This document shows, piece after piece, positions 1 through 64,000 of a stretch of DNA of 64,000 bases (position 1 is the first letter of the stretch; each line of letters opens with the position of its first letter). Below the pieces are notes generated by a model. The model did no database searches, was not told the DNA's origin, and was given only the letters and a program-made list of their open reading frames with translations. The position numbers were made by a program, and so were the translations under genes. The DNA is from a bacterium (GTDB lineage: Bacteria; Orphanbacterota; Orphanbacteria; Orphanbacterales; Orphanbacteraceae): contig JALGYY010000043.1 of the NCBI GenBank assembly GCA_025782575.1, positions 62,001 through 126,000 on the forward strand. Reading direction: 5' to 3'.

Positions 1-607
1 TCTCGTAACGGTGCCGCAGGGACTCTATCGGGTCGGTCCCATTCTGGGAGTCAGCCTCGAACTCAGGCGGCGGAGATTTCGCATTGCAATCAGTCCCGGA
101 CCGGGACTGACTGGCGAATGGATCGGACTGAAATAGATCATCGGAATCAGCCCCGTTCATCCCAATAGCCGGTGTTGGGTTCTTGCCGATCGGCCGGACC
201 GAGTCCCGGATCTTCGGCGCTACCCGGCGGGAAGCGGCGATCTTCTCAATCTCGACATACAGCTTCCCTGAGACTTCCTCGAACAGTGTCTTGGCATTCT
301 CATCTGTCAGCAGTCCGGCTATATGAGAGAGCCCGCACGCCGTGATCTTACGATCTGTGAGCAGAATCCGGGCCGTGGGATACTTCTTCAAGCATCTGGC
401 AGCCGCAATGTACCGTCCCGCTTTGGAGCGGGAGTACATCCATCGACGAGTGCAGTAATCGAATAAAGATGAATAACCTTCGGTCAGGTAGAGAGATCGC
501 CGATCAATCTCATTCAGGCAATCCAGAATCGCAATCGTCAACTCATTCTCATTTCGGACCGCCCGGTCTGCCCTTTGAACAATCTCACTGTTTGAAAGCT
601 GCCTCAT
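1..607 (-). CDS. HNH endonuclease-family protein (DUF222-like), N-terminal part, cut by left edge
   Basis: The frame is open from an ATG at 607 to the left edge, so the C-terminal part that would carry an HNH motif is outside the window. About 202 residues are visible. They align without gaps to the start of the HNH protein at 33570..34706: DRRSLYLTEGYSSLFDY here against ERRKLYLTLGYSSMHDY there, then IRDSVRPIG against IRDKVKPIG and a shared SDDLF. The upstream promoter region is also shared between the two copies. The start is the first ATG after an in-frame TGA and has only a weak ribosome site. The good AGGAGG at 633-638 instead precedes ATGs of a 14-codon overlapping frame, so reinitiation or a small frameshift is possible. 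The family is a guess from the paralogue; whether the gene is intact cannot be seen. Confidence 0.65.
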   Translation of the reverse strand, partial: MRQLSNSEIVQRADRAVRNENELTIAILDCLNEIDRRSLYLTEGYSSLFDYCTRRWMYSRSKAGRYIAAARCLKKYPTARILLTDRKITACGLSHIAGLLTDENAKTLFEEVSGKLYVEIEKIAASRRVAPKIRDSVRPIGKNPTPAIGMNGADSDDLFQSDPFASQSRSGTDCNAKSPPPEFEADSQNGTDPIESLRHRYE

Positions 608-668
608 CGCCCGCTTGCATCATCGTCATCCCCCTCCTGTTCCACCTGTCGATCCAAGCCCCACACAC

Positions 669-701
669 ATTCTAACACCCCCTTTTTCGGCTTCGAGGGA
701 G
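669..701 (-). promoter_or_regulatory. Promoter of the left HNH-family gene, shared with its paralogue
   Basis: On the minus strand there is a -10 box TAGAAT (674-669) and a -35-like CTCGAA inside the string CTCCCTCGAAG (701-691). The paralogue has TATAAT (34760-34755) and the same CTCCCTCGAAG at exactly the same distance (34787-34777). The identical spacing in two otherwise diverged upstream regions supports a real promoter. Confidence 0.5.
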
Positions 702-1047
702 GCGCTACAAGATCGGTCGCAGCCGGACTTGAAAACTAAATCGAGAAGATCGCATTCAATCGACCAATGATAAAGAGAGGCGTTCTGAGGCGATCCGGGT
801 AGAGGCTGCGAGACGAGCGAATTCGACAGGCTCCAGAACCTGTCAAGCAATATTTCTTGAAATTGGTAGAAAATTCAAATAGTGTCGGGATCCTCAAAGC
901 GCCTCATAACGTCCTTTATGATGCACTATCATGAATCCGGTATCGACCTATGTTGGGCGCCTACCCGACGAAAGTTTATCGAATGAGGACAAGCCGGCGG
1001 GTCGTTTCCTGGCCAGGCCGTGACCGGAGCCACCGGGTATCAGCAAA

Positions 1048-1074
1048 GGGCCCAGGTCTCTGACGCCTGGGCCC
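1048..1074 (-). terminator. Hairpin terminator downstream of the SDR gene
   Basis: Perfect 9-bp stem GGGCCCAGG/CCTGGGCCC with a 9-nt loop, 40 nt beyond the SDR stop codon. In the minus direction it is followed only by TTTGCTG, so the U-tract is short and the terminator may be weak. Confidence 0.5.
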
Positions 1075-1114
1075 TCTGGGCAGGATGTGTTTCCCGTGAA
1101 TATGGCCTTGCTTA

Positions 1115-1879
1115 TCAGCTGGTAACGAACCCCGCCTTTGAGCCGCCTCCAATAGGAAGAGAGTGACCGGTAACGTAACTGGATTGATCAGATGCGAGGA
1201 AGAGAACAGCCGGGGTTATTTCATCGGTGGTTCCGGGACGCCCCATGGCAACGATCGAATTGAAGGCATCGGTGTTTCCGCCTGTTGCATTCTCGAGCAT
1301 CGCGGTAAGAATCGGCCCTGGCGCAATGGCGTTGATGCGGATGTTTTCCTTGGCGACCTCCAGAGCAACAGACTGGGTGAGCCCTTCAATCGCAAACTTG
1401 GATGCAACGTAGGTGCTCATCCCCGCAACTCCTCGAGAGCCCAGAACCGAAGAAGTGTTGATGATCGAGCCCCCGCCACGCTTCCGCAGTGCGGGGATCT
1501 GCGCGCGGAGCGCGTTCCAGACGCCTCGAACGTTCGTATTGATAATGGTATCGAATGCAGAGTCGTCGATATCGGTGATCATCCCCGACTCGCCGTCCGT
1601 ACCGGCGTTGTTGAACGCGACGTCGAGACCACCGAACTCGGACTCGGCGAGATCCACAAGGGCCTGAACTTGCGCCGGATTGGTAACATCAGTCTTCAGG
1701 AAGACCGCGTTTCCGCCGGTGTCGCGGATGCGCCGGGCCACGGCTTCTCCTTCGTCCTGCCGGCGGGCACCGAGGACAAGAGATGCACCAGCTTCTGCGA
1801 ACGCGAGTGCGGCCGCTTCACCGATGCCGGAGGAGGAACCGGTAATGAGGACAACTTTGTTTTTGAGCGTGGAAGTCAT
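1115..1879 (-). CDS. Short-chain dehydrogenase/reductase (SDR), classical type
   Basis: A 254-residue NAD(P)-dependent oxidoreductase of the usual classical SDR length, cytoplasmic, substrate unknown. The cofactor motif TGSSSGIG is at residues 13-20, the NNAG motif near 90-93, the catalytic serine in INTSSV near 143, and YVASK gives Tyr157 and Lys161. A C-terminal GxxxPIGGG tail is typical. I chose the ATG at 1879 because AGGAG lies 8-9 nt upstream; a longer frame reaching 1945 would run through a candidate operator. The gene follows a TetR regulator in the same direction, separated by 189 nt that contain two inverted repeats. Such TetR-SDR pairs are common, and the regulator probably controls this enzyme. 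The true substrate cannot be read from the sequence. Confidence 0.9.
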   Translation of the reverse strand: MTSTLKNKVVLITGSSSGIGEAAALAFAEAGASLVLGARRQDEGEAVARRIRDTGGNAVFLKTDVTNPAQVQALVDLAESEFGGLDVAFNNAGTDGESGMITDIDDSAFDTIINTNVRGVWNALRAQIPALRKRGGGSIINTSSVLGSRGVAGMSTYVASKFAIEGLTQSVALEVAKENIRINAIAPGPILTAMLENATGGNTDAFNSIVAMGRPGTTDEITPAVLFLASDQSSYVTGHSLPIGGGSKAGFVTS

Positions 1880-1925
1880 TGCAAATATCTCCTGTTCTAT
1901 CCGTCTTTCACGGGTACATGTATTC

Positions 1926-1946
1926 GTTGTTAAGAATTCAAACAAC
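1926..1946. promoter_or_regulatory. Candidate TetR operator upstream of the SDR gene
   Basis: Arms GTTGTT (1926-1931) and AACAAC (1941-1946) form an inverted repeat with a 9-nt spacer that contains GAATTC. It lies 47-67 nt before the SDR start, where a repressor site would be expected. A second short palindrome, ATTGT-T-ACAAT, is at 2026-2036; both contain TTGTTA. The link to the neighbouring TetR protein is inference from position. Confidence 0.35.
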
Positions 1947-2068
1947 TGCAGCTGCTGATCGTGGCCTTGCGAGGGGCCCGACCATCCACTTTCCTTCTCG
2001 TCAAATCATGACTGCCGTACCTCCTATTGTTACAATTGGAACGATCGATCCATATATAGCTAAACAAA

Positions 2069-2653
2069 TCATTTGAGTACCGTGAGGGCAACTTTGACGA
2101 CGTCATTCAGCACGGCTCGGCTCGCGGACGCCTTGCCAAGCACAACCAGACCGTGAACCGTGCTGTTGAGAAAACGGGCAATCGCTCTCGTGTCTGCATC
2201 CGCCGAAATTTCTCCCGCCTTCACTGCCCGGTCGAGCGTAGCTCTCAAAGTCTTCTCGACCCCTTTGACCATCGCCTGGACGATGGAGCGAATCTCCTCA
2301 TCATGCGGAGCTAATTCGACGATGGAATTCGTAACGAGACAGCCACGGCATTCTCCACATTGAACGAAGTCGACAATCTGTTCCAATGCGATTCGAATAT
2401 TGCCTGACGGGGAGCCGGGAGCCTGCAGCTGCTGAACGATAAGTTGACCATTACTGCCGATGTAGTGTTTCACAGCTTCCACAAACAGCGAGTGTTTGTC
2501 ACCGAAAGTGTTATAGAGACTCTGTCGCCCGATTCCCATTTCCTGAACCAGTTCTGCAAGACTTGTCGCCTCGTAACCGTTACGCCAGAACAGATCCATC
2601 GACTTCTCGAGAGCCGTCTGCCGGTCAAATTCAGTTGGTCTTCCGATTGCCAT
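2069..2653 (-). CDS. TetR/AcrR-family transcriptional regulator
   Basis: A 194-residue one-component regulator of normal TetR length. The N-terminal helix-turn-helix spans about residues 10-57 and includes TSLAELVQEMGIGRQSLYNTF, the typical recognition-helix region ending in LYNTFGDK. The C-terminal ligand domain contains CGECRGCLV, a pattern seen in the subgroup that often regulates a linked oxidoreductase. The gene precedes an SDR dehydrogenase in the same direction and probably represses it. No Shine-Dalgarno sequence precedes the ATG. A promoter (TTGATC, 17 nt, TATGCT) places the expected transcription start at the ATG itself, so the mRNA is probably leaderless. Confidence 0.88.
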   Translation of the reverse strand: MAIGRPTEFDRQTALEKSMDLFWRNGYEATSLAELVQEMGIGRQSLYNTFGDKHSLFVEAVKHYIGSNGQLIVQQLQAPGSPSGNIRIALEQIVDFVQCGECRGCLVTNSIVELAPHDEEIRSIVQAMVKGVEKTLRATLDRAVKAGEISADADTRAIARFLNSTVHGLVVLGKASASRAVLNDVVKVALTVLK

Positions 2654-2688
2654 GTTATTAGCATACGATTTATGGACCGTTCGATCAA
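2653..2688 (-). promoter_or_regulatory. Sigma70 promoter giving a leaderless TetR transcript
   Basis: On the minus strand: TTGATC (2688-2683), 17-nt spacer, TATGCT (2665-2660), then 6 nt to the ATG at 2653. A start 7 nt after the -10 box falls on the A of the ATG. Confidence 0.55.
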
Positions 2689-2958
2689 GAAGAAAATGGA
2701 AATTCTTTCTGGAGCGAACTCAACGCTGGGAATTGAGCTCCTGCGGACGCTGGCTTCTGCCAGTTGCGCATGATGGGAGTCAGGTTCAGACAAACCAGGA
2801 AAACGACACCCTCTCCCCTTCCCCCGGACCGTGTAAGTGATAGGTAGAGCAGCGAGTAACAGGATTCAGAGTCATAATCAAGTCAGAAAAACAGGCCAGG
2901 TTTTCTGACTGACCGGTCGGCGGTATCGGGAGAGTTTCGAGCCCGACCGCCCCCCTCA

Positions 2959-2994
2959 TTGACCAATCCACACCCTCTCAGTATGCTCCGCTAA
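2959..2994 (+). promoter_or_regulatory. Sigma70 promoter giving a leaderless PIG-L transcript
   Basis: TTGACC (2959-2964), 17-nt spacer, TATGCT (2982-2987), then 6 nt to the ATG at 2994. The layout and the -10 box match those of the TetR promoter on the other side of this 340-nt gap. No ribosome binding site is visible. I see nothing else of note in 2654-2993. Confidence 0.55.
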
Positions 2995-3770
2995 TGAATG
3001 ACGTTCCCACTATTCTGGCGGTGTTCGCTCACCCGGATGATGAGTCTTACGGGCCGGCGGGTACGCTTGCGCTCTACGCCAAGGCAGGGGTAGCCGTACA
3101 CCTCGTCATATTCACTAATGGCGAAGCCGGGTCGATCGGTGTCTCGAAAACGCTTTCGGCGGAAGAGCTCGGCAGTCGTCGTAAAGTCGAAATGGAGAAC
3201 GCGGGCCGTGCAATTGGGGTAACCAGTCTGACAATGATCGGCCTCCCGGACAGCAGACTGCATGAGGTCGATCTCGACGAGGGGACCGCCATCGTTCGCC
3301 GCGCAATCGATCGACACCGGCCGGAGATCCTGATGACATTCCATGAGCGAGGCGTCTCCGGTCACCCGGACCATATTGCCGTTTTTCGATTCTGCGAAAA
3401 AGCATTCGGAGAAACCGGTGATCATCACCCCTTGAAACTTTATGGGTGGGCAATTCCTGAATCGTTCCGTGGGCGATTTCAGAGCAGGCGGGAGATTCAA
3501 CTCGTCTCAGACGATGAAATCAACGCCATCATCGAGATTCCGGAGAGCGCCGTGGATAGTAAGATCGAGGCGATCGAAGCGCACGAGACTCAGATCGAGT
3601 TTTATCACCAGTTGCAGGAATGGTTCGGTGATTATCGGAAAGCGAGCAGCCAGGAGTTCTTCCATCTCGCCCGTACGAAGCTGGCCGTTCCGACAGGAAT
3701 CATGACGGACCTTTTTCTGGATATTCCCGGATTCGAAAACGGAATGTTGTCACGCTCCGACAAGGGCTGA
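2994..3770 (+). CDS. PIG-L/LmbE-family deacetylase
   Basis: A 258-residue zinc-dependent N-deacetylase of the LmbE/PIG-L family. Members remove acetyl groups from N-acetylglucosamine-type substrates, including mycothiol and bacillithiol precursors. The metal and catalytic motif AHPDDE is at residues 12-17, and the second motif HERGVSGHPDHI, which supplies another metal histidine, is near 118-129. Length and motif spacing fit the family. The gene stands alone with its own promoter and faces the 1071-residue membrane protein gene (20 nt between stops), so the neighbours do not reveal the substrate. The start is the ATG at 2994, which has no ribosome site and lies at the predicted transcription start. 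Confidence 0.85.
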   Translation: MNDVPTILAVFAHPDDESYGPAGTLALYAKAGVAVHLVIFTNGEAGSIGVSKTLSAEELGSRRKVEMENAGRAIGVTSLTMIGLPDSRLHEVDLDEGTAIVRRAIDRHRPEILMTFHERGVSGHPDHIAVFRFCEKAFGETGDHHPLKLYGWAIPESFRGRFQSRREIQLVSDDEINAIIEIPESAVDSKIEAIEAHETQIEFYHQLQEWFGDYRKASSQEFFHLARTKLAVPTGIMTDLFLDIPGFENGMLSRSDKG

Positions 3771-3790
3771 CGGCGGGCAAGAAAGCCGGG

Positions 3791-6700
3791 CTACGCCCCT
3801 CCTTCGAGCAGTCCCCTCACGATCTTCCGGAACCGAATCAGCTTTTCCCGGCCGCCGGTCGCCTGCGCATAACGCTCGATGAGGACGATCGATTTTTTGC
3901 TCCCCTGGAACTGCTGCACCATTCGCGCGATCACCTCCCCCTCTTTGGCCTCATTCCCCCGGTGACCGTAGAAGTCCGCCAGCGCGATATAGGAGCCGAA
4001 GTGGTTGGGTGTCGTATTGATGACACGAGCGAGATCAATCTCGACCTCCTCCGCGTGATTTTCGTCAAATATTCGGGATTCCGCCCACCTGAATACTGAA
4101 TCCGCCCGGGTCCGGTTGAATGCGATCACATATTCCTTCTGGAAACTCTCCTCCGCGATTCGGCCGAGAGCGACGCTGTTCTCCCCAAAAAAGTAGTGGG
4201 CATTCGCGTGGCGCGGATTCTTTTTCAGCACCCGCGCAAGATACTCATTCGCCTCTTCCAGGTCACCTGTCTTCATATAAGCAAGGGCGATCCAGTAGCT
4301 GATCCGGCCGGTCTTATCCGCCAGTCGATCGATCTGCCTCGCCTCCAGGAGATCGGCAAGCGCTCCTTCCGTATTCCCCGTCTGCAACCGTGCTCTTCCA
4401 CGGTGGAAGTAGTACCACTGGTTGAGGCGTCCTGTCTTCATCGCCTCAGTCATAAGCGACTTGCTCTCTTTGTGCCGGCCGAGGTCGAAGTAGTCATAGC
4501 CGAGTTCCTTGATCAGCAAAGGATTGTCCGGCAGTCTTGCCAGCTCGGTCTCCAGAAGAGCGGCGGCCGCCAACGGGTCTCCCCGCTCCTCTCTCAGATA
4601 GCGATGATAGAGAATGGCCGTTGTCTCATCGGGTTTCCTGCGATACGCCTCTTCCGCGTAACTCAATCCGCCGGGGAGATACTGAAACTTCGGAGCGATG
4701 AACTCGCTGGCGATCTCAAAGTAGAGGTCGTCGATCTGAGTCTCGTTCAGGCCGTCAAAATCAAGATAGGGACCGAAGTCAAAATGGCGGGCCTGCATGA
4801 TGGCATCGGTACGTCTCCCGGAGAGAGACATGAGATCCTCTTCCGAATCGAACTCCAGACGAAGGTTACTGTCTCGGTTCAGCGGTCCCTCCCCTGCATA
4901 GGAATCGATCGCGTCCTGATCGAGACGGAGCTGCACGGGAATCTCCTCGAGCGCATTGATATTCGCCTCTATGAACGCATCCCGATAATCAGTATCCCGC
5001 AGTTTTTCGAGCACACTCATTACAGGAAACCGGAGCGGCGCAGCGCTTCCGATCAGAACAAGTCCGTTATGCCGGGACGCACGCAATGCGAGAACGTGGT
5101 CGAATGCGCTGCGAAACGTCCGAAGGGAGAGACGGATTTCCGGCTCACGCAATCCGATCATGGGCAGCCAATGGGAGTAGACCCCCTCGTCCGTCAGATG
5201 ATCCGCGATCTCCGTGAAGAATTCCCGCGTGAGCAGATGGCCGCTCTTCCTGTCCCAATAATCAACCGGCTGGCCGACAATGAGATCGTACGATCCCCTG
5301 TCGGCACGGAGAACGGCCCGTGGATCGCCGTAGCGGATCTGAAATCGTTCATCCTTCCAGAATTCCCTGTTCTGGATTCCGAAGAATCGCATCAGCTCAT
5401 CGCGAGCCTGCTCTCGTTCGACGACCTTGATCTCTTTCAGATCGGTCGCCACGAGCGCACCGCAGGATTGTCCCGCCCTCACCCCGAGGACGAGTCCGTT
5501 TTCTGCAGCCGGCCGAAAAAGAAGCGGGTAGCGGGCGAGCAGGTTGTAGAGCGCCTTCTGTTCGGAATCCCGCTCCTCGATCAGACCGTTCGTCCTGATC
5601 TGTCTTGATTCGGCCGTACCGGTCATCGAAATAACCGCGTTTCTCCCCTCCCGATAAAACGAGGGTGGGATTCCGAATTCCCCGACAAACTCACCCTCGG
5701 TTCGGTCCTGATAGAGCATCGCGTACCGGTAGGGACCAGTATTCAGGAGTCCCGGTCGCCATCGGGGAGGATTCAGGAAGAGGATCAGGATGCTCGCCCC
5801 CCCGATCAGACCGATCACGATCCGGACCCGCGTTGACAACGGCCTGGCAAGGAAGAGATAGATCAGCGCGCCGATAAAGAGCAGATGGGGGGCAGCGAGA
5901 AACAGCTTGTGAATGCCGGCTGCCGGGAGAAGGGCATAGCAGGCGAGGTGTGCCGCGAACAGCCCGGACCCGAACCACGCCGGCCCGATCCGGCCGGTCT
6001 CTCCAGGAGATTCGGTCCCCACTCCGGGTGACGTGAGCCGACCAAGAAGGATTCCGATAAGAAGGCTCCAGGGGAGGATCACAAGGACCGCGATCTTGAG
6101 ACGAGTCAGGAAGACATCGCCAAGAAGCAGGGAGTGCCCCCGGACAGCATCGATGAAAAACCAGGGAAGAGAACGATGGAGGGCGACTTCGCCTGCCAGG
6201 AGATAGCCCGCCGCCAGCAGGAGCAGGACCGTCGGCCAGGTAGACCTATGTCGGCCGCGCGCCGAGGCGAGCAGAAGCCCGAGGCCGGTCCCCGCGAAGA
6301 GCGTAGTCCAGGCGATGAGACCGCTTCGAATCGTGGGTCCGATGATCAGTTCCAGAACACGGCCGGTGCAGATGGCAGCAAGGCCGAAGCTCGCGCCCGA
6401 AAGAAGCAGAATGAGAGTACTGCCCCGACTCCCGGCCCCCTCCGTTATCGGGATTTCGCTCAGGTCGCGGGGAATCATGCTCCCGATCATGGCCAGAAAG
6501 AAGCCGATCGCCCCCGACATGATCACCCCCAAAGTGGGGAGCAGCATGAAGGCGAGGAAGAGACCGAGTGCCCCGCCCAGCGCCGCCGCGCCTGCTCGCA
6601 ATGACCACGTCACTTCGGAAGATGTTCCCAGCACGAATCGAGTGGCCAGGAATGAGCTTACGGCGAGAAGAAGTGAGGAGAGGAGCGCGCCGGCCGCAGG

Positions 6701-7006
6701 GATCGACGAGGCGAGCCCCCCGGGTAGCAGGAACAGGAAGAGGGCGAGGCCGAATAGGACAGCCCCCACTCCTGTGAGGCGGTTCGGGCTGCCGGCCCCA
6801 TCGGCTCGGAACAGCCCGGCGGTCGACCCGGCAAGGACTCCCCCGGTAAGCAATGTCGTCGTAGCAGCGTCTGCCCCCAGCGCCCCGCGGGCCAACAGAT
6901 GAATCGAGACGCCTGCCAGCCCCGCCCCGGCACCGATCAATACAGAGGCCGCGAGGGCTTTCGCCGGAATTCCCCCCCTCTTCATTGTGTTACCGCTCGG
7001 ACTCAT
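3791..7006 (-). CDS. Polytopic membrane protein with spermidine synthase-like domain and C-terminal TPRs
   Basis: A 1071-residue fusion. Roughly the first 395 residues form many hydrophobic segments (about ten to twelve by eye). About residues 430-700 resemble the spermidine synthase/methyltransferase fold seen in large membrane 'spermidine synthase-like' proteins: a glycine-rich stretch LVLGVRAGQSCGAL, an acidic VVEREQ strand end, and DLIVGQPVDYW. The SAM-binding glycines are poorly conserved, so catalysis is uncertain. From about 760 to 1060 there are TPR repeats, for example DLEEANEYLARVLKKNPRHANAHY. Such proteins are frequent in uncultivated bacterial phyla and have no proven function. 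The ATG at 7006 lies 7 nt after a TACAAT box without a ribosome site. The gene is divergent from the EIIA-like gene. Confidence 0.7.
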   Translation of the reverse strand: MSPSGNTMKRGGIPAKALAASVLIGAGAGLAGVSIHLLARGALGADAATTTLLTGGVLAGSTAGLFRADGAGSPNRLTGVGAVLFGLALFLFLLPGGLASSIPAAGALLSSLLLAVSSFLATRFVLGTSSEVTWSLRAGAAALGGALGLFLAFMLLPTLGVIMSGAIGFFLAMIGSMIPRDLSEIPITEGAGSRGSTLILLLSGASFGLAAICTGRVLELIIGPTIRSGLIAWTTLFAGTGLGLLLASARGRHRSTWPTVLLLLAAGYLLAGEVALHRSLPWFFIDAVRGHSLLLGDVFLTRLKIAVLVILPWSLLIGILLGRLTSPGVGTESPGETGRIGPAWFGSGLFAAHLACYALLPAAGIHKLFLAAPHLLFIGALIYLFLARPLSTRVRIVIGLIGGASILILFLNPPRWRPGLLNTGPYRYAMLYQDRTEGEFVGEFGIPPSFYREGRNAVISMTGTAESRQIRTNGLIEERDSEQKALYNLLARYPLLFRPAAENGLVLGVRAGQSCGALVATDLKEIKVVEREQARDELMRFFGIQNREFWKDERFQIRYGDPRAVLRADRGSYDLIVGQPVDYWDRKSGHLLTREFFTEIADHLTDEGVYSHWLPMIGLREPEIRLSLRTFRSAFDHVLALRASRHNGLVLIGSAAPLRFPVMSVLEKLRDTDYRDAFIEANINALEEIPVQLRLDQDAIDSYAGEGPLNRDSNLRLEFDSEEDLMSLSGRRTDAIMQARHFDFGPYLDFDGLNETQIDDLYFEIASEFIAPKFQYLPGGLSYAEEAYRRKPDETTAILYHRYLREERGDPLAAAALLETELARLPDNPLLIKELGYDYFDLGRHKESKSLMTEAMKTGRLNQWYYFHRGRARLQTGNTEGALADLLEARQIDRLADKTGRISYWIALAYMKTGDLEEANEYLARVLKKNPRHANAHYFFGENSVALGRIAEESFQKEYVIAFNRTRADSVFRWAESRIFDENHAEEVEIDLARVINTTPNHFGSYIALADFYGHRGNEAKEGEVIARMVQQFQGSKKSIVLIERYAQATGGREKLIRFRKIVRGLLEGGA

Positions 7007-7019
7007 CGGGCGAATTGTA
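7006..7019 (-). promoter_or_regulatory. -10 box placed for a leaderless start of the 1071-residue protein
   Basis: TACAAT (7019-7014) lies 7 nt before the ATG at 7006. No convincing -35 hexamer is seen at 16-18 nt. The string TACAATTCGCCYGAT is shared with the start region of recD2 (22494-22480). Confidence 0.4.
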
Positions 7020-7138
7020 CCTTGCCTTTATCTTGGGGAGAGACTTACCATTCCCTATGCGATTTGCATATTTTATCAATGCTGAGGGGGTGGGGCAAGC
7101 GGTCCCCTCCACTCTGTTTCAAAGCGGTGTTTTTGAGC

Positions 7139-7597
7139 ATGATCAGGATTGCTGACATTCTGGAGTCGGAGGCCATACTAGTCCGGCCTCCCGCCAAAGA
7201 CAAGTATGCCCTGATACGGGAACTTGTCGACCAATTATCCTTCCGCCGTCGGATCAAGAACCCCAAAACCGCCCTGGCTGATGTCATCTCACGGGAAAAA
7301 GAGAAGGGTACCGGGCTCGAACAGGGTGTGGCCGTTCCCCACTGCAGGACGACGGGAACGGAAGAGCTGGCGGCCGCGTTCGCTCTGGTTCCCGATGGCA
7401 TTGACTTCGGTGCCATCGACGGTCAGCCGAGCCGCTTCATCTTCCTGGTCATCTCGCCCAAAGACGCCACGACATCGCATGTTCAAGCACTCGCCTGCAT
7501 GGCCAGACTTCTCAAGAAGGACTCGGTCCAGGAGGCCCTTCTCGCTGCTACCGATGGTGGAGAGATTGAGAAAATTCTGACGGAGAATGACAGTTGA
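7139..7597 (+). CDS. PTS EIIA type-2 (PtsN-like) domain protein
   Basis: A 152-residue single-domain protein of the PTS IIA/nitrogen-regulatory family. The phosphorylatable histidine is His68 in VAVPHC, preceded by the usual GTGLEQG motif, so the active site is intact. Proteins of this kind relay phosphate from HPr-like proteins to regulatory targets. No HPr, EI or sugar permease gene is in the window, so a regulatory rather than transport role is likely. I chose the ATG at 7139 because the family begins with an IxDIL-type motif there; an upstream open extension lacks similarity. The 3' end overlaps rlmE by 11 nt, indicating translational coupling. A second EIIA-like gene is at 54721..55182. 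Confidence 0.82.
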   Translation: MIRIADILESEAILVRPPAKDKYALIRELVDQLSFRRRIKNPKTALADVISREKEKGTGLEQGVAVPHCRTTGTEELAAAFALVPDGIDFGAIDGQPSRFIFLVISPKDATTSHVQALACMARLLKKDSVQEALLAATDGGEIEKILTENDS

Positions 7598-8195
7598 GCC
7601 GATTTCGCAAAGACGATTTTTTTTTAGGCAGGCCAAGAAAGACGGCTTCGCCGCCCGTTCGGTTTACAAACTGGAAGAGATCAATCAACGAGATCGACTG
7701 ATCCGCAAGGGGTCGATCATTCTGGATCTGGGGTGCGCTCCTGGATCATGGCTACAGTACGCCGCAAAGCAAGTCGGGCCGAACGGCCGAATCGTCGGCG
7801 TCGACCCCACCCCTGTAACCGTCTCTCTCCCTTCCCACGTTCATGTTATTCAGGGAGACATGTATGCGCTCCACCCCGACGAGATTCGGAAGTGGGCGCC
7901 CGACGGATTTCATCTGGTCATGTCCGACGCCGCACCGAAGACGACGGGAATTCCTTTCGCAGACCACGCTCGCTCAGTCGAGCTGGCCAGGCGATCCCTG
8001 GAACTCGCCATCGCGCTGCTCCGGCCCGGCGGGTCGTGGCTTGCAAAGGTATTTCAAGGTGAAGATCTCCCCCCGTTACGCGATGAAGCCCGCAAGCGTT
8101 TCCGTAAATTCATGGAGAGAAAACCGAAGAGTTCGCGGGACCGAAGTGTGGAGGTCTTTCTCGTAGGGATCGGATTCGGGCGGCCTACTGAATGA
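7587..8195 (+). CDS. rlmE: 23S rRNA 2'-O-ribose methyltransferase RlmE (FtsJ)
   Basis: A 202-residue SAM-dependent enzyme that methylates the ribose of a uridine in the 23S A-loop. The catalytic K-D-K-E set is visible: Lys28 in SVYKLEEI, Asp in MSDAAPKTTG, Lys in WLAKVFQGED and Glu in SVEVFLVG. The SAM-binding motif LDLGCAPGSW is at about residues 46-55. Length matches the family. The start codon overlaps the end of the EIIA gene by 11 nt. A run of nine T at 7617-7625 encodes three Phe near the N terminus, an unusual homopolymer in this GC-rich sequence. The 3' end overlaps the convergent prepilin peptidase gene by 11 nt. Confidence 0.93.
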   Translation: MTVEPISQRRFFFRQAKKDGFAARSVYKLEEINQRDRLIRKGSIILDLGCAPGSWLQYAAKQVGPNGRIVGVDPTPVTVSLPSHVHVIQGDMYALHPDEIRKWAPDGFHLVMSDAAPKTTGIPFADHARSVELARRSLELAIALLRPGGSWLAKVFQGEDLPPLRDEARKRFRKFMERKPKSSRDRSVEVFLVGIGFGRPTE

Positions 8196-8967
8196 TCACG
8201 TATTTTAAATAAAAAGCAATCCACGTTTCTCCGTAAAGCAAAGCGAGAAAACCGATCGGCGCCAGAAACACGCCGAACGGAATCGCGAAAGTGCCCGACT
8301 TCTTCCGAAACAGAATTAGAGCGATACCTACCAGGCCGCCGGCAAGGGAGGAAAGAAAGAGTACCAGAAAAACGCTCTGCCACCCGAGGAACGCCCCCAT
8401 CATCGCAGCCAGTTTGACATCGCCCCCCCCCATGCCTTCCCTCTTCCTCATTCGAAAGTAGAGCTCGGCAATCAGGTAGAGCGACCCCCCTCCTGCTAGG
8501 ATTCCGAGAAGCGAGTCAACCCACTCCCCCATGAGAACCCCATGATAGAGAAAGCCGATCGGAATTCCCGGCAGTGAGAGAGAGTCCGGGATGAGCTGAA
8601 GATCATAGTCCGTGAGTGTGATCGCGAGCATGACACATGTATAGTACAGGACGAAAGTGATTTTCCAATCGATCGGAAAACGGAGCGACACAAGAAGAAA
8701 TAGAAGAGCTGTCAGGATTTCGACGGCGGGATAGCGGGGGGAGATTCGCTTTCTGCAATGCCGGCAGCGGCCTCCGAGAAGAACCCAGCTGAGCACGGGA
8801 ATATTGTCCCAGGGTGCGATCTGCTTCTTACATTTCGGACAGGCGGACGGCGGGGTAACGATCGACTTCCCCCGTGGGAGACGGTAGACGCAGACATTCA
8901 GAAAGCTGCCTACCATGAGTCCGATCAGGACCAGAAAGGGCCTGAACAGAGGCTCGAGACCGTTCAC
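8185..8967 (-). CDS. pilD: Type IV prepilin peptidase (A24 family)
   Basis: A 260-residue inner-membrane aspartic protease that cleaves the leader of type IV pilin-like proteins and N-methylates the new N terminus. The zinc site of the N-terminal domain is present as two CxxC pairs (Cys43/46 and Cys68/71). The aspartates are in LTDYDLQLIPD and in the GxGD-type motif GGGDVK. About seven hydrophobic segments are visible. The start is GTG, overlapping the uracil-DNA glycosylase stop codon (GTGA), so the two genes are co-translated. No pilin or secretion genes lie nearby in the window. Confidence 0.93.
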   Translation of the reverse strand: MNGLEPLFRPFLVLIGLMVGSFLNVCVYRLPRGKSIVTPPSACPKCKKQIAPWDNIPVLSWVLLGGRCRHCRKRISPRYPAVEILTALLFLLVSLRFPIDWKITFVLYYTCVMLAITLTDYDLQLIPDSLSLPGIPIGFLYHGVLMGEWVDSLLGILAGGGSLYLIAELYFRMRKREGMGGGDVKLAAMMGAFLGWQSVFLVLFLSSLAGGLVGIALILFRKKSGTFAIPFGVFLAPIGFLALLYGETWIAFYLKYVIIQ

Positions 8968-9527
8968 GCCGCCCCTTTCGATTGAGTTAGAATGCGGGCT
9001 ACTTTGACGAAATCAAGATGGAACACCGGTTCGAGTCCCCGGTTGTAGAGAATGGCCGCGGGATGATAGATGGGGAGTACTGTGCGCCCCTTCCAGATAA
9101 ACATCTCTCCATGCATCTCGCCGATGGTCGCTTTCTTTCCCGCCAGAAAGCGGAGGGCGAAATTTCCCATGGGGACGATGACCTCCGGGTCAACGCACTC
9201 GATCTGCTCCACAAGAAAAGCCCCGCACATATCGATCTCTTCTCTTTTCGGGTTCCGGTTTTTGGGAGGGCGGCATTTCAGTACATTGGCGATGAACAGC
9301 TCGGACCGTGTAAGCCCCGCTTGCCGGAGCGCTTCGTCGAGCATCTTTCCCGCCTGACCGATGAAGGGCTCGCCGCCGAGGTCTTCGCTCCGCCCGGGCG
9401 CTTCCCCGATCAGGAATACACGAGCATTCCGGTCGCCGCTCCCGAACACGACGCGATTCCGCGATTGCGAAAGCGAACAGAGCTCACAGTTCTCCGTCGA
9501 TTCTCTGAGACTGTTCAGACGATCCAT
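8964..9527 (-). CDS. Uracil-DNA glycosylase, family 4 (iron-sulfur)
   Basis: A 187-residue enzyme that removes uracil from DNA to start base-excision repair. The four cluster ligands are Cys14 and Cys17 in NCELC, Cys85 in KCRPP and Cys101 in DMCGAF, the pattern of thermophile-type family 4 enzymes. The active-site motif GEAPGRSEDLGGEPFIGQAG is at about residues 41-60 and the second motif HPAAIL is near the C terminus. The ATG at 9527 follows a GAGG; a TTG one codon upstream is an alternative. The gene may be read with the upstream sigma54-driven operon, because I see no terminator in the 114 nt before it. Confidence 0.93.
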   Translation of the reverse strand: MDRLNSLRESTENCELCSLSQSRNRVVFGSGDRNARVFLIGEAPGRSEDLGGEPFIGQAGKMLDEALRQAGLTRSELFIANVLKCRPPKNRNPKREEIDMCGAFLVEQIECVDPEVIVPMGNFALRFLAGKKATIGEMHGEMFIWKGRTVLPIYHPAAILYNRGLEPVFHLDFVKVARILTQSKGAA

Positions 9528-9641
9528 CAACTCCCTCGTCGTTCTTATCGGCCGGTGAGGACGGTGTCAGAATAGTCAGGAGGAGAAGATTGAGTCCAGA
9601 GGAAAGGGTACTGTCCGGGTGAGACGGGGACGGGAGCCGTG

Positions 9642-10607
9642 TCAGATCGGCCGACCGGACCAGGCGGCGAGGCGCTTAACGGTCACCTGGTTCTCCAGGG
9701 GGTCTCCTGTAATATAGTAGATCGCTGTTCGATTCCGCCGCCGATTCCAGCACATTTCACGCACTCCATCATCCGCCTCCATGCCGGCGGTCAGCATGGT
9801 CGCCGAAGGAGAACGAATTTCCTCCATTTGCAGGAGAAGCGAAAGACGACGAGAATCCTTCCAGCCGACGGCGTCCCGATCGTAGTAGATCGACACGTAC
9901 TGACTGTTCGGCGGCTTACCAGGCGGTCTCTCTTTGTCGATCGGGGGGACGGCGCCGCTCCAATTCTTCCATAGATCGTTCTCGATGCGAATCGCTCCTC
10001 CATCCTGGAGCAAGACGGTCGTTCGGCGGAGAGACTTTCCCGCCGGCCGCAGACGGTAGAGAACGTGGCCGGCCGGCCGGTCCGCGCATGGAACGAACAT
10101 CGAAATCAGCTCCCGACCATCCTTCCCTTTGTAGAGTTGAATCTCCTTCTTGTGAAGACTGATATCATCCCAGTCCGATCGAATGTGAATTCGAAAACGG
10201 AACAGACTGGAGGGGTCGTTGGAATCGCCCCTTCTGGTCACTGCCAGGATGAGAGGATTACCTTCCAGCCTTCCCAACCGGTATTCGACTGGATCGCACT
10301 GACGCCCCGGAATGACGACCACAGCCATACTGTTGCTCTCCGCTGCTTCACTCAGCCTCATACGAAGCCAGGAGGGGAATGGCTCTTTCTCCGTAAGAAC
10401 AAGAAAACGGACTGCGTCATGACCTGAAAGGACAAGGAAGTCGAACCAGGTCTCCGAATCCGCCTCCAGTCGGCTGAGCGCACCCTCGTAACCCTCCGGG
10501 ATCCGGAGCCCCTGATCGACTGCAGAGCGGAGCAGGGATCGACCGATCCAATCCCGCTCGGCACACGCTATCTCTCTCTTGCTTAAGGGTCGGTCCTTGG
10601 TTGTCAT
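9642..10607 (-). CDS. Protein of unknown function in the sigma54-peptide operon
   Basis: A 321-residue soluble protein that I do not recognise. It has no signal peptide, no long hydrophobic segment and no clear motif. It is rich in Arg and charged residues, with a mixed alpha/beta look and alternating strand-like patterns (FRFRIHIRSDW, TAIYYITGD). The ATG at 10607 overlaps the TGA of the upstream AAA-like gene (ATGA) and has AAGGA 4-5 nt before it, so translation is coupled. A start further upstream at 10649 would overlap that gene by 46 nt and is less likely. Its place as third gene of a predicted sigma54-controlled operon suggests that it works with the exported peptide or the degenerate activator, but no function can be assigned. 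Confidence 0.65.
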   Translation of the reverse strand: MTTKDRPLSKREIACAERDWIGRSLLRSAVDQGLRIPEGYEGALSRLEADSETWFDFLVLSGHDAVRFLVLTEKEPFPSWLRMRLSEAAESNSMAVVVIPGRQCDPVEYRLGRLEGNPLILAVTRRGDSNDPSSLFRFRIHIRSDWDDISLHKKEIQLYKGKDGRELISMFVPCADRPAGHVLYRLRPAGKSLRRTTVLLQDGGAIRIENDLWKNWSGAVPPIDKERPPGKPPNSQYVSIYYDRDAVGWKDSRRLSLLLQMEEIRSPSATMLTAGMEADDGVREMCWNRRRNRTAIYYITGDPLENQVTVKRLAAWSGRPI

Positions 10608-11221
10608 GTTGTCCTTAGTCGTACCGGGTAAAGGGGATCCACCTCCCATGCTTCCTGCCCGGGAACAAGGTATGTATCACTCGCGCCTACCGCTCCCCGG
10701 TGAGGGATGGGAATCGTCAAGGTGCTCAATCGAAGCCCGAGACCCCTATTGAAATCCCCTCGAGCGACCAGATCATCGAGGGATCTCCTCGCCGTGCTGA
10801 TCACGCGGAAGGGACTCCCATTCCGGGCTGAAGCGCCGGCGTCTTCAAGAAGATCGAGTATCCCGTTCTGAACCCAGGAGGTAAGCCGATCTACCCCCTC
10901 GATGATGATCGTCCTGCCGGTGTAAGAGGACTCCACTAAGGCGTCGATTCCGCTCTCGTTCAGCCGATCGCTGCACATGAGTCGGGCGGTCTCGCCGAGT
11001 CGGAGCTCCAGGTAACGGAGGCCGCTTGCCACATCTCCTGTCAGCAAAATGTTGGCCCGGCTCCGAAGAGCGTCCGCCAGCTTCCGGCCTGTTCCATACC
11101 AATCGTATTGCGGACAGGCCTGACTCCACCCCCGCGAGGCGTTCATTCCACAGGCATCGAACGGCGCATCGATCGCGCCCGCCCCCACCAATCGAATCCC
11201 CATGATCTCTGTCTTCATCAT
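10604..11221 (-). CDS. Degenerate sigma54-activator AAA+ domain protein (pseudo-ATPase)
   Basis: A 205-residue protein that aligns with the AAA+ domain of NtrC-type activators, including the one in the adjacent 1714-residue protein. The best match is about residues 138-175: FRVISTARRSLDDLVARGDF then LRLSTLTIPIPHR, against VRIIAATRWNLKMRIAKNQF then YRLARFTIEVPPLNR. Key motifs are lost. The Walker A place reads GDVASGLR (62-69) instead of GETGTGKE, the Walker B acids are missing (IIIEGVDR), and the region with the GAFTGA loop is deleted. The arginine finger region FREDLYYR reads FNRGLGLR. There is no HTH. I infer a non-catalytic modulator, perhaps one that interacts with the full activator. The ATG at 11221 follows AGAGG; it ends in an ATGA overlap with the next gene. 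Confidence 0.65.
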   Translation of the reverse strand: MMKTEIMGIRLVGAGAIDAPFDACGMNASRGWSQACPQYDWYGTGRKLADALRSRANILLTGDVASGLRYLELRLGETARLMCSDRLNESGIDALVESSYTGRTIIIEGVDRLTSWVQNGILDLLEDAGASARNGSPFRVISTARRSLDDLVARGDFNRGLGLRLSTLTIPIPHRGAVGASDTYLVPGQEAWEVDPLYPVRLRTT

Positions 11222-11307
11222 CCAACCTCTCTGACTGGTACAGTCGCGACCAGCCGGTAGAATACGCTCGTGGGGGAGCAGGATCTGATATCGGCTTCCG
11301 TACTCTC

Positions 11308-11547
11308 CTATGGGTGTGGGAAACCCGGATCTTCCGGCTCGGACTGGGATCCGCTCCCTCCCTGGGAACCGCCGCCCGTGCCATCTCCACTCTCATCCGC
11401 CCAGGCGGAGGCAACGGGGAAGGAGATGCCCGATTGATTGTCGTTGTCATGATTCCCGCGGAGCCCCACAGGGAAAACGGCCAGGATGAGCGTGAGAGTA
11501 AGTATGAGAACGATAGATCGAGCTCGTGCGCAGACACTTCCGGTCAT
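11308..11547 (-). CDS. Small exported Gly/Ser-rich peptide, sigma54-controlled
   Basis: A 79-residue protein. The N terminus has Arg residues (8 and 10) and a hydrophobic stretch, residues 11-29, typical of a signal peptide or membrane anchor. A second weakly hydrophobic part ends in ASAWA at 46-50, a possible cleavage site. The rest, residues 51-79, is acidic and rich in Gly, Ser and Gln, has no Cys and ends in DPGFPHP. The ATG at 11547 is supported by a strong AAGGAGGT 5 nt upstream. A sigma54 promoter lies about 45 nt before the start and three palindromic sites lie further upstream. It is the first gene of an operon with a degenerate activator and an unknown protein. Signal, adhesin or structural peptide are all possible; I cannot tell which. 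Confidence 0.7.
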   Translation of the reverse strand: MTGSVCARARSIVLILTLTLILAVFPVGLRGNHDNDNQSGISFPVASAWADESGDGTGGGSQGGSGSQSEPEDPGFPHP

Positions 11548-11589
11548 GGTTGACCTCCTTTGTGTGGTTGGACGATTACGGCATTCAAT

Positions 11590-11605
11590 TGCAATGACCG
11601 TGCGA
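11590..11605 (-). promoter_or_regulatory. Sigma54 (RpoN) promoter of the peptide operon
   Basis: On the minus strand the sequence reads TCGCACG-GTCA-TTGCA (11605-11590). The sigma54 consensus is TGGCACG-N4-TTGCW, so only one base of the -24 element differs. Transcription is expected near 11579, giving a leader of about 32 nt that contains AAGGAGGT before the ATG at 11547. Confidence 0.75.
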
Positions 11606-11687
11606 GCCGCCCCAAAAAGCGGCATAGTAACCCATTGATATTTACTATCTTACGACATTTCTAAAGTGATAATAGCACAAGAGAAGA

Positions 11688-11711
11688 GAATTCGTACTTT
11701 TGTACGAATTC
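11688..11711. promoter_or_regulatory. Activator site 1: perfect 10-bp-arm palindrome
   Basis: Arms GAATTCGTAC and GTACGAATTC flank TTTT. Its centre is about 120 bp upstream of the predicted sigma54 transcription start, the normal place for an enhancer-binding protein. The core TCGTAC-N4-GTACGA recurs at 11796 and 11817. Confidence 0.75.
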
Positions 11712-11795
11712 CGAATCAGAGTTGAGAGAGGGGATAGGATCCTAACTGATTATATTTAATAAAGTTAAGATCATTCGATCGGGAGATTCACTTAG

Positions 11796-11811
11796 TCGTA
11801 CATTTGTACGA
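11796..11811. promoter_or_regulatory. Activator site 2: TCGTAC-N4-GTACGA
   Basis: A perfect 6-bp-arm inverted repeat around ATTT. Its centre is 104 bp from site 1 and 21 bp from site 3, that is, close to whole numbers of helical turns, so bound dimers would lie on the same face of the DNA. Confidence 0.7.
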
Positions 11812-11816
11812 TCAAT

Positions 11817-11832
11817 TCGTACATTCGTACGA
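11817..11832. promoter_or_regulatory. Activator site 3: TCGTAC-N4-GTACGA
   Basis: A perfect 6-bp-arm inverted repeat around ATTC, 21 bp centre-to-centre from site 2, between the peptide promoter and the end of the kinase-activator gene. The likely ligand is the Fis-type HTH of that neighbouring protein. The rest of 11548-11903 is AT-rich and non-coding. Confidence 0.7.
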
Positions 11833-11903
11833 TCACGCACAATTCCCTGAAATCACAGAATATCACTCAGCAGGGCCACTCTCTGATAGGTGAAAACCCT
11901 TAA

Positions 11904-14900
11904 TCAGGAGCGATTGGGATCACGGTCGAGACCGTACTTACGCATCTTCTTTCGGATAGTCGCTTCATGAATGCCAAGCAGTCGGGCGGTCAGGGATTGA
12001 TTCCAGCTTGTCCTGCTGAGTGCGTTCTGGAGGAGCTGCCCCTCGAACTGCGCGACCGCTTCCGGGAGCGTGAGGCCTCTCCCTTTCCGAGCTCCGTCCG
12101 CATTGATAACCCATGCCTCGCGAACCGTATCGGGGAGATCGACCAGCTCGATCCGGGAGCCGCCACAAACGACAACAGCGCGCTCAATCGCATTCGCCAG
12201 CTCCCGTACATTCCCCGGCCAGTCGTAGACTCGCAGGCATCGGATCACCTCGTCTGACAAGGCGTCCACTCTTTTGTCGTTCTGACGGGAATAGAGGTCG
12301 AGAAAGTGCCTGGCCAGCAGGTCCACATCTTCAATCCGGCGATTGAGAGGAGGTACTTCAATAGTAAAACGGGCGAGCCGGTAATAGAGATCCTCTCTGA
12401 ACTGATTCTTCGCGATTCTCATCTTCAGGTTCCATCGGGTCGCCGCGATGATCCTGACGTCCACGCGTATTGTCTGTGTGCTCCCCAGTCTCTGGAACTC
12501 CCCCTCCTGCAGGACACGCAGAAGCTTCGGCTGCGCGGCAAGAGGAAGATCTCCGATCTCATCCAGGAAGAGTGTGCCGCCATCCAGCTTTTCGAAGTAG
12601 CCGATCTTTCTTTCTTTTGCGTCCGTGAACGCACCGGGCTCATGTCCGAACAGATGAGACTCAATCAACTCCGTCGGCAGAGCCGCGATATTCAGTTTAT
12701 CGAACGGAGTCTCGCTCCGTGCGCTTTTCTCATGAATCAGACGAGCCACGAGTTCCTTCCCCGTTCCCGTCTCCCCTTCGATCAGGACCGAAATATCGCT
12801 CGTTGCCGCCCGAATCGATTTTTCCACCACGCTATTGATCGCCGCGCTCCGCCCGACGATCTCTCCGGGCTTCGTTCCGGAAGTGACCTCCCGCCGAAGA
12901 TCGGCGTTCTCCTGCTCCAGGTCTTCCATCAAGCGAGCGTTCTTGATAGCAAGAGTGGTCTGATCGGCCAGTGCGCGAAGAAAGAGTTTATCCGGTTCGT
13001 GAAATACACCCGCACGGTGACAATTGTCCAGATAGATCACACCGATCGGTTCACCCCTGAATTGAAGCGGCGCGGTGATCACAGACAAAATATTATAGGC
13101 ATCAATACTTTTTGTCTTCTTCAAACGACGATCGGTCCCCGTGTCGTCGAAGACGATCGGGACAGATGATCGCTGGGACTCGAGAAGAAGGGTCTTGCTG
13201 AATCGAGTGACGTCATCGAGATCTCCCCCCTCCAGAGACCGGGCTACCTTCATTTCGAGGCCACCGTCGGCAGTCTGCAGCAGGATAAGCCCGCGGTCCG
13301 CCCCCAGATACTCCACGGCCTTGTCCAGAACGAATTCCAGAATCTTCTGAGAATCACGAAGCGTATTGATCCCCTCCGCAATCCGGCAGATCAAGCGGAA
13401 TGCCTCCCCCATCCCATCGGACTGGGGCGAAACGGCCGCGATCAGTTCAGGCAGGAAAGCAGGAGGAGAGGCGTATCTCACAAGCCCGTAGAGCCGCTTC
13501 GCTTCTTCGATGTGACGCTTGGCCTTCCGCCGTTCTCCCCGGCGGAGGGAGACCGCCCCATAGTAGGAATGGGCGAGAGCGCGATCAATCCGCGCACCGA
13601 GCTTGGTAAAGATCCGGACAGCATTCTGAAAATGCCGGGCCTCCGCCTCGTTCCGCCGTTTGCCGTCACAGGCGCGGCCGTGAAGCATCGCCAGCCTGCC
13701 GCTCAGGAGGGGATTACGCTGTCGCTTGGCGAGTCGATCAAGCTCATCGAGTTTTTCCCGAGCCTCCCCGCTCCTGTTCCGGTTGAGAGCGCTTTCCGCT
13801 TGAAGGAGAAGAATTTCAGCCATGTTGATCTTCTCCTCCCCCTCCCTCGCAATCTCCATGGCACGGCCAAGAGTCTCCTCCACTTCATGCCACTGGCGGT
13901 TCAACTGGTGATAGCGTCCGAGTTGAATGAGCGCGTAGCCCTTCAGCCGGTCACCGGGAGCTGAATCCGCAATCGCCTTCCCTTCGGAGAGTACGTCGTG
14001 AGCCGACTGCATCTCGCCGCGCGCCATATGACAACGGGCGAGTACCATCAGCCCGCCGAACCGGATCTGAGGATGGGCACCGGCGCGATTCGCCTCGATC
14101 ACCGCGCGATCCGCCAGACGAAGCGCCTCGTCGAGTCGCCCGCGATCGATCGCCATCTGGCTCCGGCCGATATAGACTCGAAGACTTCTGCTCTCTTCCC
14201 CATACTCCCGGTAGGTCCTCTCGGCCTGCGTGAAAGCACGTTCGGCATCCCCCCATTCGCCAAGCCGATGAAGAAGACCCGCAAGATCCTCCTGGATTCT
14301 CCCCTCTTCAAGTATATCGCTCGATTGTGCAGCCAGGCCGGACGCCTTCCGAAGAAGAGCCGCCGCCTTGTCGAGATTATCGCGGGACCGGGCGATCAGG
14401 GCGAGATTCGAAAGCGGAGAAGGCGTTTCAGATGGGTGGCTTTTTTCCAGCGCTCGGAGAGACCGACGAAAACAACTCTCCGCGTTCTTCAGCTCTCCCC
14501 GCAGGAACAGGGCACCTCCCATGCGATTGTAGATCTGCCCTCGGAGGAGGGGCTCTTTCTTTCCTTTCAGAAGAGCGAGAGCCCGTTCGAGATCCCTCCA
14601 CGCCTCTTCATAGTTTCCGCTGCGCATGACGACCCAGCTCCGATCACGGAGAACAGTGGCCCACTCACTTGCAGGAACCGCCGTTTCATGCCTTCTCAAT
14701 CGACTGAAAATCCGCTCCGCATCCTGGACTCGCCCCATCTGAAAGAGAATCCAACCTCGCAGGCGTTCTCCACGCACGAGAAAGGTGATCTCTCTTTGAC
14801 GACCGGCCAGCTTGAGGGCGAGCAAACGGAGAGCGGCAAGGGCCGCCCGGGACTCACCGATCCGATTGCGGACGAGTGCCAGGCGATAAAGAACCAGGCT

Positions 14901-17048
14901 GTGCGCGTGAGTCGGGATTCGACCCTGCCCGAGCCGAATCACCCTTCGATAAACATCGGCCGCGTCGGAAAATGCGTAAAGCTCTTCGAACTCCTGAGCA
15001 CCCTCAATGTACTTCTGGCATGCGGAGGCAATGGAGCCGACTTTTTCCAGGTGGTGCGCGGTGACCATAAGGGCACCGGGAACACCTTTCCTCTCTCCTT
15101 CCCGAGATAGCCGGGAAGCCAGCTTATGGATTCGTGTGAGTTCATCCTGCGAGACGGCACCCGTCAGGCCGGCGCGAATCTCTTCTGACCTCGGGAGGAA
15201 GACGTCCCCCTCGTTCCCGCTTTCGATTGATACCAGCAGCCGGTCTACGAGGGGTCGGATCGCCCTTGTCCAATCCATATCGGAGATCTTGAGAAGCCGG
15301 CGTAGATGGGGTCCTGTAACCGGCGCGGGGGCCGATGCGATCGCCGCTGCGAGCAGCCTCTCCGTAGGATCGAGTTCGCCCAGAGGAATCGAACGATTCT
15401 CGTCTGTAATCGGCGGAGTATCCTCCACCTTTTTAGAGAGCGAAAATGTGTCATAGCGACGACGAATTGCCCCGCGCTTCACCCACTCATGAACGAGAAG
15501 AGACAGTCGGGAAGGGAGGCGGCCGGAGATCCGGGACGCCTGCCGAATCAATTCCGGGCTGAACTCACCCGGCCCGAGCATCCCTCGGAGATACTGATAA
15601 ACCTCTTCTTCGCTGAATCGGGAGAGAGGAGCGATCTGCACGAGCCCGCGCAAGTGGAACGGCTCGAGTACGCTTGGGATCGCCCCGTTCTCCGGACGGA
15701 GGGTCGAAAGAACCAACCGGAGCGGTCCCGGCCTTTCCCTGTCCAATAGAAAGCGAAGAAATCGGCGAGAGGAACGATCGAGATGCTCATAGTCATCGAC
15801 AATGAGAAGGGCGGGGCGATCGGATCTGTCGCCGGCATCGGCAAGGATCTTGAGAAGCGAGTCTTCAATGTTGCGGAACAGGGCGACTTCCTCGCCTCGT
15901 GTACCCCGCTTTTCTTCACTGACCTCCCCCCCGTGGGGGAGAAAACAACGCACATCCCAACTCGACACCCCGTCGGTCAGCATGTTTACCAGGAGACTGA
16001 GGCCACCATAGGGCCGACTTTCCCGTGATGCGGGAACGGCAAGGGCATAAACCGTCGAGCCCGCGAGCCGCTCGGTCGTCGCGAGCAACTGGAGCAGGCG
16101 ACTCCGTCCGGAACCACGCTCCCCCGTCACTGCGAAGACGGGCGAAGCTGCTTCCTGGCGCCAGGCATCGAACTGTTCAATTACAGATTCCCGCCCGACG
16201 AAATGGGGTGCCGGCGGGACCGCGACTCTCCGGCGCCGCCACTCCTTCCCGGTCAGATCGCTGAGCACGTCGATCGCGCTTTGCGGACGGTCAGCCGGGC
16301 TCTTCTGCAGCATTTTCTCGATCGTCAACCACCAGAGTTTCGGGACGTCCTTCGGGACATCTTCCCAATCGGGGATTTCGTCAAGGTGGCGGCGGGCGAT
16401 CTCCGTGGCCTCCCCGGTAAAGGGTACAGAGCCCCGCAGAAACTCGTAAAATGTGATCCCGAGTGAGTAGAGGTCTGTACGATGATCGGCGCTCTGTCCG
16501 CGAATCGTCTCCGGCGCCATGTACTCGAGTGTCCCGGTGATCGTGCCGAACCGATCGGCCTTCCCGAAAAGGGGTGGCAGGAAATCAGTCAACTGAAGCT
16601 CGAGGATTTCCTCCCCCTCTGCCTGAAAGAGAATATTCTCCGGCTTGATATCGCCGTGCAGGAACCCACGCTCATGAAGAAACGCCACCGCCTCACAGAG
16701 CTTCTCGGCTACCGGTAGAAAACGGCGGACCGGATCAGCGGATACCCATTCTTCTATTCGTTGACTATCCACGTATGGAGATGATGCATAGAGCACACCC
16801 TCAGGTGTTTGCCCGCACTCCAGAATGGGTGATATGCCCGGATGCTGTAACTGACTCCGAAGAACGGACTCCTCTCGGAATCGGTTTTTCATCCGCTCCG
16901 GCGCATGGCGGGAAATCAGTTTGAGTACGACCTGCCGCTCAGGATCGTCCCTTCGGCTGGCCACGACCACGACACGGTGATCCCCCTCAGCGAGCAGATC
17001 GCCCATCTTGTATGATCGGGGGGGGGTGGGTCGCGATCGAACTCCCAT
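11904..17048 (-). CDS. Ser/Thr kinase - AAA ATPase - TPR - GAF - sigma54 activator - Fis HTH fusion
   Basis: A 1714-residue signal-integrating regulator. Residues about 10-265 are a protein kinase: Lys43 in VVLKL, HGDIKPEN at 131-138, Asp155 in DFL, APE at 178-180, Asp192. The catalytic residues remain, but HRD is HGD, DFG is DFL and the Gly-rich loop is degenerate. Residues about 283-560 are an AAA_16-like ATPase (GERGSGRS near 309, LLIVDD). TPRs follow to about 1180, then a GAF domain (about 1225-1390). The sigma54 AAA+ domain starts near 1396, with Walker A GETGTGKE at 1425-1432, GAFTDA in place of GAFTGA at 1472-1477, and LFLDEIGD. A Fis-type HTH ends the protein (about 1660-1714). The ATG at 17048 follows GAGAGG. 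It probably activates the adjacent peptide operon through sigma54. Confidence 0.88.
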   Translation of the reverse strand: MGVRSRPTPPRSYKMGDLLAEGDHRVVVVASRRDDPERQVVLKLISRHAPERMKNRFREESVLRSQLQHPGISPILECGQTPEGVLYASSPYVDSQRIEEWVSADPVRRFLPVAEKLCEAVAFLHERGFLHGDIKPENILFQAEGEEILELQLTDFLPPLFGKADRFGTITGTLEYMAPETIRGQSADHRTDLYSLGITFYEFLRGSVPFTGEATEIARRHLDEIPDWEDVPKDVPKLWWLTIEKMLQKSPADRPQSAIDVLSDLTGKEWRRRRVAVPPAPHFVGRESVIEQFDAWRQEAASPVFAVTGERGSGRSRLLQLLATTERLAGSTVYALAVPASRESRPYGGLSLLVNMLTDGVSSWDVRCFLPHGGEVSEEKRGTRGEEVALFRNIEDSLLKILADAGDRSDRPALLIVDDYEHLDRSSRRFLRFLLDRERPGPLRLVLSTLRPENGAIPSVLEPFHLRGLVQIAPLSRFSEEEVYQYLRGMLGPGEFSPELIRQASRISGRLPSRLSLLVHEWVKRGAIRRRYDTFSLSKKVEDTPPITDENRSIPLGELDPTERLLAAAIASAPAPVTGPHLRRLLKISDMDWTRAIRPLVDRLLVSIESGNEGDVFLPRSEEIRAGLTGAVSQDELTRIHKLASRLSREGERKGVPGALMVTAHHLEKVGSIASACQKYIEGAQEFEELYAFSDAADVYRRVIRLGQGRIPTHAHSLVLYRLALVRNRIGESRAALAALRLLALKLAGRQREITFLVRGERLRGWILFQMGRVQDAERIFSRLRRHETAVPASEWATVLRDRSWVVMRSGNYEEAWRDLERALALLKGKKEPLLRGQIYNRMGGALFLRGELKNAESCFRRSLRALEKSHPSETPSPLSNLALIARSRDNLDKAAALLRKASGLAAQSSDILEEGRIQEDLAGLLHRLGEWGDAERAFTQAERTYREYGEESRSLRVYIGRSQMAIDRGRLDEALRLADRAVIEANRAGAHPQIRFGGLMVLARCHMARGEMQSAHDVLSEGKAIADSAPGDRLKGYALIQLGRYHQLNRQWHEVEETLGRAMEIAREGEEKINMAEILLLQAESALNRNRSGEAREKLDELDRLAKRQRNPLLSGRLAMLHGRACDGKRRNEAEARHFQNAVRIFTKLGARIDRALAHSYYGAVSLRRGERRKAKRHIEEAKRLYGLVRYASPPAFLPELIAAVSPQSDGMGEAFRLICRIAEGINTLRDSQKILEFVLDKAVEYLGADRGLILLQTADGGLEMKVARSLEGGDLDDVTRFSKTLLLESQRSSVPIVFDDTGTDRRLKKTKSIDAYNILSVITAPLQFRGEPIGVIYLDNCHRAGVFHEPDKLFLRALADQTTLAIKNARLMEDLEQENADLRREVTSGTKPGEIVGRSAAINSVVEKSIRAATSDISVLIEGETGTGKELVARLIHEKSARSETPFDKLNIAALPTELIESHLFGHEPGAFTDAKERKIGYFEKLDGGTLFLDEIGDLPLAAQPKLLRVLQEGEFQRLGSTQTIRVDVRIIAATRWNLKMRIAKNQFREDLYYRLARFTIEVPPLNRRIEDVDLLARHFLDLYSRQNDKRVDALSDEVIRCLRVYDWPGNVRELANAIERAVVVCGGSRIELVDLPDTVREAWVINADGARKGRGLTLPEAVAQFEGQLLQNALSRTSWNQSLTARLLGIHEATIRKKMRKYGLDRDPNRS

Positions 17049-17084
17049 GCCGTAAAACCTCTCCAGAATAACCGGCCGAAATGA

Positions 17085-17114
17085 AAAGAAACCCGGTCAC
17101 ATCCGGGACCGGGT
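17085..17114 (-). terminator. Intrinsic terminator of trxA
   Basis: In the minus direction an 8-bp GC-rich stem (ACCCGGTC/GACCGGGT) with an 8-nt loop is followed by TTTCTTTTC. It lies about 35 nt after the trxA stop and separates trxA from the kinase-activator gene. Confidence 0.75.
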
Positions 17115-17146
17115 CTCATTCGATTCAGATTGCTGGTGGAACGGGA

Positions 17147-17479
17147 TCACGCGAGAATCTTATCGACCTTGTCCGTGATGTCCTTCTTTGGAGCCGCGCC
17201 GACCACGGTGTCCACCACTTCCCCCTTGTGGAAGAATAGAAGTGTGGGGATGCTCCGTATCCCGTAGCTGCTCGCAATATTAGGATTTGAATCCACATCT
17301 ACTTTCGCCACCAGCATTTTCCCGCCATACTCCCCGGCCACTTCCTCAAGAACCGGTGTGATCCTCTTGCAGGGGCCACACCATTCGGCCCAGAAGTCGG
17401 CGATTACAGGAACGTCGGCAGAAACGACTTTTTCCTGAAAGTCAGCGTCAGTTACGTCTATGACATGCTCTGAAGCCAT
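17147..17479 (-). CDS. trxA: Thioredoxin
   Basis: A 110-residue cytoplasmic disulfide reductase. The redox motif WCGPC is at residues 33-37, and the cis-proline lies in SIPTLLFF. Length and sequence are typical of thioredoxin 1. The ATG at 17479 has AAAGGAG 9 nt upstream; a longer frame would add 20 residues without similarity. It has its own strong promoter (17551-17579) and terminator (17085-17114), so it is probably a single-gene unit. The leader contains a GC-rich hairpin around CCTCCC-GG-GGGAGG. Confidence 0.96.
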   Translation of the reverse strand: MASEHVIDVTDADFQEKVVSADVPVIADFWAEWCGPCKRITPVLEEVAGEYGGKMLVAKVDVDSNPNIASSYGIRSIPTLLFFHKGEVVDTVVGAAPKKDITDKVDKILA

Positions 17480-17550
17480 GCGTCTTGATCTCCTTTCAAA
17501 ATGAAATAGTCGCGGATCCTCCCGGGGGAGGTCCGCCACGCTCTTATAAG

Positions 17551-17579
17551 AGTCTAGGCGGGGGCAGGGTGGTTGTCAA
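17551..17579 (-). promoter_or_regulatory. Sigma70 promoter of trxA
   Basis: On the minus strand: consensus TTGACA (17579-17574), 17-nt spacer and TAGACT (17556-17551). It gives a leader of about 65 nt before the trxA ATG. Confidence 0.7.
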
Positions 17580-17586
17580 CGTGCCG

Positions 17587-18588
17587 CTACCGGTCATCCA
17601 GATCGTATGGGAGGTTAGCCCCCCCCCACCATCGATCGAGCCGGGGAGTCGCCCAGATCACCCAGGGGACCAGGATCGCACCCGCGATGAGATCGACCAC
17701 ATAATGGTGCCGCAGATAGACGGTGGACGCGAGAAGCCCGACCACATAAATAGCCAGGATCGGGAAGAGCCAGCGACAGGACTTCCACGCATAGACCAGA
17801 ACAGTCAGGCTGACCCCGGTATGGAGAGAGGGAAACGCCGCACGGGAGGCATGATTCGGCATCATCTCGATCAATGAATTTTGAAAATTAGTGATCGCCC
17901 CCCCTTTGAGATTAATAGTGAACATCTCCAGGGATTCGTAATAAAGGCGGGGCGGTGCGGCCGGGAAAATCACATAAAAAATGTAGCCCGAATAGAAACA
18001 GACAATAACGGCAAGCCCCGCCTGCCGCGCCTCCTGCCGCCTCCCCATGATCCAGAGAACGATGGGGATGATCAGGGTGAGGGCAAAAAAGTTGGCATAG
18101 AAGAAGCTGAAAAAGTCAGTCCGGCCTGGGGTGATGAATTGCTCCGCCCACACGACCGGCTGGAAACCGAACATCCACTGTTCGATTGCCATGAGTTTGT
18201 CGTGAATGTCGTGGGGATTAATGTACCGGACGGTGTCGTGAAGATTCGTGTACACCGCCGAACAGAGGGCGAAGGGGAGTACGGTGCGAAAGAACTCGAT
18301 CAGTCCCCGCCCGAGACGATTCCTGACCCGACAACGCCAACGGTGAAGGAGAGGAAGCAGGAAGGCCACGATCAGGACAATCAGGAGCCTCAAGACCCCC
18401 CCGCGAATTTTCCGGGATCGGATTCCCTCTTCGATCAGATCGATATTCGCCCAGATCGTTACGATCATCGATGGAATAAACAGGGCGAAAAACAGGAACT
18501 CCTCAGTACGGAGCTTCCGGACCCTGGCCCAGAGCAGCGCCGCACCGCTTCGGCGTGGCTCTTGCCGGACAGCTTCTGTCGATGTCAT
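17587..18588 (-). CDS. PAP2-superfamily membrane phosphatase/phosphotransferase (Aur1/PAP2_3-like)
   Basis: A 333-residue polytopic membrane protein of the type 2 phosphatidic acid phosphatase superfamily. The second motif AFPSLHTG and third motif YLRHHYVVDLIAG carry the two expected histidines and the aspartate; the first motif is not clear. Six or more hydrophobic segments are seen. The form resembles the PAP2_3/inositolphosphorylceramide synthase group, which transfers phospho-head groups between lipids. I prefer the ATG at 18588 (GGAG upstream) over a TTG at 18603. It lies next to an ArnT-like glycosyltransferase, so a role in lipid or envelope modification is likely, but the substrate is unknown. 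Confidence 0.8.
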   Translation of the reverse strand: MTSTEAVRQEPRRSGAALLWARVRKLRTEEFLFFALFIPSMIVTIWANIDLIEEGIRSRKIRGGVLRLLIVLIVAFLLPLLHRWRCRVRNRLGRGLIEFFRTVLPFALCSAVYTNLHDTVRYINPHDIHDKLMAIEQWMFGFQPVVWAEQFITPGRTDFFSFFYANFFALTLIIPIVLWIMGRRQEARQAGLAVIVCFYSGYIFYVIFPAAPPRLYYESLEMFTINLKGGAITNFQNSLIEMMPNHASRAAFPSLHTGVSLTVLVYAWKSCRWLFPILAIYVVGLLASTVYLRHHYVVDLIAGAILVPWVIWATPRLDRWWGGANLPYDLDDR

Positions 18589-18666
18589 CGGGGCCTGCTC
18601 CAAAGTAGATGACTCCCATGGGAAGGTGTTTCAGAAAAGTAAGCCGACCTGCCGGCCGACGTTCCA

Positions 18667-20250
18667 TCAGGGTTCCGACACCAGGTAAATCGTATAGTTT
18701 CCACTCTCGGTAAGTGGCCGGAGGGCTACCGGCTTTGGTTGGGGAAGATACGATTCCCGGCTCTTCCGCACAATCAAAATCTCCTCTCCCGGGTCGGCGA
18801 TCTCGCGGGCCAGGGCGCTTCGATCCTGGACCAGATCGATCGCCTGCCCGCGAAAATAGAACTCAGCCGAATAGGGCAGACCATCAAAGAAGAGAACTTC
18901 CCGCGCCTCCCCCCCCGTTTCTTCCTGAACCGCAACTGCCAGATGGCGCGTCGACTTGGCCTCTCCCGCCTCTTTCGAGGCAAGAACGGTAATGGAGAAG
19001 ATCGCAACAGGGATGATGAGCGCGGAAACCGTGAGAGCGGGGGCGATACTCTCCCGGCGCCCCGCCCAGACGGCGGAAAGAGCCAGCACGACAAGAGGAA
19101 GGACGAGCAGGCATGACTTCCAGAGGGGGAGCCGGAAGTCGACCGCTCCGTAGATCGCCCCGCCGATAAGAAGCAGGGCGCACCCGAGACCCGATCCGGC
19201 GAGGAACGAAGGTCTCGGTGGACCGGCGATCAGTATTCGCCCGACAAGAAGTGAAAGCGCCGGAATCGCCGGGAGAACATACGGAAACGAGAGCGATCGG
19301 GAGAGAGTGAAAAAGAGGAGTGGCGCAAGCGCCCACGGCAGAATCAGTTTTACTGTGTCGTTGTCGTCAAAAAGAACCTCGCTCCCCCTCCGGATCGACC
19401 TCCAGAAATAGCGAAGGATTATAGGCGTCCATGGGAGAAGCGCGGCCAAAGCCAATACCCAGATCAGTCCGTACGGCGCCGTATGACCGTGGCCGTACTG
19501 GTCACCGTAATCTGTTTTCAGGTATCGCATCAGATGTTCATTGATAAAGAAATAGTTCCAGAAGCCGGGTGTCTTCTTCTCTGCGAGCAGATACCACGGC
19601 GCGGCGACGAGAAGAGTAAGCGGGATACCGCCTGGCCAGGGCAGCCGAAAAACAGGGCGGGGACTGCGGAAAAGAACGGCGTGTATCCCGATCGCCAGAA
19701 ATGCCAGGACCACGCCCACCGGACCCTTCGCCAGTAGCGCAAACCCGAGGGAGAGAAAGAATCCGTAACCGGGGAGGCGGCCTGATCTGTCCCGAACATG
19801 ATAAGCGTAAGAGACGAAGGCTCCGGTCAGGCAAGCGGTAAACGTGACATCCAGAATGACCTGCCCGAGTAAAAGATGGAACAGGAGTGAAGAGAGGAGA
19901 ACGACAGAAGAGATGCGGGCCGTCGCCTCCCCTCCCAGCTCCTTCGCCAGCCGAAAGAATAGAATGAGAATGATCAGCCCCGCAAAAAGGCTCGGCAATC
20001 GGGCCGCCCATTCATTGACACCAAACAGGCGAAACGACGCGGCCGTGAGCCAGAAGTGAAGCGGCGGCTTCCCCCAGAAGGGCTCCCCCCCATGTAGGGT
20101 CGGTGTGATCCAGTCGCCGCTCTCTGCCATCTCGCGACCGATTTCGCCGTATCGTCCTTCGGTCTTGTCCATGAGAGGAGAGAGGCCGAGAGTGGCGGCC
20201 CTGGCGATCAGGAAGATCAGGAGGAGCGCGATCGGCAGGCGGGACTTCAT
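18667..20250 (-). CDS. ArnT/PMT-like GT-C glycosyltransferase (family 39/83)
   Basis: A 527-residue polytopic membrane protein. The first periplasmic loop has the catalytic acidic motif MDKTEGRYGEIGREMA, followed by PFWGKPPLHFWL, the signature of ArnT-like lipid-linked sugar transferases. About ten or more membrane helices and a soluble C-terminal part follow. Enzymes of this group move sugars from polyprenyl-phosphate donors to lipid A, proteins or other acceptors on the outer face of the inner membrane. I chose the ATG at 20250, directly after the recD2 stop; a longer frame would overlap recD2 by 56 nt. It is probably cotranscribed with recD2. Confidence 0.82.
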   Translation of the reverse strand: MKSRLPIALLLIFLIARAATLGLSPLMDKTEGRYGEIGREMAESGDWITPTLHGGEPFWGKPPLHFWLTAASFRLFGVNEWAARLPSLFAGLIILILFFRLAKELGGEATARISSVVLLSSLLFHLLLGQVILDVTFTACLTGAFVSYAYHVRDRSGRLPGYGFFLSLGFALLAKGPVGVVLAFLAIGIHAVLFRSPRPVFRLPWPGGIPLTLLVAAPWYLLAEKKTPGFWNYFFINEHLMRYLKTDYGDQYGHGHTAPYGLIWVLALAALLPWTPIILRYFWRSIRRGSEVLFDDNDTVKLILPWALAPLLFFTLSRSLSFPYVLPAIPALSLLVGRILIAGPPRPSFLAGSGLGCALLLIGGAIYGAVDFRLPLWKSCLLVLPLVVLALSAVWAGRRESIAPALTVSALIIPVAIFSITVLASKEAGEAKSTRHLAVAVQEETGGEAREVLFFDGLPYSAEFYFRGQAIDLVQDRSALAREIADPGEEILIVRKSRESYLPQPKPVALRPLTESGNYTIYLVSEP

Positions 20251-20254
20251 CAGG

Positions 20255-22459
20255 TCACCCCCGCCGGATCCGTTCGGCGAGAAAGGAGAAGCGGCTCGCA
20301 ATGCGATCATTGCGGACGGCGATACTGACCGTGCGGCGTGTACCGATCAGGATGACCAGCTCCCGTCCTCTTGTAAGTCCCGTGTAGAGCAGGTTTCTCT
20401 GGAGCATGGGATAGTGCTCTCCCAAAAGGGGAATGACCACTCCTCGATACTCACTTCCCTGCGACTTATGCACGGAGATCGCGTAGGCGAGTGTCAGTTC
20501 ATCGAGATGGCTGAACGGGTAGGTCACGGTCCTCGGCCCGAAACGAACATGGACTTCCTGCTTGGTCGGATTGATATCCATGATCCGTCCTACATCACCG
20601 TTGAACACGTCCTTCTCGTAGTTATTTCGAATCTGCATCACTTTGTCGCCGATCCGGAGCACTTTGTCATCTCTCTTGACTTCCGGCCCCGCCGGGTTCA
20701 ACAGAAGCTGAAGCTCTCGGTTCAGATTCAGTACACCTACCAGTCCCTTGTTCATGGGGGCGAGAAGCTGGACGTCCCGGACCGAATCAAACCCATACTC
20801 TTTGTAGATTTCCTCCGCGAAGAGTGTTCGGATCCGTTCGAGAACATCTTCCGCGCGCTCCAGTTCAATAAATCGAAAGTCCCCCTCTGTCTTGCCCAGT
20901 TCGGGCATCCGCCCTTCGTTCACGCGGTGGGCGTTGACGATAATCCGGCTCTCCCTCGCCTGGCGATAGATCTCCCGCAGAAATACGGTCTTAATCCGGC
21001 TGCTATGGATGAGGTCACGGAGAACATTGCCGGGACCGACCGAGGGAAGCTGGTCGACGTCGCCCACAAGAACCAGCCGGCACTCGGGCTGGAGTGCCAC
21101 AAGCAGGCTGAACATGAGCGGCAGATCGACCATCGATACTTCATCGACGATCAACGTGGTTGCCGTAAGCGGGTTTTTTTCGTCTCGCTGGAATGTCGCC
21201 GTCCGGGGGTCGAACTCGAGGAGCCTGTGGATCGTGCTGGCGGGGCAGCCTGTCGCCTCCTCCAGCTTCTTGGCCGCCCGCCCCGTGGGAGCTGCGAGTT
21301 TTACCTCGTCGCCGGTTCTTTGCAGAATCGCGAGAAGCGACCGGACCAGCGTGGTTTTTCCCGTTCCGGGTCCACCGGTGACCACGACGACATTCTCTTC
21401 GAGAGCGGCCTCCACTGCTTCCTTCTGATCGTTCCCGAGATACAGATCGAGCGCCTGTTCGGCCCAGCGAAGAGCTTCGAGAGAGTCGATATTTTCGCGC
21501 CGCCCCGGGCCTTCTTCGATAAGACGAATCAGTCGGGCCGCGACTCCGATCTCCGCGTCCGCCATCTCCGTTCGATAGACTGCCTCCCCATCAGCCGCAA
21601 TCTCATCGATCACAATCGTGCCGCCATCCTGAAGCCGGACGACCGCGCTTTCGATCGCTTCCTCATCCAGTTCGAGAAACTCGGCCGCCTGGCGGACCAG
21701 GTCTTCCCGGGGATAGCAGACGTGTCCCGATTGGCCGAGTTTTGTCAGCATGTGGAGGAGTCCCGCTTCGGCGCGTCGGGGGGAGGTCTTCTCTATACCG
21801 AGCGACTGTGCGATTCGGTCGGCTGTCTGAAAGCCGACGAGAAACACCTCTTCGGCTAGCCGGTAAGGATCGTTCTGCACTACCTCCACAGTTCGATCTT
21901 TATAGGTCTGGTAGATTCGGGCCGCGATTCCGGGGCCGATCGGAAGATCCTGCAGGAAGATCATTACGCTTCGAACACTTCGTTGCTCGGCCCAGCCTTC
22001 CCTGATGAGGGCGACCCTTTTCGGCCCGATCCCATCGATCTGCAGCAGCTTGCCGGGATCGCTGTCGATTACGTCGAGCGTCGCTTCACCAAAACGTTCG
22101 ACCACACGCTTGGCCATCTCAGGTCCGATCCCTTTTACGAGACCTGAGGCGAGATATTTTTCGATGCCGCTCTCAGTGACCGGTGCGCGTACTTCGTATG
22201 ACGAAATCTGGAGCTGCTCGCCGAATTTTGGATTTTGAATCCACTTCCCTTCGAACCGCACGGATTCGCCCACGTTGACGCCGGGGATCTTTCCGACCGC
22301 CGTCCGAAGCCGGTCGCTGCTTTCCTCACGGATACGAGCCACCGTCCACGAGTTCTCCTCGTTTCGAAACACGATGCGCTCGAGTGTGCCTTCCAGCGTG
22401 GCCACGATTCTGCCAATCTGCCTGTGGGGGCCTTTGCTTACTATCGGATGGGTTTGCAT
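20255..22459 (-). CDS. recD2: ATP-dependent DNA helicase RecD2
   Basis: A 734-residue 5'-3' helicase of the RecD2/TraA group, which acts in DNA repair without RecBC. The N-terminal OB-like domain and helix-hairpin-helix region (LVKGIGPEMAKRVVERFG, LQIDGIGPKR) are characteristic. Helicase motifs are complete: Walker A GGPGTGKTT, LIVDEVSMVD, VGDVDQLPSVGPG, the late motif AISVHKSQGSEY and LLYTGLTRGRE. The start is either ATG 22459 or a TTG at 22480. A promoter with TACAAT at 22494-22489 places the transcription start only a few nt before the TTG, so the mRNA leader is very short. No ribosome site is evident. Confidence 0.95.
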   Translation of the reverse strand: MQTHPIVSKGPHRQIGRIVATLEGTLERIVFRNEENSWTVARIREESSDRLRTAVGKIPGVNVGESVRFEGKWIQNPKFGEQLQISSYEVRAPVTESGIEKYLASGLVKGIGPEMAKRVVERFGEATLDVIDSDPGKLLQIDGIGPKRVALIREGWAEQRSVRSVMIFLQDLPIGPGIAARIYQTYKDRTVEVVQNDPYRLAEEVFLVGFQTADRIAQSLGIEKTSPRRAEAGLLHMLTKLGQSGHVCYPREDLVRQAAEFLELDEEAIESAVVRLQDGGTIVIDEIAADGEAVYRTEMADAEIGVAARLIRLIEEGPGRRENIDSLEALRWAEQALDLYLGNDQKEAVEAALEENVVVVTGGPGTGKTTLVRSLLAILQRTGDEVKLAAPTGRAAKKLEEATGCPASTIHRLLEFDPRTATFQRDEKNPLTATTLIVDEVSMVDLPLMFSLLVALQPECRLVLVGDVDQLPSVGPGNVLRDLIHSSRIKTVFLREIYRQARESRIIVNAHRVNEGRMPELGKTEGDFRFIELERAEDVLERIRTLFAEEIYKEYGFDSVRDVQLLAPMNKGLVGVLNLNRELQLLLNPAGPEVKRDDKVLRIGDKVMQIRNNYEKDVFNGDVGRIMDINPTKQEVHVRFGPRTVTYPFSHLDELTLAYAISVHKSQGSEYRGVVIPLLGEHYPMLQRNLLYTGLTRGRELVILIGTRRTVSIAVRNDRIASRFSFLAERIRRG

Positions 22460-22488
22460 GGAGCGGAAATCGCCGGACAATCAGGCGA

Positions 22489-22516
22489 ATTGTAGCATCG
22501 ATGCTCGGAGGCGCAA
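22489..22516 (-). promoter_or_regulatory. Sigma70 promoter of recD2
   Basis: On the minus strand: TTGCGC (22516-22511), 16-nt spacer and TACAAT (22494-22489), with 8 nt to the TTG at 22480. The string TACAATTCGCCYGAT recurs before the start at 7006. Confidence 0.5.
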
Positions 22517-22565
22517 GCGAAAAGGATCGCCCGAAACCGTCAAGGTGAAGGTCTCAAACGGGAAT

Positions 22566-25500
22566 CTAGCGAACCAGCATCATCTTCTGCGTTCTGATTT
22601 CACCGAAGGCCTCGAGACGGGAGAAATATAGACCGCTCGCCACATGGCGCCCCGAGCGGTCCCGGCCGTCCCAGATGACAGTCCGCACCCCGCTCTCGAG
22701 AGCCCCGTCAATCAGTTCGCGAACGATGCGGCCCCGCACATCATAGACGACCAACCTGACCCGGCCGTCCCGGTTAAGGGAGACCTCGATCGAAGTCGCG
22801 GGATTAAAGGGGTTCGGCCTGTTCGGTCCGAGCAGCAGCCGCAAGGGTGGAACCGGAATCGCACCCCCCTTCCCGAAAACGGCGAATATCGTCGAGCCGG
22901 GCAACTCACTATCCAGACGGCCGGTCGCGAAATCGTAACTGGCCGGAATCTCCTCCCAGAGAGTTCCGCTCAAACGGAACAGGCCGGGAGCTCCGCCCTC
23001 GCCATGCTCTTCCAGTCCAAATAAGTGGAGTTCGACCCCCCGGTCGAGATCACCGAGTGTCAGGCGGTAAGGGCCTGCCTGCGCCTGCGCCCCTTCCGGC
23101 AGACGGGCACGTAGTCCATCCTCGGGGATGAGATAGAAGTAGGTGTCGCCGGTCGGCTTTCCCGGTGGAATGACAATCTCCACTTTCCCCGTCGTGTCTA
23201 CGATCGTTCCCCCCCTGGCTCCTCTGGCTACGCTGAGCGAGAAATTCTTGCTCGATAGGGACTTGTTCCCGGCGAGATCCTCTCCATCCACTTCAATCGT
23301 TCCGAAGCCGATCTCCGTCATGCGATAGGTGCTATGGTAAATTCCGCGCTGCACATCGATCGGGAAGACCGGGAGCATGGAATCGACCTCTCCCATCTGG
23401 AACCGGATGTTGGGACGTGCCGCAAGCACTTCGTCAGCAGCGACGATGAAGTCCACATACGCATTGGCAAATGCGGATGGCACAATACCGAGCGAGTAGG
23501 ACGGAGCGATTTCATCCACACTGGCAAATCCTTGCAGGAATACTGAGAACGAACTCTTCTCGCAGACGCCGAGGAACGTGCCGAACAGAGAGATATCCCG
23601 TACAAGATCGATCGAAGGCTCCGTATGAAGCGTCTGGATTTGAGCAACGTTCTGTACATCAAGTATTGAGAATCCATTGCCCCGTCTTGCCGCAAACAGA
23701 ATGCCGTCCGCGATCTCAATCCGCCTTGCTCCCACCATATCTTCAAATGTCTCAATCGAATCCGGGCGCGTCGGCTCTCGGACATCGACCACGGTAATCC
23801 CACGCTGGCGCCTCGCCAGATAGGCATAGCCGTTCCAGATGGAGACATCGAAAGCGCGGCCACTGTTGTCATCGTAACTCGACAGGAAGGCGGGGCTGGA
23901 AGGATTCGAAACATCGATCATGAAGAGTACGGGGCTCTGCGAACGCGTCGCCACATAGGCAATCCCATTGGCGACCACTACCCGATGGGCACCCGGCAGA
24001 ATGAGATCCGACTCCGGAGTGAACTCCGTCAGATATCCTCCGACTGCCGATGTAAAATCCTCGGACGATATGTCGTAGATCTGCAATCCTCCCTGATCTG
24101 CTGCGACGTATAGCAGCGAATCAAGAAGGAACAGACCGCCCGGTGATCCCCCTTCAAGGTCCACATTCCTGACGATCGACATGGCGTTCACATTGGTGAT
24201 GTCAACCTCGACAACCCGCGCACCGTCCACCACTACAAAGGCCCTGCGGTCGGAAACCACGATATCACCGATGCTTCCCCCCAGATTGATCGAGGAATGC
24301 CTCACCAGAGAGTCGCCGGGCAGAACTCCGAATGACCAGAAATTCCCTCCATTATCACCCACAACAAGCCTCTGATCAGAACCGGCCGTGCTGATCAACT
24401 CCAGCACGGGATCGTGAGCACCCACCGGAATGAGCGAAAAGTCTTCAAATGAGGCGAAGATCTCGAACCCGAATCGTCCTTCTGATACGAGAATCAGATT
24501 CTCTTTAAGTCTGATCGAAGAAGGTGGGCCGGATGTTTGAACGATGTCGGTTCGGCGTAGTCGGGAGGGGTCGAGCGTGGAGATGATATGAATGTTTCCG
24601 GGGGTTACCTGCCCCCTCCATTCGATCATGTAGGCCAGCCCTTCCACGGCGTCGATGCCGAAAAGGCCGATTGCTTCGAACTCCAGTGTATCGAGGGGGA
24701 GTGGAGACCCGGGATCGGAGATGTCGAGCGACACGACTCCCCCCTGCCTCTGAACGGCAAGTGCGAGTGTTCCGGTCAGGGCCGCGTCTGAGATAAATAA
24801 ATCGGAGTCCCAGAAAGATCGGCTCACAGGGTGCAGCGGGTCTGATACATCGAGGAACTGGACGCCTGCATTCCCCTGGGCCATGACGAGAATATCGCCT
24901 TCCACGTCCGCCCTCTGAGCGGCTCCGCCGGCCGGCGACACGGAAATCGTATCGGTAATCAGCGGTGAGGTCGGGTTGGAAACATCGATTACGACCAGGC
25001 CCTGCAGACCGGCACTTACGTAAAGAGCAGGACCCTTTCGATCGAGAGAGATGACCTGCCCACCTAACTGGAGGTGACCCAGTTCGACGCCGTCTCTCGT
25101 GTAGTAACCGACTGAATTAGAGCCTTCAGTTACATAGACCACGCTGTCGATCACGACGACGCTTGTCGCGACGTTTCCTGTCTTGATCGAATCGATCGTT
25201 TCGGGATTCCTCTCATTTGCGAGATCGATCAGGACGATTCCGTGAGACTGAGTCGCCACAAAAGCGGTGTCGCCCACCAGATCGAACCCGAGCAGCGAAG
25301 CTGCCGCAAATGTCTCTCGAGAGAGAAACGAGGTCCCCTCCGGCTCGACCACATCGACAGTGACGACCCCGGAATTGACTGTCGTCACTAGCGCGGACGA
25401 CCCGACCGGCACGACTCGCAGGATCTCGGATTCGAGCGCAACCCTGACGAGCGGTCCGGAAGAGAGCTCGGCCGGTTGCAGCATGATCAGTTCCGCAGTA

Positions 25501-26315
25501 TTGACAGAAACGACCAGAAGAGAATCGACCAGTGTGAGATCATGGATGGAGTCTCCCACCGCATAAGCGTCGGGATCGAGGCTCGGGGCTTCGGGATCGG
25601 ATACATCAATCTTGATGAGACCGCCCGCACCGATCGAGGCGAATAGATCTTCTCCCTGATGGGCCAGGTGCTCCACGAGATCAATGTTGATCCCGCCAAG
25701 TTCGGCGACGGTGAAGTCTGTAACATTCAGAAGTTCGATCCCCGAGCGCTCAGTCGCGATATAGGCCACATTGCCGTCAGCCACGAAATCGATAATCGGA
25801 TTGTTGTCGAACGGCCATCGATTCAATAGAACGGGATCGGTCGGATCGATGATGTAAATCGAAACGAAACCGCTGTCACGGTCCGCCACGAACAACCGCT
25901 GCTTCATGGTGTCCATGACTCCGAACGAGCTGAAAGCAGCGATCGTATCGACCGGCACCGGCAGGGCGGGATCCTGAACATCGAAAGTGAAGAGGCCGGC
26001 GCTCCCCCTCGTGACGAAGAGAAAATCTCCCCGAACGAGTACGTTTCCGCCCTCTCCGTCGAGGAGTACCTGAGTCAGAGAATCCGGCTCGAACGGATTG
26101 GCTCGATCGATGATCTGAAAACCGGCCGGATAGAGAACGTAGGTGATATTGCCGTTCGCCGTTACGTCGAGCGGGCCGTTCAGTAAATCCAGGCCGATGC
26201 GAACGGTCGTGTCCCCCTCGGCGCGGACAAACGGTGCCGCCACCACCTTCGGCCCGACCGCCATGGCGGCCAGGGTCAACACGAGAACAGACAGATGGGA
26301 GACGCGAACGGTCAT
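22566..26315 (-). CDS. Exported LVIVD/beta-propeller-like repeat surface protein with FlgD-Ig sorting tail
   Basis: A 1249-residue exported protein. Residues about 1-27 form a signal peptide (hydrophobic core LSVLVLTLAAMAV, then AAPFVRA). Most of the chain consists of roughly 40-45-residue LVIVD-type repeats with the pattern LxVVDVSNPTxPxxxD...; examples are LVVIDVSNPTSPLITDTI and MIDVSNPSSPAFLSSY. They form beta-propeller-like blades. The C terminus has RPNPFNPATS followed by a FlgD-like Ig fold ending in TQKMMLVR, the tail seen in type IX-like secreted proteins of the FCB group. The ATG at 26315 overlaps the stop of the lipoprotein gene (ATGA) and follows GAGG. It probably sits on the cell surface; ligand and function are unknown. 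Confidence 0.8.
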   Translation of the reverse strand: MTVRVSHLSVLVLTLAAMAVGPKVVAAPFVRAEGDTTVRIGLDLLNGPLDVTANGNITYVLYPAGFQIIDRANPFEPDSLTQVLLDGEGGNVLVRGDFLFVTRGSAGLFTFDVQDPALPVPVDTIAAFSSFGVMDTMKQRLFVADRDSGFVSIYIIDPTDPVLLNRWPFDNNPIIDFVADGNVAYIATERSGIELLNVTDFTVAELGGINIDLVEHLAHQGEDLFASIGAGGLIKIDVSDPEAPSLDPDAYAVGDSIHDLTLVDSLLVVSVNTAELIMLQPAELSSGPLVRVALESEILRVVPVGSSALVTTVNSGVVTVDVVEPEGTSFLSRETFAAASLLGFDLVGDTAFVATQSHGIVLIDLANERNPETIDSIKTGNVATSVVVIDSVVYVTEGSNSVGYYTRDGVELGHLQLGGQVISLDRKGPALYVSAGLQGLVVIDVSNPTSPLITDTISVSPAGGAAQRADVEGDILVMAQGNAGVQFLDVSDPLHPVSRSFWDSDLFISDAALTGTLALAVQRQGGVVSLDISDPGSPLPLDTLEFEAIGLFGIDAVEGLAYMIEWRGQVTPGNIHIISTLDPSRLRRTDIVQTSGPPSSIRLKENLILVSEGRFGFEIFASFEDFSLIPVGAHDPVLELISTAGSDQRLVVGDNGGNFWSFGVLPGDSLVRHSSINLGGSIGDIVVSDRRAFVVVDGARVVEVDITNVNAMSIVRNVDLEGGSPGGLFLLDSLLYVAADQGGLQIYDISSEDFTSAVGGYLTEFTPESDLILPGAHRVVVANGIAYVATRSQSPVLFMIDVSNPSSPAFLSSYDDNSGRAFDVSIWNGYAYLARRQRGITVVDVREPTRPDSIETFEDMVGARRIEIADGILFAARRGNGFSILDVQNVAQIQTLHTEPSIDLVRDISLFGTFLGVCEKSSFSVFLQGFASVDEIAPSYSLGIVPSAFANAYVDFIVAADEVLAARPNIRFQMGEVDSMLPVFPIDVQRGIYHSTYRMTEIGFGTIEVDGEDLAGNKSLSSKNFSLSVARGARGGTIVDTTGKVEIVIPPGKPTGDTYFYLIPEDGLRARLPEGAQAQAGPYRLTLGDLDRGVELHLFGLEEHGEGGAPGLFRLSGTLWEEIPASYDFATGRLDSELPGSTIFAVFGKGGAIPVPPLRLLLGPNRPNPFNPATSIEVSLNRDGRVRLVVYDVRGRIVRELIDGALESGVRTVIWDGRDRSGRHVASGLYFSRLEAFGEIRTQKMMLVR

Positions 26316-26971
26316 GGGAGCTGTCCTCGGAGGCTTTCAATCTCGCTCAAGAGCTGTTGTGTGTAATTAAGACTGCTCGGATCGAGGCCGTTGGCCGGGT
26401 TCAGGGCGTCGACATGACCTTGTGCCGCAGGATAGTTGGGCAGGATGAAGTAGGCCGAGGCGAGAAGGACTCGAAGGCGAACGGAATTCACAGTCGCCAG
26501 CCGGGGAAAGGTCCAGAAGTCGCCGGTCAGGCTAAGCCCTTCCTCCCCATATTCGATCGAATCGATCAGCCTCTGGAGCCCGATCTGAGGAATGTTGATT
26601 GACTGGGTGTGGGCCATGAACGCCGCCCCATAGTAAGCGGAGGCGAAGGTCAGACTCTCGGCGATGGCCGCTTCAAATTCGGTGAGCGAGAGCCCTGTAA
26701 AACCAAGCTCGATATTGCACCAGCCACGCCCTGCAATCGCCGGCGCGTAGGTGGAGTCGCGGCCGATGGCGAGATCGAATGTGTTTCGAGCTCCCTTGTA
26801 ATCCCCTTCGCCGTAGAAACGCCACGCCTCGTCGACGATGAATTCTATGGTCCTCCCCGTATTGTCGTCATCATCATCATCATCGCCACCGACCGGGCCG
26901 GTCGTGGAGCAGCCCACAAGGCAGAGGGCCACCACCATAGTCGCTGACAGGAACCAATCGTGCTGGGTCAT
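26312..26971 (-). CDS. TPR lipoprotein with poly-Asp linker
   Basis: A 219-residue predicted lipoprotein. The signal peptide ends in the lipobox VGCS (Cys21). A run of seven Asp follows directly after TTGPVGG, coded largely by repeated GAT triplets (26868-26888). The remainder is helical and TPR-like: YGEGDYKGARNTFDLAIGRDSTYAPAIAGRGW. Asp near +2 in some lipoproteins influences sorting, but here the residue after Cys is Ser. The gene has its own promoter (27012-27041) and is translationally coupled to the large surface repeat protein, suggesting that the two act together in the envelope. Confidence 0.75.
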   Translation of the reverse strand: MTQHDWFLSATMVVALCLVGCSTTGPVGGDDDDDDDNTGRTIEFIVDEAWRFYGEGDYKGARNTFDLAIGRDSTYAPAIAGRGWCNIELGFTGLSLTEFEAAIAESLTFASAYYGAAFMAHTQSINIPQIGLQRLIDSIEYGEEGLSLTGDFWTFPRLATVNSVRLRVLLASAYFILPNYPAAQGHVDALNPANGLDPSSLNYTQQLLSEIESLRGQLP

Positions 26972-27011
26972 TGAATCACCGTAGGGGGTTTAACAGGAAG
27001 CGTAGCCATAA

Positions 27012-27041
27012 ATTGTACCACGATTCGGCCCATTCCGTGAA
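27012..27041 (-). promoter_or_regulatory. Sigma70 promoter of the lipoprotein-surface protein operon
   Basis: On the minus strand: TTCACG (27041-27036), 18-nt spacer, TACAAT (27017-27012). The expected start is about 34 nt before the ATG at 26971. Confidence 0.45.
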
Positions 27042-27146
27042 GCGAGAACATCTCAGTGGCCGGACGTCGGGGACCGGCCGATTACCCGCTCCCGCCGGCC
27101 GATCTGGTCAGCCCGCCTCTCATTCGTACTTGTCGGCTCATTCCTT

Positions 27147-28235
27147 CTACCAAAAGAGGAGCCCCTCAAGCAAGACCCGATCATCGTCGATATCGTTTGT
27201 CTGTTCCCGCCGGGCCTGGTACTCCCCACGGAGAACGACGCCGTTGGCCGGTGAGATCGCGAGACCGCCCGAAAAAGTCGTCACCCGGTCATTCGGCGAG
27301 TCGGAGTCCGGATCGATCAGCTCCACACCGGCCAGGATGTCAATATAATCGAAGTGTTCCGAATCCTCGACGATCTTGTAAGCGATCCGGCCATAGAACG
27401 AAGTGGAAAACTGCTCTCCTGTCACCACGTCGACCCGCCGGCGAGTCCCTTCCGCCTGAAGATGAAGGGGCCCGTCATTCAGGGAAAAATCTCCGCCCAG
27501 AAGGATCGAAACCTGATCTCCGGAATCGTCGAATCGGTCCCAGGCAAGCGACCCTCCGATTTCGAGACCTGCCCGGGGGGAGTATCCGATCCTTCCGCCG
27601 ACCGCCTTTGAATTGTTGGAGTCGACACCTGTCTCATTCAGGTTCGCCCTCTTCTCGACGCTCGCGGCTTCGGTCGGCGATCCGGGAGATTCGTTCGCGG
27701 CCGCCGCAAAGTAGTTAAGATTTTGATCGAACAGATCTCCGTAAATACCTATAGCCGATACAATTTCGCTCTTGGAGCCAGGCCGAGATAGAAAGCGATT
27801 GATCCTGGTCGGTGCCCCCCTCATTTCAATCCCGAAAGGGAAATGAAACTGGCCGAACCGGAACGCCAGCGCACGATCGACGATCGAGTAGTCCCCCCGG
27901 ATCTGGCCCGATTCAAACTCACCCGATTGCAGATGGTAGATCCCCTCGACAAAGTACTGAACACGAGGAGAGGGGGAACCGGCGACCCAGACAGTTCCGG
28001 TCGATCGATTGCCGAATGAGTTTTTCCATGAAGTGGCTGCTGAATCGCCCGCGGCATCGGCAAGGCTCTCCACATCGAAGCTGCCGGTGATCGCCCCGAA
28101 GAAGCGGACACGATCAGACGTCTCCTCGGCCAGCAGGAAATCGTGCTTATAGTCGCCAAAACCGGCCGGCCGGGCATGGGCCGGGAGAAGAAGGGTAAGC
28201 GTGATTACGGTGCCAAACAGGCAGGATCTCATCAT
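27147..28235 (-). CDS. Porin-like outer-membrane beta-barrel protein
   Basis: A 362-residue exported protein. After a signal peptide (TVITLTLLLPAHARPAG), the chain shows alternating hydrophobic strands with aromatic ends, for example RALAFRFGQFHFPFG and VSILLGGDFSLN, and ends in LLEGLLFW, a terminal aromatic as in outer-membrane proteins. The motif FGQFHFPFGIE resembles phosphate-selective porin/OprO-like and related barrel families. I chose the ATG at 28235 (GGAGA 7 nt upstream); the upstream 23 residues of the open frame overlap yraN and are not signal-like. Its substrate is unknown. It supports a Gram-negative envelope. Confidence 0.75.
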   Translation of the reverse strand: MMRSCLFGTVITLTLLLPAHARPAGFGDYKHDFLLAEETSDRVRFFGAITGSFDVESLADAAGDSAATSWKNSFGNRSTGTVWVAGSPSPRVQYFVEGIYHLQSGEFESGQIRGDYSIVDRALAFRFGQFHFPFGIEMRGAPTRINRFLSRPGSKSEIVSAIGIYGDLFDQNLNYFAAAANESPGSPTEAASVEKRANLNETGVDSNNSKAVGGRIGYSPRAGLEIGGSLAWDRFDDSGDQVSILLGGDFSLNDGPLHLQAEGTRRRVDVVTGEQFSTSFYGRIAYKIVEDSEHFDYIDILAGVELIDPDSDSPNDRVTTFSGGLAISPANGVVLRGEYQARREQTNDIDDDRVLLEGLLFW

Positions 28236-28297
28236 GTGTTGTCTCCATGGGGAACCGTGCGGCCGGGACCACCGTTTCGGCTCTTGAAAAACCGAGG

Positions 28298-28672
28298 TTA
28301 ACACGTGGTGCGGCCCTCCGCGTCGAAGGCATTTCGAATATGCTCGACCGAGACCCCTCCCCGGTCGTCGGGGTGGAGACCGATCACATCGAATCGACAG
28401 GGCGCCTGCACATTCCTGGTACCGAGAAAGGCTCGCGCGGCTCGAATGAGCCGTCTTCTCTTTCTGAAGTCCACCGATTCCGCCGGCGATCCGTAGGCGG
28501 ACATTTTGCGATAGCGAACCTCAACAAAAACGACGACTCCCCGATCGATGGCGATCAGGTCGATTTCGCCCGTCCGCACCCGGAAATTCCTGACTCGGAT
28601 TTGATAACCCAGCCGGGTCAGGTAGCGCGCCGCGTACTCCTCGCCTCTTCTTCCGATTTCCCCTCGTTCCAC
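28298..28672 (-). CDS. yraN: YraN/UPF0102-family nuclease-like protein
   Basis: A 124-residue protein of the UPF0102 family, which has a restriction-endonuclease-like fold. The motif GEEYAARYLTRLGYQI and the PD-(D/E)xK-like GEIDLIAID...VVFVEVRYRK are present, so the putative metal site (E..D..E.K) is largely kept, with Arg-Tyr-Arg before the Lys. It starts at GTG and overlaps rnhB by 55 nt, the usual order rplS-rnhB-yraN. Family members are linked to DNA uptake or repair but the biochemical role is unproven. Confidence 0.88.
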   Translation of the reverse strand: MERGEIGRRGEEYAARYLTRLGYQIRVRNFRVRTGEIDLIAIDRGVVVFVEVRYRKMSAYGSPAESVDFRKRRRLIRAARAFLGTRNVQAPCRFDVIGLHPDDRGGVSVEHIRNAFDAEGRTTC

Positions 28673-29391
28673 AACCCATCCCCCTCAATGACCGGAACAT
28701 GAAAACTCTTTCGATGAATAGAACTCGACCCATGCCTGTGAATTGCCGCCGCATGATCTGTCGTCGGATAGCCTTTGTGGCCGCTGAACCCATAGACGGG
28801 ATAGAGTTTGTCGTACCCGGCCATCATCCGATCGCGGAAAACTTTGGCGATCACGGAAGCGGCAGCGATGGAGGGGATTCTGCGATCGCCTTTTATGACG
28901 GCGATCTGGGGGAGGCGTAGACCGCTCATGCGATTCCCGTCCACGATGATCCAGTCCGGTCTTCGGTCGAGCGAGCGGATCGCCCGATCCATCGCCTCTC
29001 TGGTAGCGCCCAGGATATTCCATCGGTCAATTCCCCCGGCCGTCACGATGCCGATCCCGACGGCAAGCGCTTCTTCCCGGATCCTGGGGAAAAGGGCGAG
29101 CCGCCTTTCGGGGGTCATCTGCTTCGAATCACGAAGCCCCGGAAGATCGAAACCTTCCGGGAGGACCACCGCCGATGCGACTACCGGCCCCGCCAGAGGC
29201 CCTCTGCCCGCTTCGTCCACTCCGGCCACAAACAGAAACCCCCTCTTCCGGAGGGAATCCTCCAGAGAGGGGGTCAAAAATGCGTTCTTCCAAGCCCTTC
29301 GCTTTGACCGGCCGAGCGCCTTCGCATCTGCCAGGACCGCCTCGATCACCTGATCGATCAGCGGGCCGGACAGGGCAAAGCCGTCCAGCAC
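28618..29391 (-). CDS. rnhB: Ribonuclease HII
   Basis: A 257-residue enzyme that cuts RNA in RNA-DNA hybrids and removes misincorporated ribonucleotides. The active-site acids are in VAGVDEAGRGPLAGPV (about residues 55-70), IIVDGN, and the family motif SIAAASVIAKVFRDR. GYPTTDHAAAIHRHG is also typical. There is an N-terminal extension of about 50 residues compared with short bacterial enzymes. The GTG start overlaps the rplS stop. It is part of the ffh-to-yraN operon. Confidence 0.95.
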   Translation of the reverse strand: MLDGFALSGPLIDQVIEAVLADAKALGRSKRRAWKNAFLTPSLEDSLRKRGFLFVAGVDEAGRGPLAGPVVASAVVLPEGFDLPGLRDSKQMTPERRLALFPRIREEALAVGIGIVTAGGIDRWNILGATREAMDRAIRSLDRRPDWIIVDGNRMSGLRLPQIAVIKGDRRIPSIAAASVIAKVFRDRMMAGYDKLYPVYGFSGHKGYPTTDHAAAIHRHGSSSIHRKSFHVPVIEGDGLWNEGKSEEEARSTRRAT

Positions 29392-29735
29392 TACCCCCGC
29401 TTCTCTTTCACGCGGGCAGCCTTGCCGACACGGTCACGGAGATAATACAGGCGTGATCTCCGGACATCACCGCGGCGAACCACAGCAATACTTGCTACAG
29501 ACGGTGACTGGAGGGGGAACACACGCTCCACACCAACGCCACCGCTGATCTTGCGAACCATGAAGGTCTCCGAGTAGCCGGCACCACGGCGCTGGATGAC
29601 GATACCCTGGAACGCCTGGAGCCGCTCCTTTTCGCCTTCACGGACGCGCACATCGACGCGAATCGTGTCACCTGGGCCGAAATCGGGAAGGTCGGTACGT
29701 AACTTGTCCGACTCGAGCTGTCTCAACATGTCCAT
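29391..29735 (-). CDS. rplS: 50S ribosomal protein L19
   Basis: A 114-residue ribosomal protein at the 30S-50S interface. The family signatures [24 protein letters not shown] and [19 protein letters not shown] are present, as is the C-terminal KLYYLRDRxGKAARxKEK-type end ([18 protein letters not shown]). Length is normal. It follows trmD by 72 nt, the standard order. Confidence 0.97.
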
Positions 29736-29807
29736 GATCTATCCATCCTTCTTGGTGGGAGCCGTTTCTCCCACGAACAATCCAGTGTAGCAACTCCTGG
29801 CTATCTG

Positions 29808-30509
29808 TCAATTCTCTTTTGTGTCCCCTTCGTCCCCTCGTAGATCAGGTCGGGATCGGCCCGTCTCCTCGTCCGCCTGACGATCGCGCCAGCGGGCGAT
29901 TTCCCCATGATTGCCGGAGAGCAGGACTTCGGGGACCTTCATGCCCCTGAATTCAGAGGGACGCGTATAGTACGCCCCATCGAGACCTCCCCTGGAGAAA
30001 GAGTCTTCTCCCGGAGAGTCCTCGTTCCCCAGTACCCCCGGCAGAAGCCGGATCGCGGCATCCATGAGAGCGAGCGCCGGAATCTCGCCGCCCGAGAGGA
30101 CGAAATCCCCAAGAGAAATCTCGAGATCCACCAGGGTGTCTCGAAAGCGCTGGTCCACTCCCTTATAGCGGCCGCACACCAGAATCCACTGATCGCCCTT
30201 TCTGAATTCTCCGGCCCGCTTCTGGCTGAACGGCTCCCCCTTGGGGGTCAAATAGACCACCGGGATTTCGATACCCGCTTTCTGCCGGATCGATTCCACC
30301 GCCTCGAAGAGAGGTTCCGGTTTCATCACCATTCCCGATCCCCCACCGTAGGGCGTGTCATCGACCATCCGGTGCTTATCGTGTGCATAGTCTCGGAGAT
30401 CGACAGGAATGATCTCGACCTGCCCCGCATCGATCGCCTTCCCGGTCACGCCGTACGCGAGCGGTCCGGGAAAGAGCTCAGGAAATATGGTGACAACATG
30501 GAAGCGCAT
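29808..30509 (-). CDS. trmD: tRNA (guanine37-N1)-methyltransferase TrmD
   Basis: A 233-residue SPOUT-class enzyme that methylates G37 of tRNAs to prevent frameshifting. Signatures include HRMVDDTPYGGGSGMVMKPEP, CGRYKGVDQRF and the knot motif LSGGEIPALALMDAAIRLLPGVLG. The start MRFHVVTIFPELF is canonical. It lies between rimM and rplS in the conserved operon. Confidence 0.97.
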   Translation of the reverse strand: MRFHVVTIFPELFPGPLAYGVTGKAIDAGQVEIIPVDLRDYAHDKHRMVDDTPYGGGSGMVMKPEPLFEAVESIRQKAGIEIPVVYLTPKGEPFSQKRAGEFRKGDQWILVCGRYKGVDQRFRDTLVDLEISLGDFVLSGGEIPALALMDAAIRLLPGVLGNEDSPGEDSFSRGGLDGAYYTRPSEFRGMKVPEVLLSGNHGEIARWRDRQADEETGRSRPDLRGDEGDTKEN

Positions 30510-30526
30510 CGTCGTGATCGGTTTCT

Positions 30527-31051
30527 CTATTCGGCCAGATCGAGAAGGCCGGGTACCGGGCGGGCTGTGATTCGCCGGTTTGCTAGGTCGATCTCCAGGA
30601 TCATCTCAGGAACAGCGGGGATCAGATGTTCTTTCTCCCCCTCGCGAACCACGTACATCTCACCGGCCGGGCATTCAACGACATCTTCGAGGGAGCCGAT
30701 CATAGCACCCTCTTCGGTTACTACATCGAATCCGATGAGCTGTTCCGGGAAAGGTCCCACGCCACCCGCGGCAATGAGCGCCGAGGCGGGGCAGGTTACG
30801 GAGAGACCGCGCAACTCGTCGGCGGCGTCCCGATCGGACACCCCTTCAAGCTTGACCAGATAGACGTCCTGGTGGGGGCGGACCCCCTCCACATGTGACG
30901 GCGTCGAGTCGGAACCGCTCTCGCCGACGAGGAGACTGTCAAGCCGGGTGATCTGATCTCGATATCGCCGATCGACATGGATACGGAGTTCCCCACGAAT
31001 GCCGTGGGGCCGCCCGATCGATCCGATCCGAATTCGTTCCTCTTCCACCAT
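30527..31051 (-). CDS. rimM: Ribosome maturation factor RimM
   Basis: A 174-residue 30S assembly factor that binds S19. The N-terminal RimM fold starts IRIGSIGRPHGIRGELRIH, and the C-terminal PRC-barrel shows LIGFDVVTEEGAMIGSLEDVV and HLIPAVPEMILEIDL. It is normal in length and position, between khpA and trmD. Confidence 0.95.
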   Translation of the reverse strand: MVEEERIRIGSIGRPHGIRGELRIHVDRRYRDQITRLDSLLVGESGSDSTPSHVEGVRPHQDVYLVKLEGVSDRDAADELRGLSVTCPASALIAAGGVGPFPEQLIGFDVVTEEGAMIGSLEDVVECPAGEMYVVREGEKEHLIPAVPEMILEIDLANRRITARPVPGLLDLAE

Positions 31052-31061
31052 TTCCGGCGCC

Positions 31062-31292
31062 CTACTCGACGATCTCCAACACAGCCCTTACGCCCGCCTT
31101 GGAGGAAAGGACACCAAGCAGTGAACGCATGGCATGGGCGGTCCGGCCATTCTTGCCGATTACCCTGCCGAGGTCCGGCTTCGCTACACGTAATTCGAAA
31201 ACCGTCAGATCATCGCGCTTTTTCCTGTCGACCCGGACTTTATCGGGATCTTCCACCAATAGCCGGGCGACATGTTCGATCATATCCTTCAT
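31062..31292 (-). CDS. khpA: KH-domain RNA-binding protein KhpA
   Basis: A 76-residue single KH domain, typical length. The GxxG loop is in RVIGKNGRTAHAMRSLL. It starts MKDMIEHVARLLVEDPDKV, as usual for the YlqC/KhpA family encoded between rpsP and rimM. It probably acts as an RNA chaperone with KhpB-like partners, which are not in this window. Confidence 0.93.
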   Translation of the reverse strand: MKDMIEHVARLLVEDPDKVRVDRKKRDDLTVFELRVAKPDLGRVIGKNGRTAHAMRSLLGVLSSKAGVRAVLEIVE

Positions 31293-31321
31293 GTTGCAAG
31301 GTCCTCACTGTGTTGATCGAA

Positions 31322-31840
31322 TCAGGACTCGGTGTCGGCGGCCGGCTCTTCGGACTTCGCGGGAGCTTCGGCTGTTGCGTCGGCGGTCACTTCGGCCTCT
31401 GCAGGTGCTTCGGCAGTCACTTCAACCTCTGCGGGTGCTTCGACTGCGGCTGGTGCCTCGTCGGCCGGACCCGAAGCGACTTTGCGCTTCCCTTTTCGCT
31501 TCGACCCGTGGGAGTCGAGCTCATGGGCAAACAGATCCATGGAGATTTTCATCTCTTCTTCCCGAAGTTCCTCGCCTCCTTTGACCGCCTCATAGCGGGC
31601 CAGCACGCCGGAATTGCGGAGAATCCTCTCCACCGTACCGGTGAGCTCCACCCCTTCGCCGAGCCAATGGAATGCTTTTCCCTGATTGACGGTAACACGC
31701 GCCGGATTGGTGAGCGGATTGTATGTTCCTAGAATCTCAATAAACCTTCCGTCCCGGGCGCGGCGCGAATCCGCCACCACGATTCTGTAGAAGGGACGTT
31801 TTTTCCGCCCGTGTCGGGCGAGTCGCATCTTTACGGACAC
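31322..31840 (-). CDS. rpsP: 30S ribosomal protein S16 with long acidic Ala/Pro/Glu tail
   Basis: The first about 85 residues are canonical S16: MRLARHGRKKRPFYRIVVADSRRARDGRFIE, GTYNPLTNP. The protein is 172 residues, roughly twice normal length. The extension is basic at first (SKRKGKRK) and then a low-complexity tail of about 50 residues with APAEVEVTAE/APAEAEVTAD repeats, coded by an imperfect 30-nt tandem repeat around 31380-31450. The start is GTG at 31840 (GGAG 7 nt upstream). A similar acidic tail on S16 occurs in some bacteria, but its role is unknown. Confidence 0.95.
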   Translation of the reverse strand: MSVKMRLARHGRKKRPFYRIVVADSRRARDGRFIEILGTYNPLTNPARVTVNQGKAFHWLGEGVELTGTVERILRNSGVLARYEAVKGGEELREEEMKISMDLFAHELDSHGSKRKGKRKVASGPADEAPAAVEAPAEVEVTAEAPAEAEVTADATAEAPAKSEEPAADTES

Positions 31841-31906
31841 CGAATCTCTCCTCTTTTTTTTCGGTCTACCGGGGAAGCCCCGTTTGTTCCCGTTTTACCC
31901 GGCCGG

Positions 31907-33226
31907 TCAGAAGCCGATGGGCATGAGCCCCCGGCGCCCTTTCTTACCGGCTCGTTTCATCATTTTGCGGATCATATCAAATTGCTTCAAGAGTTGGTTG
32001 ACCTCTTGTACGGATGTACCGCTGCCGGCCGCGATCCGCTTGCGCCGGCTTCCGTTGATAATCACTGGTTCCACTCGTTCCGTCGGCGTCATGGACGAAA
32101 TGATCGCCCCGACCCGACCAAGCCCTTTTTCATCTACTGAAAGCCCCTTCGGAAGCTTGGCCGCACCCGGAATCATACCGAGTATCTGGTCGAGGGGGCC
32201 CATATTTTTCAGACTCTTCAGCTGATCCGCGAAGTCCTCCAGCGTGAACTGCTGCCGTTTCATTCTCTCAGCGAGACGGATCGCCTTTTCATGATCGATG
32301 CTCTCGGCCGCTTTTTCAACAAGAGTGATCACGTCACCCATGCCGAGAAGCCGAGTCGCCATCCGGTCCGGATGGAACTCTTCAAGGGCCTCGATCCCCT
32401 CTCCCACCCCGACAAACTTGACAGGTGTTCCGGTCACGTGCCGGATGGAAAGCGCCGCCCCGCCCCGGGCATCGCCATCCATCTTGGTGAGAACGAAGCC
32501 GTCGAGACCGATCCGCTCCTGAAAAGCGGTAGCCACGTTGACTGCGTCCTGGCCGGTCATGCCGTCGACGACAAGAAGTGTCTCATGGGGTTCAGCGACA
32601 GCACTGATTCTTTCGATCTCGCCCATCAGATCATCATCGACATGCAACCGTCCTGCCGTATCGACGATCACCAGATCCTTCAGATCGCCGCGGGCCTTAC
32701 GGATCGCCCGCTCTGTGATCGACTCGGGCGACTCCCCCTCCTCGCCTCTTGTAATCGTGCAGCCGATCGTTTCGGCGAGTTGCTCCAGTTGATCCGCCGC
32801 CGCAGGCCGATAGATGTCGGCCGCTACCAGATGGGGTCGCTTCCCCCGCTTCTTGTATCGGGCTGCGAGCTTGGCGGCAAATGTCGTCTTACCGGAACCT
32901 TGGAGACCGGCGAGCAGAACGACAGTCGGCGGCTGGGAGGCGAGTCTGAGCGGCGCACTCTGTCCACCAAGCAGTTTGACCAGTTCCTCGTGGACGATCT
33001 TGACGATCTGCTGACCGGGGGTGATGCTTTTCAGCACCTCGTTCCCGACCGCCCGTTCTTTAACAGCACTCAGAAACTCTTTGACCACTTTATAGTGAAC
33101 ATCCGCTTCGAGAAGGGCAAGACGGATTTCACGCAGACCTGCGGTTACATCCTTCTCGTTCAGCTTACCCTTACCGCGGAGCTTCTGAAAAGCGGAGTCC
33201 AGTTTTCTGCTGATCTCTTCGAACAA
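31907..33226 (-). CDS. ffh: Signal recognition particle GTPase Ffh (SRP54)
   Basis: A 439-residue protein that targets membrane and exported proteins to FtsY and the Sec translocon. The N domain (RGKGKLNEKDV), the G domain (GLQGSGKTTFAAKLA, DTAGRLHVDDDLM, TKMDGDARGGAALS) and the Met-rich M domain (FDMIRKMMKRAG) are all present. No ATG start exists. A TTG at 33226 with AGAGG about 9 nt before it gives MFEEISRKLDSAF, aligned with the usual family start; a TTG at 33250 directly after a stop has no ribosome site. It is the first gene of the ffh-rpsP-khpA-rimM-trmD-rplS-rnhB-yraN operon. Confidence 0.96.
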   Translation of the reverse strand: MFEEISRKLDSAFQKLRGKGKLNEKDVTAGLREIRLALLEADVHYKVVKEFLSAVKERAVGNEVLKSITPGQQIVKIVHEELVKLLGGQSAPLRLASQPPTVVLLAGLQGSGKTTFAAKLAARYKKRGKRPHLVAADIYRPAAADQLEQLAETIGCTITRGEEGESPESITERAIRKARGDLKDLVIVDTAGRLHVDDDLMGEIERISAVAEPHETLLVVDGMTGQDAVNVATAFQERIGLDGFVLTKMDGDARGGAALSIRHVTGTPVKFVGVGEGIEALEEFHPDRMATRLLGMGDVITLVEKAAESIDHEKAIRLAERMKRQQFTLEDFADQLKSLKNMGPLDQILGMIPGAAKLPKGLSVDEKGLGRVGAIISSMTPTERVEPVIINGSRRKRIAAGSGTSVQEVNQLLKQFDMIRKMMKRAGKKGRRGLMPIGF

Positions 33227-33498
33227 AAGAGCTTCCCTCTCTCGATCCAATCATCCGGGAGGACAGTATCCTGCGCCGGGGCGCTTTTGATTTACCAGCA
33301 CGCCCCCCGGGGTCGATACGAGCCGGAACGGGCACGAACATGCCACAATAGCACAGAACAGCCTTCCCGGGAAAGCCTGTCGCTCGAATTACACGACTGT
33401 CCAGTCGGCTACTATCGGACTCCCGACTTCCGTCAACCCTGGTGCCTCCCTCCACGCCGGTCGACCCTCCTCACGAGTGGCCCCTGCGGGACTCCTAT

Positions 33499-33574
33499 TT
33501 TAGTTCTGGGGACACAATACTTAATTCCGCCAAAACGGAGCGTGGGAATTAAGTATTGTGTCCCCAGAACTAAA
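33499..33574. repeat. Perfect 30-bp inverted repeat (REP/RAYT-type or MITE-like hairpin)
   Basis: Arms at 33499-33528 and 33545-33574 are exact reverse complements, with a 16-nt loop. Each arm contains GGGGACACAATACTTAATTC, a string that I associate with repeats linked to REP-associated tyrosine transposases (recalled, not checked). The stop codon of the HNH gene (33572-33570) lies inside the right arm. A rearranged piece (GGGGACACAATAC) recurs at 35027-35039. No T-tract follows either arm, so it is not a standard terminator. The remaining sequence 33227-33498 shows no gene. Confidence 0.8.
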
Positions 33575-34706
33575 GGACCTCTCGTTCGGGCGGGGCGAGC
33601 CCCATTCTCTCCGCTTCCAGACGGTTGTGAGGTCCGCAGAGGAGACGGAGGTTTGATGGTTTGTGTTCTCCGCCGAGAGCGAACGGGGTGATGTGGTCGA
33701 TCTGCAGGTGGCGGGTCGCATCACATCGTGTGCCGTCAGGTGCCATGAATGTGCATCGATGGCCGTCGCGGAGAGCAATTTCATCGCGCAGATGTGACGG
33801 AATTTGGCGGGAACGGTGTTCTTGGCGCTGAGCACCACTCATTTCCTGGCAAACGACAGGGTTGTCAGGCAGAGGCTCGGCTGCACCCGAGCCGGCACCA
33901 CGTTCCGCCCGCTCTTTTCGTTTCTCTCTTCTTTCCTGCTTCTTCGCCGGATCATGTCGTTCGAGATACTCGCCCATGACCTTTCGGAACAGTTGCTCGT
34001 AGCTCTGTCCTGCGGTTCCGTTGGAGAGGAGTGCCTGGACTTCAGCGAGTTCTTTTATGAAGTCTTCGCCGGCGGAGAACTCGATCTTGTAGCGGAGTTC
34101 GCGTTGGTTGCTTCGATCATCACTCTCCTTCGGGTTGTCAATTGGGCGTTGCATTTTGCGAGGGGTGGTCACTTCCTGACCGCCATTTCGGCGGTCGGAA
34201 ACTGGTCGGTTTGGTTTTGACATAAAGAGATCGTCTGATCTGGTGAGAGAGTTAGGTGGTTCAATTGTTCCAATGGGCTTTACTTTGTCACGAATCCGAA
34301 CGGCCGGCTTGTCTTCTGCAAGAATTGCGTCGATTTCCCGAAGCCTCTTCCCGGTTACTCTTCGGAGAAGTTCATTCTTGTTTTCCGGAGTGAGGCTGTT
34401 GGAGATCTTTGCCACGGCACAGAACGATAGCTCTCCCCGATCGATCATCCCCTCGATCTCGGGATAGAGCGCGATGGACCTGGCCGTCCTGATTCGGCGG
34501 AACGCTGCCGAGTCGGAGTAGCCGAGTCCCCGGCTCGCGTAGTCGTGCATCGATGAATAGCCAAGCGTGAGGTACAGCTTTCGCCGCTCAACCTCAATCA
34601 ATAGATGAACGATCCGAAGTGTGATCGATCGTTCGGTACGAACCTGATGCTTGAGATCCCGAATGAGTTTCTGGTCGGATAGTAGCCGGAAGTTGCTGCT
34701 GATCAT
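33570..34706 (-). CDS. HNH endonuclease-family protein (DUF222-like)
   Basis: A 378-residue protein. The N-terminal half (to about residue 145) is a helical region shared with the gene at the left edge; the middle is Lys/Glu-rich and charged (KKQERREKRKERAERG). The C-terminal HNH domain carries the pattern RDGHRCTF...HLQIDHITPFALGGEHKPSNLRLLCGPHN, with metal-coordinating Cys/His and the catalytic His in IDHI. This layout matches the multi-copy DUF222/HNH (13E12-like) families, whose role is unclear. The ATG at 34706 has AAGGGG 7 nt upstream; the longer frame begins with TTG. Its end lies in a perfect inverted repeat, and its promoter is shared with the paralogue. Confidence 0.82.
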   Translation of the reverse strand: MISSNFRLLSDQKLIRDLKHQVRTERSITLRIVHLLIEVERRKLYLTLGYSSMHDYASRGLGYSDSAAFRRIRTARSIALYPEIEGMIDRGELSFCAVAKISNSLTPENKNELLRRVTGKRLREIDAILAEDKPAVRIRDKVKPIGTIEPPNSLTRSDDLFMSKPNRPVSDRRNGGQEVTTPRKMQRPIDNPKESDDRSNQRELRYKIEFSAGEDFIKELAEVQALLSNGTAGQSYEQLFRKVMGEYLERHDPAKKQERREKRKERAERGAGSGAAEPLPDNPVVCQEMSGAQRQEHRSRQIPSHLRDEIALRDGHRCTFMAPDGTRCDATRHLQIDHITPFALGGEHKPSNLRLLCGPHNRLEAERMGLAPPEREVL

Positions 34707-34754
34707 GGTCAAACCCCTTCATCGTCGATACTCACGTGATGGGGTCATGGTCAG

Positions 34755-34787
34755 ATTATACACCCTGTTTTCCTGACTTCGAGGGAG
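34755..34787 (-). promoter_or_regulatory. Promoter of the HNH-family gene
   Basis: On the minus strand: extended TGTATAAT (-10 hexamer 34760-34755) and CTCCCTCGAAG (34787-34777) with CTCGAA at the -35 place, 17-nt spacing. The arrangement is identical to the left-edge paralogue. Confidence 0.55.
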
Positions 34788-35243
34788 CGTCAAGATGGCG
34801 AAAAACAGGCTTCTGTGACGCTCGGAGGGCCGGATGTGAAATATTTTGAGACATAGAGCCTCGGGGACGTTTCTCAGATCATTCTCGCGGGGCGCATGTC
34901 CGCCAAGCGATTGATGCCTCAAAAAGGTGTCAATCGTTATTTTGAAAAAAAGTGGAATTATCAAAGATATTTTCGTGCGATCGGGCAGGCCGGACAGTTA
35001 CTTGACGAGGGTCAGCTTGAATTAAGGGGACACAATACGGAACTCCTGGCCGCCAGGTCGCGGGTTGCTTACTTGACGATGATCAGCTTGCCGACTTCGG
35101 CGGTCGGGGCTACCCCGGATAAACGAATATCAAGGATTAAAGATGAGACCCCTTTGTTGTCTGATCACCCACGCCACGCAAAATTGCGAATCCTCAAGCC
35201 CGGCCTGCCTCCCCCACCCTTCCCCGTTCCAACAGGATCATTG

Positions 35244-35272
35244 TTGCGCGGCCGGGCCGCTTCCGCTATAGC
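35244..35272 (+). promoter_or_regulatory. Sigma70 promoter of the LysM-like protein gene
   Basis: TTGCGC (35244-35249), 17-nt spacer, TATAGC (35267-35272), 29 nt before the ATG at 35302; AGGAGG lies in the leader. Confidence 0.45.
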
Positions 35273-35301
35273 TCGGGGAGAGACAGGAGGAGAGAGTCCC
35301 G

Positions 35302-36009
35302 ATGATCTGCTTTACCCGGAACAGCAAGAGCTTGACGACCGCTGTCGGGCTGATCGCGATCGGGCTCCTGGCACCGGCCTCGCCTGTCAGCGGCGAGAGC
35401 TCCCTGATGCCCGCAGCTTATGTGCCGGCCGTCCAGAGCAGCCTCCACCGCCCATTCGTTCACCATCTCCTGGCGGGAGAATCGCTCGCCACCCTTGGGG
35501 AAAGATATTACGGCAACCGCCACTACGCGCTGCTCATCGAGCTGATCAACGGCATCCACGATTCGAGCAGCCTGGCGCCGGGCACGGAGATCCGGATCCC
35601 CAGGCTGGACGCCATCCTACTCGAAGAAGGTGTCTCCACGGTCATGCCGGAACCGGTCTATGAAATGCTGGAAGCCCGCGCCACATATATGGAGGTGGAG
35701 TCGGAACTCTGGAGCCTCCGCAAGTATTCTGATGTCGGCTATGTGGACATGCCCGAACATTTGCAGGCTATTCTGCGAAAAGCATCCCAGACATTCTGGG
35801 ATGTGGCGATGGGGCTTCGGGTAGACAAGCCGAAAGTGAAGGTCGTCCCGAACCGCTCGATCGGCCAGTTCAAAGCGATCTCATTCGACCTTCGTCGAAT
35901 CTCGTACGGCGCGATCGACCCCTTCGGATACGACCTGAACAAGATTCACCAGCGTCTCTCCTGGGCAATCTGCAACGAAATCGTCTGGGCCAGAAACGGC
36001 TATCGCTAA
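35302..36009 (+). CDS. Exported protein with LysM-like domain
   Basis: A 235-residue exported protein. A signal peptide is likely in residues 1-32 (TTAVGLIAIGLLAPASPVSG). Residues about 53-100 fit the LysM pattern HHLLAGESLATLGERYYGNRHYALLIELING...LAPGTEIRIPRL, in which LysM normally binds peptidoglycan or chitin. The rest is helical with no recognised motif. The ATG at 35302 follows AGGAGGAGAG. The stop overlaps that of the convergent gene by 3-4 nt. A cell-wall-linked role is inferred from the LysM match only. Confidence 0.7.
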   Translation: MICFTRNSKSLTTAVGLIAIGLLAPASPVSGESSLMPAAYVPAVQSSLHRPFVHHLLAGESLATLGERYYGNRHYALLIELINGIHDSSSLAPGTEIRIPRLDAILLEEGVSTVMPEPVYEMLEARATYMEVESELWSLRKYSDVGYVDMPEHLQAILRKASQTFWDVAMGLRVDKPKVKVVPNRSIGQFKAISFDLRRISYGAIDPFGYDLNKIHQRLSWAICNEIVWARNGYR

Positions 36010-37274
36010 TTCGAGACTTCCGGTCGTCCTTTCCACTCTCCCTCATCATCAAAGTGATCAGTGAACATCCGGATCGCCCGGAATGCGCCGTATCTCTGTA
36101 ACGCGTGATACGTCCCCTGCCATGACGTCGGCTGTCTGGGATAGCCTCGTTCGAGAAGGGATTGAAACGCAGCGGCATTGTCGCGCTCGACCGGAAGACG
36201 GGGACGCCAGCCCGATCCGATGATCCGCACGTTTCTTTCCGACACACGATAGAGATCGCTGATCGTGCGAAACTGCCTGATCTTCTCCACTGTATTCCGG
36301 GTGAAGAGAAGCCCGGTGTTGAACACGATGGAAGAGACGATGAATTGCTCGTCGAGCGAGAGCGCAGCGAGGTCGTAACTTCTCCAGTCCGTCTCCTCCC
36401 GCCCCTCTTCACGGGCAAGCTTCCGCCAGGCGATCTCCTTCTCGAAGAGATACATGATCGCATTCGCAACGATCGACTCTCGATAACCGACCGTTCTGGT
36501 GATCCCCACATGGACATCACCCGTTTCCCCCTCGCCGATCTTCTGATCGGTATCGGTCAGTTCCGTACCGAACTCCTGGTCCAGTCTGGCGGCCAGGTCG
36601 GGATAGAGGGTAAGAGCGAGGCCGATATTATCGCAGCCATGATGATAGAAGAGGTCAATCCGCCCCGGCCGCTCCGGCTCCAGAAAGTGCTGCCAGTCGA
36701 GTAGAAGGCGCGCTCCCCCCTCGGCTAGATACGTGATATGAACTTCAAGATCGGTAAGTCTTACCGGCCGTTCCCGCGCTGCCTGATACTCATTGATCCG
36801 ACCGACGACTTCGTGAGTAAGCTGGAGAAGAACGGTCTCCCGGAGTCCGGTATCCCACTTCTCGTCGAAGTAGCCGAAGTACCGCTTCGGGAAAACGCCT
36901 GAACCGAGATAGGACTCCAGCTTGAAGAGTTCATAGCCGAAAACCGTTCTCCGGATCTCCGTGGCGTCGAGAGGGAACGGCGCCCCCCCTTCCCCGGCGA
37001 GGGCGATCTTGTCATCGAGATTGTTACAGACCTGGGAGAGCAGAAGCTTCGCGGCATCATCGATTCGAGCAGCTCCGACGAGCGGTGCCAATCGGCGGGC
37101 GGCCGCGTCCATGTCCCGGGCGATTTCCTTCGAGAGGTCGCTTGCCTCGCTCCTGTCGCTTATGAAGTAGGCGATCCTCTCTTCGAGCTGCCGGTCGGGA
37201 AGCTCGCCCCATGCGACGCCGGCAGTGACCAATACGGTAAAATGGAATAGTGCGATAAGTAGATGCCGGTTCAC
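36006..37274 (-). CDS. Exported protein of unknown function
   Basis: A 422-residue protein with a clear signal peptide (LLIALFHFTVLVTAGVAWG). I do not recognise the mature part. It is largely helical and charged, with an ISDRSEASDLSKEIARDMDAAARRL start, and contains YHHGCDNIGLALTLYPDL and EFGTELTDTDQKIGEGETGDVHVG. No metal or hydrolase motif is evident. It starts with GTG overlapping the rpe stop codon (GTGA), so it is the last gene of the tgt-to-rpe cluster. The coupling to rpe is probably for expression rather than shared chemistry. Confidence 0.65.
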   Translation of the reverse strand: MNRHLLIALFHFTVLVTAGVAWGELPDRQLEERIAYFISDRSEASDLSKEIARDMDAAARRLAPLVGAARIDDAAKLLLSQVCNNLDDKIALAGEGGAPFPLDATEIRRTVFGYELFKLESYLGSGVFPKRYFGYFDEKWDTGLRETVLLQLTHEVVGRINEYQAARERPVRLTDLEVHITYLAEGGARLLLDWQHFLEPERPGRIDLFYHHGCDNIGLALTLYPDLAARLDQEFGTELTDTDQKIGEGETGDVHVGITRTVGYRESIVANAIMYLFEKEIAWRKLAREEGREETDWRSYDLAALSLDEQFIVSSIVFNTGLLFTRNTVEKIRQFRTISDLYRVSERNVRIIGSGWRPRLPVERDNAAAFQSLLERGYPRQPTSWQGTYHALQRYGAFRAIRMFTDHFDDEGEWKGRPEVSN

Positions 37275-37954
37275 GATTGCGAGGCGACCGCCCGATCCAG
37301 CAAAGCGCGAATGGCGGTCGGGCGATCGTCTTGGTCAAAGACCGCGGAGCCGGCAACCAGGAGCTCCGCGCCCGCATCCACTACCCGGCCGGCAGTCTCC
37401 ATCCCGATTCCGCCGTCGACTTCGATCACGAAGTCGTGGCCTTCCCGCTCCCGAATCAGCTCAGCCTGCTCGATCTTGGGAATGACCTCAGCCCGAAAAG
37501 ACTGCCCGCCGAACCCAGGGCTTACAGTCATCAAAAGCATGAGGTGAATGTCAGAAAAGTATGGAATTGCGTCTGATAGCGGTGTTTCTGGATTGATTGC
37601 GAGCCCGGCGAGCGCGCCGGAATCCCGAATGGCTTTCAAGGTTTCCGCCACATCATCGCACGCCTCGGTATGAATCGTAATCCAATCGGCTCCCGCTTTT
37701 CGAAACGGGGGGATCAGGTAGGCCGGTTCGTTCACCATCAGGTGGACGTCCAGGGTCTTCTCGCTCAGCTTGTCGATCGCTTTTACCAGCAAGGGTCCGA
37801 ATGTCAGGTTCGGTACGAACTGCCCGTCCATGACATCGAGATGAAGAATGTCGATCCCTCCCTCTTCGACGCTCCGCAGTTCAGGCTCGAGCCGGGAGAA
37901 GTCGGCAGCGAGAACGGAGGGAAGGATCTGAATACCGTATCGGGAACTTCTCAT
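37271..37954 (-). CDS. rpe: Ribulose-phosphate 3-epimerase
   Basis: A 227-residue TIM-barrel enzyme of the pentose phosphate pathway that interconverts ribulose-5-phosphate and xylulose-5-phosphate. Signatures: ILPSVLAADFSRL, HLDVMDGQFVPNLTFGP (metal His/Asp), HLMV, SPGFGGQSF and IEVDGGI. The ATG at 37954 overlaps the stop of the PASTA gene. The PASTA-rpe order behind rsmB-fmt is common in Gram-positive and other bacteria. Confidence 0.96.
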   Translation of the reverse strand: MRSSRYGIQILPSVLAADFSRLEPELRSVEEGGIDILHLDVMDGQFVPNLTFGPLLVKAIDKLSEKTLDVHLMVNEPAYLIPPFRKAGADWITIHTEACDDVAETLKAIRDSGALAGLAINPETPLSDAIPYFSDIHLMLLMTVSPGFGGQSFRAEVIPKIEQAELIREREGHDFVIEVDGGIGMETAGRVVDAGAELLVAGSAVFDQDDRPTAIRALLDRAVASQS

Positions 37955-38685
37955 GGACTGGAGACCTCCACTTCCACGCTTGTTCGGGCATCGACGCGCG
38001 CGCCCGGCGGAGGAGACTGGCGGATTACCGATCCGGCGGAGCTTCCCTCGGATTGCGTGTAGGTGACACGGGCGAGGCCGAGCCCGAACAGATTCAGATG
38101 TCGCCTGACCTCCGACTCCCGTTTCCCCTGCAGATCAGGCATCAGATAGGCCGGCTCGGCAGGCCCGAGACTGACAAGAAGTTGAACCGGTTCTCCGACA
38201 ATGAGCGGAGTTCCCGCTGTCGGCCATGTGGCGATCACGATGTCCTGCCCGACCTGGTCATGGGGCACCCGGATGATCGAGTCGGCTCGGAGTCCTGCCC
38301 GGGAAAGAGCAATGCGCGCCTGGCGAACTCGCATCGCCGAAACTTCCGGTACCGAGAGTGACTCAGGCCCCTTCGAAACCGTGATCTGAATCGTGCGGCC
38401 CCGTTTCACTTTATCCCCGGCGGCCGGCCTCTGCACCAGCACCGTACCGGAATCGGTTTCAGCGTCGAAGATCGCGTTGTCCACTGCAAGATAGAGCCCG
38501 CGATCGCCGAGAATGACATCCGCTTCCCCTTCGGGAAGGCCGACCACTTCCGGAACATGGGTCTCATCCCCCTGGCCGACGACCGCTTTCATGACCGTAT
38601 CGAACAGGAAGAGACCACCCACAAAGGAGATCAGACCCACGACGGCGATCTTCACGAATCCGCCGGCAAATCGCTTGATATTCAA
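37951..38685 (-). CDS. Membrane-anchored PASTA-domain protein
   Basis: A 244-residue protein with one N-terminal membrane helix (VGLISFVGGLFLF) and about three PASTA domains (about residues 42-106, 110-175 and 177-244). Each has the usual vPdvvGlxxxxAxxxLxxxGL...vxxqxPxpGxxvxxGxxVxlxVS pattern, for example VLVQRPAAGDKVKRGRTIQITVSKG. PASTA domains bind cell-wall fragments or stabilise signalling kinases. Here the kinase part is absent, although this place between rsmB and rpe is where PASTA kinases occur in other phyla. It starts with TTG (AGGAG 6 nt upstream) overlapping the rsmB stop. Confidence 0.9.
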   Translation of the reverse strand: MNIKRFAGGFVKIAVVGLISFVGGLFLFDTVMKAVVGQGDETHVPEVVGLPEGEADVILGDRGLYLAVDNAIFDAETDSGTVLVQRPAAGDKVKRGRTIQITVSKGPESLSVPEVSAMRVRQARIALSRAGLRADSIIRVPHDQVGQDIVIATWPTAGTPLIVGEPVQLLVSLGPAEPAYLMPDLQGKRESEVRRHLNLFGLGLARVTYTQSEGSSAGSVIRQSPPPGARVDARTSVEVEVSSP

Positions 38686-40022
38686 ATATCTCTCCTCCGG
38701 AGACGGGCCGCGAAAGTGCCGTCACACCCATGGTCCTCAGGTGTGAGGTGGAGCGTCCCGTCCTCAGCGATCGATCCGCGTGGATAAGAACCGGCCGGCC
38801 GCTCGACCTGGAACCGCCCGTCCGATTCGAGAAACCGGGCAAGGGCGCCCTCGTTCTCTTCCGGCTCGGTCGTACAGGTACTATAGAGAAGCACACCACC
38901 CGGCTCAACACGATCCGCCGCAGCCGAAAGAAGTTCCACTGAAAGATCGCCCAGCCGTTGAATATCGTCCTCTTCCACCCTCCAGCGCAGGTCGGCGTGA
39001 CGGGCCATCGTACCGAGGCCGGAACAGGGAGCGTCGAGGAGCACCAGGTCGAATCGCCCCGTGAACGGAACAGCCCGCCCGTCGGCGGCGATCATATCGA
39101 CCCAGTCGAGTCCGAGACGGTCCCGATTCTCCCGGAACCGTTTGAGTCGGCGGGGGGATCTGTCACAGGCGATGAACCGCCCCGCCCGGCCGATCAACGA
39201 AGCGATCGCGAGCCCCTTCCCACCGGGAGCGGCGCAGATGTCGATCGCACTGCTCCCCGGGGCGACCGGCTCCGCAAGGGAAACCGCGAGCGAGGCGCCT
39301 TCATCCTGCACGATCATCAATCCCTCGACAAATGGCTCGATCGTCAGCGGTGAGGGTGCGCCCTCGATTCGAAGGGTATGCCGATCGATAGCCGATCGAG
39401 CTATCTTGTTATTTTTCAATGCGATTCTATCGATCACCTCATCTATTTTATCCAGATCGAGCAGGCGGAGAGAAAGAGGAGAAGGCCGATTGGCAGCCTC
39501 GAGCCGAGACCTGGTTCGCTCCACACCAAGCCGCCGGATCCACCTGGAAACAAGCCATTCGGGGAACGATTCGCTGATGGCGAGATGCCGAACCGGATCG
39601 TCCTCAATCGAGGGAATCCCCTCGGGAACACCCTCTCGAAGGACCCGTCTCAGGATCGCATTCACAAGCCGGGACGCCGGGTCCCCCCCGATCGCCCGGG
39701 CGAGACGTACGGTCTCATTCACCGAAGCATGAGAAGGGATGCTGGAGAGATGGAGGATCTGAAAGAGACCGATTCGGAGGATGTTTCTGATCCGTGGATC
39801 GAGATCGCCAGGGCCTCCCCGTTTCAGCAAACGCCCCAGTATCCAATCGAGATGGCCCCGGCTTTTGAGAGTCCCCCTCACGATCCGGCGAGCGAGGCGA
39901 AGCTCCCGGTCGTCCTCGCCGGTGCGGCGATCGGACTCGGCAAGCGCTTCGCCGAGAAACTTACCTTCTTCGATCTTCTGTAGAGCCGCGAGCGCGGCAC
40001 CGCGGGCCAGGGATCGAGCCAT
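38682..40022 (-). CDS. rsmB: 16S rRNA (cytosine967-C5)-methyltransferase RsmB
   Basis: A 446-residue enzyme. The N-terminal NusB-like helical domain ends near residue 140, followed by a Rossmann SAM domain with DICAAPGGKGLAIASLIG. The two catalytic cysteines are in DAPCSGLGTMARHAD and YSTCTTEPEENE. Length and order match RsmB/Sun. It begins one base after the fmt stop, the standard fmt-rsmB pairing. Confidence 0.95.
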   Translation of the reverse strand: MARSLARGAALAALQKIEEGKFLGEALAESDRRTGEDDRELRLARRIVRGTLKSRGHLDWILGRLLKRGGPGDLDPRIRNILRIGLFQILHLSSIPSHASVNETVRLARAIGGDPASRLVNAILRRVLREGVPEGIPSIEDDPVRHLAISESFPEWLVSRWIRRLGVERTRSRLEAANRPSPLSLRLLDLDKIDEVIDRIALKNNKIARSAIDRHTLRIEGAPSPLTIEPFVEGLMIVQDEGASLAVSLAEPVAPGSSAIDICAAPGGKGLAIASLIGRAGRFIACDRSPRRLKRFRENRDRLGLDWVDMIAADGRAVPFTGRFDLVLLDAPCSGLGTMARHADLRWRVEEDDIQRLGDLSVELLSAAADRVEPGGVLLYSTCTTEPEENEGALARFLESDGRFQVERPAGSYPRGSIAEDGTLHLTPEDHGCDGTFAARLRRRDI

Positions 40023-40023
40023 G

Positions 40024-40959
40024 TCAGGCCTTGTCCGCGAGCAGCCGGCCTACGGGGAACGGTGTTCCGGCGAGGAGCGCGCCCGCCTCCATGCGCCTCT
40101 TTCCGGGAAGCTGAATCTCCTCCAGCCGGACCGCGCCATTGCCGGCCGCGATCAGAAGCCCCGATCTTGCATCGGCCGCCAGAATCTTCCCCGCTTCCCC
40201 TTTGTCGGGAAGAGCCGATGCCCGGAAGATCCGAAGATCCCCCCGATAGGATTCGGTCCACGCCACCGGCCGGGGATTCATGGCGCGCACCCGTCGGACA
40301 ATGGCATCGGCGTCATCATGCCAATCGATGTGGCCGTCTTCACGTGTGAGCATCGGTGCGTGGGTAGCCCGGGAGTGGTCCTGTCCTTCCCGCGGGCAGT
40401 TCCCTCTCTCCATTCTGTCCAGTGTTTCGATCAGAAGTTCCGCTCCCGTCTGTGCGAGACGATCGGCCAACTCCCCTGCGGTCTCCTGCCGATCGATCGG
40501 TGTCTCCATCCTGAGGAGCATGTCACCCGTATCGACTCCTTCGTCAATCAACATCGTCGTGATTCCGGTCATCTCGTCGCCGGCCAGAATCGACGCTTCG
40601 ATCGGACTCGGACCACGATGCCTCGGGAGAAGAGAAGCGTGAACATTGACACAGCCCAATCGGGGAATCTGCAGAAACCAGGGACGGAGGATCTTTCCGT
40701 ACGCAATCACGACAACAATGTCAACGCCGGACGACCGGAGCGTCGCTTCGAAATTCTTCCGAAGGAGCTTCTCCGGCTGAAAAACGGGGAGTCCGGCTTC
40801 GAGACCGCTCTTTTTTGCAGGCGGTGGCTGAAGAGATCGCCCCCGCCCCTTCGGCCTGTCGGGCATGGTGAGAACGCCCGTGACCTGATGATCCGATCGA
40901 AGAAGCGCCTCGAGAGTAGGCACGCCAAAACGAGGAGTTCCGGCGAAAAGTACCCTCAC
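40024..40959 (-). CDS. fmt: Methionyl-tRNA formyltransferase
   Basis: A 311-residue enzyme that formylates initiator Met-tRNA. The catalytic Asn-His-Asp set is in NVHASLLPRHRGPSPIEASILAGDEMTGIT. The N-terminal MRVLFAGTPRFGVPTLEAL is typical. The start is GTG overlapping the yajC stop (GTGA). No def gene is adjacent in the window. Confidence 0.96.
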   Translation of the reverse strand: MRVLFAGTPRFGVPTLEALLRSDHQVTGVLTMPDRPKGRGRSLQPPPAKKSGLEAGLPVFQPEKLLRKNFEATLRSSGVDIVVVIAYGKILRPWFLQIPRLGCVNVHASLLPRHRGPSPIEASILAGDEMTGITTMLIDEGVDTGDMLLRMETPIDRQETAGELADRLAQTGAELLIETLDRMERGNCPREGQDHSRATHAPMLTREDGHIDWHDDADAIVRRVRAMNPRPVAWTESYRGDLRIFRASALPDKGEAGKILAADARSGLLIAAGNGAVRLEEIQLPGKRRMEAGALLAGTPFPVGRLLADKA

Positions 40960-41279
40960 TCTCCCTCCTTGAGGACGGTGTCGACGGCGCCCCGCAAAAT
41001 CTCGATCTTCACGTTCTCCGCTATCCGGATGACGATGACCTTTTCCTTCACGCCGACCACCGAACCGAGAAGCCCGCCGCGCGTAACGATCCGGTCACCT
41101 TTTTTGACGGCACCCAGTAGTTTTTCGCGGGCTTTCTGCTTCTTCATCTGCGGGCCGAGATAGATGAACCACCAGACTCCCAGCAGCATGACAAATAGCA
41201 GCATCATGCTGCTGCCGCCGCCACCCCCCCCCTCTCCACCACCCGACGCCCCGATTCCGATCAAATGTATGAGATCCAT
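40956..41279 (-). CDS. yajC: Preprotein translocase accessory subunit YajC
   Basis: A 107-residue single-pass membrane protein of the SecDF-YajC complex. The helix MMLLFVMLLGVWWFIYLGPQ is followed by MKKQKAREKLLGAVKKGDRIVTRGGLLGSVV, the family signature. Before the helix there is an unusual Gly-rich stretch (GEGGGGGGSS). GGGAGG lies 4 nt before the ATG. It follows tgt, the common tgt-yajC order; secDF is not present in this window. Confidence 0.93.
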   Translation of the reverse strand: MDLIHLIGIGASGGGEGGGGGGSSMMLLFVMLLGVWWFIYLGPQMKKQKAREKLLGAVKKGDRIVTRGGLLGSVVGVKEKVIVIRIAENVKIEILRGAVDTVLKEGE

Positions 41280-41373
41280 TTCGCCTCCCGATTAGCTGAC
41301 TCTGATGCGAACGATTCCGTCCCTGGAGAGGTATTGTCGCCCATTGCCGGCGCGGGGGCAAGTACGACCCCGG

Positions 41374-44422
<3,049 letters not shown>

Positions 44423-44562
44423 AAAACGACCTCCGTTCAGGCATAATCGTTCATTCATCGAGAAATCCGGACCAGGGAGACGGTCAGATACATTGGGAGA
44501 ACGACCCTATAATGGTAGAGGAAGAGCGGAGTGATCGTCAAGTGGAGTTTGGGCAGATCGGC

Positions 44563-45597
44563 TCAGAGGATGAGCATGGCGTCGCCATAGCTGTAGAACC
44601 GGTAATCCCGATCGATAGCGTAACGGTAAGCCTTCTGCATGAGATCTGTTCCCGCCATCCCGCAGACGAGGACAAATAACGATGATCCTGGAAGATGGAA
44701 GTTCGTCAGCATACCGTCCACCAGGCGGGGAGAGTAAGGGGGATAGATATAGCAGTCAGTGAATCCCCTGCCGGGAGAGACGACGCCTTCCGAGCCGACG
44801 CCCCCTTCGAGAGTCCGAACGGTAGTCGTCCCTACAGCGATCAGCCGCCCGGCACGAGACTTCACTCCGGCGATTGACGTGGCCGCCGGCACGCTGATCT
44901 CGTACGCCTCCGGTTCGATCTCATGATCCTCGATGGAATCGACCCGGATGGGGCGGAACGTGCCCGGCCCGACGTGCAATGTGATCGAAGCGATCTCGAT
45001 TCCCTTCGCCTGGAGTTGATCGAGAAGATCGTCGGTGAAATGGAGACCGGCAGTCGGAGCGGCGACCGATCCGTCCGGCGAGGCGTACACGGTCTGATAG
45101 CGTCTTCGATCCTCCTCGTCCGGTTCCCGCTTGATATAGGGCGGGAGAGGAATGCGGCCGTTTGCATGGAGTGTGTCGAGAACTCCGGTCCCTTCGGGGA
45201 ACCGGATGACCCACTCTCCTTCCCCTCCCCGTTTGACAGCGACTCCATCGAGATTAATCTCCGGAAAAGTGATCGCCCCCCCCTGCCTCACTTTCTTGGA
45301 TGGACGAATGAGAACGACCCAGTCGCTGCCGGCCGCGCTCACAGGTCGGATAAACAGAGCCTCTCCAAGCGCCCCGGACGGAAACTGAGTGGCTGTCCGC
45401 GCGGGGAAAACGCGTGAATTGTTTCGAACGAGGAGGTCTTTCGGATCGAGGTAATCGACCAGGGTTCGGATCGATGTATCGCTAAGGCCGCCGCTCGCCC
45501 GATCGACCACCAGCAGGCGAGCGTCTTCGCGCCGGAGAGATGGCCGCTGCGCGATTAACCGGGGGGGAAGTTCGAACCGGAAATCGGAAAGATTCAC
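44563..45597 (-). CDS. queA: S-adenosylmethionine:tRNA ribosyltransferase-isomerase QueA
   Basis: A 344-residue enzyme that adds the cyclopentene ring precursor during queuosine synthesis. Typical motifs: DFRFELPPRLIAQRPSLRRE, PLPPYIKR, YQTVYASPDGSVAAPTAGLHFT, LHVGPGTFRPI and TNFHLPGSSLFVLV. It starts with GTG at 45597, 5 nt after the ruvB stop. It follows ruvCAB, the standard order. Confidence 0.97.
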   Translation of the reverse strand: MNLSDFRFELPPRLIAQRPSLRREDARLLVVDRASGGLSDTSIRTLVDYLDPKDLLVRNNSRVFPARTATQFPSGALGEALFIRPVSAAGSDWVVLIRPSKKVRQGGAITFPEINLDGVAVKRGGEGEWVIRFPEGTGVLDTLHANGRIPLPPYIKREPDEEDRRRYQTVYASPDGSVAAPTAGLHFTDDLLDQLQAKGIEIASITLHVGPGTFRPIRVDSIEDHEIEPEAYEISVPAATSIAGVKSRAGRLIAVGTTTVRTLEGGVGSEGVVSPGRGFTDCYIYPPYSPRLVDGMLTNFHLPGSSLFVLVCGMAGTDLMQKAYRYAIDRDYRFYSYGDAMLIL

Positions 45598-45602
45598 CGG
45601 TG

Positions 45603-46652
45603 TCAGACGAGCCGCGGAGGTTCGGCCCCGCCCCTATCACGGGGTGCGACGCCAAGATGTCTGTATGCTTCAAGCGTAGCCATTCGGCCTTTCGGCGTTC
45701 GCTGCAACAGGCCTTCACGAAGGAGAAACGGCTCGTGCACTTCCTCGATCGTATCTCGCTCTTCTCCGACCGAAGCGGCCAGAGTGCCGAGCCCCACCGG
45801 ACCGCCGTCAAAGCGCCGGACGATCGCTTCGATGATCCTGAGATCCATTCCATCGAGACCTCGATCATCCACATCCAATCGAATGAGAGAGTCCCTGGCA
45901 AGCTCGCCGTCTATCTTCCCCGCGCCCTCAACCTCGGCGAAATCGCGGATCCGGCGCAAGAGCCGATTCGCGACACGGGGAGTTCCACGGGAACGCCGCG
46001 CAATCTCGGAAGCGCCTTCATCGTCGACCTCGACCCCCAGTATGCGGGCCGACCGGAGCACGATCTCATGAAGGTCCTTTCTATCGTAGTAATCGATGTG
46101 ACATTCAACGCCGAACCGACTTCGAAGGGGACGAGTCAAAAGGCCGGTTCGTGTGGTAGCGCCCACGAGCGTGAAGGGGCGAAGGTTCAGTTTGACTGAG
46201 CGGGCATTCGGTCCCTTGTCGATCATGATGTCCAGCTCGAAGTCTTCCATCGCCGGATAAAGATATTCTTCTATAACCCGGCTCAGCCGGTGAATCTCGT
46301 CGATAAAGAGAATCGCGTGCTCGGGGAGGCTCGTAACGAGCCCCGCCAGCTCGGCGGGACGATCGAGGACCGGGCCCGAAGTGCTCCGAAGATCGGTTCC
46401 CAGTTCACACGAAAGAATGCGGGCCAGCGTGGTTTTTCCGAGCCCCGGCGGGCCGGAGAGCAGAACATGATCGAGAGCCTCCCCCCGCTTCTTCGCCGCC
46501 TCTATGAACACGCGTAGATTGGCTTTTACCTTTTCCTGGCCGACGAACTCATCGAGGCTCCCCGGGCGCAGCGACTCCTCGTAGCTTTCTTCGCCGGCGA
46601 GCGAATCACCCGCAACGAGTTCCCGGCCACCCTCGATTCCCGAATCAGACAC
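45603..46652 (-). CDS. ruvB: Holliday junction DNA helicase RuvB
   Basis: A 349-residue AAA+ branch-migration motor. Signatures: [19 protein letters not shown], Walker [14 protein letters not shown], Walker B FIDEIHRL, and [18 protein letters not shown] with the arginine finger; the winged-helix domain follows. The GTG start overlaps the ruvA end by 8 nt. Confidence 0.97.
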
Positions 46653-47232
46653 CGCTCAGCGCCTCCCTCACGAGATCCTCCACCGAGATTCCCTTCCCAC
46701 CCCGTTTTTCGATTACTTTGTCCACTGCCCGGCCCGCCTGGTCCGTCTTGACACCGAGCGACTGCAGAGCGAGCATGGCTTGCTCGATCAGCTCCACCTG
46801 GCCGGCCTGACCCGTTGTTTCAGTCGTCTCGTCTCCGAACCTTCCCTGGAGCTCGACAATCATTCGCTGGGCGCTTTTTTTGCCGATCCCCGGAGTCCGG
46901 GCGAGGCGCGCGGCATCGCCGGAGCGGACCGCCCGCCGAAACTCGGAGGGCCGCATGGATGACAGGACCGCCATGGCCAGCTTCGGGCCGATTCCAGGCA
47001 CCACGAGAAGATGGCGAAACAGCTCCAGTTCCTCACGCCGGGCGAATCCGAAAAGCTGAATCGTATCGTCCCGTATATATGTGATCGTCGTCAGCCGGGC
47101 CGGGTCGCCGATCGGGGGTAGCTGTTCATAGGTGTTCAGCGAAATCGCGAGCTCATAGCCGACTCCGTTCACATCGAGAACAGCGCGGGCGGGCGATTTC
47201 TCCGCCACTATTCCATCAAGGAAAGCGATCAT
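46645..47232 (-). CDS. ruvA: Holliday junction-binding protein RuvA
   Basis: A 195-residue tetrameric junction-recognition subunit. The OB-fold begins [14 protein letters not shown]. The helix-hairpin-helix motifs [17 protein letters not shown] and [19 protein letters not shown] are clear, and domain III is at the C terminus. The start at 47232 overlaps the ruvC stop (ATGA); a longer frame would run 30 nt into ruvC. Confidence 0.96.
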
Positions 47233-47714
47233 CTTAGAGCCTGCTCCTGATGCCGATGACACCAGCAGATCGCCGCCGCCACCCCATCCGCTTCGTCATA
47301 CGACTCAAACTGCCTGTCCGGCCTCAGTATCTGTTCGGTCATGAACTTGACCTGCTCTTTCGAAGCGTGACCGTTTCCGACGACAGCCGACTTGATCTCA
47401 TTCGGTGGATATTCCGAAACCGGGATGTCCCGTTCGGCAGCAGCCAGGAGAACAATGCCCCTGACGTGGCCGATACGAGCGGCCGTGCGGGCATTGATAC
47501 CCTGGTAGACATCCTCGATCGCCAGTGCATCAAACTCTCGGGAATCCAGTAGATCACTGACACCCCGGTAGATCACCAGCAACTTCTCTGCGAATGCGAG
47601 TTTGCGTGATGGCCGGATACAGCCCGAATCGATATGGCGGAGGCGGCCATCTTTCGACTCGATGACTCCGTAGCCGGTGTTCGCGCCTCCGGGATCGATA
47701 CCGAGAACCACCAT
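47229..47714 (-). CDS. ruvC: Holliday junction endonuclease RuvC
   Basis: A 161-residue resolvase. The catalytic acids are in VVLGIDPGGANTGYGVIE (Asp7), IEDVY (Glu) and the C-terminal DEADGVAAAICWCHRH (Asp residues). Length is normal. AAGGAG precedes the ATG. It lies between yebC and ruvA, as often. Confidence 0.96.
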   Translation of the reverse strand: MVVLGIDPGGANTGYGVIESKDGRLRHIDSGCIRPSRKLAFAEKLLVIYRGVSDLLDSREFDALAIEDVYQGINARTAARIGHVRGIVLLAAAERDIPVSEYPPNEIKSAVVGNGHASKEQVKFMTEQILRPDRQFESYDEADGVAAAICWCHRHQEQALR

Positions 47715-47724
47715 CGGCCGCTCC

Positions 47725-48480
47725 TTATTCAGTGGAGCTCAGTTCATGCAGAATGTCTTCCGGAATTTCGAAGTTGGCGGATACCCGCTGCACGTCGTCA
47801 AGATCCTCGAGGTTTTCCGCAAGGCGAATCACCTTACCGGCCACATCCCGTCCCACTTCCACCGTCGTCTTGGCCACACGGATGAACTCCACACGGCCGG
47901 GTGTGATTCCCCCCTCCCTGAGAGCGTCCGCCACCTGTGCCAGGTCGGTCGGAAGAGTATTGATCTCCCAGACATCCCCTTCGTCGGAAATATCCTCCGC
48001 CCCGGCATCGAGGGCGACCATCATGATTTCGTCTTCGTCCTGATCCCCCTTCTCGACAGCAATCAGCCCCCTGAGCTCGAAGAGCCATGCCACCGAGCCG
48101 GGATCTCCCATACTTCCTCCCGCCTTCGTCAGAAGATGGCGGACTTCAGATGTCGTTCGATTCCGGTTGTCTGTCAATGTATCGATGAGAAAGGCGACGC
48201 CTCCCGGTCCGTATCCTTCATAAGCAATCTCGTCATAGGTAACTCCGGCCTCATCGCCCATCCCCTTCCGGATGGCCCGATCTATAGTCGCTGTCGGCAT
48301 GTTATTGGAGCGAGCTGTCTGTAGGGCGGAACGAAGGCGGGGGTTGGAATCAGGATCTTCCCCCCCGGTACGGGCCGCGACGGTGATTTCCCTAATCAGC
48401 TTGGTGAAAATCTTGCCTCGCTTGGCATCAATCGCACCTTTTCGCCTCTTGATCGTAGACCACTTGGAGTGACCGGACAT
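47725..48480 (-). CDS. yebC: YebC/PmpR-family regulator / ribosome-associated translation factor
   Basis: A 251-residue protein. The start MSGHSKWSTIKRRKGAIDAKRGKIF is the family hallmark, and EGYGPGGVAFLID is also typical. Members bind DNA near ruv genes, and the YebC2 group has been linked to ribosomes stalled at proline runs. The ATG at 48480 has GAGGGG 4 nt upstream. It is 10 nt from ruvC and likely in the same operon. Confidence 0.94.
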   Translation of the reverse strand: MSGHSKWSTIKRRKGAIDAKRGKIFTKLIREITVAARTGGEDPDSNPRLRSALQTARSNNMPTATIDRAIRKGMGDEAGVTYDEIAYEGYGPGGVAFLIDTLTDNRNRTTSEVRHLLTKAGGSMGDPGSVAWLFELRGLIAVEKGDQDEDEIMMVALDAGAEDISDEGDVWEINTLPTDLAQVADALREGGITPGRVEFIRVAKTTVEVGRDVAGKVIRLAENLEDLDDVQRVSANFEIPEDILHELSSTE

Positions 48481-48514
48481 TGTTCCCCTCAAATGGCTCG
48501 CATCGCATTCTATG

Positions 48515-50599
48515 CTAGTGCGAGGCTTCTGCTTCCTTTTCTTTTTCCGCTTCCTGAATCACTTTCTGCGCGACGTCCCGCGGAACCTCGGCGTAGTGAT
48601 CGAAATCACGCTCGTGAATCCCCCGGCCTCCCGTGAGTGACCGGAGGTGGGTCGAGTACTTATACAGTTCCGAAAGCGGAACCTCGGCCTTCACGATCTG
48701 GTAGTGACCCTCCGCGTCCATGCCGAGCACTTTACCCCGGCGTGACGAAAGATCGCCCATCACATCGCCCATGCACTCTTCCGGAACAGTCACCTTGACG
48801 ATGTAAATCGGCTCGAGCAGAATCGGATCCGCTTCCACGAACACTTTTCGAAATGCCATACCGGCCGCGATTTTGAAAGAGTTCTCAGACGAATCCACAG
48901 CATGAGAGGAACCGTCGTAAGCGATCGCCTTGACATCCACTACCTGGCACCCCGCGATCACTCCATCATCGAGAAGCTGAACGATTCCCTTCTCGACTGC
49001 CGGCAGGAACTTCGTCGGTATGTTGCCGCCCACGACCTCACTGGCAAACTCGAAGCCTTCCCCGCGAGGCTTCGGCTCGAGTCTGATCCAGACATCACCA
49101 TACTGGCCGCGACCACCGGTCTGCTTCTTGTATCGCCCCTGCCCGCTGGCCGACTTTCGAATGGTTTCTTTGTACGGAATCTTCGGCTTGATGAGTTCCA
49201 CCTCGACACCGAAACGTTCCTTGAGACGTTTGACCACAATCGCGAGCTGCATCTCGCCGAGACCATGGATCAAGGTCTGCTTGATCTCGGAACTTACTTC
49301 CACATGGAACGTGGGGTCTTCTTCGTGGAGCCTGTGAAGTCCGTTCGCGATCTTGTCCTCATCCCCCTGGGTGACCGCCTCGACTGCTGATCGAATCACC
49401 GCTTTCGGGAACGGAATATCAGGCAGCAGGAAATTTCCGCCCTCCTCGCAGAGCGTGTCCCCGGCATGGGTATCCTTCAGTTTCACGGCGGCGCCTATAT
49501 CGCCGGCGATCAACCTGGGGGCATCCAGACGGGTATGGCCCTGTGTGAAGTAGAGCTGGCCGATGCGCTCCGAGTTCTCTCGCCGCGGGTTGTAGTACTC
49601 GCCGGCCGGCTCGAGCGAACCGCTGAAAACGCGAAAGAAAGTAAGATCGCCCATGTGCGCTTCTGAAACCGTCTTGAATGCAAGGGCTGATGTGGGCTCA
49701 GACTCACTTGCTTTACGTTTCGTATTCCCATCCTTCGAAACCGGCTGCGGTACGTCAAGAGGCGAAGCGCCCGACTCCGCGAGTACGTCCAGGAAGAAGC
49801 CCAGGCCCACATTCGGTTTCGAGGCCATGGCGAATACCGGGAAGAATGTGCGCGCGGCAATCCCCTTCTTCAGGCCACCGAGAATCTCTTTCTGCGTAAG
49901 TTCGTTCCCTTCGAGATACCTTTCAAGAAGTTGATCGTCTGACTCGGCCGCCTGCTCGATCAGACGCTCTCTTGCGGCGTTGGCCACATCGGTCAGATCG
50001 CCCGGAATCTCCAGTTCTTTTGGTTTTCCCGATGCATCCGGCAGATACTCCAGGGCACGCATATTAATGACATCAATGATCGTATTGAAGCCGGCACCTT
50101 CGTTAACCGGAATCGTGACGGCTACCGAACGCTTGCCGAGACGGTTCCGAATCATTTCGTAGGTTTTTTCGAAAGTAGAGAACTCCTTGTCCACTTTGTT
50201 GATACCGATGAACGACGGCATGTGGCGATCCCGGGCATACTTCCAGGCGCGGCTCGTTCCCACCTCGACACCCGACTGAGCGTCGATCAGTATGAGGGCG
50301 TTGTCCACTACCTGAAGTGAGCCGACGACATCTCCTACGAAGTCGTCATAGCCGGGCGTATCGAGCAGATTGATTTTCCGGTCTCTCCATTCGAAAGTCG
50401 CCAGCGTGGCGCGAATGGTGAGACTCCTTCTTTTCTCTTCGTCGTCGTAGTCGAACAGTGAGGTTCCGTCATCCACGCTCCCGAGCCGGTTCGTGACTTT
50501 GGCGTTCAGGAGGAAACCGTCGGACAGCGTTGTTTTCCCTACACCGCCGTGACCGACGACGGCGATATTACGGAGTGCTTCAGTCGAGTAAGCCTTCAA
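48515..50599 (-). CDS. Elongation factor G-like GTPase (EF-G2 type)
   Basis: A 694-residue translational GTPase. P-loop GHGGVGKTT, G2 region EEKRRSLTI, G3 DTPGYDDF and G4 GINKVDKE are present, followed by EF-G domains II-V, including GRGQYGDVWI and MGDVMGDLSSRRGKVLGM. It resembles the EF-G-like (FusA2) group, which often occurs beside a canonical EF-G, rather than the main translocase encoded in str operons. No ATG fits. The start is TTG at 50599 with AAGGAG 7 nt upstream; the long frame beyond it overlaps the next gene. Whether it promotes translocation or ribosome recycling is unclear. Confidence 0.88.
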   Translation of the reverse strand: MKAYSTEALRNIAVVGHGGVGKTTLSDGFLLNAKVTNRLGSVDDGTSLFDYDDEEKRRSLTIRATLATFEWRDRKINLLDTPGYDDFVGDVVGSLQVVDNALILIDAQSGVEVGTSRAWKYARDRHMPSFIGINKVDKEFSTFEKTYEMIRNRLGKRSVAVTIPVNEGAGFNTIIDVINMRALEYLPDASGKPKELEIPGDLTDVANAARERLIEQAAESDDQLLERYLEGNELTQKEILGGLKKGIAARTFFPVFAMASKPNVGLGFFLDVLAESGASPLDVPQPVSKDGNTKRKASESEPTSALAFKTVSEAHMGDLTFFRVFSGSLEPAGEYYNPRRENSERIGQLYFTQGHTRLDAPRLIAGDIGAAVKLKDTHAGDTLCEEGGNFLLPDIPFPKAVIRSAVEAVTQGDEDKIANGLHRLHEEDPTFHVEVSSEIKQTLIHGLGEMQLAIVVKRLKERFGVEVELIKPKIPYKETIRKSASGQGRYKKQTGGRGQYGDVWIRLEPKPRGEGFEFASEVVGGNIPTKFLPAVEKGIVQLLDDGVIAGCQVVDVKAIAYDGSSHAVDSSENSFKIAAGMAFRKVFVEADPILLEPIYIVKVTVPEECMGDVMGDLSSRRGKVLGMDAEGHYQIVKAEVPLSELYKYSTHLRSLTGGRGIHERDFDHYAEVPRDVAQKVIQEAEKEKEAEASH

Positions 50600-50667
50600 T
50601 GCGCATCTCCTTTGCCTTATAGGAGTTAGAACATGAAATCGAGAATAGCACCGGCGCTCGGAAAGTG

Positions 50668-52404
50668 TCAACGTGTGGGGGGCAGAATCGCGTACAATGA
50701 GGCGTCCGCCGGCGTGGCCCCCTCGGCAATTCGCCGGATCGCCAGATCCCCCTTCTCCATGTGCCTGAGACAGAGCGCAACCAGCACCCACTCCCAGTCC
50801 ATGATGTAACTGACTCCGGTCTCCCTGATATATTCGTGCAGCCGTTTCCGGGAGAGCGCGGACTGTGCCCCTGCATTCACCTTGCCATCGAGATTGACCA
50901 CGTCACGGCCGCTGAAATAGCTGAAAATCCCCGCCTGGAACGCCCCGATTCGCGCGGACTCGTCGATTAGCGGTTCGAACTGCCGCCAATTGGCGAGAAA
51001 CCCGGTCTCGGGCGAATCCGACCAATCGACCTCCGCGAAAGAGTTCCAGCTAACCAGCTGGCATCCGATCCAGACGGCCAGGATCGCGGGCCAGGCAAAT
51101 TTCCCTTTGATCCCGCCTGATCTACGCAGGGCGTCGGACCAACGGATCATCACCAACGTCGCAAGCAGCACGGCGGGGACCAGATAGCGCCCGAAGAACC
51201 AGTAGGCCGGCGCATAGAATGTATAGCCAAGAGTGATGAGCGCAAGATAGATACCGAAAATCACGAGCAATCCGCCCCCCCTGACCGGTCTCCTCTTCCT
51301 GATAAGAGCAAAAGCGAGCCCCCCCCCGATCGGCAGGACGATCAGTAGAAGCGCCCGCCGGGGAGAAGACTGAACGGCGCGTGAAAGAGCGCTCGGGCCG
51401 GGGTCTGAAAAAGGGGTAACAGGGAGATTGATTCGTAGGGGAGCGAGAACGGGCCACTCGAACAGGAAGACCGTGGCAAGCCTGGTTCCTACATCGGCGA
51501 AGAAGACAGGGGGAACGTCATCAGGATCGAAGAAGATGTCGGCCGCCACCGGACCTGACCAGACAGCGGGGAGCGTAGACCAGCCGTAGTTCAAAGCGAT
51601 CTGTTTCGTTGCCTTGCCGCTGGTGGGAAGGAACTGCCCCGTCAGGTTCTTCGAAATCAGTCCCCACGGTAACCAGATGAGCAGGCCGGTCAGGGTGGTG
51701 ATCGCCATCGTCCGGGTAAAGTACGCTCTGGTGAGAAGGCTGTCTCTGCGAATGGTTCGCCACACGAAGTCGGCCCCGACCGCCGCCAGGAGAAGAACAA
51801 TATCGACCCGCGCAAGAACTCCCATCCCGCCAAGGACGCCGAAAAGAACGGCCTGTTTCGTTCCCCCCTCCCCCTCTCTGATCCACGCAACATAGGCGGT
51901 GATCAACGCGACGAAAAAGAAGAGAGCCACTCCGGTCTCGAGGCCGTTCACCCCATGAATGATGAAATACGGGCTGACTGCGAAAAGAGCGAGTGCCCCG
52001 AGCGCGGCGGGTACCGATGAAAGTCGGCGCATCAATCCGAAGATAAGGACCCCGGTAGCGGTCGACCAGAGTGTGAGAATGATTCCGGATAGATGGATCG
52101 GGAGCTCACGGTTCTCCCCGGCCCATTTGAATATGGGGACGAGTTGAAGGAGGTAGAGCGGATGGAATCCGTTCGTCGGCGCCACGCCATCGAATGTCAG
52201 GCCACGGCCGGCCGCGATGTTCTCTGCGATCTTCAGATAGTAGAATGCATCATCGCAATAGAAGTTGTTGCTGATCAGGGATCGGTAATCCGCTAATGCG
52301 AGTGCCAGGCGAGTTGAAAACAGGAGTGCTATCAGAAACCAGAAGAGGAGCCGGCTGAATCGCTGTGGGAAATGTTCTCCCCGATCCCTGTCCCGTCCTT
52401 CCAA
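50668..52404 (-). CDS. GT-C-type membrane glycosyltransferase-like protein
   Basis: A 578-residue polytopic membrane protein with about ten helices. The first loop has the acidic motif FYCDDAFYYLKIAENIAAGRGLTFDGVAPTNGFHPLY, as in dolichyl/polyprenyl-phosphate sugar transferases of the GT-C fold, where an Asp acts in catalysis. A soluble C-terminal part holds GRDVVNLDGKVNA, recurrent in this family. The first possible start is TTG at 52404 with a poor ribosome site; no ATG lies before the first helix. The acceptor is unknown; polysaccharide or glycolipid assembly is likely. Confidence 0.72.
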   Translation of the reverse strand: MEGRDRDRGEHFPQRFSRLLFWFLIALLFSTRLALALADYRSLISNNFYCDDAFYYLKIAENIAAGRGLTFDGVAPTNGFHPLYLLQLVPIFKWAGENRELPIHLSGIILTLWSTATGVLIFGLMRRLSSVPAALGALALFAVSPYFIIHGVNGLETGVALFFFVALITAYVAWIREGEGGTKQAVLFGVLGGMGVLARVDIVLLLAAVGADFVWRTIRRDSLLTRAYFTRTMAITTLTGLLIWLPWGLISKNLTGQFLPTSGKATKQIALNYGWSTLPAVWSGPVAADIFFDPDDVPPVFFADVGTRLATVFLFEWPVLAPLRINLPVTPFSDPGPSALSRAVQSSPRRALLLIVLPIGGGLAFALIRKRRPVRGGGLLVIFGIYLALITLGYTFYAPAYWFFGRYLVPAVLLATLVMIRWSDALRRSGGIKGKFAWPAILAVWIGCQLVSWNSFAEVDWSDSPETGFLANWRQFEPLIDESARIGAFQAGIFSYFSGRDVVNLDGKVNAGAQSALSRKRLHEYIRETGVSYIMDWEWVLVALCLRHMEKGDLAIRRIAEGATPADASLYAILPPTR

Positions 52405-52554
52405 GAATTCTTACCCCAAGGGAAACTGTCGACGATGGATGCCGTTAGGCTGACGACCTGAGACTACACGCCTTTCCGGCTCCCTTCAAGAAGACGGTTT
52501 TCCCTGGGAAGGAGTTCACGCGGATCGAAACGGCCATGAACCGGCATCCGATCG

Positions 52555-53421
52555 CTACGCGCTCGCCCGCGCGGTTTCGAGGCCTAGAATCCGTAGCACC
52601 GACCCCATATCCGGATCGTCGAGTAGGGCCATGTTCTCCGCAAGCGGTTCCCAGATCCGATGGATGAGCTTCTCCCCCGGCCCGCGATCGGACTGATATT
52701 CAAGCCCGAAAGCATAGCTCTTACCCGCGATCCTGTGGACGGTGAAGCCTTCCGGTTCCGCCAGTCGGGCGATGCCGGCCAACGAATAACTTACGATGTG
52801 CCCCCGCCGTTTCGGATCGATGTAGCCAGGATCAAAGTCGTGGACGAATTCGGGCTGGGCGGAATTGAAGATATACATCGCCCCCCGGTTGGACCGGCCG
52901 GCCAGTTGACGAAATAACCCGCGTAGCATGGTCGGCGTCAGGTGCTCGATCACTTCGATGCAGCATCCGGCATCGAAACGAACCGAAAGATCGCCCAGTT
53001 CTCCAACAAAATAATTGGGATGGTTGGTTCGAAGTTCTTCGGCGGGCGGGAATAGTTCCACCCCGTAAAATGTCTCGGGAGTGTGGGGCAGTAGTTTTGC
53101 GAGGGAGTCGAGCAGGAAACCGGGACCGCACCCGATGTCGATGAATCGTTCGATCGGTCGTCGGGCATAGTAGAAAACCTCGGCCACCCGGGCGAGACCG
53201 TCCGCCTGGGATCGCTGCCTGGCCGCATTGAGCTCCATCTCCCAGTAGTTCTCATCGTAGACAACGACTACCCCGCCTTCATCAATCTCGGAAAGAACCT
53301 CGGGATGAATAAAGATAGTCTTGCAAACACGGCATGTGAAATAGGGATACCCTTCCACCTCACGATACTCTGCAGACGAGTCCGATTCACAACAAGGACA
53401 GATGATTCCGACGGAAGCCAT
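52555..53421 (-). CDS. SAM-dependent methyltransferase with N-terminal zinc ribbon
   Basis: A 288-residue class I methyltransferase. Two cysteine pairs, CPCC (about residues 8-11) and CRVC (about 30-33), form a zinc ribbon. The Rossmann domain has the glycine motif FIDIGCGPGFLLD, then YGVELFP and IEVIEHL. Enzymes with this ribbon often act on sugars or glycans. I chose the ATG at 53421 because AGGAAGG lies 7 nt upstream. The adjacent membrane glycosyltransferase suggests a role in surface polysaccharide, but this is inference. Confidence 0.78.
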   Translation of the reverse strand: MASVGIICPCCESDSSAEYREVEGYPYFTCRVCKTIFIHPEVLSEIDEGGVVVVYDENYWEMELNAARQRSQADGLARVAEVFYYARRPIERFIDIGCGPGFLLDSLAKLLPHTPETFYGVELFPPAEELRTNHPNYFVGELGDLSVRFDAGCCIEVIEHLTPTMLRGLFRQLAGRSNRGAMYIFNSAQPEFVHDFDPGYIDPKRRGHIVSYSLAGIARLAEPEGFTVHRIAGKSYAFGLEYQSDRGPGEKLIHRIWEPLAENMALLDDPDMGSVLRILGLETARASA

Positions 53422-53656
53422 GGGTTTCCCTTCCTCTCGGGGGCGCGGATAACTCCGAGCGATCCCACTATCTTGGGTATCGGCAGCAAGAGAGGACAAA
53501 ACAAGATCGATTCTGCCTGATCTGGACAGATTCTGATCGGATTGATGGGATTCGACCTGAGATAAAGAAATCGAGGAACATCAACAAACCAAGGTAGTTA
53601 CACAACTCACCTCATGTGCGTTCTTCGAATGGAGAGTAGATCCTGCTCGTCCGGAA

Positions 53657-54448
53657 TTACTCAGACGGCGAAGCGGGGGGATGTTGAGCCGCCAGCCTCT
53701 TGGCGAATTCCTTACAGAGATCCTGCACAACCTTCCGGTCATCTTCTTCGAATTTGGCCAGGAACCTTTTGATTGCCGGTGCCTGTTTGCGGGATGAGGT
53801 AAGCAGAAGCTGGCGTACGGCGCGACGTACATCGGGGTCCGGATCGCCGATCAGCTGCTTCGCCACCTGGAGTGCATCGAAGAGTTTTTCAGGCGACTCG
53901 CCGCGTGAAAACAAATGGGAGTAGAGCTCGGGTCCGAACGAACGGAGCCGGGGGGTATCATCTCCGGCCCAGGTCCTGGCGGCCTGCATCCAGTGGGCGC
54001 CCCGTCCCGCCTCTACATGGTGGGAGAGCGACTCGGCAAACGCATCACCGACGACCGGAGTTTTCGCCTCAGCCAGAAATCGCCTCACCTGACTGACCAT
54101 TTCTGTCTCCTCCTCCTCTGTCCGCGCCTGGAAGAGCTTACCGGCACAGTATGCGGCGGTCGTGCGTGCCTCATCAGTGCCGCCACGCCAGAGCGAATCG
54201 ACCAGCCGGCCGAGTGCTTCCCTTTTCCGTACCGTCCTTTGAATAATAATGGCGACTTCATGAATGACTTCACGTGATACGCGAAGACCGGCGCGATTGG
54301 GTGCGGCCTTGGGATCCGGGAGAATCAGACCGGCGATTTTGCAGGCCACATCATCAGCGTTTTCAGCCTGCAATTCAGCAAGGATTCCTGTCGCTGTGTT
54401 CCGCAGTTTCTCGCGACTCTTCTTGTTCAGCTTGCCCGTCTCCACCAT
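53657..54448 (-). CDS. HEAT-like helical repeat protein (DNA alkylation repair-like, tentative)
   Basis: A 263-residue all-helical protein. Repeats such as IGDPDPDVRRAVRQLLLTSSRKQAPAIKRFLAKFEEDDRKVVQ resemble the HEAT/ARM repeats of AlkD-type DNA glycosylases and similar scaffolds. The catalytic Asp and aromatic residues of AlkD cannot be identified with confidence. The ATG at 54448 and the following GTG have AGGAGG 2-5 nt upstream. The longer open frame to 54643 runs through a promoter-like sequence and a decayed tail, so I exclude it. Confidence 0.6.
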   Translation of the reverse strand: MVETGKLNKKSREKLRNTATGILAELQAENADDVACKIAGLILPDPKAAPNRAGLRVSREVIHEVAIIIQRTVRKREALGRLVDSLWRGGTDEARTTAAYCAGKLFQARTEEEETEMVSQVRRFLAEAKTPVVGDAFAESLSHHVEAGRGAHWMQAARTWAGDDTPRLRSFGPELYSHLFSRGESPEKLFDALQVAKQLIGDPDPDVRRAVRQLLLTSSRKQAPAIKRFLAKFEEDDRKVVQDLCKEFAKRLAAQHPPASPSE

Positions 54449-54720
54449 ACCCTCCTGTTTGTCTTCCAGAGAGTAGCCGAGGGAGCGAAACGGGGTCAAG
54501 CCGGGGGAAGACAGTGAAGGCGCTCGCTTGACGAGAGTCAGGCTTCTAACTTCAGCGCCCCGGTCACATTCGAGACGAGGGACGCTGCTTCTAATCGGGC
54601 TTCCCCGGTCCGGTCCGACCCTCCTCCCCTTCTTGAGCATCACCCCTCTCCTCCTCTAAAATTGACCTTGCTCCGGAACAGGGGATCCACTAATCTTTGT
54701 GCAAACAGGCGGCAATCACC
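54449..54720. other. Divergent intergenic region with decayed tail and two promoters
   Basis: On the minus strand, LECDRGAEVRSLTLVK (about 54526-54573) looks like the end of a FlgD/type-IX tail without its stop codon, a relic. TTGACC-N18-TACTCT on the same strand, about 50-80 nt before 54448, could serve the HEAT-like gene. On the plus strand TTGCTC-N17-TAATCT (about 54669-54697) could serve the EIIA operon. Confidence 0.4.
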
Positions 54721-55182
54721 ATGACTGAGATTCATCTATCCGATTACATTGACCAAGAGGCGATCAATCTCGCCATGAGAGCGCGATCCAAAGATGGCGC
54801 GCTTAAAGAGATGGTCGAACTTCTCGCTATCGATCCGGAGTCAAAAAAGATCGCGCTCGAACTCGTGCATTCCCGCGAGGCGCTCGGCTCCACCGGTATC
54901 GGCAAGGGGGTCGCGATCCCCCACCTCCGTTCCACGGTCTTTCGTCGGATCATGATCTCTTACGGCCGGTCGAAGAAGGGGATCGATTTCGCATCGGTCG
55001 ACGGCGAACCGGCTCATCATTTCTTTCTTGTCGCCTCGCCGCCGGTCGACCCCTCGAATCTTTATCACCCCATCCTCGCGAAAATCGTCCAACTGGTTAA
55101 GACGCCTGCGAACAAGCGAAAATTTGACGATTCCGATTCGCGAGCAGAGATACTCAATCTGATGGATGAGCTGACAGGCTGA
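54721..55182 (+). CDS. PTS EIIA type-2 (PtsN-like) domain protein
   Basis: A 153-residue single-domain EIIA protein. The phospho-acceptor His68 lies in GIGKGVAIPHLR, with the usual GSTGIG motif before it. It heads a plus-strand operon with a zinc-ribbon protein and archaeal-type pheST. I chose the ATG at 54721; the open frame begins with TTG at 54697, near the predicted transcription start. Like the paralogue at 7139, it has no PTS enzyme genes near it, so it is probably regulatory. Confidence 0.82.
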   Translation: MTEIHLSDYIDQEAINLAMRARSKDGALKEMVELLAIDPESKKIALELVHSREALGSTGIGKGVAIPHLRSTVFRRIMISYGRSKKGIDFASVDGEPAHHFFLVASPPVDPSNLYHPILAKIVQLVKTPANKRKFDDSDSRAEILNLMDELTG

Positions 55183-55195
55183 AGGAGAGTTTCTC

Positions 55196-55540
55196 TTGAA
55201 TCAAGACCTTGAGTATCTCGTCATTCTGAATGACATCGACCTCATGCTTGACGACTTCGATAAGGGCTCGGCCACGGTCGAGAAGGAGCTGGGGTTCGAT
55301 ATGGGGCGGAAAGAGCAGATCGAGACTGCCCGGAACGAACTTCGGGAAAAATGCCGAAAGCCGATTCTGAAAAGATACGATACGATTCGCGGTAAGTATG
55401 GAAAAGTGATCAGCCCCGTGTTCGACGGCGTCTGCTACGGGTGCTTTCAGAGGCTGCACACCGAGCTCGCCCAGGACGACAAGAACGAAGACATTCTCTC
55501 CTGCCCGCATTGCGGTCGTTTTCTCTACTTCATGAAATAA
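55196..55540 (+). CDS. Short C4 zinc-ribbon protein (DUF164/zf-RING_7 type)
   Basis: A 114-residue protein. The C-terminal ribbon has CYGC and CPHCGRFLYF, the end signature of the DUF164/CdsZ/FlgZ family. The N-terminal part is helical (LEYLVILNDIDLMLDDFDK...) but only about 75 residues long, whereas family members usually have a coiled coil of about 150 residues, so the coil is truncated. The start is TTG at 55196 with GGAG 8 nt upstream; it lies 13 nt after the EIIA gene and 68 nt before pheS. Relatives bind RNA or act in flagellar control; here no such genes are near. Confidence 0.72.
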   Translation: MNQDLEYLVILNDIDLMLDDFDKGSATVEKELGFDMGRKEQIETARNELREKCRKPILKRYDTIRGKYGKVISPVFDGVCYGCFQRLHTELAQDDKNEDILSCPHCGRFLYFMK

Positions 55541-55608
55541 CGGACCAACCGTCTGTGCCCCCTGAACTTCGAGATGAACCGGTGGAGGCATGACCCAAGA
55601 GGATCAGA

Positions 55609-57147
55609 ATGGCTCTTGAACTCCCCAAAAGCGAATATGAACTGATTCGCTATCTCGCCGAAGCTGACGAGGCCCGGCTGCTGCCCGAGGCCTCCCGGGC
55701 GATCGGACTCGACCAGTCGATTATCGCCGCGGCGGCCCGCGAACTGGAATCGAGAGAACTCGTCACCCTGTCCGAGGAGCCCTTCGAGGAACTCACCCTT
55801 CGAGACGCCGGCCAGGAGTGGCTTCGATCGAACTCCGATCTTCCCGAGTTCCGGATCCGTGCGATTCTCGATGAACACGGCCCTCTCGGCCTCCCTGAAG
55901 TAGCCAAACACATGGGCAGCGATCCGGGCGAAGTCGGGAAGGCGCTCCGTTTTCTCTTTTCCAAGGGCCTTGCGAAAAAAGTGAAGGAAACCGGAAATCT
56001 TGCGCCGGGCAAGGGTGACGTCCCCGATTTGAAGACATTTGAAGACGTGGGCATTCTGGAACGATTCCGGGATTCCGGCGGAGAATTCATCGAGATCGGT
56101 CCCGAAGAGGCGGGCAGGTTATCTCGCATTCTCGCCGAACTCAAGTCCCGGGAGTTCGTCAAGATCCGGTCCCGCGTCAGGCGCCGGGTCGGCCTCACGG
56201 ACAAAGGGCGTGCCGCGGTCAAAGACGGTCTCGCCGCAAAAAGAGAGAAGAATCAGCTCGAGCCGGGCATGTTGATTGACGGCTCCTGGCGAGAAACGAC
56301 CTTTCGGCCATACGATGTGACACTCGATTCGGCGCCCGCCTATCCGGCCAAGCCCCACCCCCTTCGCCAGATCCTGGAAGAGACTCGCCGGGCGTTCCAA
56401 TTCCTTGGATTCGAGGAGATCCGCGGGCCCTACGTCGAGAGCGCGTTCTGGGATTTCGATGCGCTGTTTCAGCCGCAGGATCACCCGGCGCGGGAAATGC
56501 AGGATACTTTTTATATCAACCGCCCGGCTCGCTTCTCTCTTCCGGAGAAGGAGATTGTCGATAAGATCCGCGCCACTCATGAGAATGGCGGCGACACGGG
56601 ATCCATCGGCTGGGGATACAAGTGGAAAGAGAATGAAGCACAACGGGTCGTTCTCCGGACTCACACCACAGCCGCAACCGTCATCGCTCTCAAGGACGAT
56701 CCCGCCCCTCCGCGAAAGGTCTTTCTTGTCGGGCGTGTCTTTCGCAGGGAGAAGACCGACTACAAACATCTCCCCGAATTCCACCAGGTAGATGGCATCA
56801 TCGTTGATGAACATGCGAGTCTTTCGGCTCTACTCGGGACACTCACCGCGTTCTATCGGCAGATGGGATTCGACAGCGTCAAGTTCCGCCCCTCTTTCTT
56901 CCCGTATACTGAACCGAGCGTGGAAGTTTTCGTGCGCATGCCCGGCCGGGAAACAGACTGGTTCGAACTGGGCGGATCGGGTGTCTTTCGCCCGGAAGTG
57001 GCACGGCCATTCGGATGCACAGTGCCGGTTCTCGCCTGGGGGCTCGGACTGGAGCGACTCGCCATGGCCCGCTACGGCATCACCGATATCCGCAAACTCT
57101 ATCTGAGCGACTTCTCCTGGCTCGAGGAGACCCCGTTATGCCGGTAG
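55609..57147 (+). CDS. pheS: Phenylalanyl-tRNA synthetase alpha subunit, archaeal/eukaryotic type
   Basis: A 512-residue catalytic subunit, longer than the usual bacterial alpha chain of about 340 residues. The first about 220 residues form winged-helix-like DNA-binding folds (LAEADEARLLPEASRAIG, GLTDKGRAAV), as in archaeal and cytosolic enzymes. The class II core has HPLRQILEETRRAFQFLGFEE (motif 1), VFRREKTDYKHLPEFHQVDG (motif 2) and LAWGLGLERLAMARYGI (motif 3). GAGG is 6 nt before the ATG. It is coupled to pheT by a 10-nt overlap. Archaeal-type PheRS is known in spirochaetes and a few other bacteria, so this is a transferred or lineage-specific form. Confidence 0.92.
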   Translation: MALELPKSEYELIRYLAEADEARLLPEASRAIGLDQSIIAAAARELESRELVTLSEEPFEELTLRDAGQEWLRSNSDLPEFRIRAILDEHGPLGLPEVAKHMGSDPGEVGKALRFLFSKGLAKKVKETGNLAPGKGDVPDLKTFEDVGILERFRDSGGEFIEIGPEEAGRLSRILAELKSREFVKIRSRVRRRVGLTDKGRAAVKDGLAAKREKNQLEPGMLIDGSWRETTFRPYDVTLDSAPAYPAKPHPLRQILEETRRAFQFLGFEEIRGPYVESAFWDFDALFQPQDHPAREMQDTFYINRPARFSLPEKEIVDKIRATHENGGDTGSIGWGYKWKENEAQRVVLRTHTTAATVIALKDDPAPPRKVFLVGRVFRREKTDYKHLPEFHQVDGIIVDEHASLSALLGTLTAFYRQMGFDSVKFRPSFFPYTEPSVEVFVRMPGRETDWFELGGSGVFRPEVARPFGCTVPVLAWGLGLERLAMARYGITDIRKLYLSDFSWLEETPLCR

Positions 57148-58937
57148 TCGGACTCCCGACGGAATCATTGCGGCAACTGGTCAGTCCCGATCTCACTGAT
57201 GAGAAACTCGATGAGCTTCTCGATCAGCTCGGTTGTGACGTTGAAGGTTTCACTACTGTCCGCCGACTCCGTTGCCCGGCATGCCGGACCATTACGGAGC
57301 GAGCCGAGAAGGACGAGCTGCTCGGCGCCTGTCCCGAGTGTCTGACCGATGCCGGCGACGACCCGTCCGGATTCTGGAAGATGCTCGGGACCGCCCGCGT
57401 CATCCGCATGGAACTTGTCCCCTCGCGCCCCGATCTTTTCGACGTCGGCGGCCTCTCACGCGCCCTTCGGGGATTGCTCGGCATCGAGCAGGGGCTCGTG
57501 GAGTATGAGGTTCGAGAGTCGGGGCTGGCTGTGCATGTCGATCCCGCCATGGGAAACCCGGAATCATACCGTCCCCATATCGGATGCGCCGTCATTCGGG
57601 GGGTCGAACTGGACGACCCCACCATCCGTCAGATCATGAAGATGCAGGAGGATCTCCACTGGGCGCTCGGCCGGAACCGCAAGTTCGCTTCGATCGGCGT
57701 CTATGATCTTTCCGCCATTCAAGCGCCGTTCCAGTACCGGCCGGTCGGTAAAGACGAACTCGAGTTCGTCCCCCTTGCGACGACGGACGGACAGGCTCTC
57801 ACCCCCCGCCGAATCCTCGAGGAGAATCCCAAAGGACAGGGCTACAAAAACCTACTCGAATCATTCGAGAAATACCCCCTCCTGATTGACTCAGAGGGAC
57901 AGGTCCTTTCAATGCCTCCGATCATCAACAGCCACGAGACTTCCTTGAAGCCCGGAAAGACCGACCTCTTCATCGATGTGACGGGAATCGAACCACGTCC
58001 TGTCGCGAAAACACTGAATGTAGTCGCCACATCGCTCGCCGAACTTATGCCGGGAGCCCGCATCGAAAGTGTTCGGATCATTCGGGATAACGGCGAGTCG
58101 GCGACGCCTGACTTAGCAGCGCAAATCTTTTCCGTATCCACCGAAGCGGCGTCCAGGCTCATCGGCGTGCCGATAAAAACCGACCGGGCGACCGAGCTGC
58201 TCCAGGCCATGCGCTTCGGCACTACCGGTAAAGGCGATTTGATTGACGTCTCCGTACCGGCCTATCGAAACGACATTCTGCACGAGGTCGACCTCATCGA
58301 GGACATGGCGATCGCCATCGGTATTGCCAATCTACCGCAAGTGCTGGTTCCCTCTTTCACACGCGCCACGGAAAGGCCGGAGCGGATTACGGCACAGAGA
58401 GTCTCCACCACCTTGCTCGGACTCGGCTACGTCGAAGTGATGAGCCTCATGCTGACCAACGAGCAGGATCTCTACGAAAATGTACGGCTCCTCGACCCGG
58501 GCGATGCGGTTGTCACCGAAAACCCCGCCTCCCGCGAGCAATCGATTCTCCGGACGGCACTCGCCCCTGGTCTTCTCAGGCTGCTTTCCGAAAATCGGAG
58601 CAGCGGGATTGCGCGAAAGCTGTTTGAAGCGGATGATATAGTCAGAATCGAAAGTGGGCTCGAGGAGCCTGTGCAGAAGTTGCATGTGGCCGCCGCCCTC
58701 CAGGACCGATCGGCCGGGTTTGCCGATATCAAGTCGGTGGTGGAGGCGATCGCGCGTGAAATCGGGCTGCGGCTCGAATATCGGCCGTCCGGCAAAGGGA
58801 TTTTCCTCGATGGCCGGGGGGCCGAGTTATTTCTGGAAGGCCGGCTGGTCGGGATGGCCGGCGAAGTCCATCCCGAAGTACTCGAAAATTTCTCGCTCAC
58901 CGTTCCCGTTGCGGTCCTGGAACTCGAGTTGGAATAA
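57138..58937 (+). CDS. pheT: Phenylalanyl-tRNA synthetase beta subunit, archaeal/eukaryotic type, with zinc-ribbon insert
   Basis: A 599-residue beta subunit, shorter than the about 800-residue bacterial form because the EMAP/tRNA-binding and anticodon-like ends are missing; the length fits archaeal and human FARSB. B3/B4, B5 and pseudo-catalytic parts are present (SRPDLFDVGGLSRALRG, DVTGIEPRPVAKTLNVV, VSVPAYRNDILHEVDLIEDMAIAIG). Near the N terminus, residues 46-68 hold two cysteine pairs (CPAC, CPEC) that look like an inserted zinc ribbon, which I do not recall as a standard PheT feature. The ATG at 57138 lies inside the pheS end. The aminotransferase follows by 2 nt or 62 nt depending on its start. 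Confidence 0.92.
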   Translation: MPVVGLPTESLRQLVSPDLTDEKLDELLDQLGCDVEGFTTVRRLRCPACRTITERAEKDELLGACPECLTDAGDDPSGFWKMLGTARVIRMELVPSRPDLFDVGGLSRALRGLLGIEQGLVEYEVRESGLAVHVDPAMGNPESYRPHIGCAVIRGVELDDPTIRQIMKMQEDLHWALGRNRKFASIGVYDLSAIQAPFQYRPVGKDELEFVPLATTDGQALTPRRILEENPKGQGYKNLLESFEKYPLLIDSEGQVLSMPPIINSHETSLKPGKTDLFIDVTGIEPRPVAKTLNVVATSLAELMPGARIESVRIIRDNGESATPDLAAQIFSVSTEAASRLIGVPIKTDRATELLQAMRFGTTGKGDLIDVSVPAYRNDILHEVDLIEDMAIAIGIANLPQVLVPSFTRATERPERITAQRVSTTLLGLGYVEVMSLMLTNEQDLYENVRLLDPGDAVVTENPASREQSILRTALAPGLLRLLSENRSSGIARKLFEADDIVRIESGLEEPVQKLHVAAALQDRSAGFADIKSVVEAIAREIGLRLEYRPSGKGIFLDGRGAELFLEGRLVGMAGEVHPEVLENFSLTVPVAVLELELE

Positions 58938-58999
58938 TCATGATCGGGCCGTTCGATCGGGTCCGGCATCTACACCACCCCGGAGCAGGAGCGCGGAGG

Positions 59000-60334
59000 A
59001 TGACAGTCGTGAAATTGCGCGGCGTGCCGTTGAACGGCGAAAAAGTCGAGCGCATCGTACTGGAGACCGGGATCGATCTCCGGACCGCCTCGATCCGGGA
59101 AATGAACCGGATCGTCAACGAAATCGAAAAAGAGCTCGATATCGAGTTCATCCGCATGGAGTTCGGGGTTCCGGGCCTTCCCACGAACCGGATCGCCATC
59201 GATGCCGAGATTCAGGCACTCTCAGGACGAGGACTCTCCAGCCAGTACGCCCCCTTTGCCGGAGTACCCGCTCTCAAAGAGGAAGCGGCGCGGTTCGCCA
59301 AGAATTTCATGGATATTGATCTCCCCGCGGAGTGTTGCGTCCCCACAGTCGGTGCCATGCAAGGTGGCTTTCTTGCACAGGCGGTTGCGGGCAGGATTTC
59401 GCCCGATCGAGATACCATCCTGTTTCTGAACCCCTGTTTTCCGGTCAATCGCCAGCAGACCCGATTTCTGGGACTGAAAGAAGATCGAATCGATTTCTAT
59501 GACTACCGGGGTGAAAAGCTCATTCGCCGGCTCGACGAGAGATTGGAGCGGGGGGATGTCGCCGCCGTGCTCTGGTCAAGCCCGAATAATCCCACCTGGA
59601 TCATCCTCGGTGAATCCGAACTGGAAGGGATCGGTCGGGTACTCGACAAGCATAACGTGATCGCCATCGAGGATCTCGCGTATTTCGGAATGGACTTCCG
59701 CCATGACTGCGGCACACCGGGCGAACCGCCGTTTCAGTCGACCGTGGCCAAACACATGAAACGCTGGTTTACGATTATTTCAAGTTCAAAGATGTTCAGT
59801 TACGCCGGCCAGCGAATTGCTATCACTTATATCGCTCCCGACCTGATGCACGAGGAGTCGAAACATCTCGAACCATACTTCGGTACGCGAAACGTCGGCT
59901 ATGCGTTCATCCATGGCGGGATATACCCCACCACTGCCAGCGTCCCCGAAGGGCCACAGGCCGGACTGCTCGCTCTTCTTCGGGCGGCGAGCGACGGCAC
60001 GTATCGATTTACCGACGATGTCAGGGAGTACGGCCGCCGGGCAAAAGTGATGAAACGCCTCTTCATCGAGAACGGCTTTCAAATCGTTTATGACCGTGAC
60101 CTCGATGAGCCGCTTGCTGACGGTTTCTACTTTACATTCTCCTACCCGGGAATCGACCAGGGACACGAACTGGTGCGCAAACTTCTCCGTTATGGAATCA
60201 GCGCCATTACGCTCGACTCCGCCGGAAGTGTACGAAAAGAAGCTCTCCGGGGCTGTGTCTCCCTTGTCAGCGAAGATCAGTTCGAGATTCTCGAACAGAG
60301 GCTCCAACGGTTTCAAAAAGACCATCCCGTGTAG
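59000..60334 (+). CDS. PLP-dependent aminotransferase, class I/II fold
   Basis: A 444-residue fold-type I PLP enzyme. The Schiff-base lysine is in SSSKMFSYAGQRIA, with the upstream SSPNNPTW motif (PLP-ring contact) and the AIEDLAYFGMD motif with its aspartate. It resembles aspartate-aminotransferase-like enzymes, but the substrate cannot be named. I prefer the ATG at 59000 because AGGAG lies 8 nt before it; an ATG at 58940, 2 nt after the pheT stop, would add 20 residues without a good ribosome site. Position after pheST suggests phenylalanine or other amino acid metabolism, but the evidence is only context. Confidence 0.85.
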   Translation: MTVVKLRGVPLNGEKVERIVLETGIDLRTASIREMNRIVNEIEKELDIEFIRMEFGVPGLPTNRIAIDAEIQALSGRGLSSQYAPFAGVPALKEEAARFAKNFMDIDLPAECCVPTVGAMQGGFLAQAVAGRISPDRDTILFLNPCFPVNRQQTRFLGLKEDRIDFYDYRGEKLIRRLDERLERGDVAAVLWSSPNNPTWIILGESELEGIGRVLDKHNVIAIEDLAYFGMDFRHDCGTPGEPPFQSTVAKHMKRWFTIISSSKMFSYAGQRIAITYIAPDLMHEESKHLEPYFGTRNVGYAFIHGGIYPTTASVPEGPQAGLLALLRAASDGTYRFTDDVREYGRRAKVMKRLFIENGFQIVYDRDLDEPLADGFYFTFSYPGIDQGHELVRKLLRYGISAITLDSAGSVRKEALRGCVSLVSEDQFEILEQRLQRFQKDHPV

Positions 60335-60434
60335 CGCTGATTGGTAACGGTCGTCCCGATCCCGAGCTCATTATCACAGATCAGATACAAAGAGCGATTC
60401 TGTCCGGTTCCTGACCCCGTTTCCGAACTGTGGA

Positions 60435-60463
60435 TTGACATTCGGAAGCGAACAGGGTAATAT
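60435..60463 (+). promoter_or_regulatory. Strong sigma70 promoter of the first tandem paralogue
   Basis: Consensus TTGACA (60435-60440), exactly 17 nt, TAATAT (60458-60463). The expected start is near 60470, giving a leader of about 105 nt. Confidence 0.75.
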
Positions 60464-60473
60464 CTTTACATAT

Positions 60474-60507
60474 AAAAAAATCACCTCCGCAACACTCCCG
60501 GCGGAGG
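60474..60507 (-). terminator. Hairpin with A7 tract; minus-direction terminator or 5'-leader stem
   Basis: A 7-bp stem CCTCCGC (60484-60490)/GCGGAGG (60501-60507) with a run of seven A just before it (60474-60480). Read on the minus strand this is a stem followed by TGATTTTTTT, a good intrinsic terminator, yet no minus-strand gene ends here. In the plus direction it forms a stem at the very 5' end of the predicted mRNA. Confidence 0.5.
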
Positions 60508-60574
60508 CGCCCTCCCGATCAACATCAAGAGCAGATCTCGTTAGAATTGCACAGCAACATGAGAAAGGGCATCT

Positions 60575-61309
60575 ATGAGCAATCTACTGAGGAATCTCGG
60601 GGTCATTTGTGTACTGTTCCTAACGGCACTCTGGACTGCAACCCCCTCTTTCGGGGTGACGCAGTCTTTCGGTGGACCCGCTGCGGGAAGCGTCATAGCC
60701 GGAGATCGACCGGGGGGCGGAACGGCGCCCGGCACGCTTTTTCCTGGTTGTATTATCGGAGTCCTGAACAACGGCGGCGGACCCCATACGGCAATTATCT
60801 TCGATTCCAGCGCACCGACAGGTGGTGACGAGGACTTGGGCACGCCAAACGAAGACTTCGGCGGCCCCGGGATCGGGATTGGCGGTGAAGCCGGCCAACC
60901 GGGCGAGAACAGTGTCCCACTCCGAAACCTGCTGATCATCGCAGAGAATATAGTTGATTCGGCACCGGCAGACGGATTTGTCGACGACCCGGACGATGAG
61001 GCGGGAGGGGGTGTAATCGGATTCGGCTTCGATGAGCTCATTCTGCCGACTCACATGATCCTCGTGGACATCGACGTGGAAACGGCGAGCCTCGATCTCC
61101 GAAACGCCGATACCCTCCTGGTACAGGTATCGGCCGCCGATCTGGGGAACAACTCAGTACAGACCATCGATCTCAGCAGTTACGGCCCGGTGGATTGTAT
61201 TGAGGTCGTCTTTTCGAGCAGCGGGGCCATTGCGGAACTCGCCTACGATTACCCATCCACGAGTACGAAGGCCAAGAGCTGGGGAGAACTGAAGCAACTC
61301 TTCCAGTAA
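60575..61309 (+). CDS. Exported protein of a tandem paralogous pair (first copy)
   Basis: A 244-residue exported protein with a signal peptide at residues 1-27 (GVICVLFLTALWTATPSFG). The mature part has GGGTAPGTLFP, IIFDSSAPTGGDEDLGTPNEDFGGPGIGIGG, and a PADGFVDDPDDEAGGG Asp-rich loop that could bind calcium. It ends in WGELKQLFQ. The same pattern (IFDSxNPTGGDxDLGTPN) occurs in exported proteins of several phyla, often with PEP-CTERM tails, which are absent here. It is about half identical by eye to the next gene. It has a strong own promoter; AAGGG precedes the ATG. Function unknown. Confidence 0.72.
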   Translation: MSNLLRNLGVICVLFLTALWTATPSFGVTQSFGGPAAGSVIAGDRPGGGTAPGTLFPGCIIGVLNNGGGPHTAIIFDSSAPTGGDEDLGTPNEDFGGPGIGIGGEAGQPGENSVPLRNLLIIAENIVDSAPADGFVDDPDDEAGGGVIGFGFDELILPTHMILVDIDVETASLDLRNADTLLVQVSAADLGNNSVQTIDLSSYGPVDCIEVVFSSSGAIAELAYDYPSTSTKAKSWGELKQLFQ

Positions 61310-61319
61310 TCGGCCTGCC

Positions 61320-61360
61320 GGGGGGGAGGAGCCAGCCCTTCCTCTTCCCCCCCTCCCTTT
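61320..61360 (+). terminator. G/C-rich hairpin and T-rich tail after the first paralogue
   Basis: GGGGGGGAGGA pairs with TCCT..CCCCCCC across a short loop, followed by TCCCTTTTCTCC, just after the stop of the first paralogue. The T-tract is interrupted. Confidence 0.45.
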
Positions 61361-61573
61361 TCTCCTATTCGATCTGATCAGACTCCGCGCGGATTGACAT
61401 AAATCCACCAACGATTTCTCTCCTGGCCGTCATCGCTCATCCTCCCATTCAGACAGGAGCGCCGTCACCCGATAACTCGAACGAGGTTATAGGTGTTCTG
61501 GTGCAATCCAGATGTCAGCGGCAGTCAAATAATTCAATCGCCCTTGCGGGGCATTGGACAGGGAGAGTAGAAA

Positions 61574-62311
61574 ATGACCAAAGGGAGCAAGGGACTTACA
61601 GTATTCAGCGTGGCCGCACTTCTGGCGGTCTGGGCCGTTCCCGGTCTTGCCATTACGGAGAACTTTTCCTCCATCACGCCCGGAACCGTTGTATCGGGAG
61701 AAGCTCCCGGCGGTGGAACAATTGCCGGGAACACTTACTTTACTGACTTCACGATCGACGTTACCAATAACGGAACCGGTCCGCATTCGCTGGTCATCTT
61801 TGACTCCTCGAATCCGACAGGGGGCGACTGGGATCTCGGTTCGCCGAATAACGGTTGCGGCGGCCCCGGAGTGGGGCCCGGCGGAGCGCCCGGAGAACCG
61901 GGTGAGAACTGCACCGCCCTCGGCCACGTCCTTGTCATCAACGACAACATCGTTGACGTTTCCCCTGCGGACGGACTTGTGGATCAGCCCGATGACGAGG
62001 CGGCCGGCGGCCAGATGCGTATCGAATTCGCCAACCCTGTTCGCATCCTCAATCTGGCCTTCCTCGATTTGGACGATCAGGAAAACGTAAACATTACATT
62101 CTTCAATGGAAATGATCTTTGGGGAACACACTTTGTTCCCGGTCTTGGAGACAACTCCTATCGGGACGAGGATCTATCCAAGTTCGGCGTGATTACACGA
62201 ATCATTCTCGATTTCTCCAGCAGCGGCTCCCTGGTCTACATGGGCTACGACCATGCTCAGACATCGACAGAGAGCACGACATGGGGAGATGTTAAGAGCC
62301 AGTTCCGGTAG
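61574..62311 (+). CDS. Exported protein of a tandem paralogous pair (second copy)
   Basis: A 245-residue exported protein with a signal peptide at residues 1-26 (VFSVAALLAVWAVPGLA). It shares with the first copy GGGTIAGNTYF, VIFDSSNPTGGDWDLGSPN, GGPGVGPGG, PADGLVDQPDDEA and the C-terminal TSTESTTWGDVKSQF. Two extra Cys (in NNGCGG and GENCTA) may form a disulfide. GGGAG lies 8 nt before the ATG. A GGATTGACAT string at 61391-61400 matches the -35 region of the first copy, but no good -10 follows. It is followed by a clear terminator. Function unknown; probably extracellular, possibly calcium-binding. Confidence 0.72.
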   Translation: MTKGSKGLTVFSVAALLAVWAVPGLAITENFSSITPGTVVSGEAPGGGTIAGNTYFTDFTIDVTNNGTGPHSLVIFDSSNPTGGDWDLGSPNNGCGGPGVGPGGAPGEPGENCTALGHVLVINDNIVDVSPADGLVDQPDDEAAGGQMRIEFANPVRILNLAFLDLDDQENVNITFFNGNDLWGTHFVPGLGDNSYRDEDLSKFGVITRIILDFSSSGSLVYMGYDHAQTSTESTTWGDVKSQFR

Positions 62312-62331
62312 GACTACAGATAGCGATCAAC

Positions 62332-62366
62332 AGGCGGGGAGTCGCAGGTCGGCTTCCCGCCTTTTT
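62332..62366 (+). terminator. Intrinsic terminator after the second paralogue
   Basis: AGGCGGG (62332-62338) pairs with CCCGCCT (62356-62362), followed by TTTTT. It lies 20 nt after the stop codon and close to the convergent O-antigen ligase gene end. Confidence 0.8.
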
Positions 62367-62370
62367 GTTG

Positions 62371-63549
62371 TCAGACCGGGTCGTCGGCGCAGGCAGCGGC
62401 CGCAAGCCCCATCAAACTCCAGAAGAGAGTGATTACCTCGACGTCGCCGAGATTCCATTCGAACAATCCGTTAACAATGAAGCCGAGCGAAATCGCCATG
62501 CCGGCCAGAGGGAGCTGTGCCCCGAGGCCTCCGGACGATCGACTTCTTCGGAACGCACGAACGAGCCAGCGAAGCAATCTGCCGAACAGGAAAACCCATG
62601 CGACGAAACCGATCAGCCCCATTGCCGCGAGAAGCTGGATGGGTACGCTATGCAGGTGAGCCGCTTTTTCCGTCGACCGTGAATCCCTGTACTCCAGATA
62701 GACATCTCTCATTCCGGCAAGGCCCGTACCTGTCATCGGATGGTCCCGGAATATCCTGATCCCCGCCTCCCACATGAAAAGTCGTTCTGCGTTTCGAGGG
62801 TGGCCCGGATCGATCGCCGACAGAGCGGTCTCCCTGACAGGTCCCGGGAACAGGATGAGAAGTCCGGCAAGAAGGACGGGCACGAGCACCAGGCGCTTCA
62901 ATAGAAACGCGGCAAGCAAAAGGAGGCCGGCGAGCAGTCCGATCCACGCACCACGTGTGTCAGTCAAGACAAGGGCGGTAATAACAACGGGCAGAACAAT
63001 TGTCGCTCCCAGACGGAGCCGGCGATCCCCTTTCGTGAGGGCGATCGTAAATGCGAGAAGCGCGATCATGAGAAGAAGTCCGGCGGTGGTCATATAGAAA
63101 CCGACAAATCCCCCGAGACGACGACCGGGTTCGTCGATGAATTTCAAGATACCGAAAACGGATGTAGCCGTTCCGCCGACGAACAGAGCGATCACGGCAT
63201 GCCGTACCATGCGGCCTGTCCTGACGAGCGCCGGGATTGCGAAGAAGAGAAATGGCACGAGGAATTTGGAAAGCTTGCCGAAACTTCCGGCGCTGTCCCG
63301 GGCGAATGACGCGGAAAGGACGGCCGCGATGATCCAGAATGCAGCCGGCAGCAGCATCGGTCGCAATGGGGCGACCCGGGAGCGGACCTCTCTCCACCGA
63401 TCGGGAGTCAAGATGAAAACCGCCAAGCCGAGAACCAGCGCGATACCTCCCGCAATCTCCGAGTATGCGACGGAGACCGGCATAAGGGCAAAAAACAGGA
63501 CGAGGGTGACAGTCGAACCTTGCTGCAGAAAGCGGGCTACAGCTGTCAT
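62371..63549 (-). CDS. O-antigen ligase/Wzy-type polymerase-like membrane protein
   Basis: A 392-residue polytopic membrane protein with about eleven helices. The large periplasmic loop near the C terminus has AERLFMWEAGIRIFRDHPMTGTGLAGMRDVY and later AAHLHSVPIQLLAAMGLIG, the Wzy_C/O-antigen ligase pattern with a conserved His. It would join or polymerise surface polysaccharide on lipid carriers. I chose the ATG at 63549 (GGTGG 5 nt upstream); an ATG at 63564 is possible, and the open frame beyond runs into the upstream sulfatase gene. Confidence 0.82.
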   Translation of the reverse strand: MTAVARFLQQGSTVTLVLFFALMPVSVAYSEIAGGIALVLGLAVFILTPDRWREVRSRVAPLRPMLLPAAFWIIAAVLSASFARDSAGSFGKLSKFLVPFLFFAIPALVRTGRMVRHAVIALFVGGTATSVFGILKFIDEPGRRLGGFVGFYMTTAGLLLMIALLAFTIALTKGDRRLRLGATIVLPVVITALVLTDTRGAWIGLLAGLLLLAAFLLKRLVLVPVLLAGLLILFPGPVRETALSAIDPGHPRNAERLFMWEAGIRIFRDHPMTGTGLAGMRDVYLEYRDSRSTEKAAHLHSVPIQLLAAMGLIGFVAWVFLFGRLLRWLVRAFRRSRSSGGLGAQLPLAGMAISLGFIVNGLFEWNLGDVEVITLFWSLMGLAAAACADDPV

Positions 63550-63592
63550 GTGAACCACCGGCATGCAGTCCGGTTGATGAACGGGCCGCTGA

Positions 63593-64000
63593 TCAATCGA
63601 GGTACCCGAAAGTACGGAGCGCTTCTCTTGTCCTGTCATCCAGTTTGACATCATCCGCAGCCTGCCCGGCATCAATCGCGATTTCCCGGTCGAGGCCCTG
63701 TTCGAGAAGGACCAGGAATTTCTTGAGGGAGTCGGCTACCTCCGGCAAAGAGTCGATGATGTTGATCTGTTCGAGAGGATCGCTCCGATAATCGAACAAC
63801 TCCCAACGATCGGCCGGGAGATTGCGAACGAGATGATACCTGTCGCCGACTACGGATCGCCGTCCTCCGTAGACTTCCGTCTCGCTGAACACATATCGCT
63901 GTGTCCGGCCGGCCTCACCGGTAACAAAAGGCATGAGCGATCGGCCGCTGACCGGACCGGGTGGCTCGAGGCCTGTCAGGTCGAGAAGGGTAGGCAACAC
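63593..64000 (-). CDS. Sulfatase-family protein, C-terminal part, cut by right edge
   Basis: The frame is open to the right edge, so only the last 135 residues are visible. They match the end of arylsulfatases: VLPTLLDLTGLEPPGPVSGRSLMPF, then YHLVRNLPADRWELFDYRSDPLEQINI, the usual 'LYD...DPxExxN' motif. The N-terminal part with the formylglycine Cys/Ser and metal ligands is outside. Its stop lies 43 nt before the O-antigen ligase start, so the two may be cotranscribed. It could be a sulfatase or an alkaline-phosphatase-superfamily phosphodiesterase. Confidence 0.8.
   Translation of the reverse strand: MLPTLLDLTGLEPPGPVSGRSLMPFVTGEAGRTQRYVFSETEVYGGRRSVVGDRYHLVRNLPADRWELFDYRSDPLEQINIIDSLPEVADSLKKFLVLLEQGLDREIAIDAGQAADDVKLDDRTREALRTFGYLD

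Follow-up and report, generated by a model that had tools for sequence, protein, structure and literature searches.

Architecture of the locus

We analysed a 64,000-nucleotide stretch of bacterial DNA (hereafter the window), which lies within contig C46 of a 4.88-Mb draft genome (G000). Arranged in order on its minus strand are the gene for a giant regulator, three palindromes, a -24/-12-like element, and genes for a 79-aa peptide, a 205-aa protein and a 321-aa protein (Table 1). Pfam matches to Pkinase, AAA_16, TPR, GAF, Sigma54_activat, AAA lid and HTH_8 bear out the domain set that a first-pass annotation of this DNA had assigned to the regulator. For the third protein, 10607 is the most probable start, giving 321 aa and an ATGA overlap with gene 2.

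Table 1 Features of the locus, with positions counted from the first nucleotide of the window
Feature	Position	Strand	Evidence
Regulator, 1714 aa, Ser/Thr kinase-AAA_16 ATPase-TPR-GAF-sigma54 AAA+-Fis HTH	11904..17048	-	translation, Pfam, orthologs in 5 other genomes
Kinase domain, residues 21-256	16281..16988	-	translation, Pfam, ortholog comparison
TPR region, about residues 700-1190, candidate sensor	13479..14951	-	Pfam TPR_12, TPR_MalT
Sigma54 AAA+ core of regulator, residues 1397-1564, L1 loop GAFTDA	12357..12860	-	Pfam, ortholog comparison
Fis-type HTH, recognition helix LGIHEATIRKK	11934..12056	-	Pfam, ortholog comparison
Palindrome 1, putative distal UAS, TCGTACATTCGTACGA	11817..11832	.	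genome pattern search
Palindrome 2, putative UAS, TCGTACATTTGTACGA	11796..11811	.	genome pattern search
Palindrome 3, putative proximal UAS, TCGTACTTTTGTACGA, 152 bp from peptide ATG	11692..11707	.	genome pattern search
Putative -24/-12 promoter element, CTCGCACGGTCATTGCA, C replaces G at -25, predicted transcription start 11579	11590..11606	-	conservation
Predicted exported peptide, 79 aa, C-terminus DPGFPHP, Shine-Dalgarno GGAGG at 11554-11558	11308..11547	-	
Conserved C-terminal heptapeptide DPxxPHP + stop	11308..11331	-	1 per genome, this locus only
Pseudo-AAA+ protein, 205 aa	10604..11221	-	Pfam, alignment, predicted structure
Accessory protein, 321 aa, no assigned family, ATG overlaps preceding stop (ATGA)	9642..10607	-	homolog only in G002

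The Walker A, Walker B and L1 loop sequences of the regulator (GETGTGKE, LFLDE and GAFTDA) are those of the AAA+ domain of an enhancer-binding protein (bEBP), and the kinase retains the HGDxKPxN motif, with HGD in place of HRD and DFL in place of DFG. The regulator is most likely a sigma54 enhancer-binding protein with one detectable target in the genome of the window. Its PADLOC hits (PD-T4-6, RtcR) come from the kinase and AAA+ domains, which are generic, and genes 2 and 3 of the locus match nothing in PADLOC.

Conservation across the phylum

The phylum is represented in our searched set by seven genomes, of which G004 and G006 share one genus, giving four independent lineages. Orthologs of the regulator were found in G002, G003, G004, G005 and G006, at 33-51% identity to the window protein, and the named records that bear the locus are 'Candidatus Eisenbacteria bacterium OFTM309' and 'Gemmatimonadetes bacterium DeMMO4_6'. 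The order of regulator, palindromes, peptide and pseudo-AAA+ protein (the second operon product) is the same throughout G002, G003, G004 and G006; G005 carries a sixth locus, whose contig stops inside the regulator gene. Searches of G001 returned no regulator ortholog, peptide, pseudo-AAA+ protein or palindromes. The check suggested by the first-pass annotation, conservation of gene order and motif in relatives, thus came out in its favor at five loci from four genera, mostly in draft assemblies. The locus is a real, conserved regulatory unit, and apparently one so far undescribed; literature searches turned up no account of a system like it.

With few genomes of the phylum available, unrelated genes might by chance have become neighbors. 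This explanation, to which we give a very small probability, is however already refuted: gene order, sites, promoter and peptide tail are retained between loci whose regulators share 34-51% identity, and in genomes with intact contigs the regulator, peptide and pseudo-AAA+ protein are present or absent together.

The third place of the operon is variable. The window and G002 encode homologous proteins there (25% identity), G004 and G006 both a response regulator and a small protein with an HTH, and G003 a histidine kinase. The third protein had been counted as part of the system; it is absent at this place from G003, G004 and G006, and the genes found here are accessories outside the conserved core. 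Its predicted structure is of low confidence (mean pLDDT 56) and gave no usable fold match. The original reading of the locus as one circuit stands for the gene order, the palindromes and, in three genera, the -24/-12 element, all of which are kept in relatives, but not for this third gene.

Palindromic sites and the recognition helix

The three palindromic sites reported just after the regulator gene are the sole exact copies of TCGTAC-N4-GTACGA in the 4.88-Mb genome, and a reversed-pattern control gave none. Matches with one mismatch are at background genome-wide (13, vs. 15 for the reversed pattern). The signal is thus confined to the three exact sites, and a larger regulon in the genome of the window is unsupported. 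Among relatives, G004 and G006 have two copies each of TCGTACGATCGTACGA, G002 has TCGTATCTGCATACGA and TCGTATGAACGTACGA, and G003 has two copies with one mismatch each; TCGTAY-N4-RTACGA is matched exactly in G000, G002, G004 and G006, with two or three sites per locus. The proximal palindrome is centered 152-175 bp before the peptide ATG at all five loci (152 in the window, 163-175 in the relatives), and G003 carries the recognition helix LGVHESTVRKK, as against LGIHE[AS]T[IV]RKK in the window, G002, G004 and G006. Helix and palindrome are conserved together. Enhancer-binding proteins act from palindromic sites some 100-200 bp ahead of the promoter they control; the regulator has an HTH and the palindromes stand in position, which makes them putative upstream activating sites (UAS).

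Other exact TCGTAYN4RTACGA sites (C2 of G000, C3 and C6 of G002, C305 of G005) lie inside open frames and look like chance occurrences. In G006, a second exact pair, 133 bp apart, precedes a series of genes for exported proteins. One of these proteins matches Peptidase_C25 weakly and ends in FlgD_ig/Por_Secre_tail-like domains.

A variant -24/-12 element and the probable role of sigma54

Sigma54 promoters follow the consensus TGGCAYG-N4-TTGC, with GG at -25/-24, GC at -13/-12 and a near-invariant G at -25. The element before the peptide gene, previously called near-consensus, departs from the plain consensus in having C at -25; the variant is nevertheless the same in two other genera, such that CG-N10-GC replaces GG-N10-GC in three genera and is absent in G002. 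No locus has the G at -25, and the C found at this position in the window should weaken sigma54 binding. In four loci from these three genera (window, G003, G004 and G006), CGCACG-N4-YTGC precedes the peptide ATG by 57-79 bp. Within the window it occurs once on either strand, at the expected place; there are no matches on either strand of 146 kb of paralog loci, and shuffles of the four intergenic regions gave at most 8 matches in 20000. Canonical TGGCAYG-N4-TTGC elements are present elsewhere in these genomes, and RpoN is encoded in all seven.

The locus of G002 (genus g3) has no recognisable -24/-12 element and keeps the peptide, the pseudo-AAA+ protein and the sites, so sigma54 dependence is not universal. 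In the same genus, RTGGPDG (G002) or RAGGRDG (G005) stands where bEBPs have GAFTGA; the window, G003, G004 and G006 have GAFTDA or GAFSGA. Loss of both the element and the loop in genus g3 is what would be expected if the regulator acts at that promoter, and the genus, having lost the sigma54-contacting loop along with the element and kept the rest, looks like a case of an activator leaving sigma54.

Genus g3, together with the missing -25 G, could also be taken to mean that the regulator acts at its palindromes without sigma54, with sigma70 polymerase or as a repressor, and that the -24/-12 element is incidental or relict. We consider this improbable, given that the window, G003, G004 and G006 have both the L1 loop and CGCACG-N4-YTGC, an element found far above chance. 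In the most probable reading, the palindromes are bound by the regulator, which switches on the peptide operon via sigma54.

Co-evolution of the GAFTDA loop with the C at -25 was considered and rejected, because Asp is found at this loop position in 6 of the 21 enhancer-binding proteins of the window's genome; a canonical promoter stands in the region downstream of one of these, L030. A bypass phenotype is known for NorR G266D (PMC2941729), which is background only here.

A predicted exported peptide with a conserved C-terminal tail

The small exported peptide claimed for the operon was found as a 79-aa product whose basic start and hydrophobic segment predict export. Five such peptides (72-79 aa) share a basic N-terminus, a hydrophobic segment, a stretch rich in Gly or in acidic residues, and a DPxxPHP end; in the window peptide, a Gly/Ser-rich linker lies between the hydrophobic segment and DPGFPHP. 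DPxxPHP is at the C-terminal end of 5/5 peptides, and strict conservation is limited to this free heptapeptide. In genome-wide pattern searches the tail occurred once each in G000, G002, G003 and G004, always at this locus, and the control gave none in these genomes. Third codon positions and stop codons of the tail vary between genera, which indicates selection on the protein, and we propose that DPxxPHP is the functional part of the peptide. The peptides make up a family, strictly marked at the C-terminus, in an uncultured phylum; within the searches run, neither this family nor the pseudo-AAA+ protein was seen outside the phylum. An association of such peptides with all TPR-sigma54 regulators of the genome was rejected, the shorter paralogs (about 1000-1050 aa) having neither peptide nor palindromes.

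A degenerate AAA+ protein in the operon

The second operon product matches Sigma54_activ_2 in Pfam (E 6e-7), and the core of its AlphaFold model is best matched by the AAA+ domains of ZraR, FlrC, NtrX and PspF, placing it in the sigma54-activator AAA+ fold. The AF2 model was built from a five-sequence alignment and has a mean pLDDT of 64, with core blocks mostly at 74-92. The Walker A Lys, the Walker B Asp-Glu, GAFTGA and the lid are gone from all five homologs, so that the degeneracy noted in the first-pass annotation is real; the feedback on the regulator proposed there for this product is hypothetical. The last arginine of a LYYRL-type motif is invariant among the five. With these motifs lost, the protein can hardly hydrolyse ATP or contact sigma54, and we infer that it would be a passive or inhibitory ring subunit, and tuning of an enhancer-binding protein by such means would be unusual. 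Relatives from Fibrobacteres, Thermodesulfovibrionales and Desulfobacterium (L095-L097) turned out to be ordinary full-length activators.

Comparison with known systems and a proposed mechanism

The closest layouts come from several known systems. NorR has three enhancer sites between its gene and its target operon norVW (PMC2941729), and our locus shares with it the C-terminal GAF-AAA+-Fis order, several palindromic sites between regulator and target, and a putative -24/-12 promoter. It differs in the added N-terminal Ser/Thr kinase, AAA_16 ATPase and long TPR region, in a promoter without the -25 G, and in its target, an exported peptide plus a pseudo-AAA+ protein. A second bEBP-type AAA+ protein beside the main one is also seen in AAA-only bEBP assemblies and in HrpR/HrpS, where activator subunits are mixed (PMC7057263); the second protein here, in contrast, has no ATPase motifs, L1 loop, lid or HTH, which would restrict it to a passive or inhibitory role. 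With NorR and HrpR/HrpS as precedents, each step of a regulator-UAS-sigma54 circuit would be plausible, if unproven.

RRNPP systems (Rap-Phr, PlcR-PapR, NprR-NprX) are defined by a TPR receptor of about 250-500 aa, an adjacent Sec-exported propeptide, and a mature peptide that binds the TPRs after re-import (PMC10075063). Likewise, a TPR-containing regulator gene here directly precedes a small gene whose product (72-79 aa, with a basic N-terminus and a hydrophobic segment predicting export) has a conserved C-terminal end of about 7 residues. The TPR protein is however 1714 aa long rather than 250-500, carries a Fis HTH, a kinase and a sigma54 AAA+ domain, and is not from Bacillota. By receptor size and phylum the locus is not an RRNPP member by definition, although by analogy it may work that way.

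The best explanation, which we hold to be about evenly balanced between right and wrong, is a self-contained regulator-UAS-sigma54 circuit of one small phylum in which the peptide tail is fed back as a signal and the pseudo-AAA+ protein tunes the ring. The Fis-type HTH would bind the palindromes as upstream activating sites, and the AAA+ ring of the regulator would open RNA polymerase-sigma54 at the variant -24/-12 element. The operon for peptide and pseudo-AAA+ protein would then be transcribed and the peptide exported; its tail, read back by the TPR region, would give positive feedback, and the pseudo-AAA+ protein would tune the regulator's ring. Reading of the peptide as a signal by the TPR domain is drawn from the RRNPP analogy, and several inputs are conceivable: the kinase, the ATPase-TPR part and GAF. 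In its most specific form, autoinduction outside Bacillota, processed DPxxPHP would be re-imported and bound by the TPRs, the sigma54 activator would amplify the operon, and the dead AAA+ paralog would limit the ring; we regard this version as rather unlikely. There is a substantial probability, though no proof, that the locus is a new peptide-signalling system, and if the peptide is a signal, TPR-receptor peptide quorum sensing would extend to sigma54 control.

Nearly as likely as peptide feedback, and something we would put at clearly under an even chance, is an output-only circuit in which another cue, arriving through kinase, TPR or GAF, turns on the exported peptide as a surface, effector or envelope product that does not feed back on the regulator. 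TPR-bEBPs of other lineages face sigma54 promoters of varied exported proteins (L166, L168 and the G142/G279 paralogs), and the second palindrome pair of G006 also precedes exported proteins, including the FlgD_ig/Por_Secre_tail-like one. PEP-CTERM genes, which are controlled with PrsK-PrsR and RpoN, are a known sigma54-driven exported product with a conserved C-terminal motif (PMC9850573); our locus differs from them in having one giant regulator, with neither a PEP-CTERM anchor nor a two-component pair. Against an output-only role, a tiny peptide strictly conserved only in its free C-terminal heptapeptide looks more like a processed ligand than a structural protein, and the regulator appears devoted to one operon in the genome of the window.

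Among bEBP-controlled loci, we consider the present one a new variant. The looser design of regulator, sigma54 promoter and exported product recurs in other lineages, where neither palindromes nor products are related to those described here; the exported proteins of these versions do not look like signals, which counts against the signal step. Two examples are G142, with a 1765-aa regulator, TGTAAA-type palindromes, CTGGCATATCAATTGC and an 80-aa exported peptide, and G107, with TGGCACAGGTCTTGC and a large exported protein.

Variation in the regulator

Where the sigma54-contacting GAFTGA loop is expected, the AAA+ domains of the regulators from two same-phylum genomes of genus g3 carry RTGGPDG (L027, G002) and RAGGRDG (L113, G005). 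Despite this loss, the Walker motifs are kept in both proteins, and G002 additionally retains the HTH, the palindromes and the peptide. These regulators appear to be enhancer-binding proteins that have departed from sigma54. The window regulator (11904-17048) carries a kinase domain of uncertain activity: HGD stands where HRD would be expected and DFL where DFG would be, and the active-site Lys, Asp and Asn are retained.

Related loci

A second palindrome pair in G006, from the same phylum, precedes three exported protein genes, one of whose products has C-terminal domains resembling FlgD_ig/Por_Secre_tail and a weak Peptidase_C25 match. G142, from another lineage, has a kinase-TPR-GAF-sigma54 regulator with TGTAAA-type palindromes and a canonical sigma54 promoter downstream of it; next come genes for an exported peptide (80 aa) and a Fis-like protein (78 aa).

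Coordinates of related loci
Locus	Feature	Position	Spacing
L139 (G006:C94)	second pair of exact TCGTAC-N4-GTACGA sites	7353-7501	133 bp
L168 (G142:C35)	kinase-TPR-GAF-sigma54 regulator locus, other lineage	5479-6314	

Canonical sigma54 promoters also lie 3' of TPR-sigma54 regulators at four loci in G142 and G279 (L184, L185, L197 and L202). After them comes a leader (TCTCCGCTTGTCCG...GCGGAGAT) that is conserved and appears to be structured; it matched no Rfam family in searches for L184, L197 and L202. The promoters are also followed by hairpins that are almost the same (e.g., TGGCAGAACCCCGGTTCTGCCA), and L184 and L197 run on into exported proteins.

Follow-up and report, generated by a model that had tools for sequence, protein, structure and literature searches.

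What is the role of three copies of one palindrome, TCGTAC-N4-GTACGA, that occupy the 356-nt gap between a very large regulator gene (end at 11904) and a 79-aa ORF (start at 11547) in this bacterial genome? Positions refer to the window, i.e., the whole 64-kb stretch of DNA that was analysed. On sequence evidence, we propose with high confidence that the palindromes constitute a dedicated UAS which is bound by the adjacent regulator and drives a single peptide operon. The features on which this proposal is built are the following.

11688..11711 (core 11692-11707), no strand: palindrome site 1, proximal; centre 11699.5, -120 bp from the predicted +1
11796..11811, no strand: palindrome site 2, distal; centre 11803.5, -224 bp from the predicted +1
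11817..11832, no strand: palindrome site 3, distal; centre 11824.5, -245 bp from the predicted +1
11605-11591, minus strand: sigma54-type -24/-12 box TCGCACG-GTCA-TTGC; agrees with the consensus at 10 of 11 positions (shuffle P 0.001)
11308..11547, minus strand: gene for a 79-aa peptide with a hydrophobic, export-signal-like N-terminus; RBS AGGAGG
10604..11221, minus strand: 205-aa degenerate sigma54-activator AAA protein without Walker A, identified from Pfam (PF14532), orthologues and a fold match
9642..10649, minus strand: 335-aa protein, probable operon member; overlaps the preceding ORF; a relative with 26% identity occupies the corresponding place in genome G002
11904..17048, minus strand: 1714-aa regulator gene; kinase-STAND-TPR-GAF-AAA-Fis architecture (Pfam domains)
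11934..12056, minus strand: Fis-type HTH (PF02954) of the regulator, residues 1665-1705, with HEATIRKK as recognition helix; the palindromes are its proposed targets

Palindromes, promoter and genes of the locus

A re-scan placed the three palindromes at exactly the centres given by the first-pass annotation, and the perfect 10-bp arms that it had described for the first were seen at 11688-11711 (GAATTCGTAC-TTTT-GTACGAATTC). All three sites are exact 16-bp copies of the motif, the arms of sites 2 and 3 being just 6 bp long. No additional match with 0-2 mismatches was found in the 64-kb window. In the genome as a whole (4.88 Mb, 49 contigs), the exact motif occurs three times, always as sites 1-3, while the reversed-pattern control gave no exact match. 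With up to two mismatches, the motif had 190 matches and the control 180, which is background, and all ten of the one-mismatch sites fall within open frames 205 codons or more in length. Three exact copies in 141 bp, taken together with their uniqueness in the genome and the control counts, exclude chance. The symmetric core derived from 13 sites is TCGTAC with a preference for T/AT at the outer positions; the matrix totals 28 bits, a value that includes the very sites by which the motif was defined. The whole-genome scan, proposed earlier as a means of delineating a regulon of several -24/-12 promoters, showed that the motif is not scattered at random and led to a single locus instead, as neither the exact nor the mismatch scans revealed further targets above background. 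This points to a dedicated local switch rather than a multi-promoter regulon.

The predicted +1 of the sigma54-type promoter is at approximately 11579, 32 nt ahead of the start codon of the 79-aa ORF. The pattern TSGCACG-N4-TTGCW has five matches genome-wide, one of which is the box itself (11590-11605, minus strand); its -24 element reads CGCAC, not GGCAC. The palindrome centres are 120, 224 and 245 bp from the predicted +1, in agreement with the range of about 120-245 bp estimated before. RpoN (PF04552) is encoded in all seven genomes compared, i.e., this one and six relatives (G001 to G006).

The product of the regulator gene includes a Ser/Thr kinase-like domain (residues 21-256), AAA_16 (283-446), a series of TPRs (TPR_12 and others), a GAF domain (1234-1368), a sigma54 AAA domain (PF00158; 1397-1564) and the Fis HTH (PF02954; 1665-1705). 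The loop expected to contact sigma54 reads GAFTDA here and in G004, and GAFSGA in G003; both appear in the list of variants for which function is expected to persist (PMC4641369). Across the regulator orthologues, the recognition helix reads HE(A/S)T(I/V)RKK, and the regulator is the only recognised DNA-binding protein common to all of the conserved loci. Based on this helix and on the co-occurrence of the sites, it is likely that the Fis-type HTH binds the palindromes. In the kinase domain (residues 21-256) of all orthologues compared, HGD replaces HRD and, for the most part, DFL replaces DFG, so the kinase may be atypical or inactive.

The peptide ends in D-P-G-F-P-H-P-stop. Its family has a diverged middle and a shared C-terminus, D-P-x-x-P-H-P-stop, and the hydrophobic N-terminus was judged by eye in five members (this one and four from relatives). 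Each of five genomes has a single instance of the corresponding coding pattern, in every case at this locus, and there is no other coding match within the family. Outside the family (283 genomes), no short exported ORF of this kind was present among those DPxxPHP matches for which the locus was checked. For the 205-aa AAA protein, the best PDB matches of the predicted model are FlrC, NtrC1 and PspF (E about 2e-6, TM about 0.5, mean pLDDT 66), and Walker A is absent from all five orthologues. The peptide and the 335-aa protein match no family of NCBIfam or PADLOC, and the 335-aa protein none of Pfam; the fold prediction for the latter is too poor for use (pLDDT 52). In relatives, the third gene is a histidine kinase-like ORF (G003) or a receiver-like ORF (G004 and G006). 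Beyond the cassette are genes for a prepilin peptidase and a uracil-DNA glycosylase (8185-8967 and 8964-9530, minus strand); ORFs resembling these are also found beyond the cassette of G002 (L048 11569-13013).

Conservation and loss in related genomes

The sample of the phylum comprises seven genomes of a single family. Orthologues of the regulator that are full-length or nearly so, with 34-41% identity, are encoded in G002 to G005, while that of G006 is truncated by the contig. The order regulator, paired palindromes, short exported peptide (72-78 aa) and degenerate AAA protein is shared by G002, G003, G004 and G006, which represent three further genera, G004 and G006 being congeneric and hence not independent. 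The gap between the regulator and peptide genes contains two exact copies of the motif in both G004 and G006, and two near copies (1-2 mismatches) in both G003 and G002; one site of G002, TCGTAT-CTGC-ATACGA, is altered on both arms. The contig of G005 ends just past the regulator gene, and in G001 the full-length regulator, the sites and a peptide of this kind are all missing. Between the regulator stop and the palindromes of G004 (L047 3910-4220), about 90 bp are directly duplicated almost perfectly, and there are GGTATCCGATACC-type repeats; both features are absent from its congener G006. A search of a contig database for regulator orthologues returned generic Ser/Thr kinases only, and the clade itself is apparently absent from those records. 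The layout of paired palindromes and such a peptide gene is absent at the examined paralogous TPR-GAF-sigma54 regulators of the family, and likewise at three distant regulators of other groups, two of which have the kinase-to-HTH architecture.

The distance from the centre of the proximal site to the predicted +1 is nearly fixed, at 120 bp here, 121 bp in G003 and 124 bp in both G004 and G006, while that of the distal site varies from 187 to 245 bp among the same genomes. The respective -24/-12 boxes are TCGCACGGTCATTGC, CCGCACGATCCTTGC, GCGCACGATTCCTGC and TCGCACGGTTCCTGC; the G004 box taken by itself is no better than shuffles (P 0.23). The placement of the sites on one face of the helix, which the first-pass annotation had emphasized, is true of the window, where the centre spacings of 104 and 21 bp amount to 9.90 and 2.00 turns with a helical repeat of 10.5 bp, and also of G004 and G006 (64 and 63 bp, about 6 turns). 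It does not extend to G003 (123 bp, 11.7 turns), G002 (120 bp, 11.4 turns) or a second locus of G006 (133 bp, 12.7 turns), and is thus not a conserved rule. This second locus is an exact palindrome pair on another contig (L060 1501-1516 and 1634-1649; G006:C94:7353-7368 and 7486-7501) with a sigma54-like box, GGGCATGAATCCTGC, whose +1 would lie 123 bp from the centre of the proximal site. About 580 bp onward, the first clear gene encodes a Cys-rich exported protein, and the contig ends nearby. Because about 1% of 10-bp windows would contain a box of this quality by chance alone, a second target of the switch in G006 is plausible but not established.

In two of the genomes, the orthologue of the regulator has lost the loop that would contact sigma54.

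L048 4243-9396 and 9399-9693: G002 locus with the loop-less regulator orthologue, where the -24/-12 box is missing too
L049 9599-14611: loop-less regulator orthologue of G005

The GAFTGA segment is replaced by RTGGPDG and RAGGRDG, respectively, with Walker A and Walker B retained. In G002, no -24/-12 box was detected in the interval from the sites to the peptide gene (best 6 of 11 positions, shuffle P 0.997), and a simple scan of the same interval gave no sigma70 promoter. G002 nevertheless keeps the palindromes and the peptide gene despite the loss of both the loop and the box. The two losses match if the regulator acts on the promoter, and therefore provide indirect evidence for the pairing of regulator and promoter.

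Proposed enhancer function and alternative explanations

The results of these comparisons favour the interpretation of the palindromes as a sigma54 enhancer, first made from the window alone and now strongly supported by the co-occurring orthologue with its recognition helix, the box at a fixed distance, the same operon and RpoN. We rely on the three exact copies found only here, the conserved layout, the near-fixed proximal distance, RpoN and the regulator domains, as well as on the joint absence of regulator, sites and peptide in G001, the joint loss of loop and box in G002, and the second pair of G006 with its sigma54-like box at the like distance of 123 bp. Arguing against it are the CGCAC of the -24 element, the P value of 0.23 for the G004 box, the mismatched sites of G003 and G002, the unconserved phasing, and the kinship of G004 and G006. 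What the sequence itself shows is that the sites exist and are unique, that the box and the protein domains are present, and that order and distance are conserved; binding, activation, looping and the input signal are what we infer.

According to the proposed mechanism, the palindromes would act as the enhancer of the sigma54-dependent promoter at 11605-11591 (minus strand), which would drive an operon whose genes encode the 79-aa exported peptide, the degenerate AAA protein and, in all probability, the 335-aa protein. The 1714-aa NtrC-type activator, encoded immediately upstream, would bind via its C-terminal Fis-type HTH, each palindrome taking one HTH dimer. The half of the protein that includes the kinase, STAND, TPR and GAF domains would switch the bound activator on, after which it may form a ring and, by looping of the DNA, contact the sigma54 polymerase through the GAFTDA loop. 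In its own genome, the switch would serve the peptide operon only.

Perfect 16-bp palindromes would also suit dimeric repressors, and binding by the Fis domain is a prediction. The sites could be operators through which some other DNA-binding protein, either a repressor or a regulator of another type, controls the peptide operon, with the sigma54 activator acting elsewhere. We regard this as improbable, since no second DNA-binding protein is recognised at all of the conserved loci and the full-length regulator and the sites are missing together in G001. Moreover, sites located around -120 and further upstream, at a set distance from a sigma54 box, point to an enhancer and not to a repressor operator. 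Still less probable is that site 1 and its relatives serve to terminate transcription of the regulator gene as an RNA hairpin with 11 pairs and a loop of 4. On the minus strand, site 1 is indeed flagged by a terminator scan, and a stable fold is obtained for its RNA (-13.9 kcal/mol, z -5.0), but in three of the four other genomes the counterparts give poor folds (z -1.2 to -1.6), and the G003 site has a broken pair without compensation. Two more copies with arms of just 6 bp precede site 1, the T-tail is weak, and what is conserved is the letters of the motif and not the length of the stem. The hairpin was rejected as neither stem stability nor the T-tail is conserved. Finally, palindrome clusters are common in mobile or replication elements (a repeat family, a partition or origin site), yet a part of such an element with no role in transcription is scarcely credible here, as the genome has no further copies and no dispersed family, and the same place is kept in genera whose regulators share only 35-41% identity.

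Comparison with known systems

A regulator gene with TPRs next to a small peptide gene recalls the RRNPP systems (PlcR-PapR and others; PMC10075063), and the peptide is similar in its export-signal-like N-terminus and short conserved C-terminus. By definition, RRNPP receptors have TPRs and 250-500 aa, and propeptides have 10-100 aa and are secreted through Sec, with the genes -50 to 191 bp apart (PMC10075063). The 79-aa peptide is within that range and the regulator contains TPRs; in contrast, the regulator has 1714 aa, is a sigma54 activator with the TPRs mid-protein, and the genes, although neighbours, are 356 nt apart with the enhancer in the gap. Membership is not claimed, as receptor size and gene distance are outside the definition. 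A self-contained peptide-signalling cassette, in which the TPR/STAND half would sense the peptide or its D-P-x-x-P-H-P end, the palindromes would amplify expression of the peptide, and the degenerate AAA protein would join or cap the activator ring and so damp it, is a rather unlikely extension of the enhancer reading. That the degenerate AAA protein is an anti-activator, a damper of the ring, is a guess.

Some regulators of the NtrC family that lack GAFTGA, e.g., TyrR, do not use sigma54. The orthologues of G002 and G005 resemble them in keeping the ATPase motifs without the loop, although that of G002 still sits at the same enhancer and peptide locus. The G002 lineage is a natural experiment in how an enhancer-binding protein can leave sigma54.

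There is a close likeness to the NtrC-type enhancer-binding proteins and their UAS (NtrC, NorR, PspF, and the regulome of Desulfovibrio vulgaris; PMC4641369), which have in common with this locus a sigma54 AAA domain with a GAFTGA-type loop, a Fis-type HTH, multiple palindromes at least 100 bp upstream of a -24/-12 promoter, and a target adjoining the regulator gene. Here, a sigma54 AAA domain with a loop of a type expected to be functional, an HTH, a predicted -24/-12 promoter downstream and RpoN are all present. The class of mechanism, a sigma54 enhancer, is already known and of an ordinary type. In contrast to those systems, an array of kinase-like, AAA_16, TPR and GAF domains spanning some 1400 residues makes up the sensory half, and the -24 element is CGCAC. 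What is targeted is an exported peptide that has no name, accompanied by a degenerate AAA protein, and a sister lineage retains the sites without the loop or the sigma54 box. The peptide, its AAA partner and the regulator design look undescribed, and we found no description in the literature of the DNA sites and targets of a kinase-STAND-TPR-GAF sigma54 activator. For such an activator, the locus supplies a clean binding motif, a promoter geometry and a single target, and it points to an unnamed family of exported peptides that is associated one-to-one with the switch.
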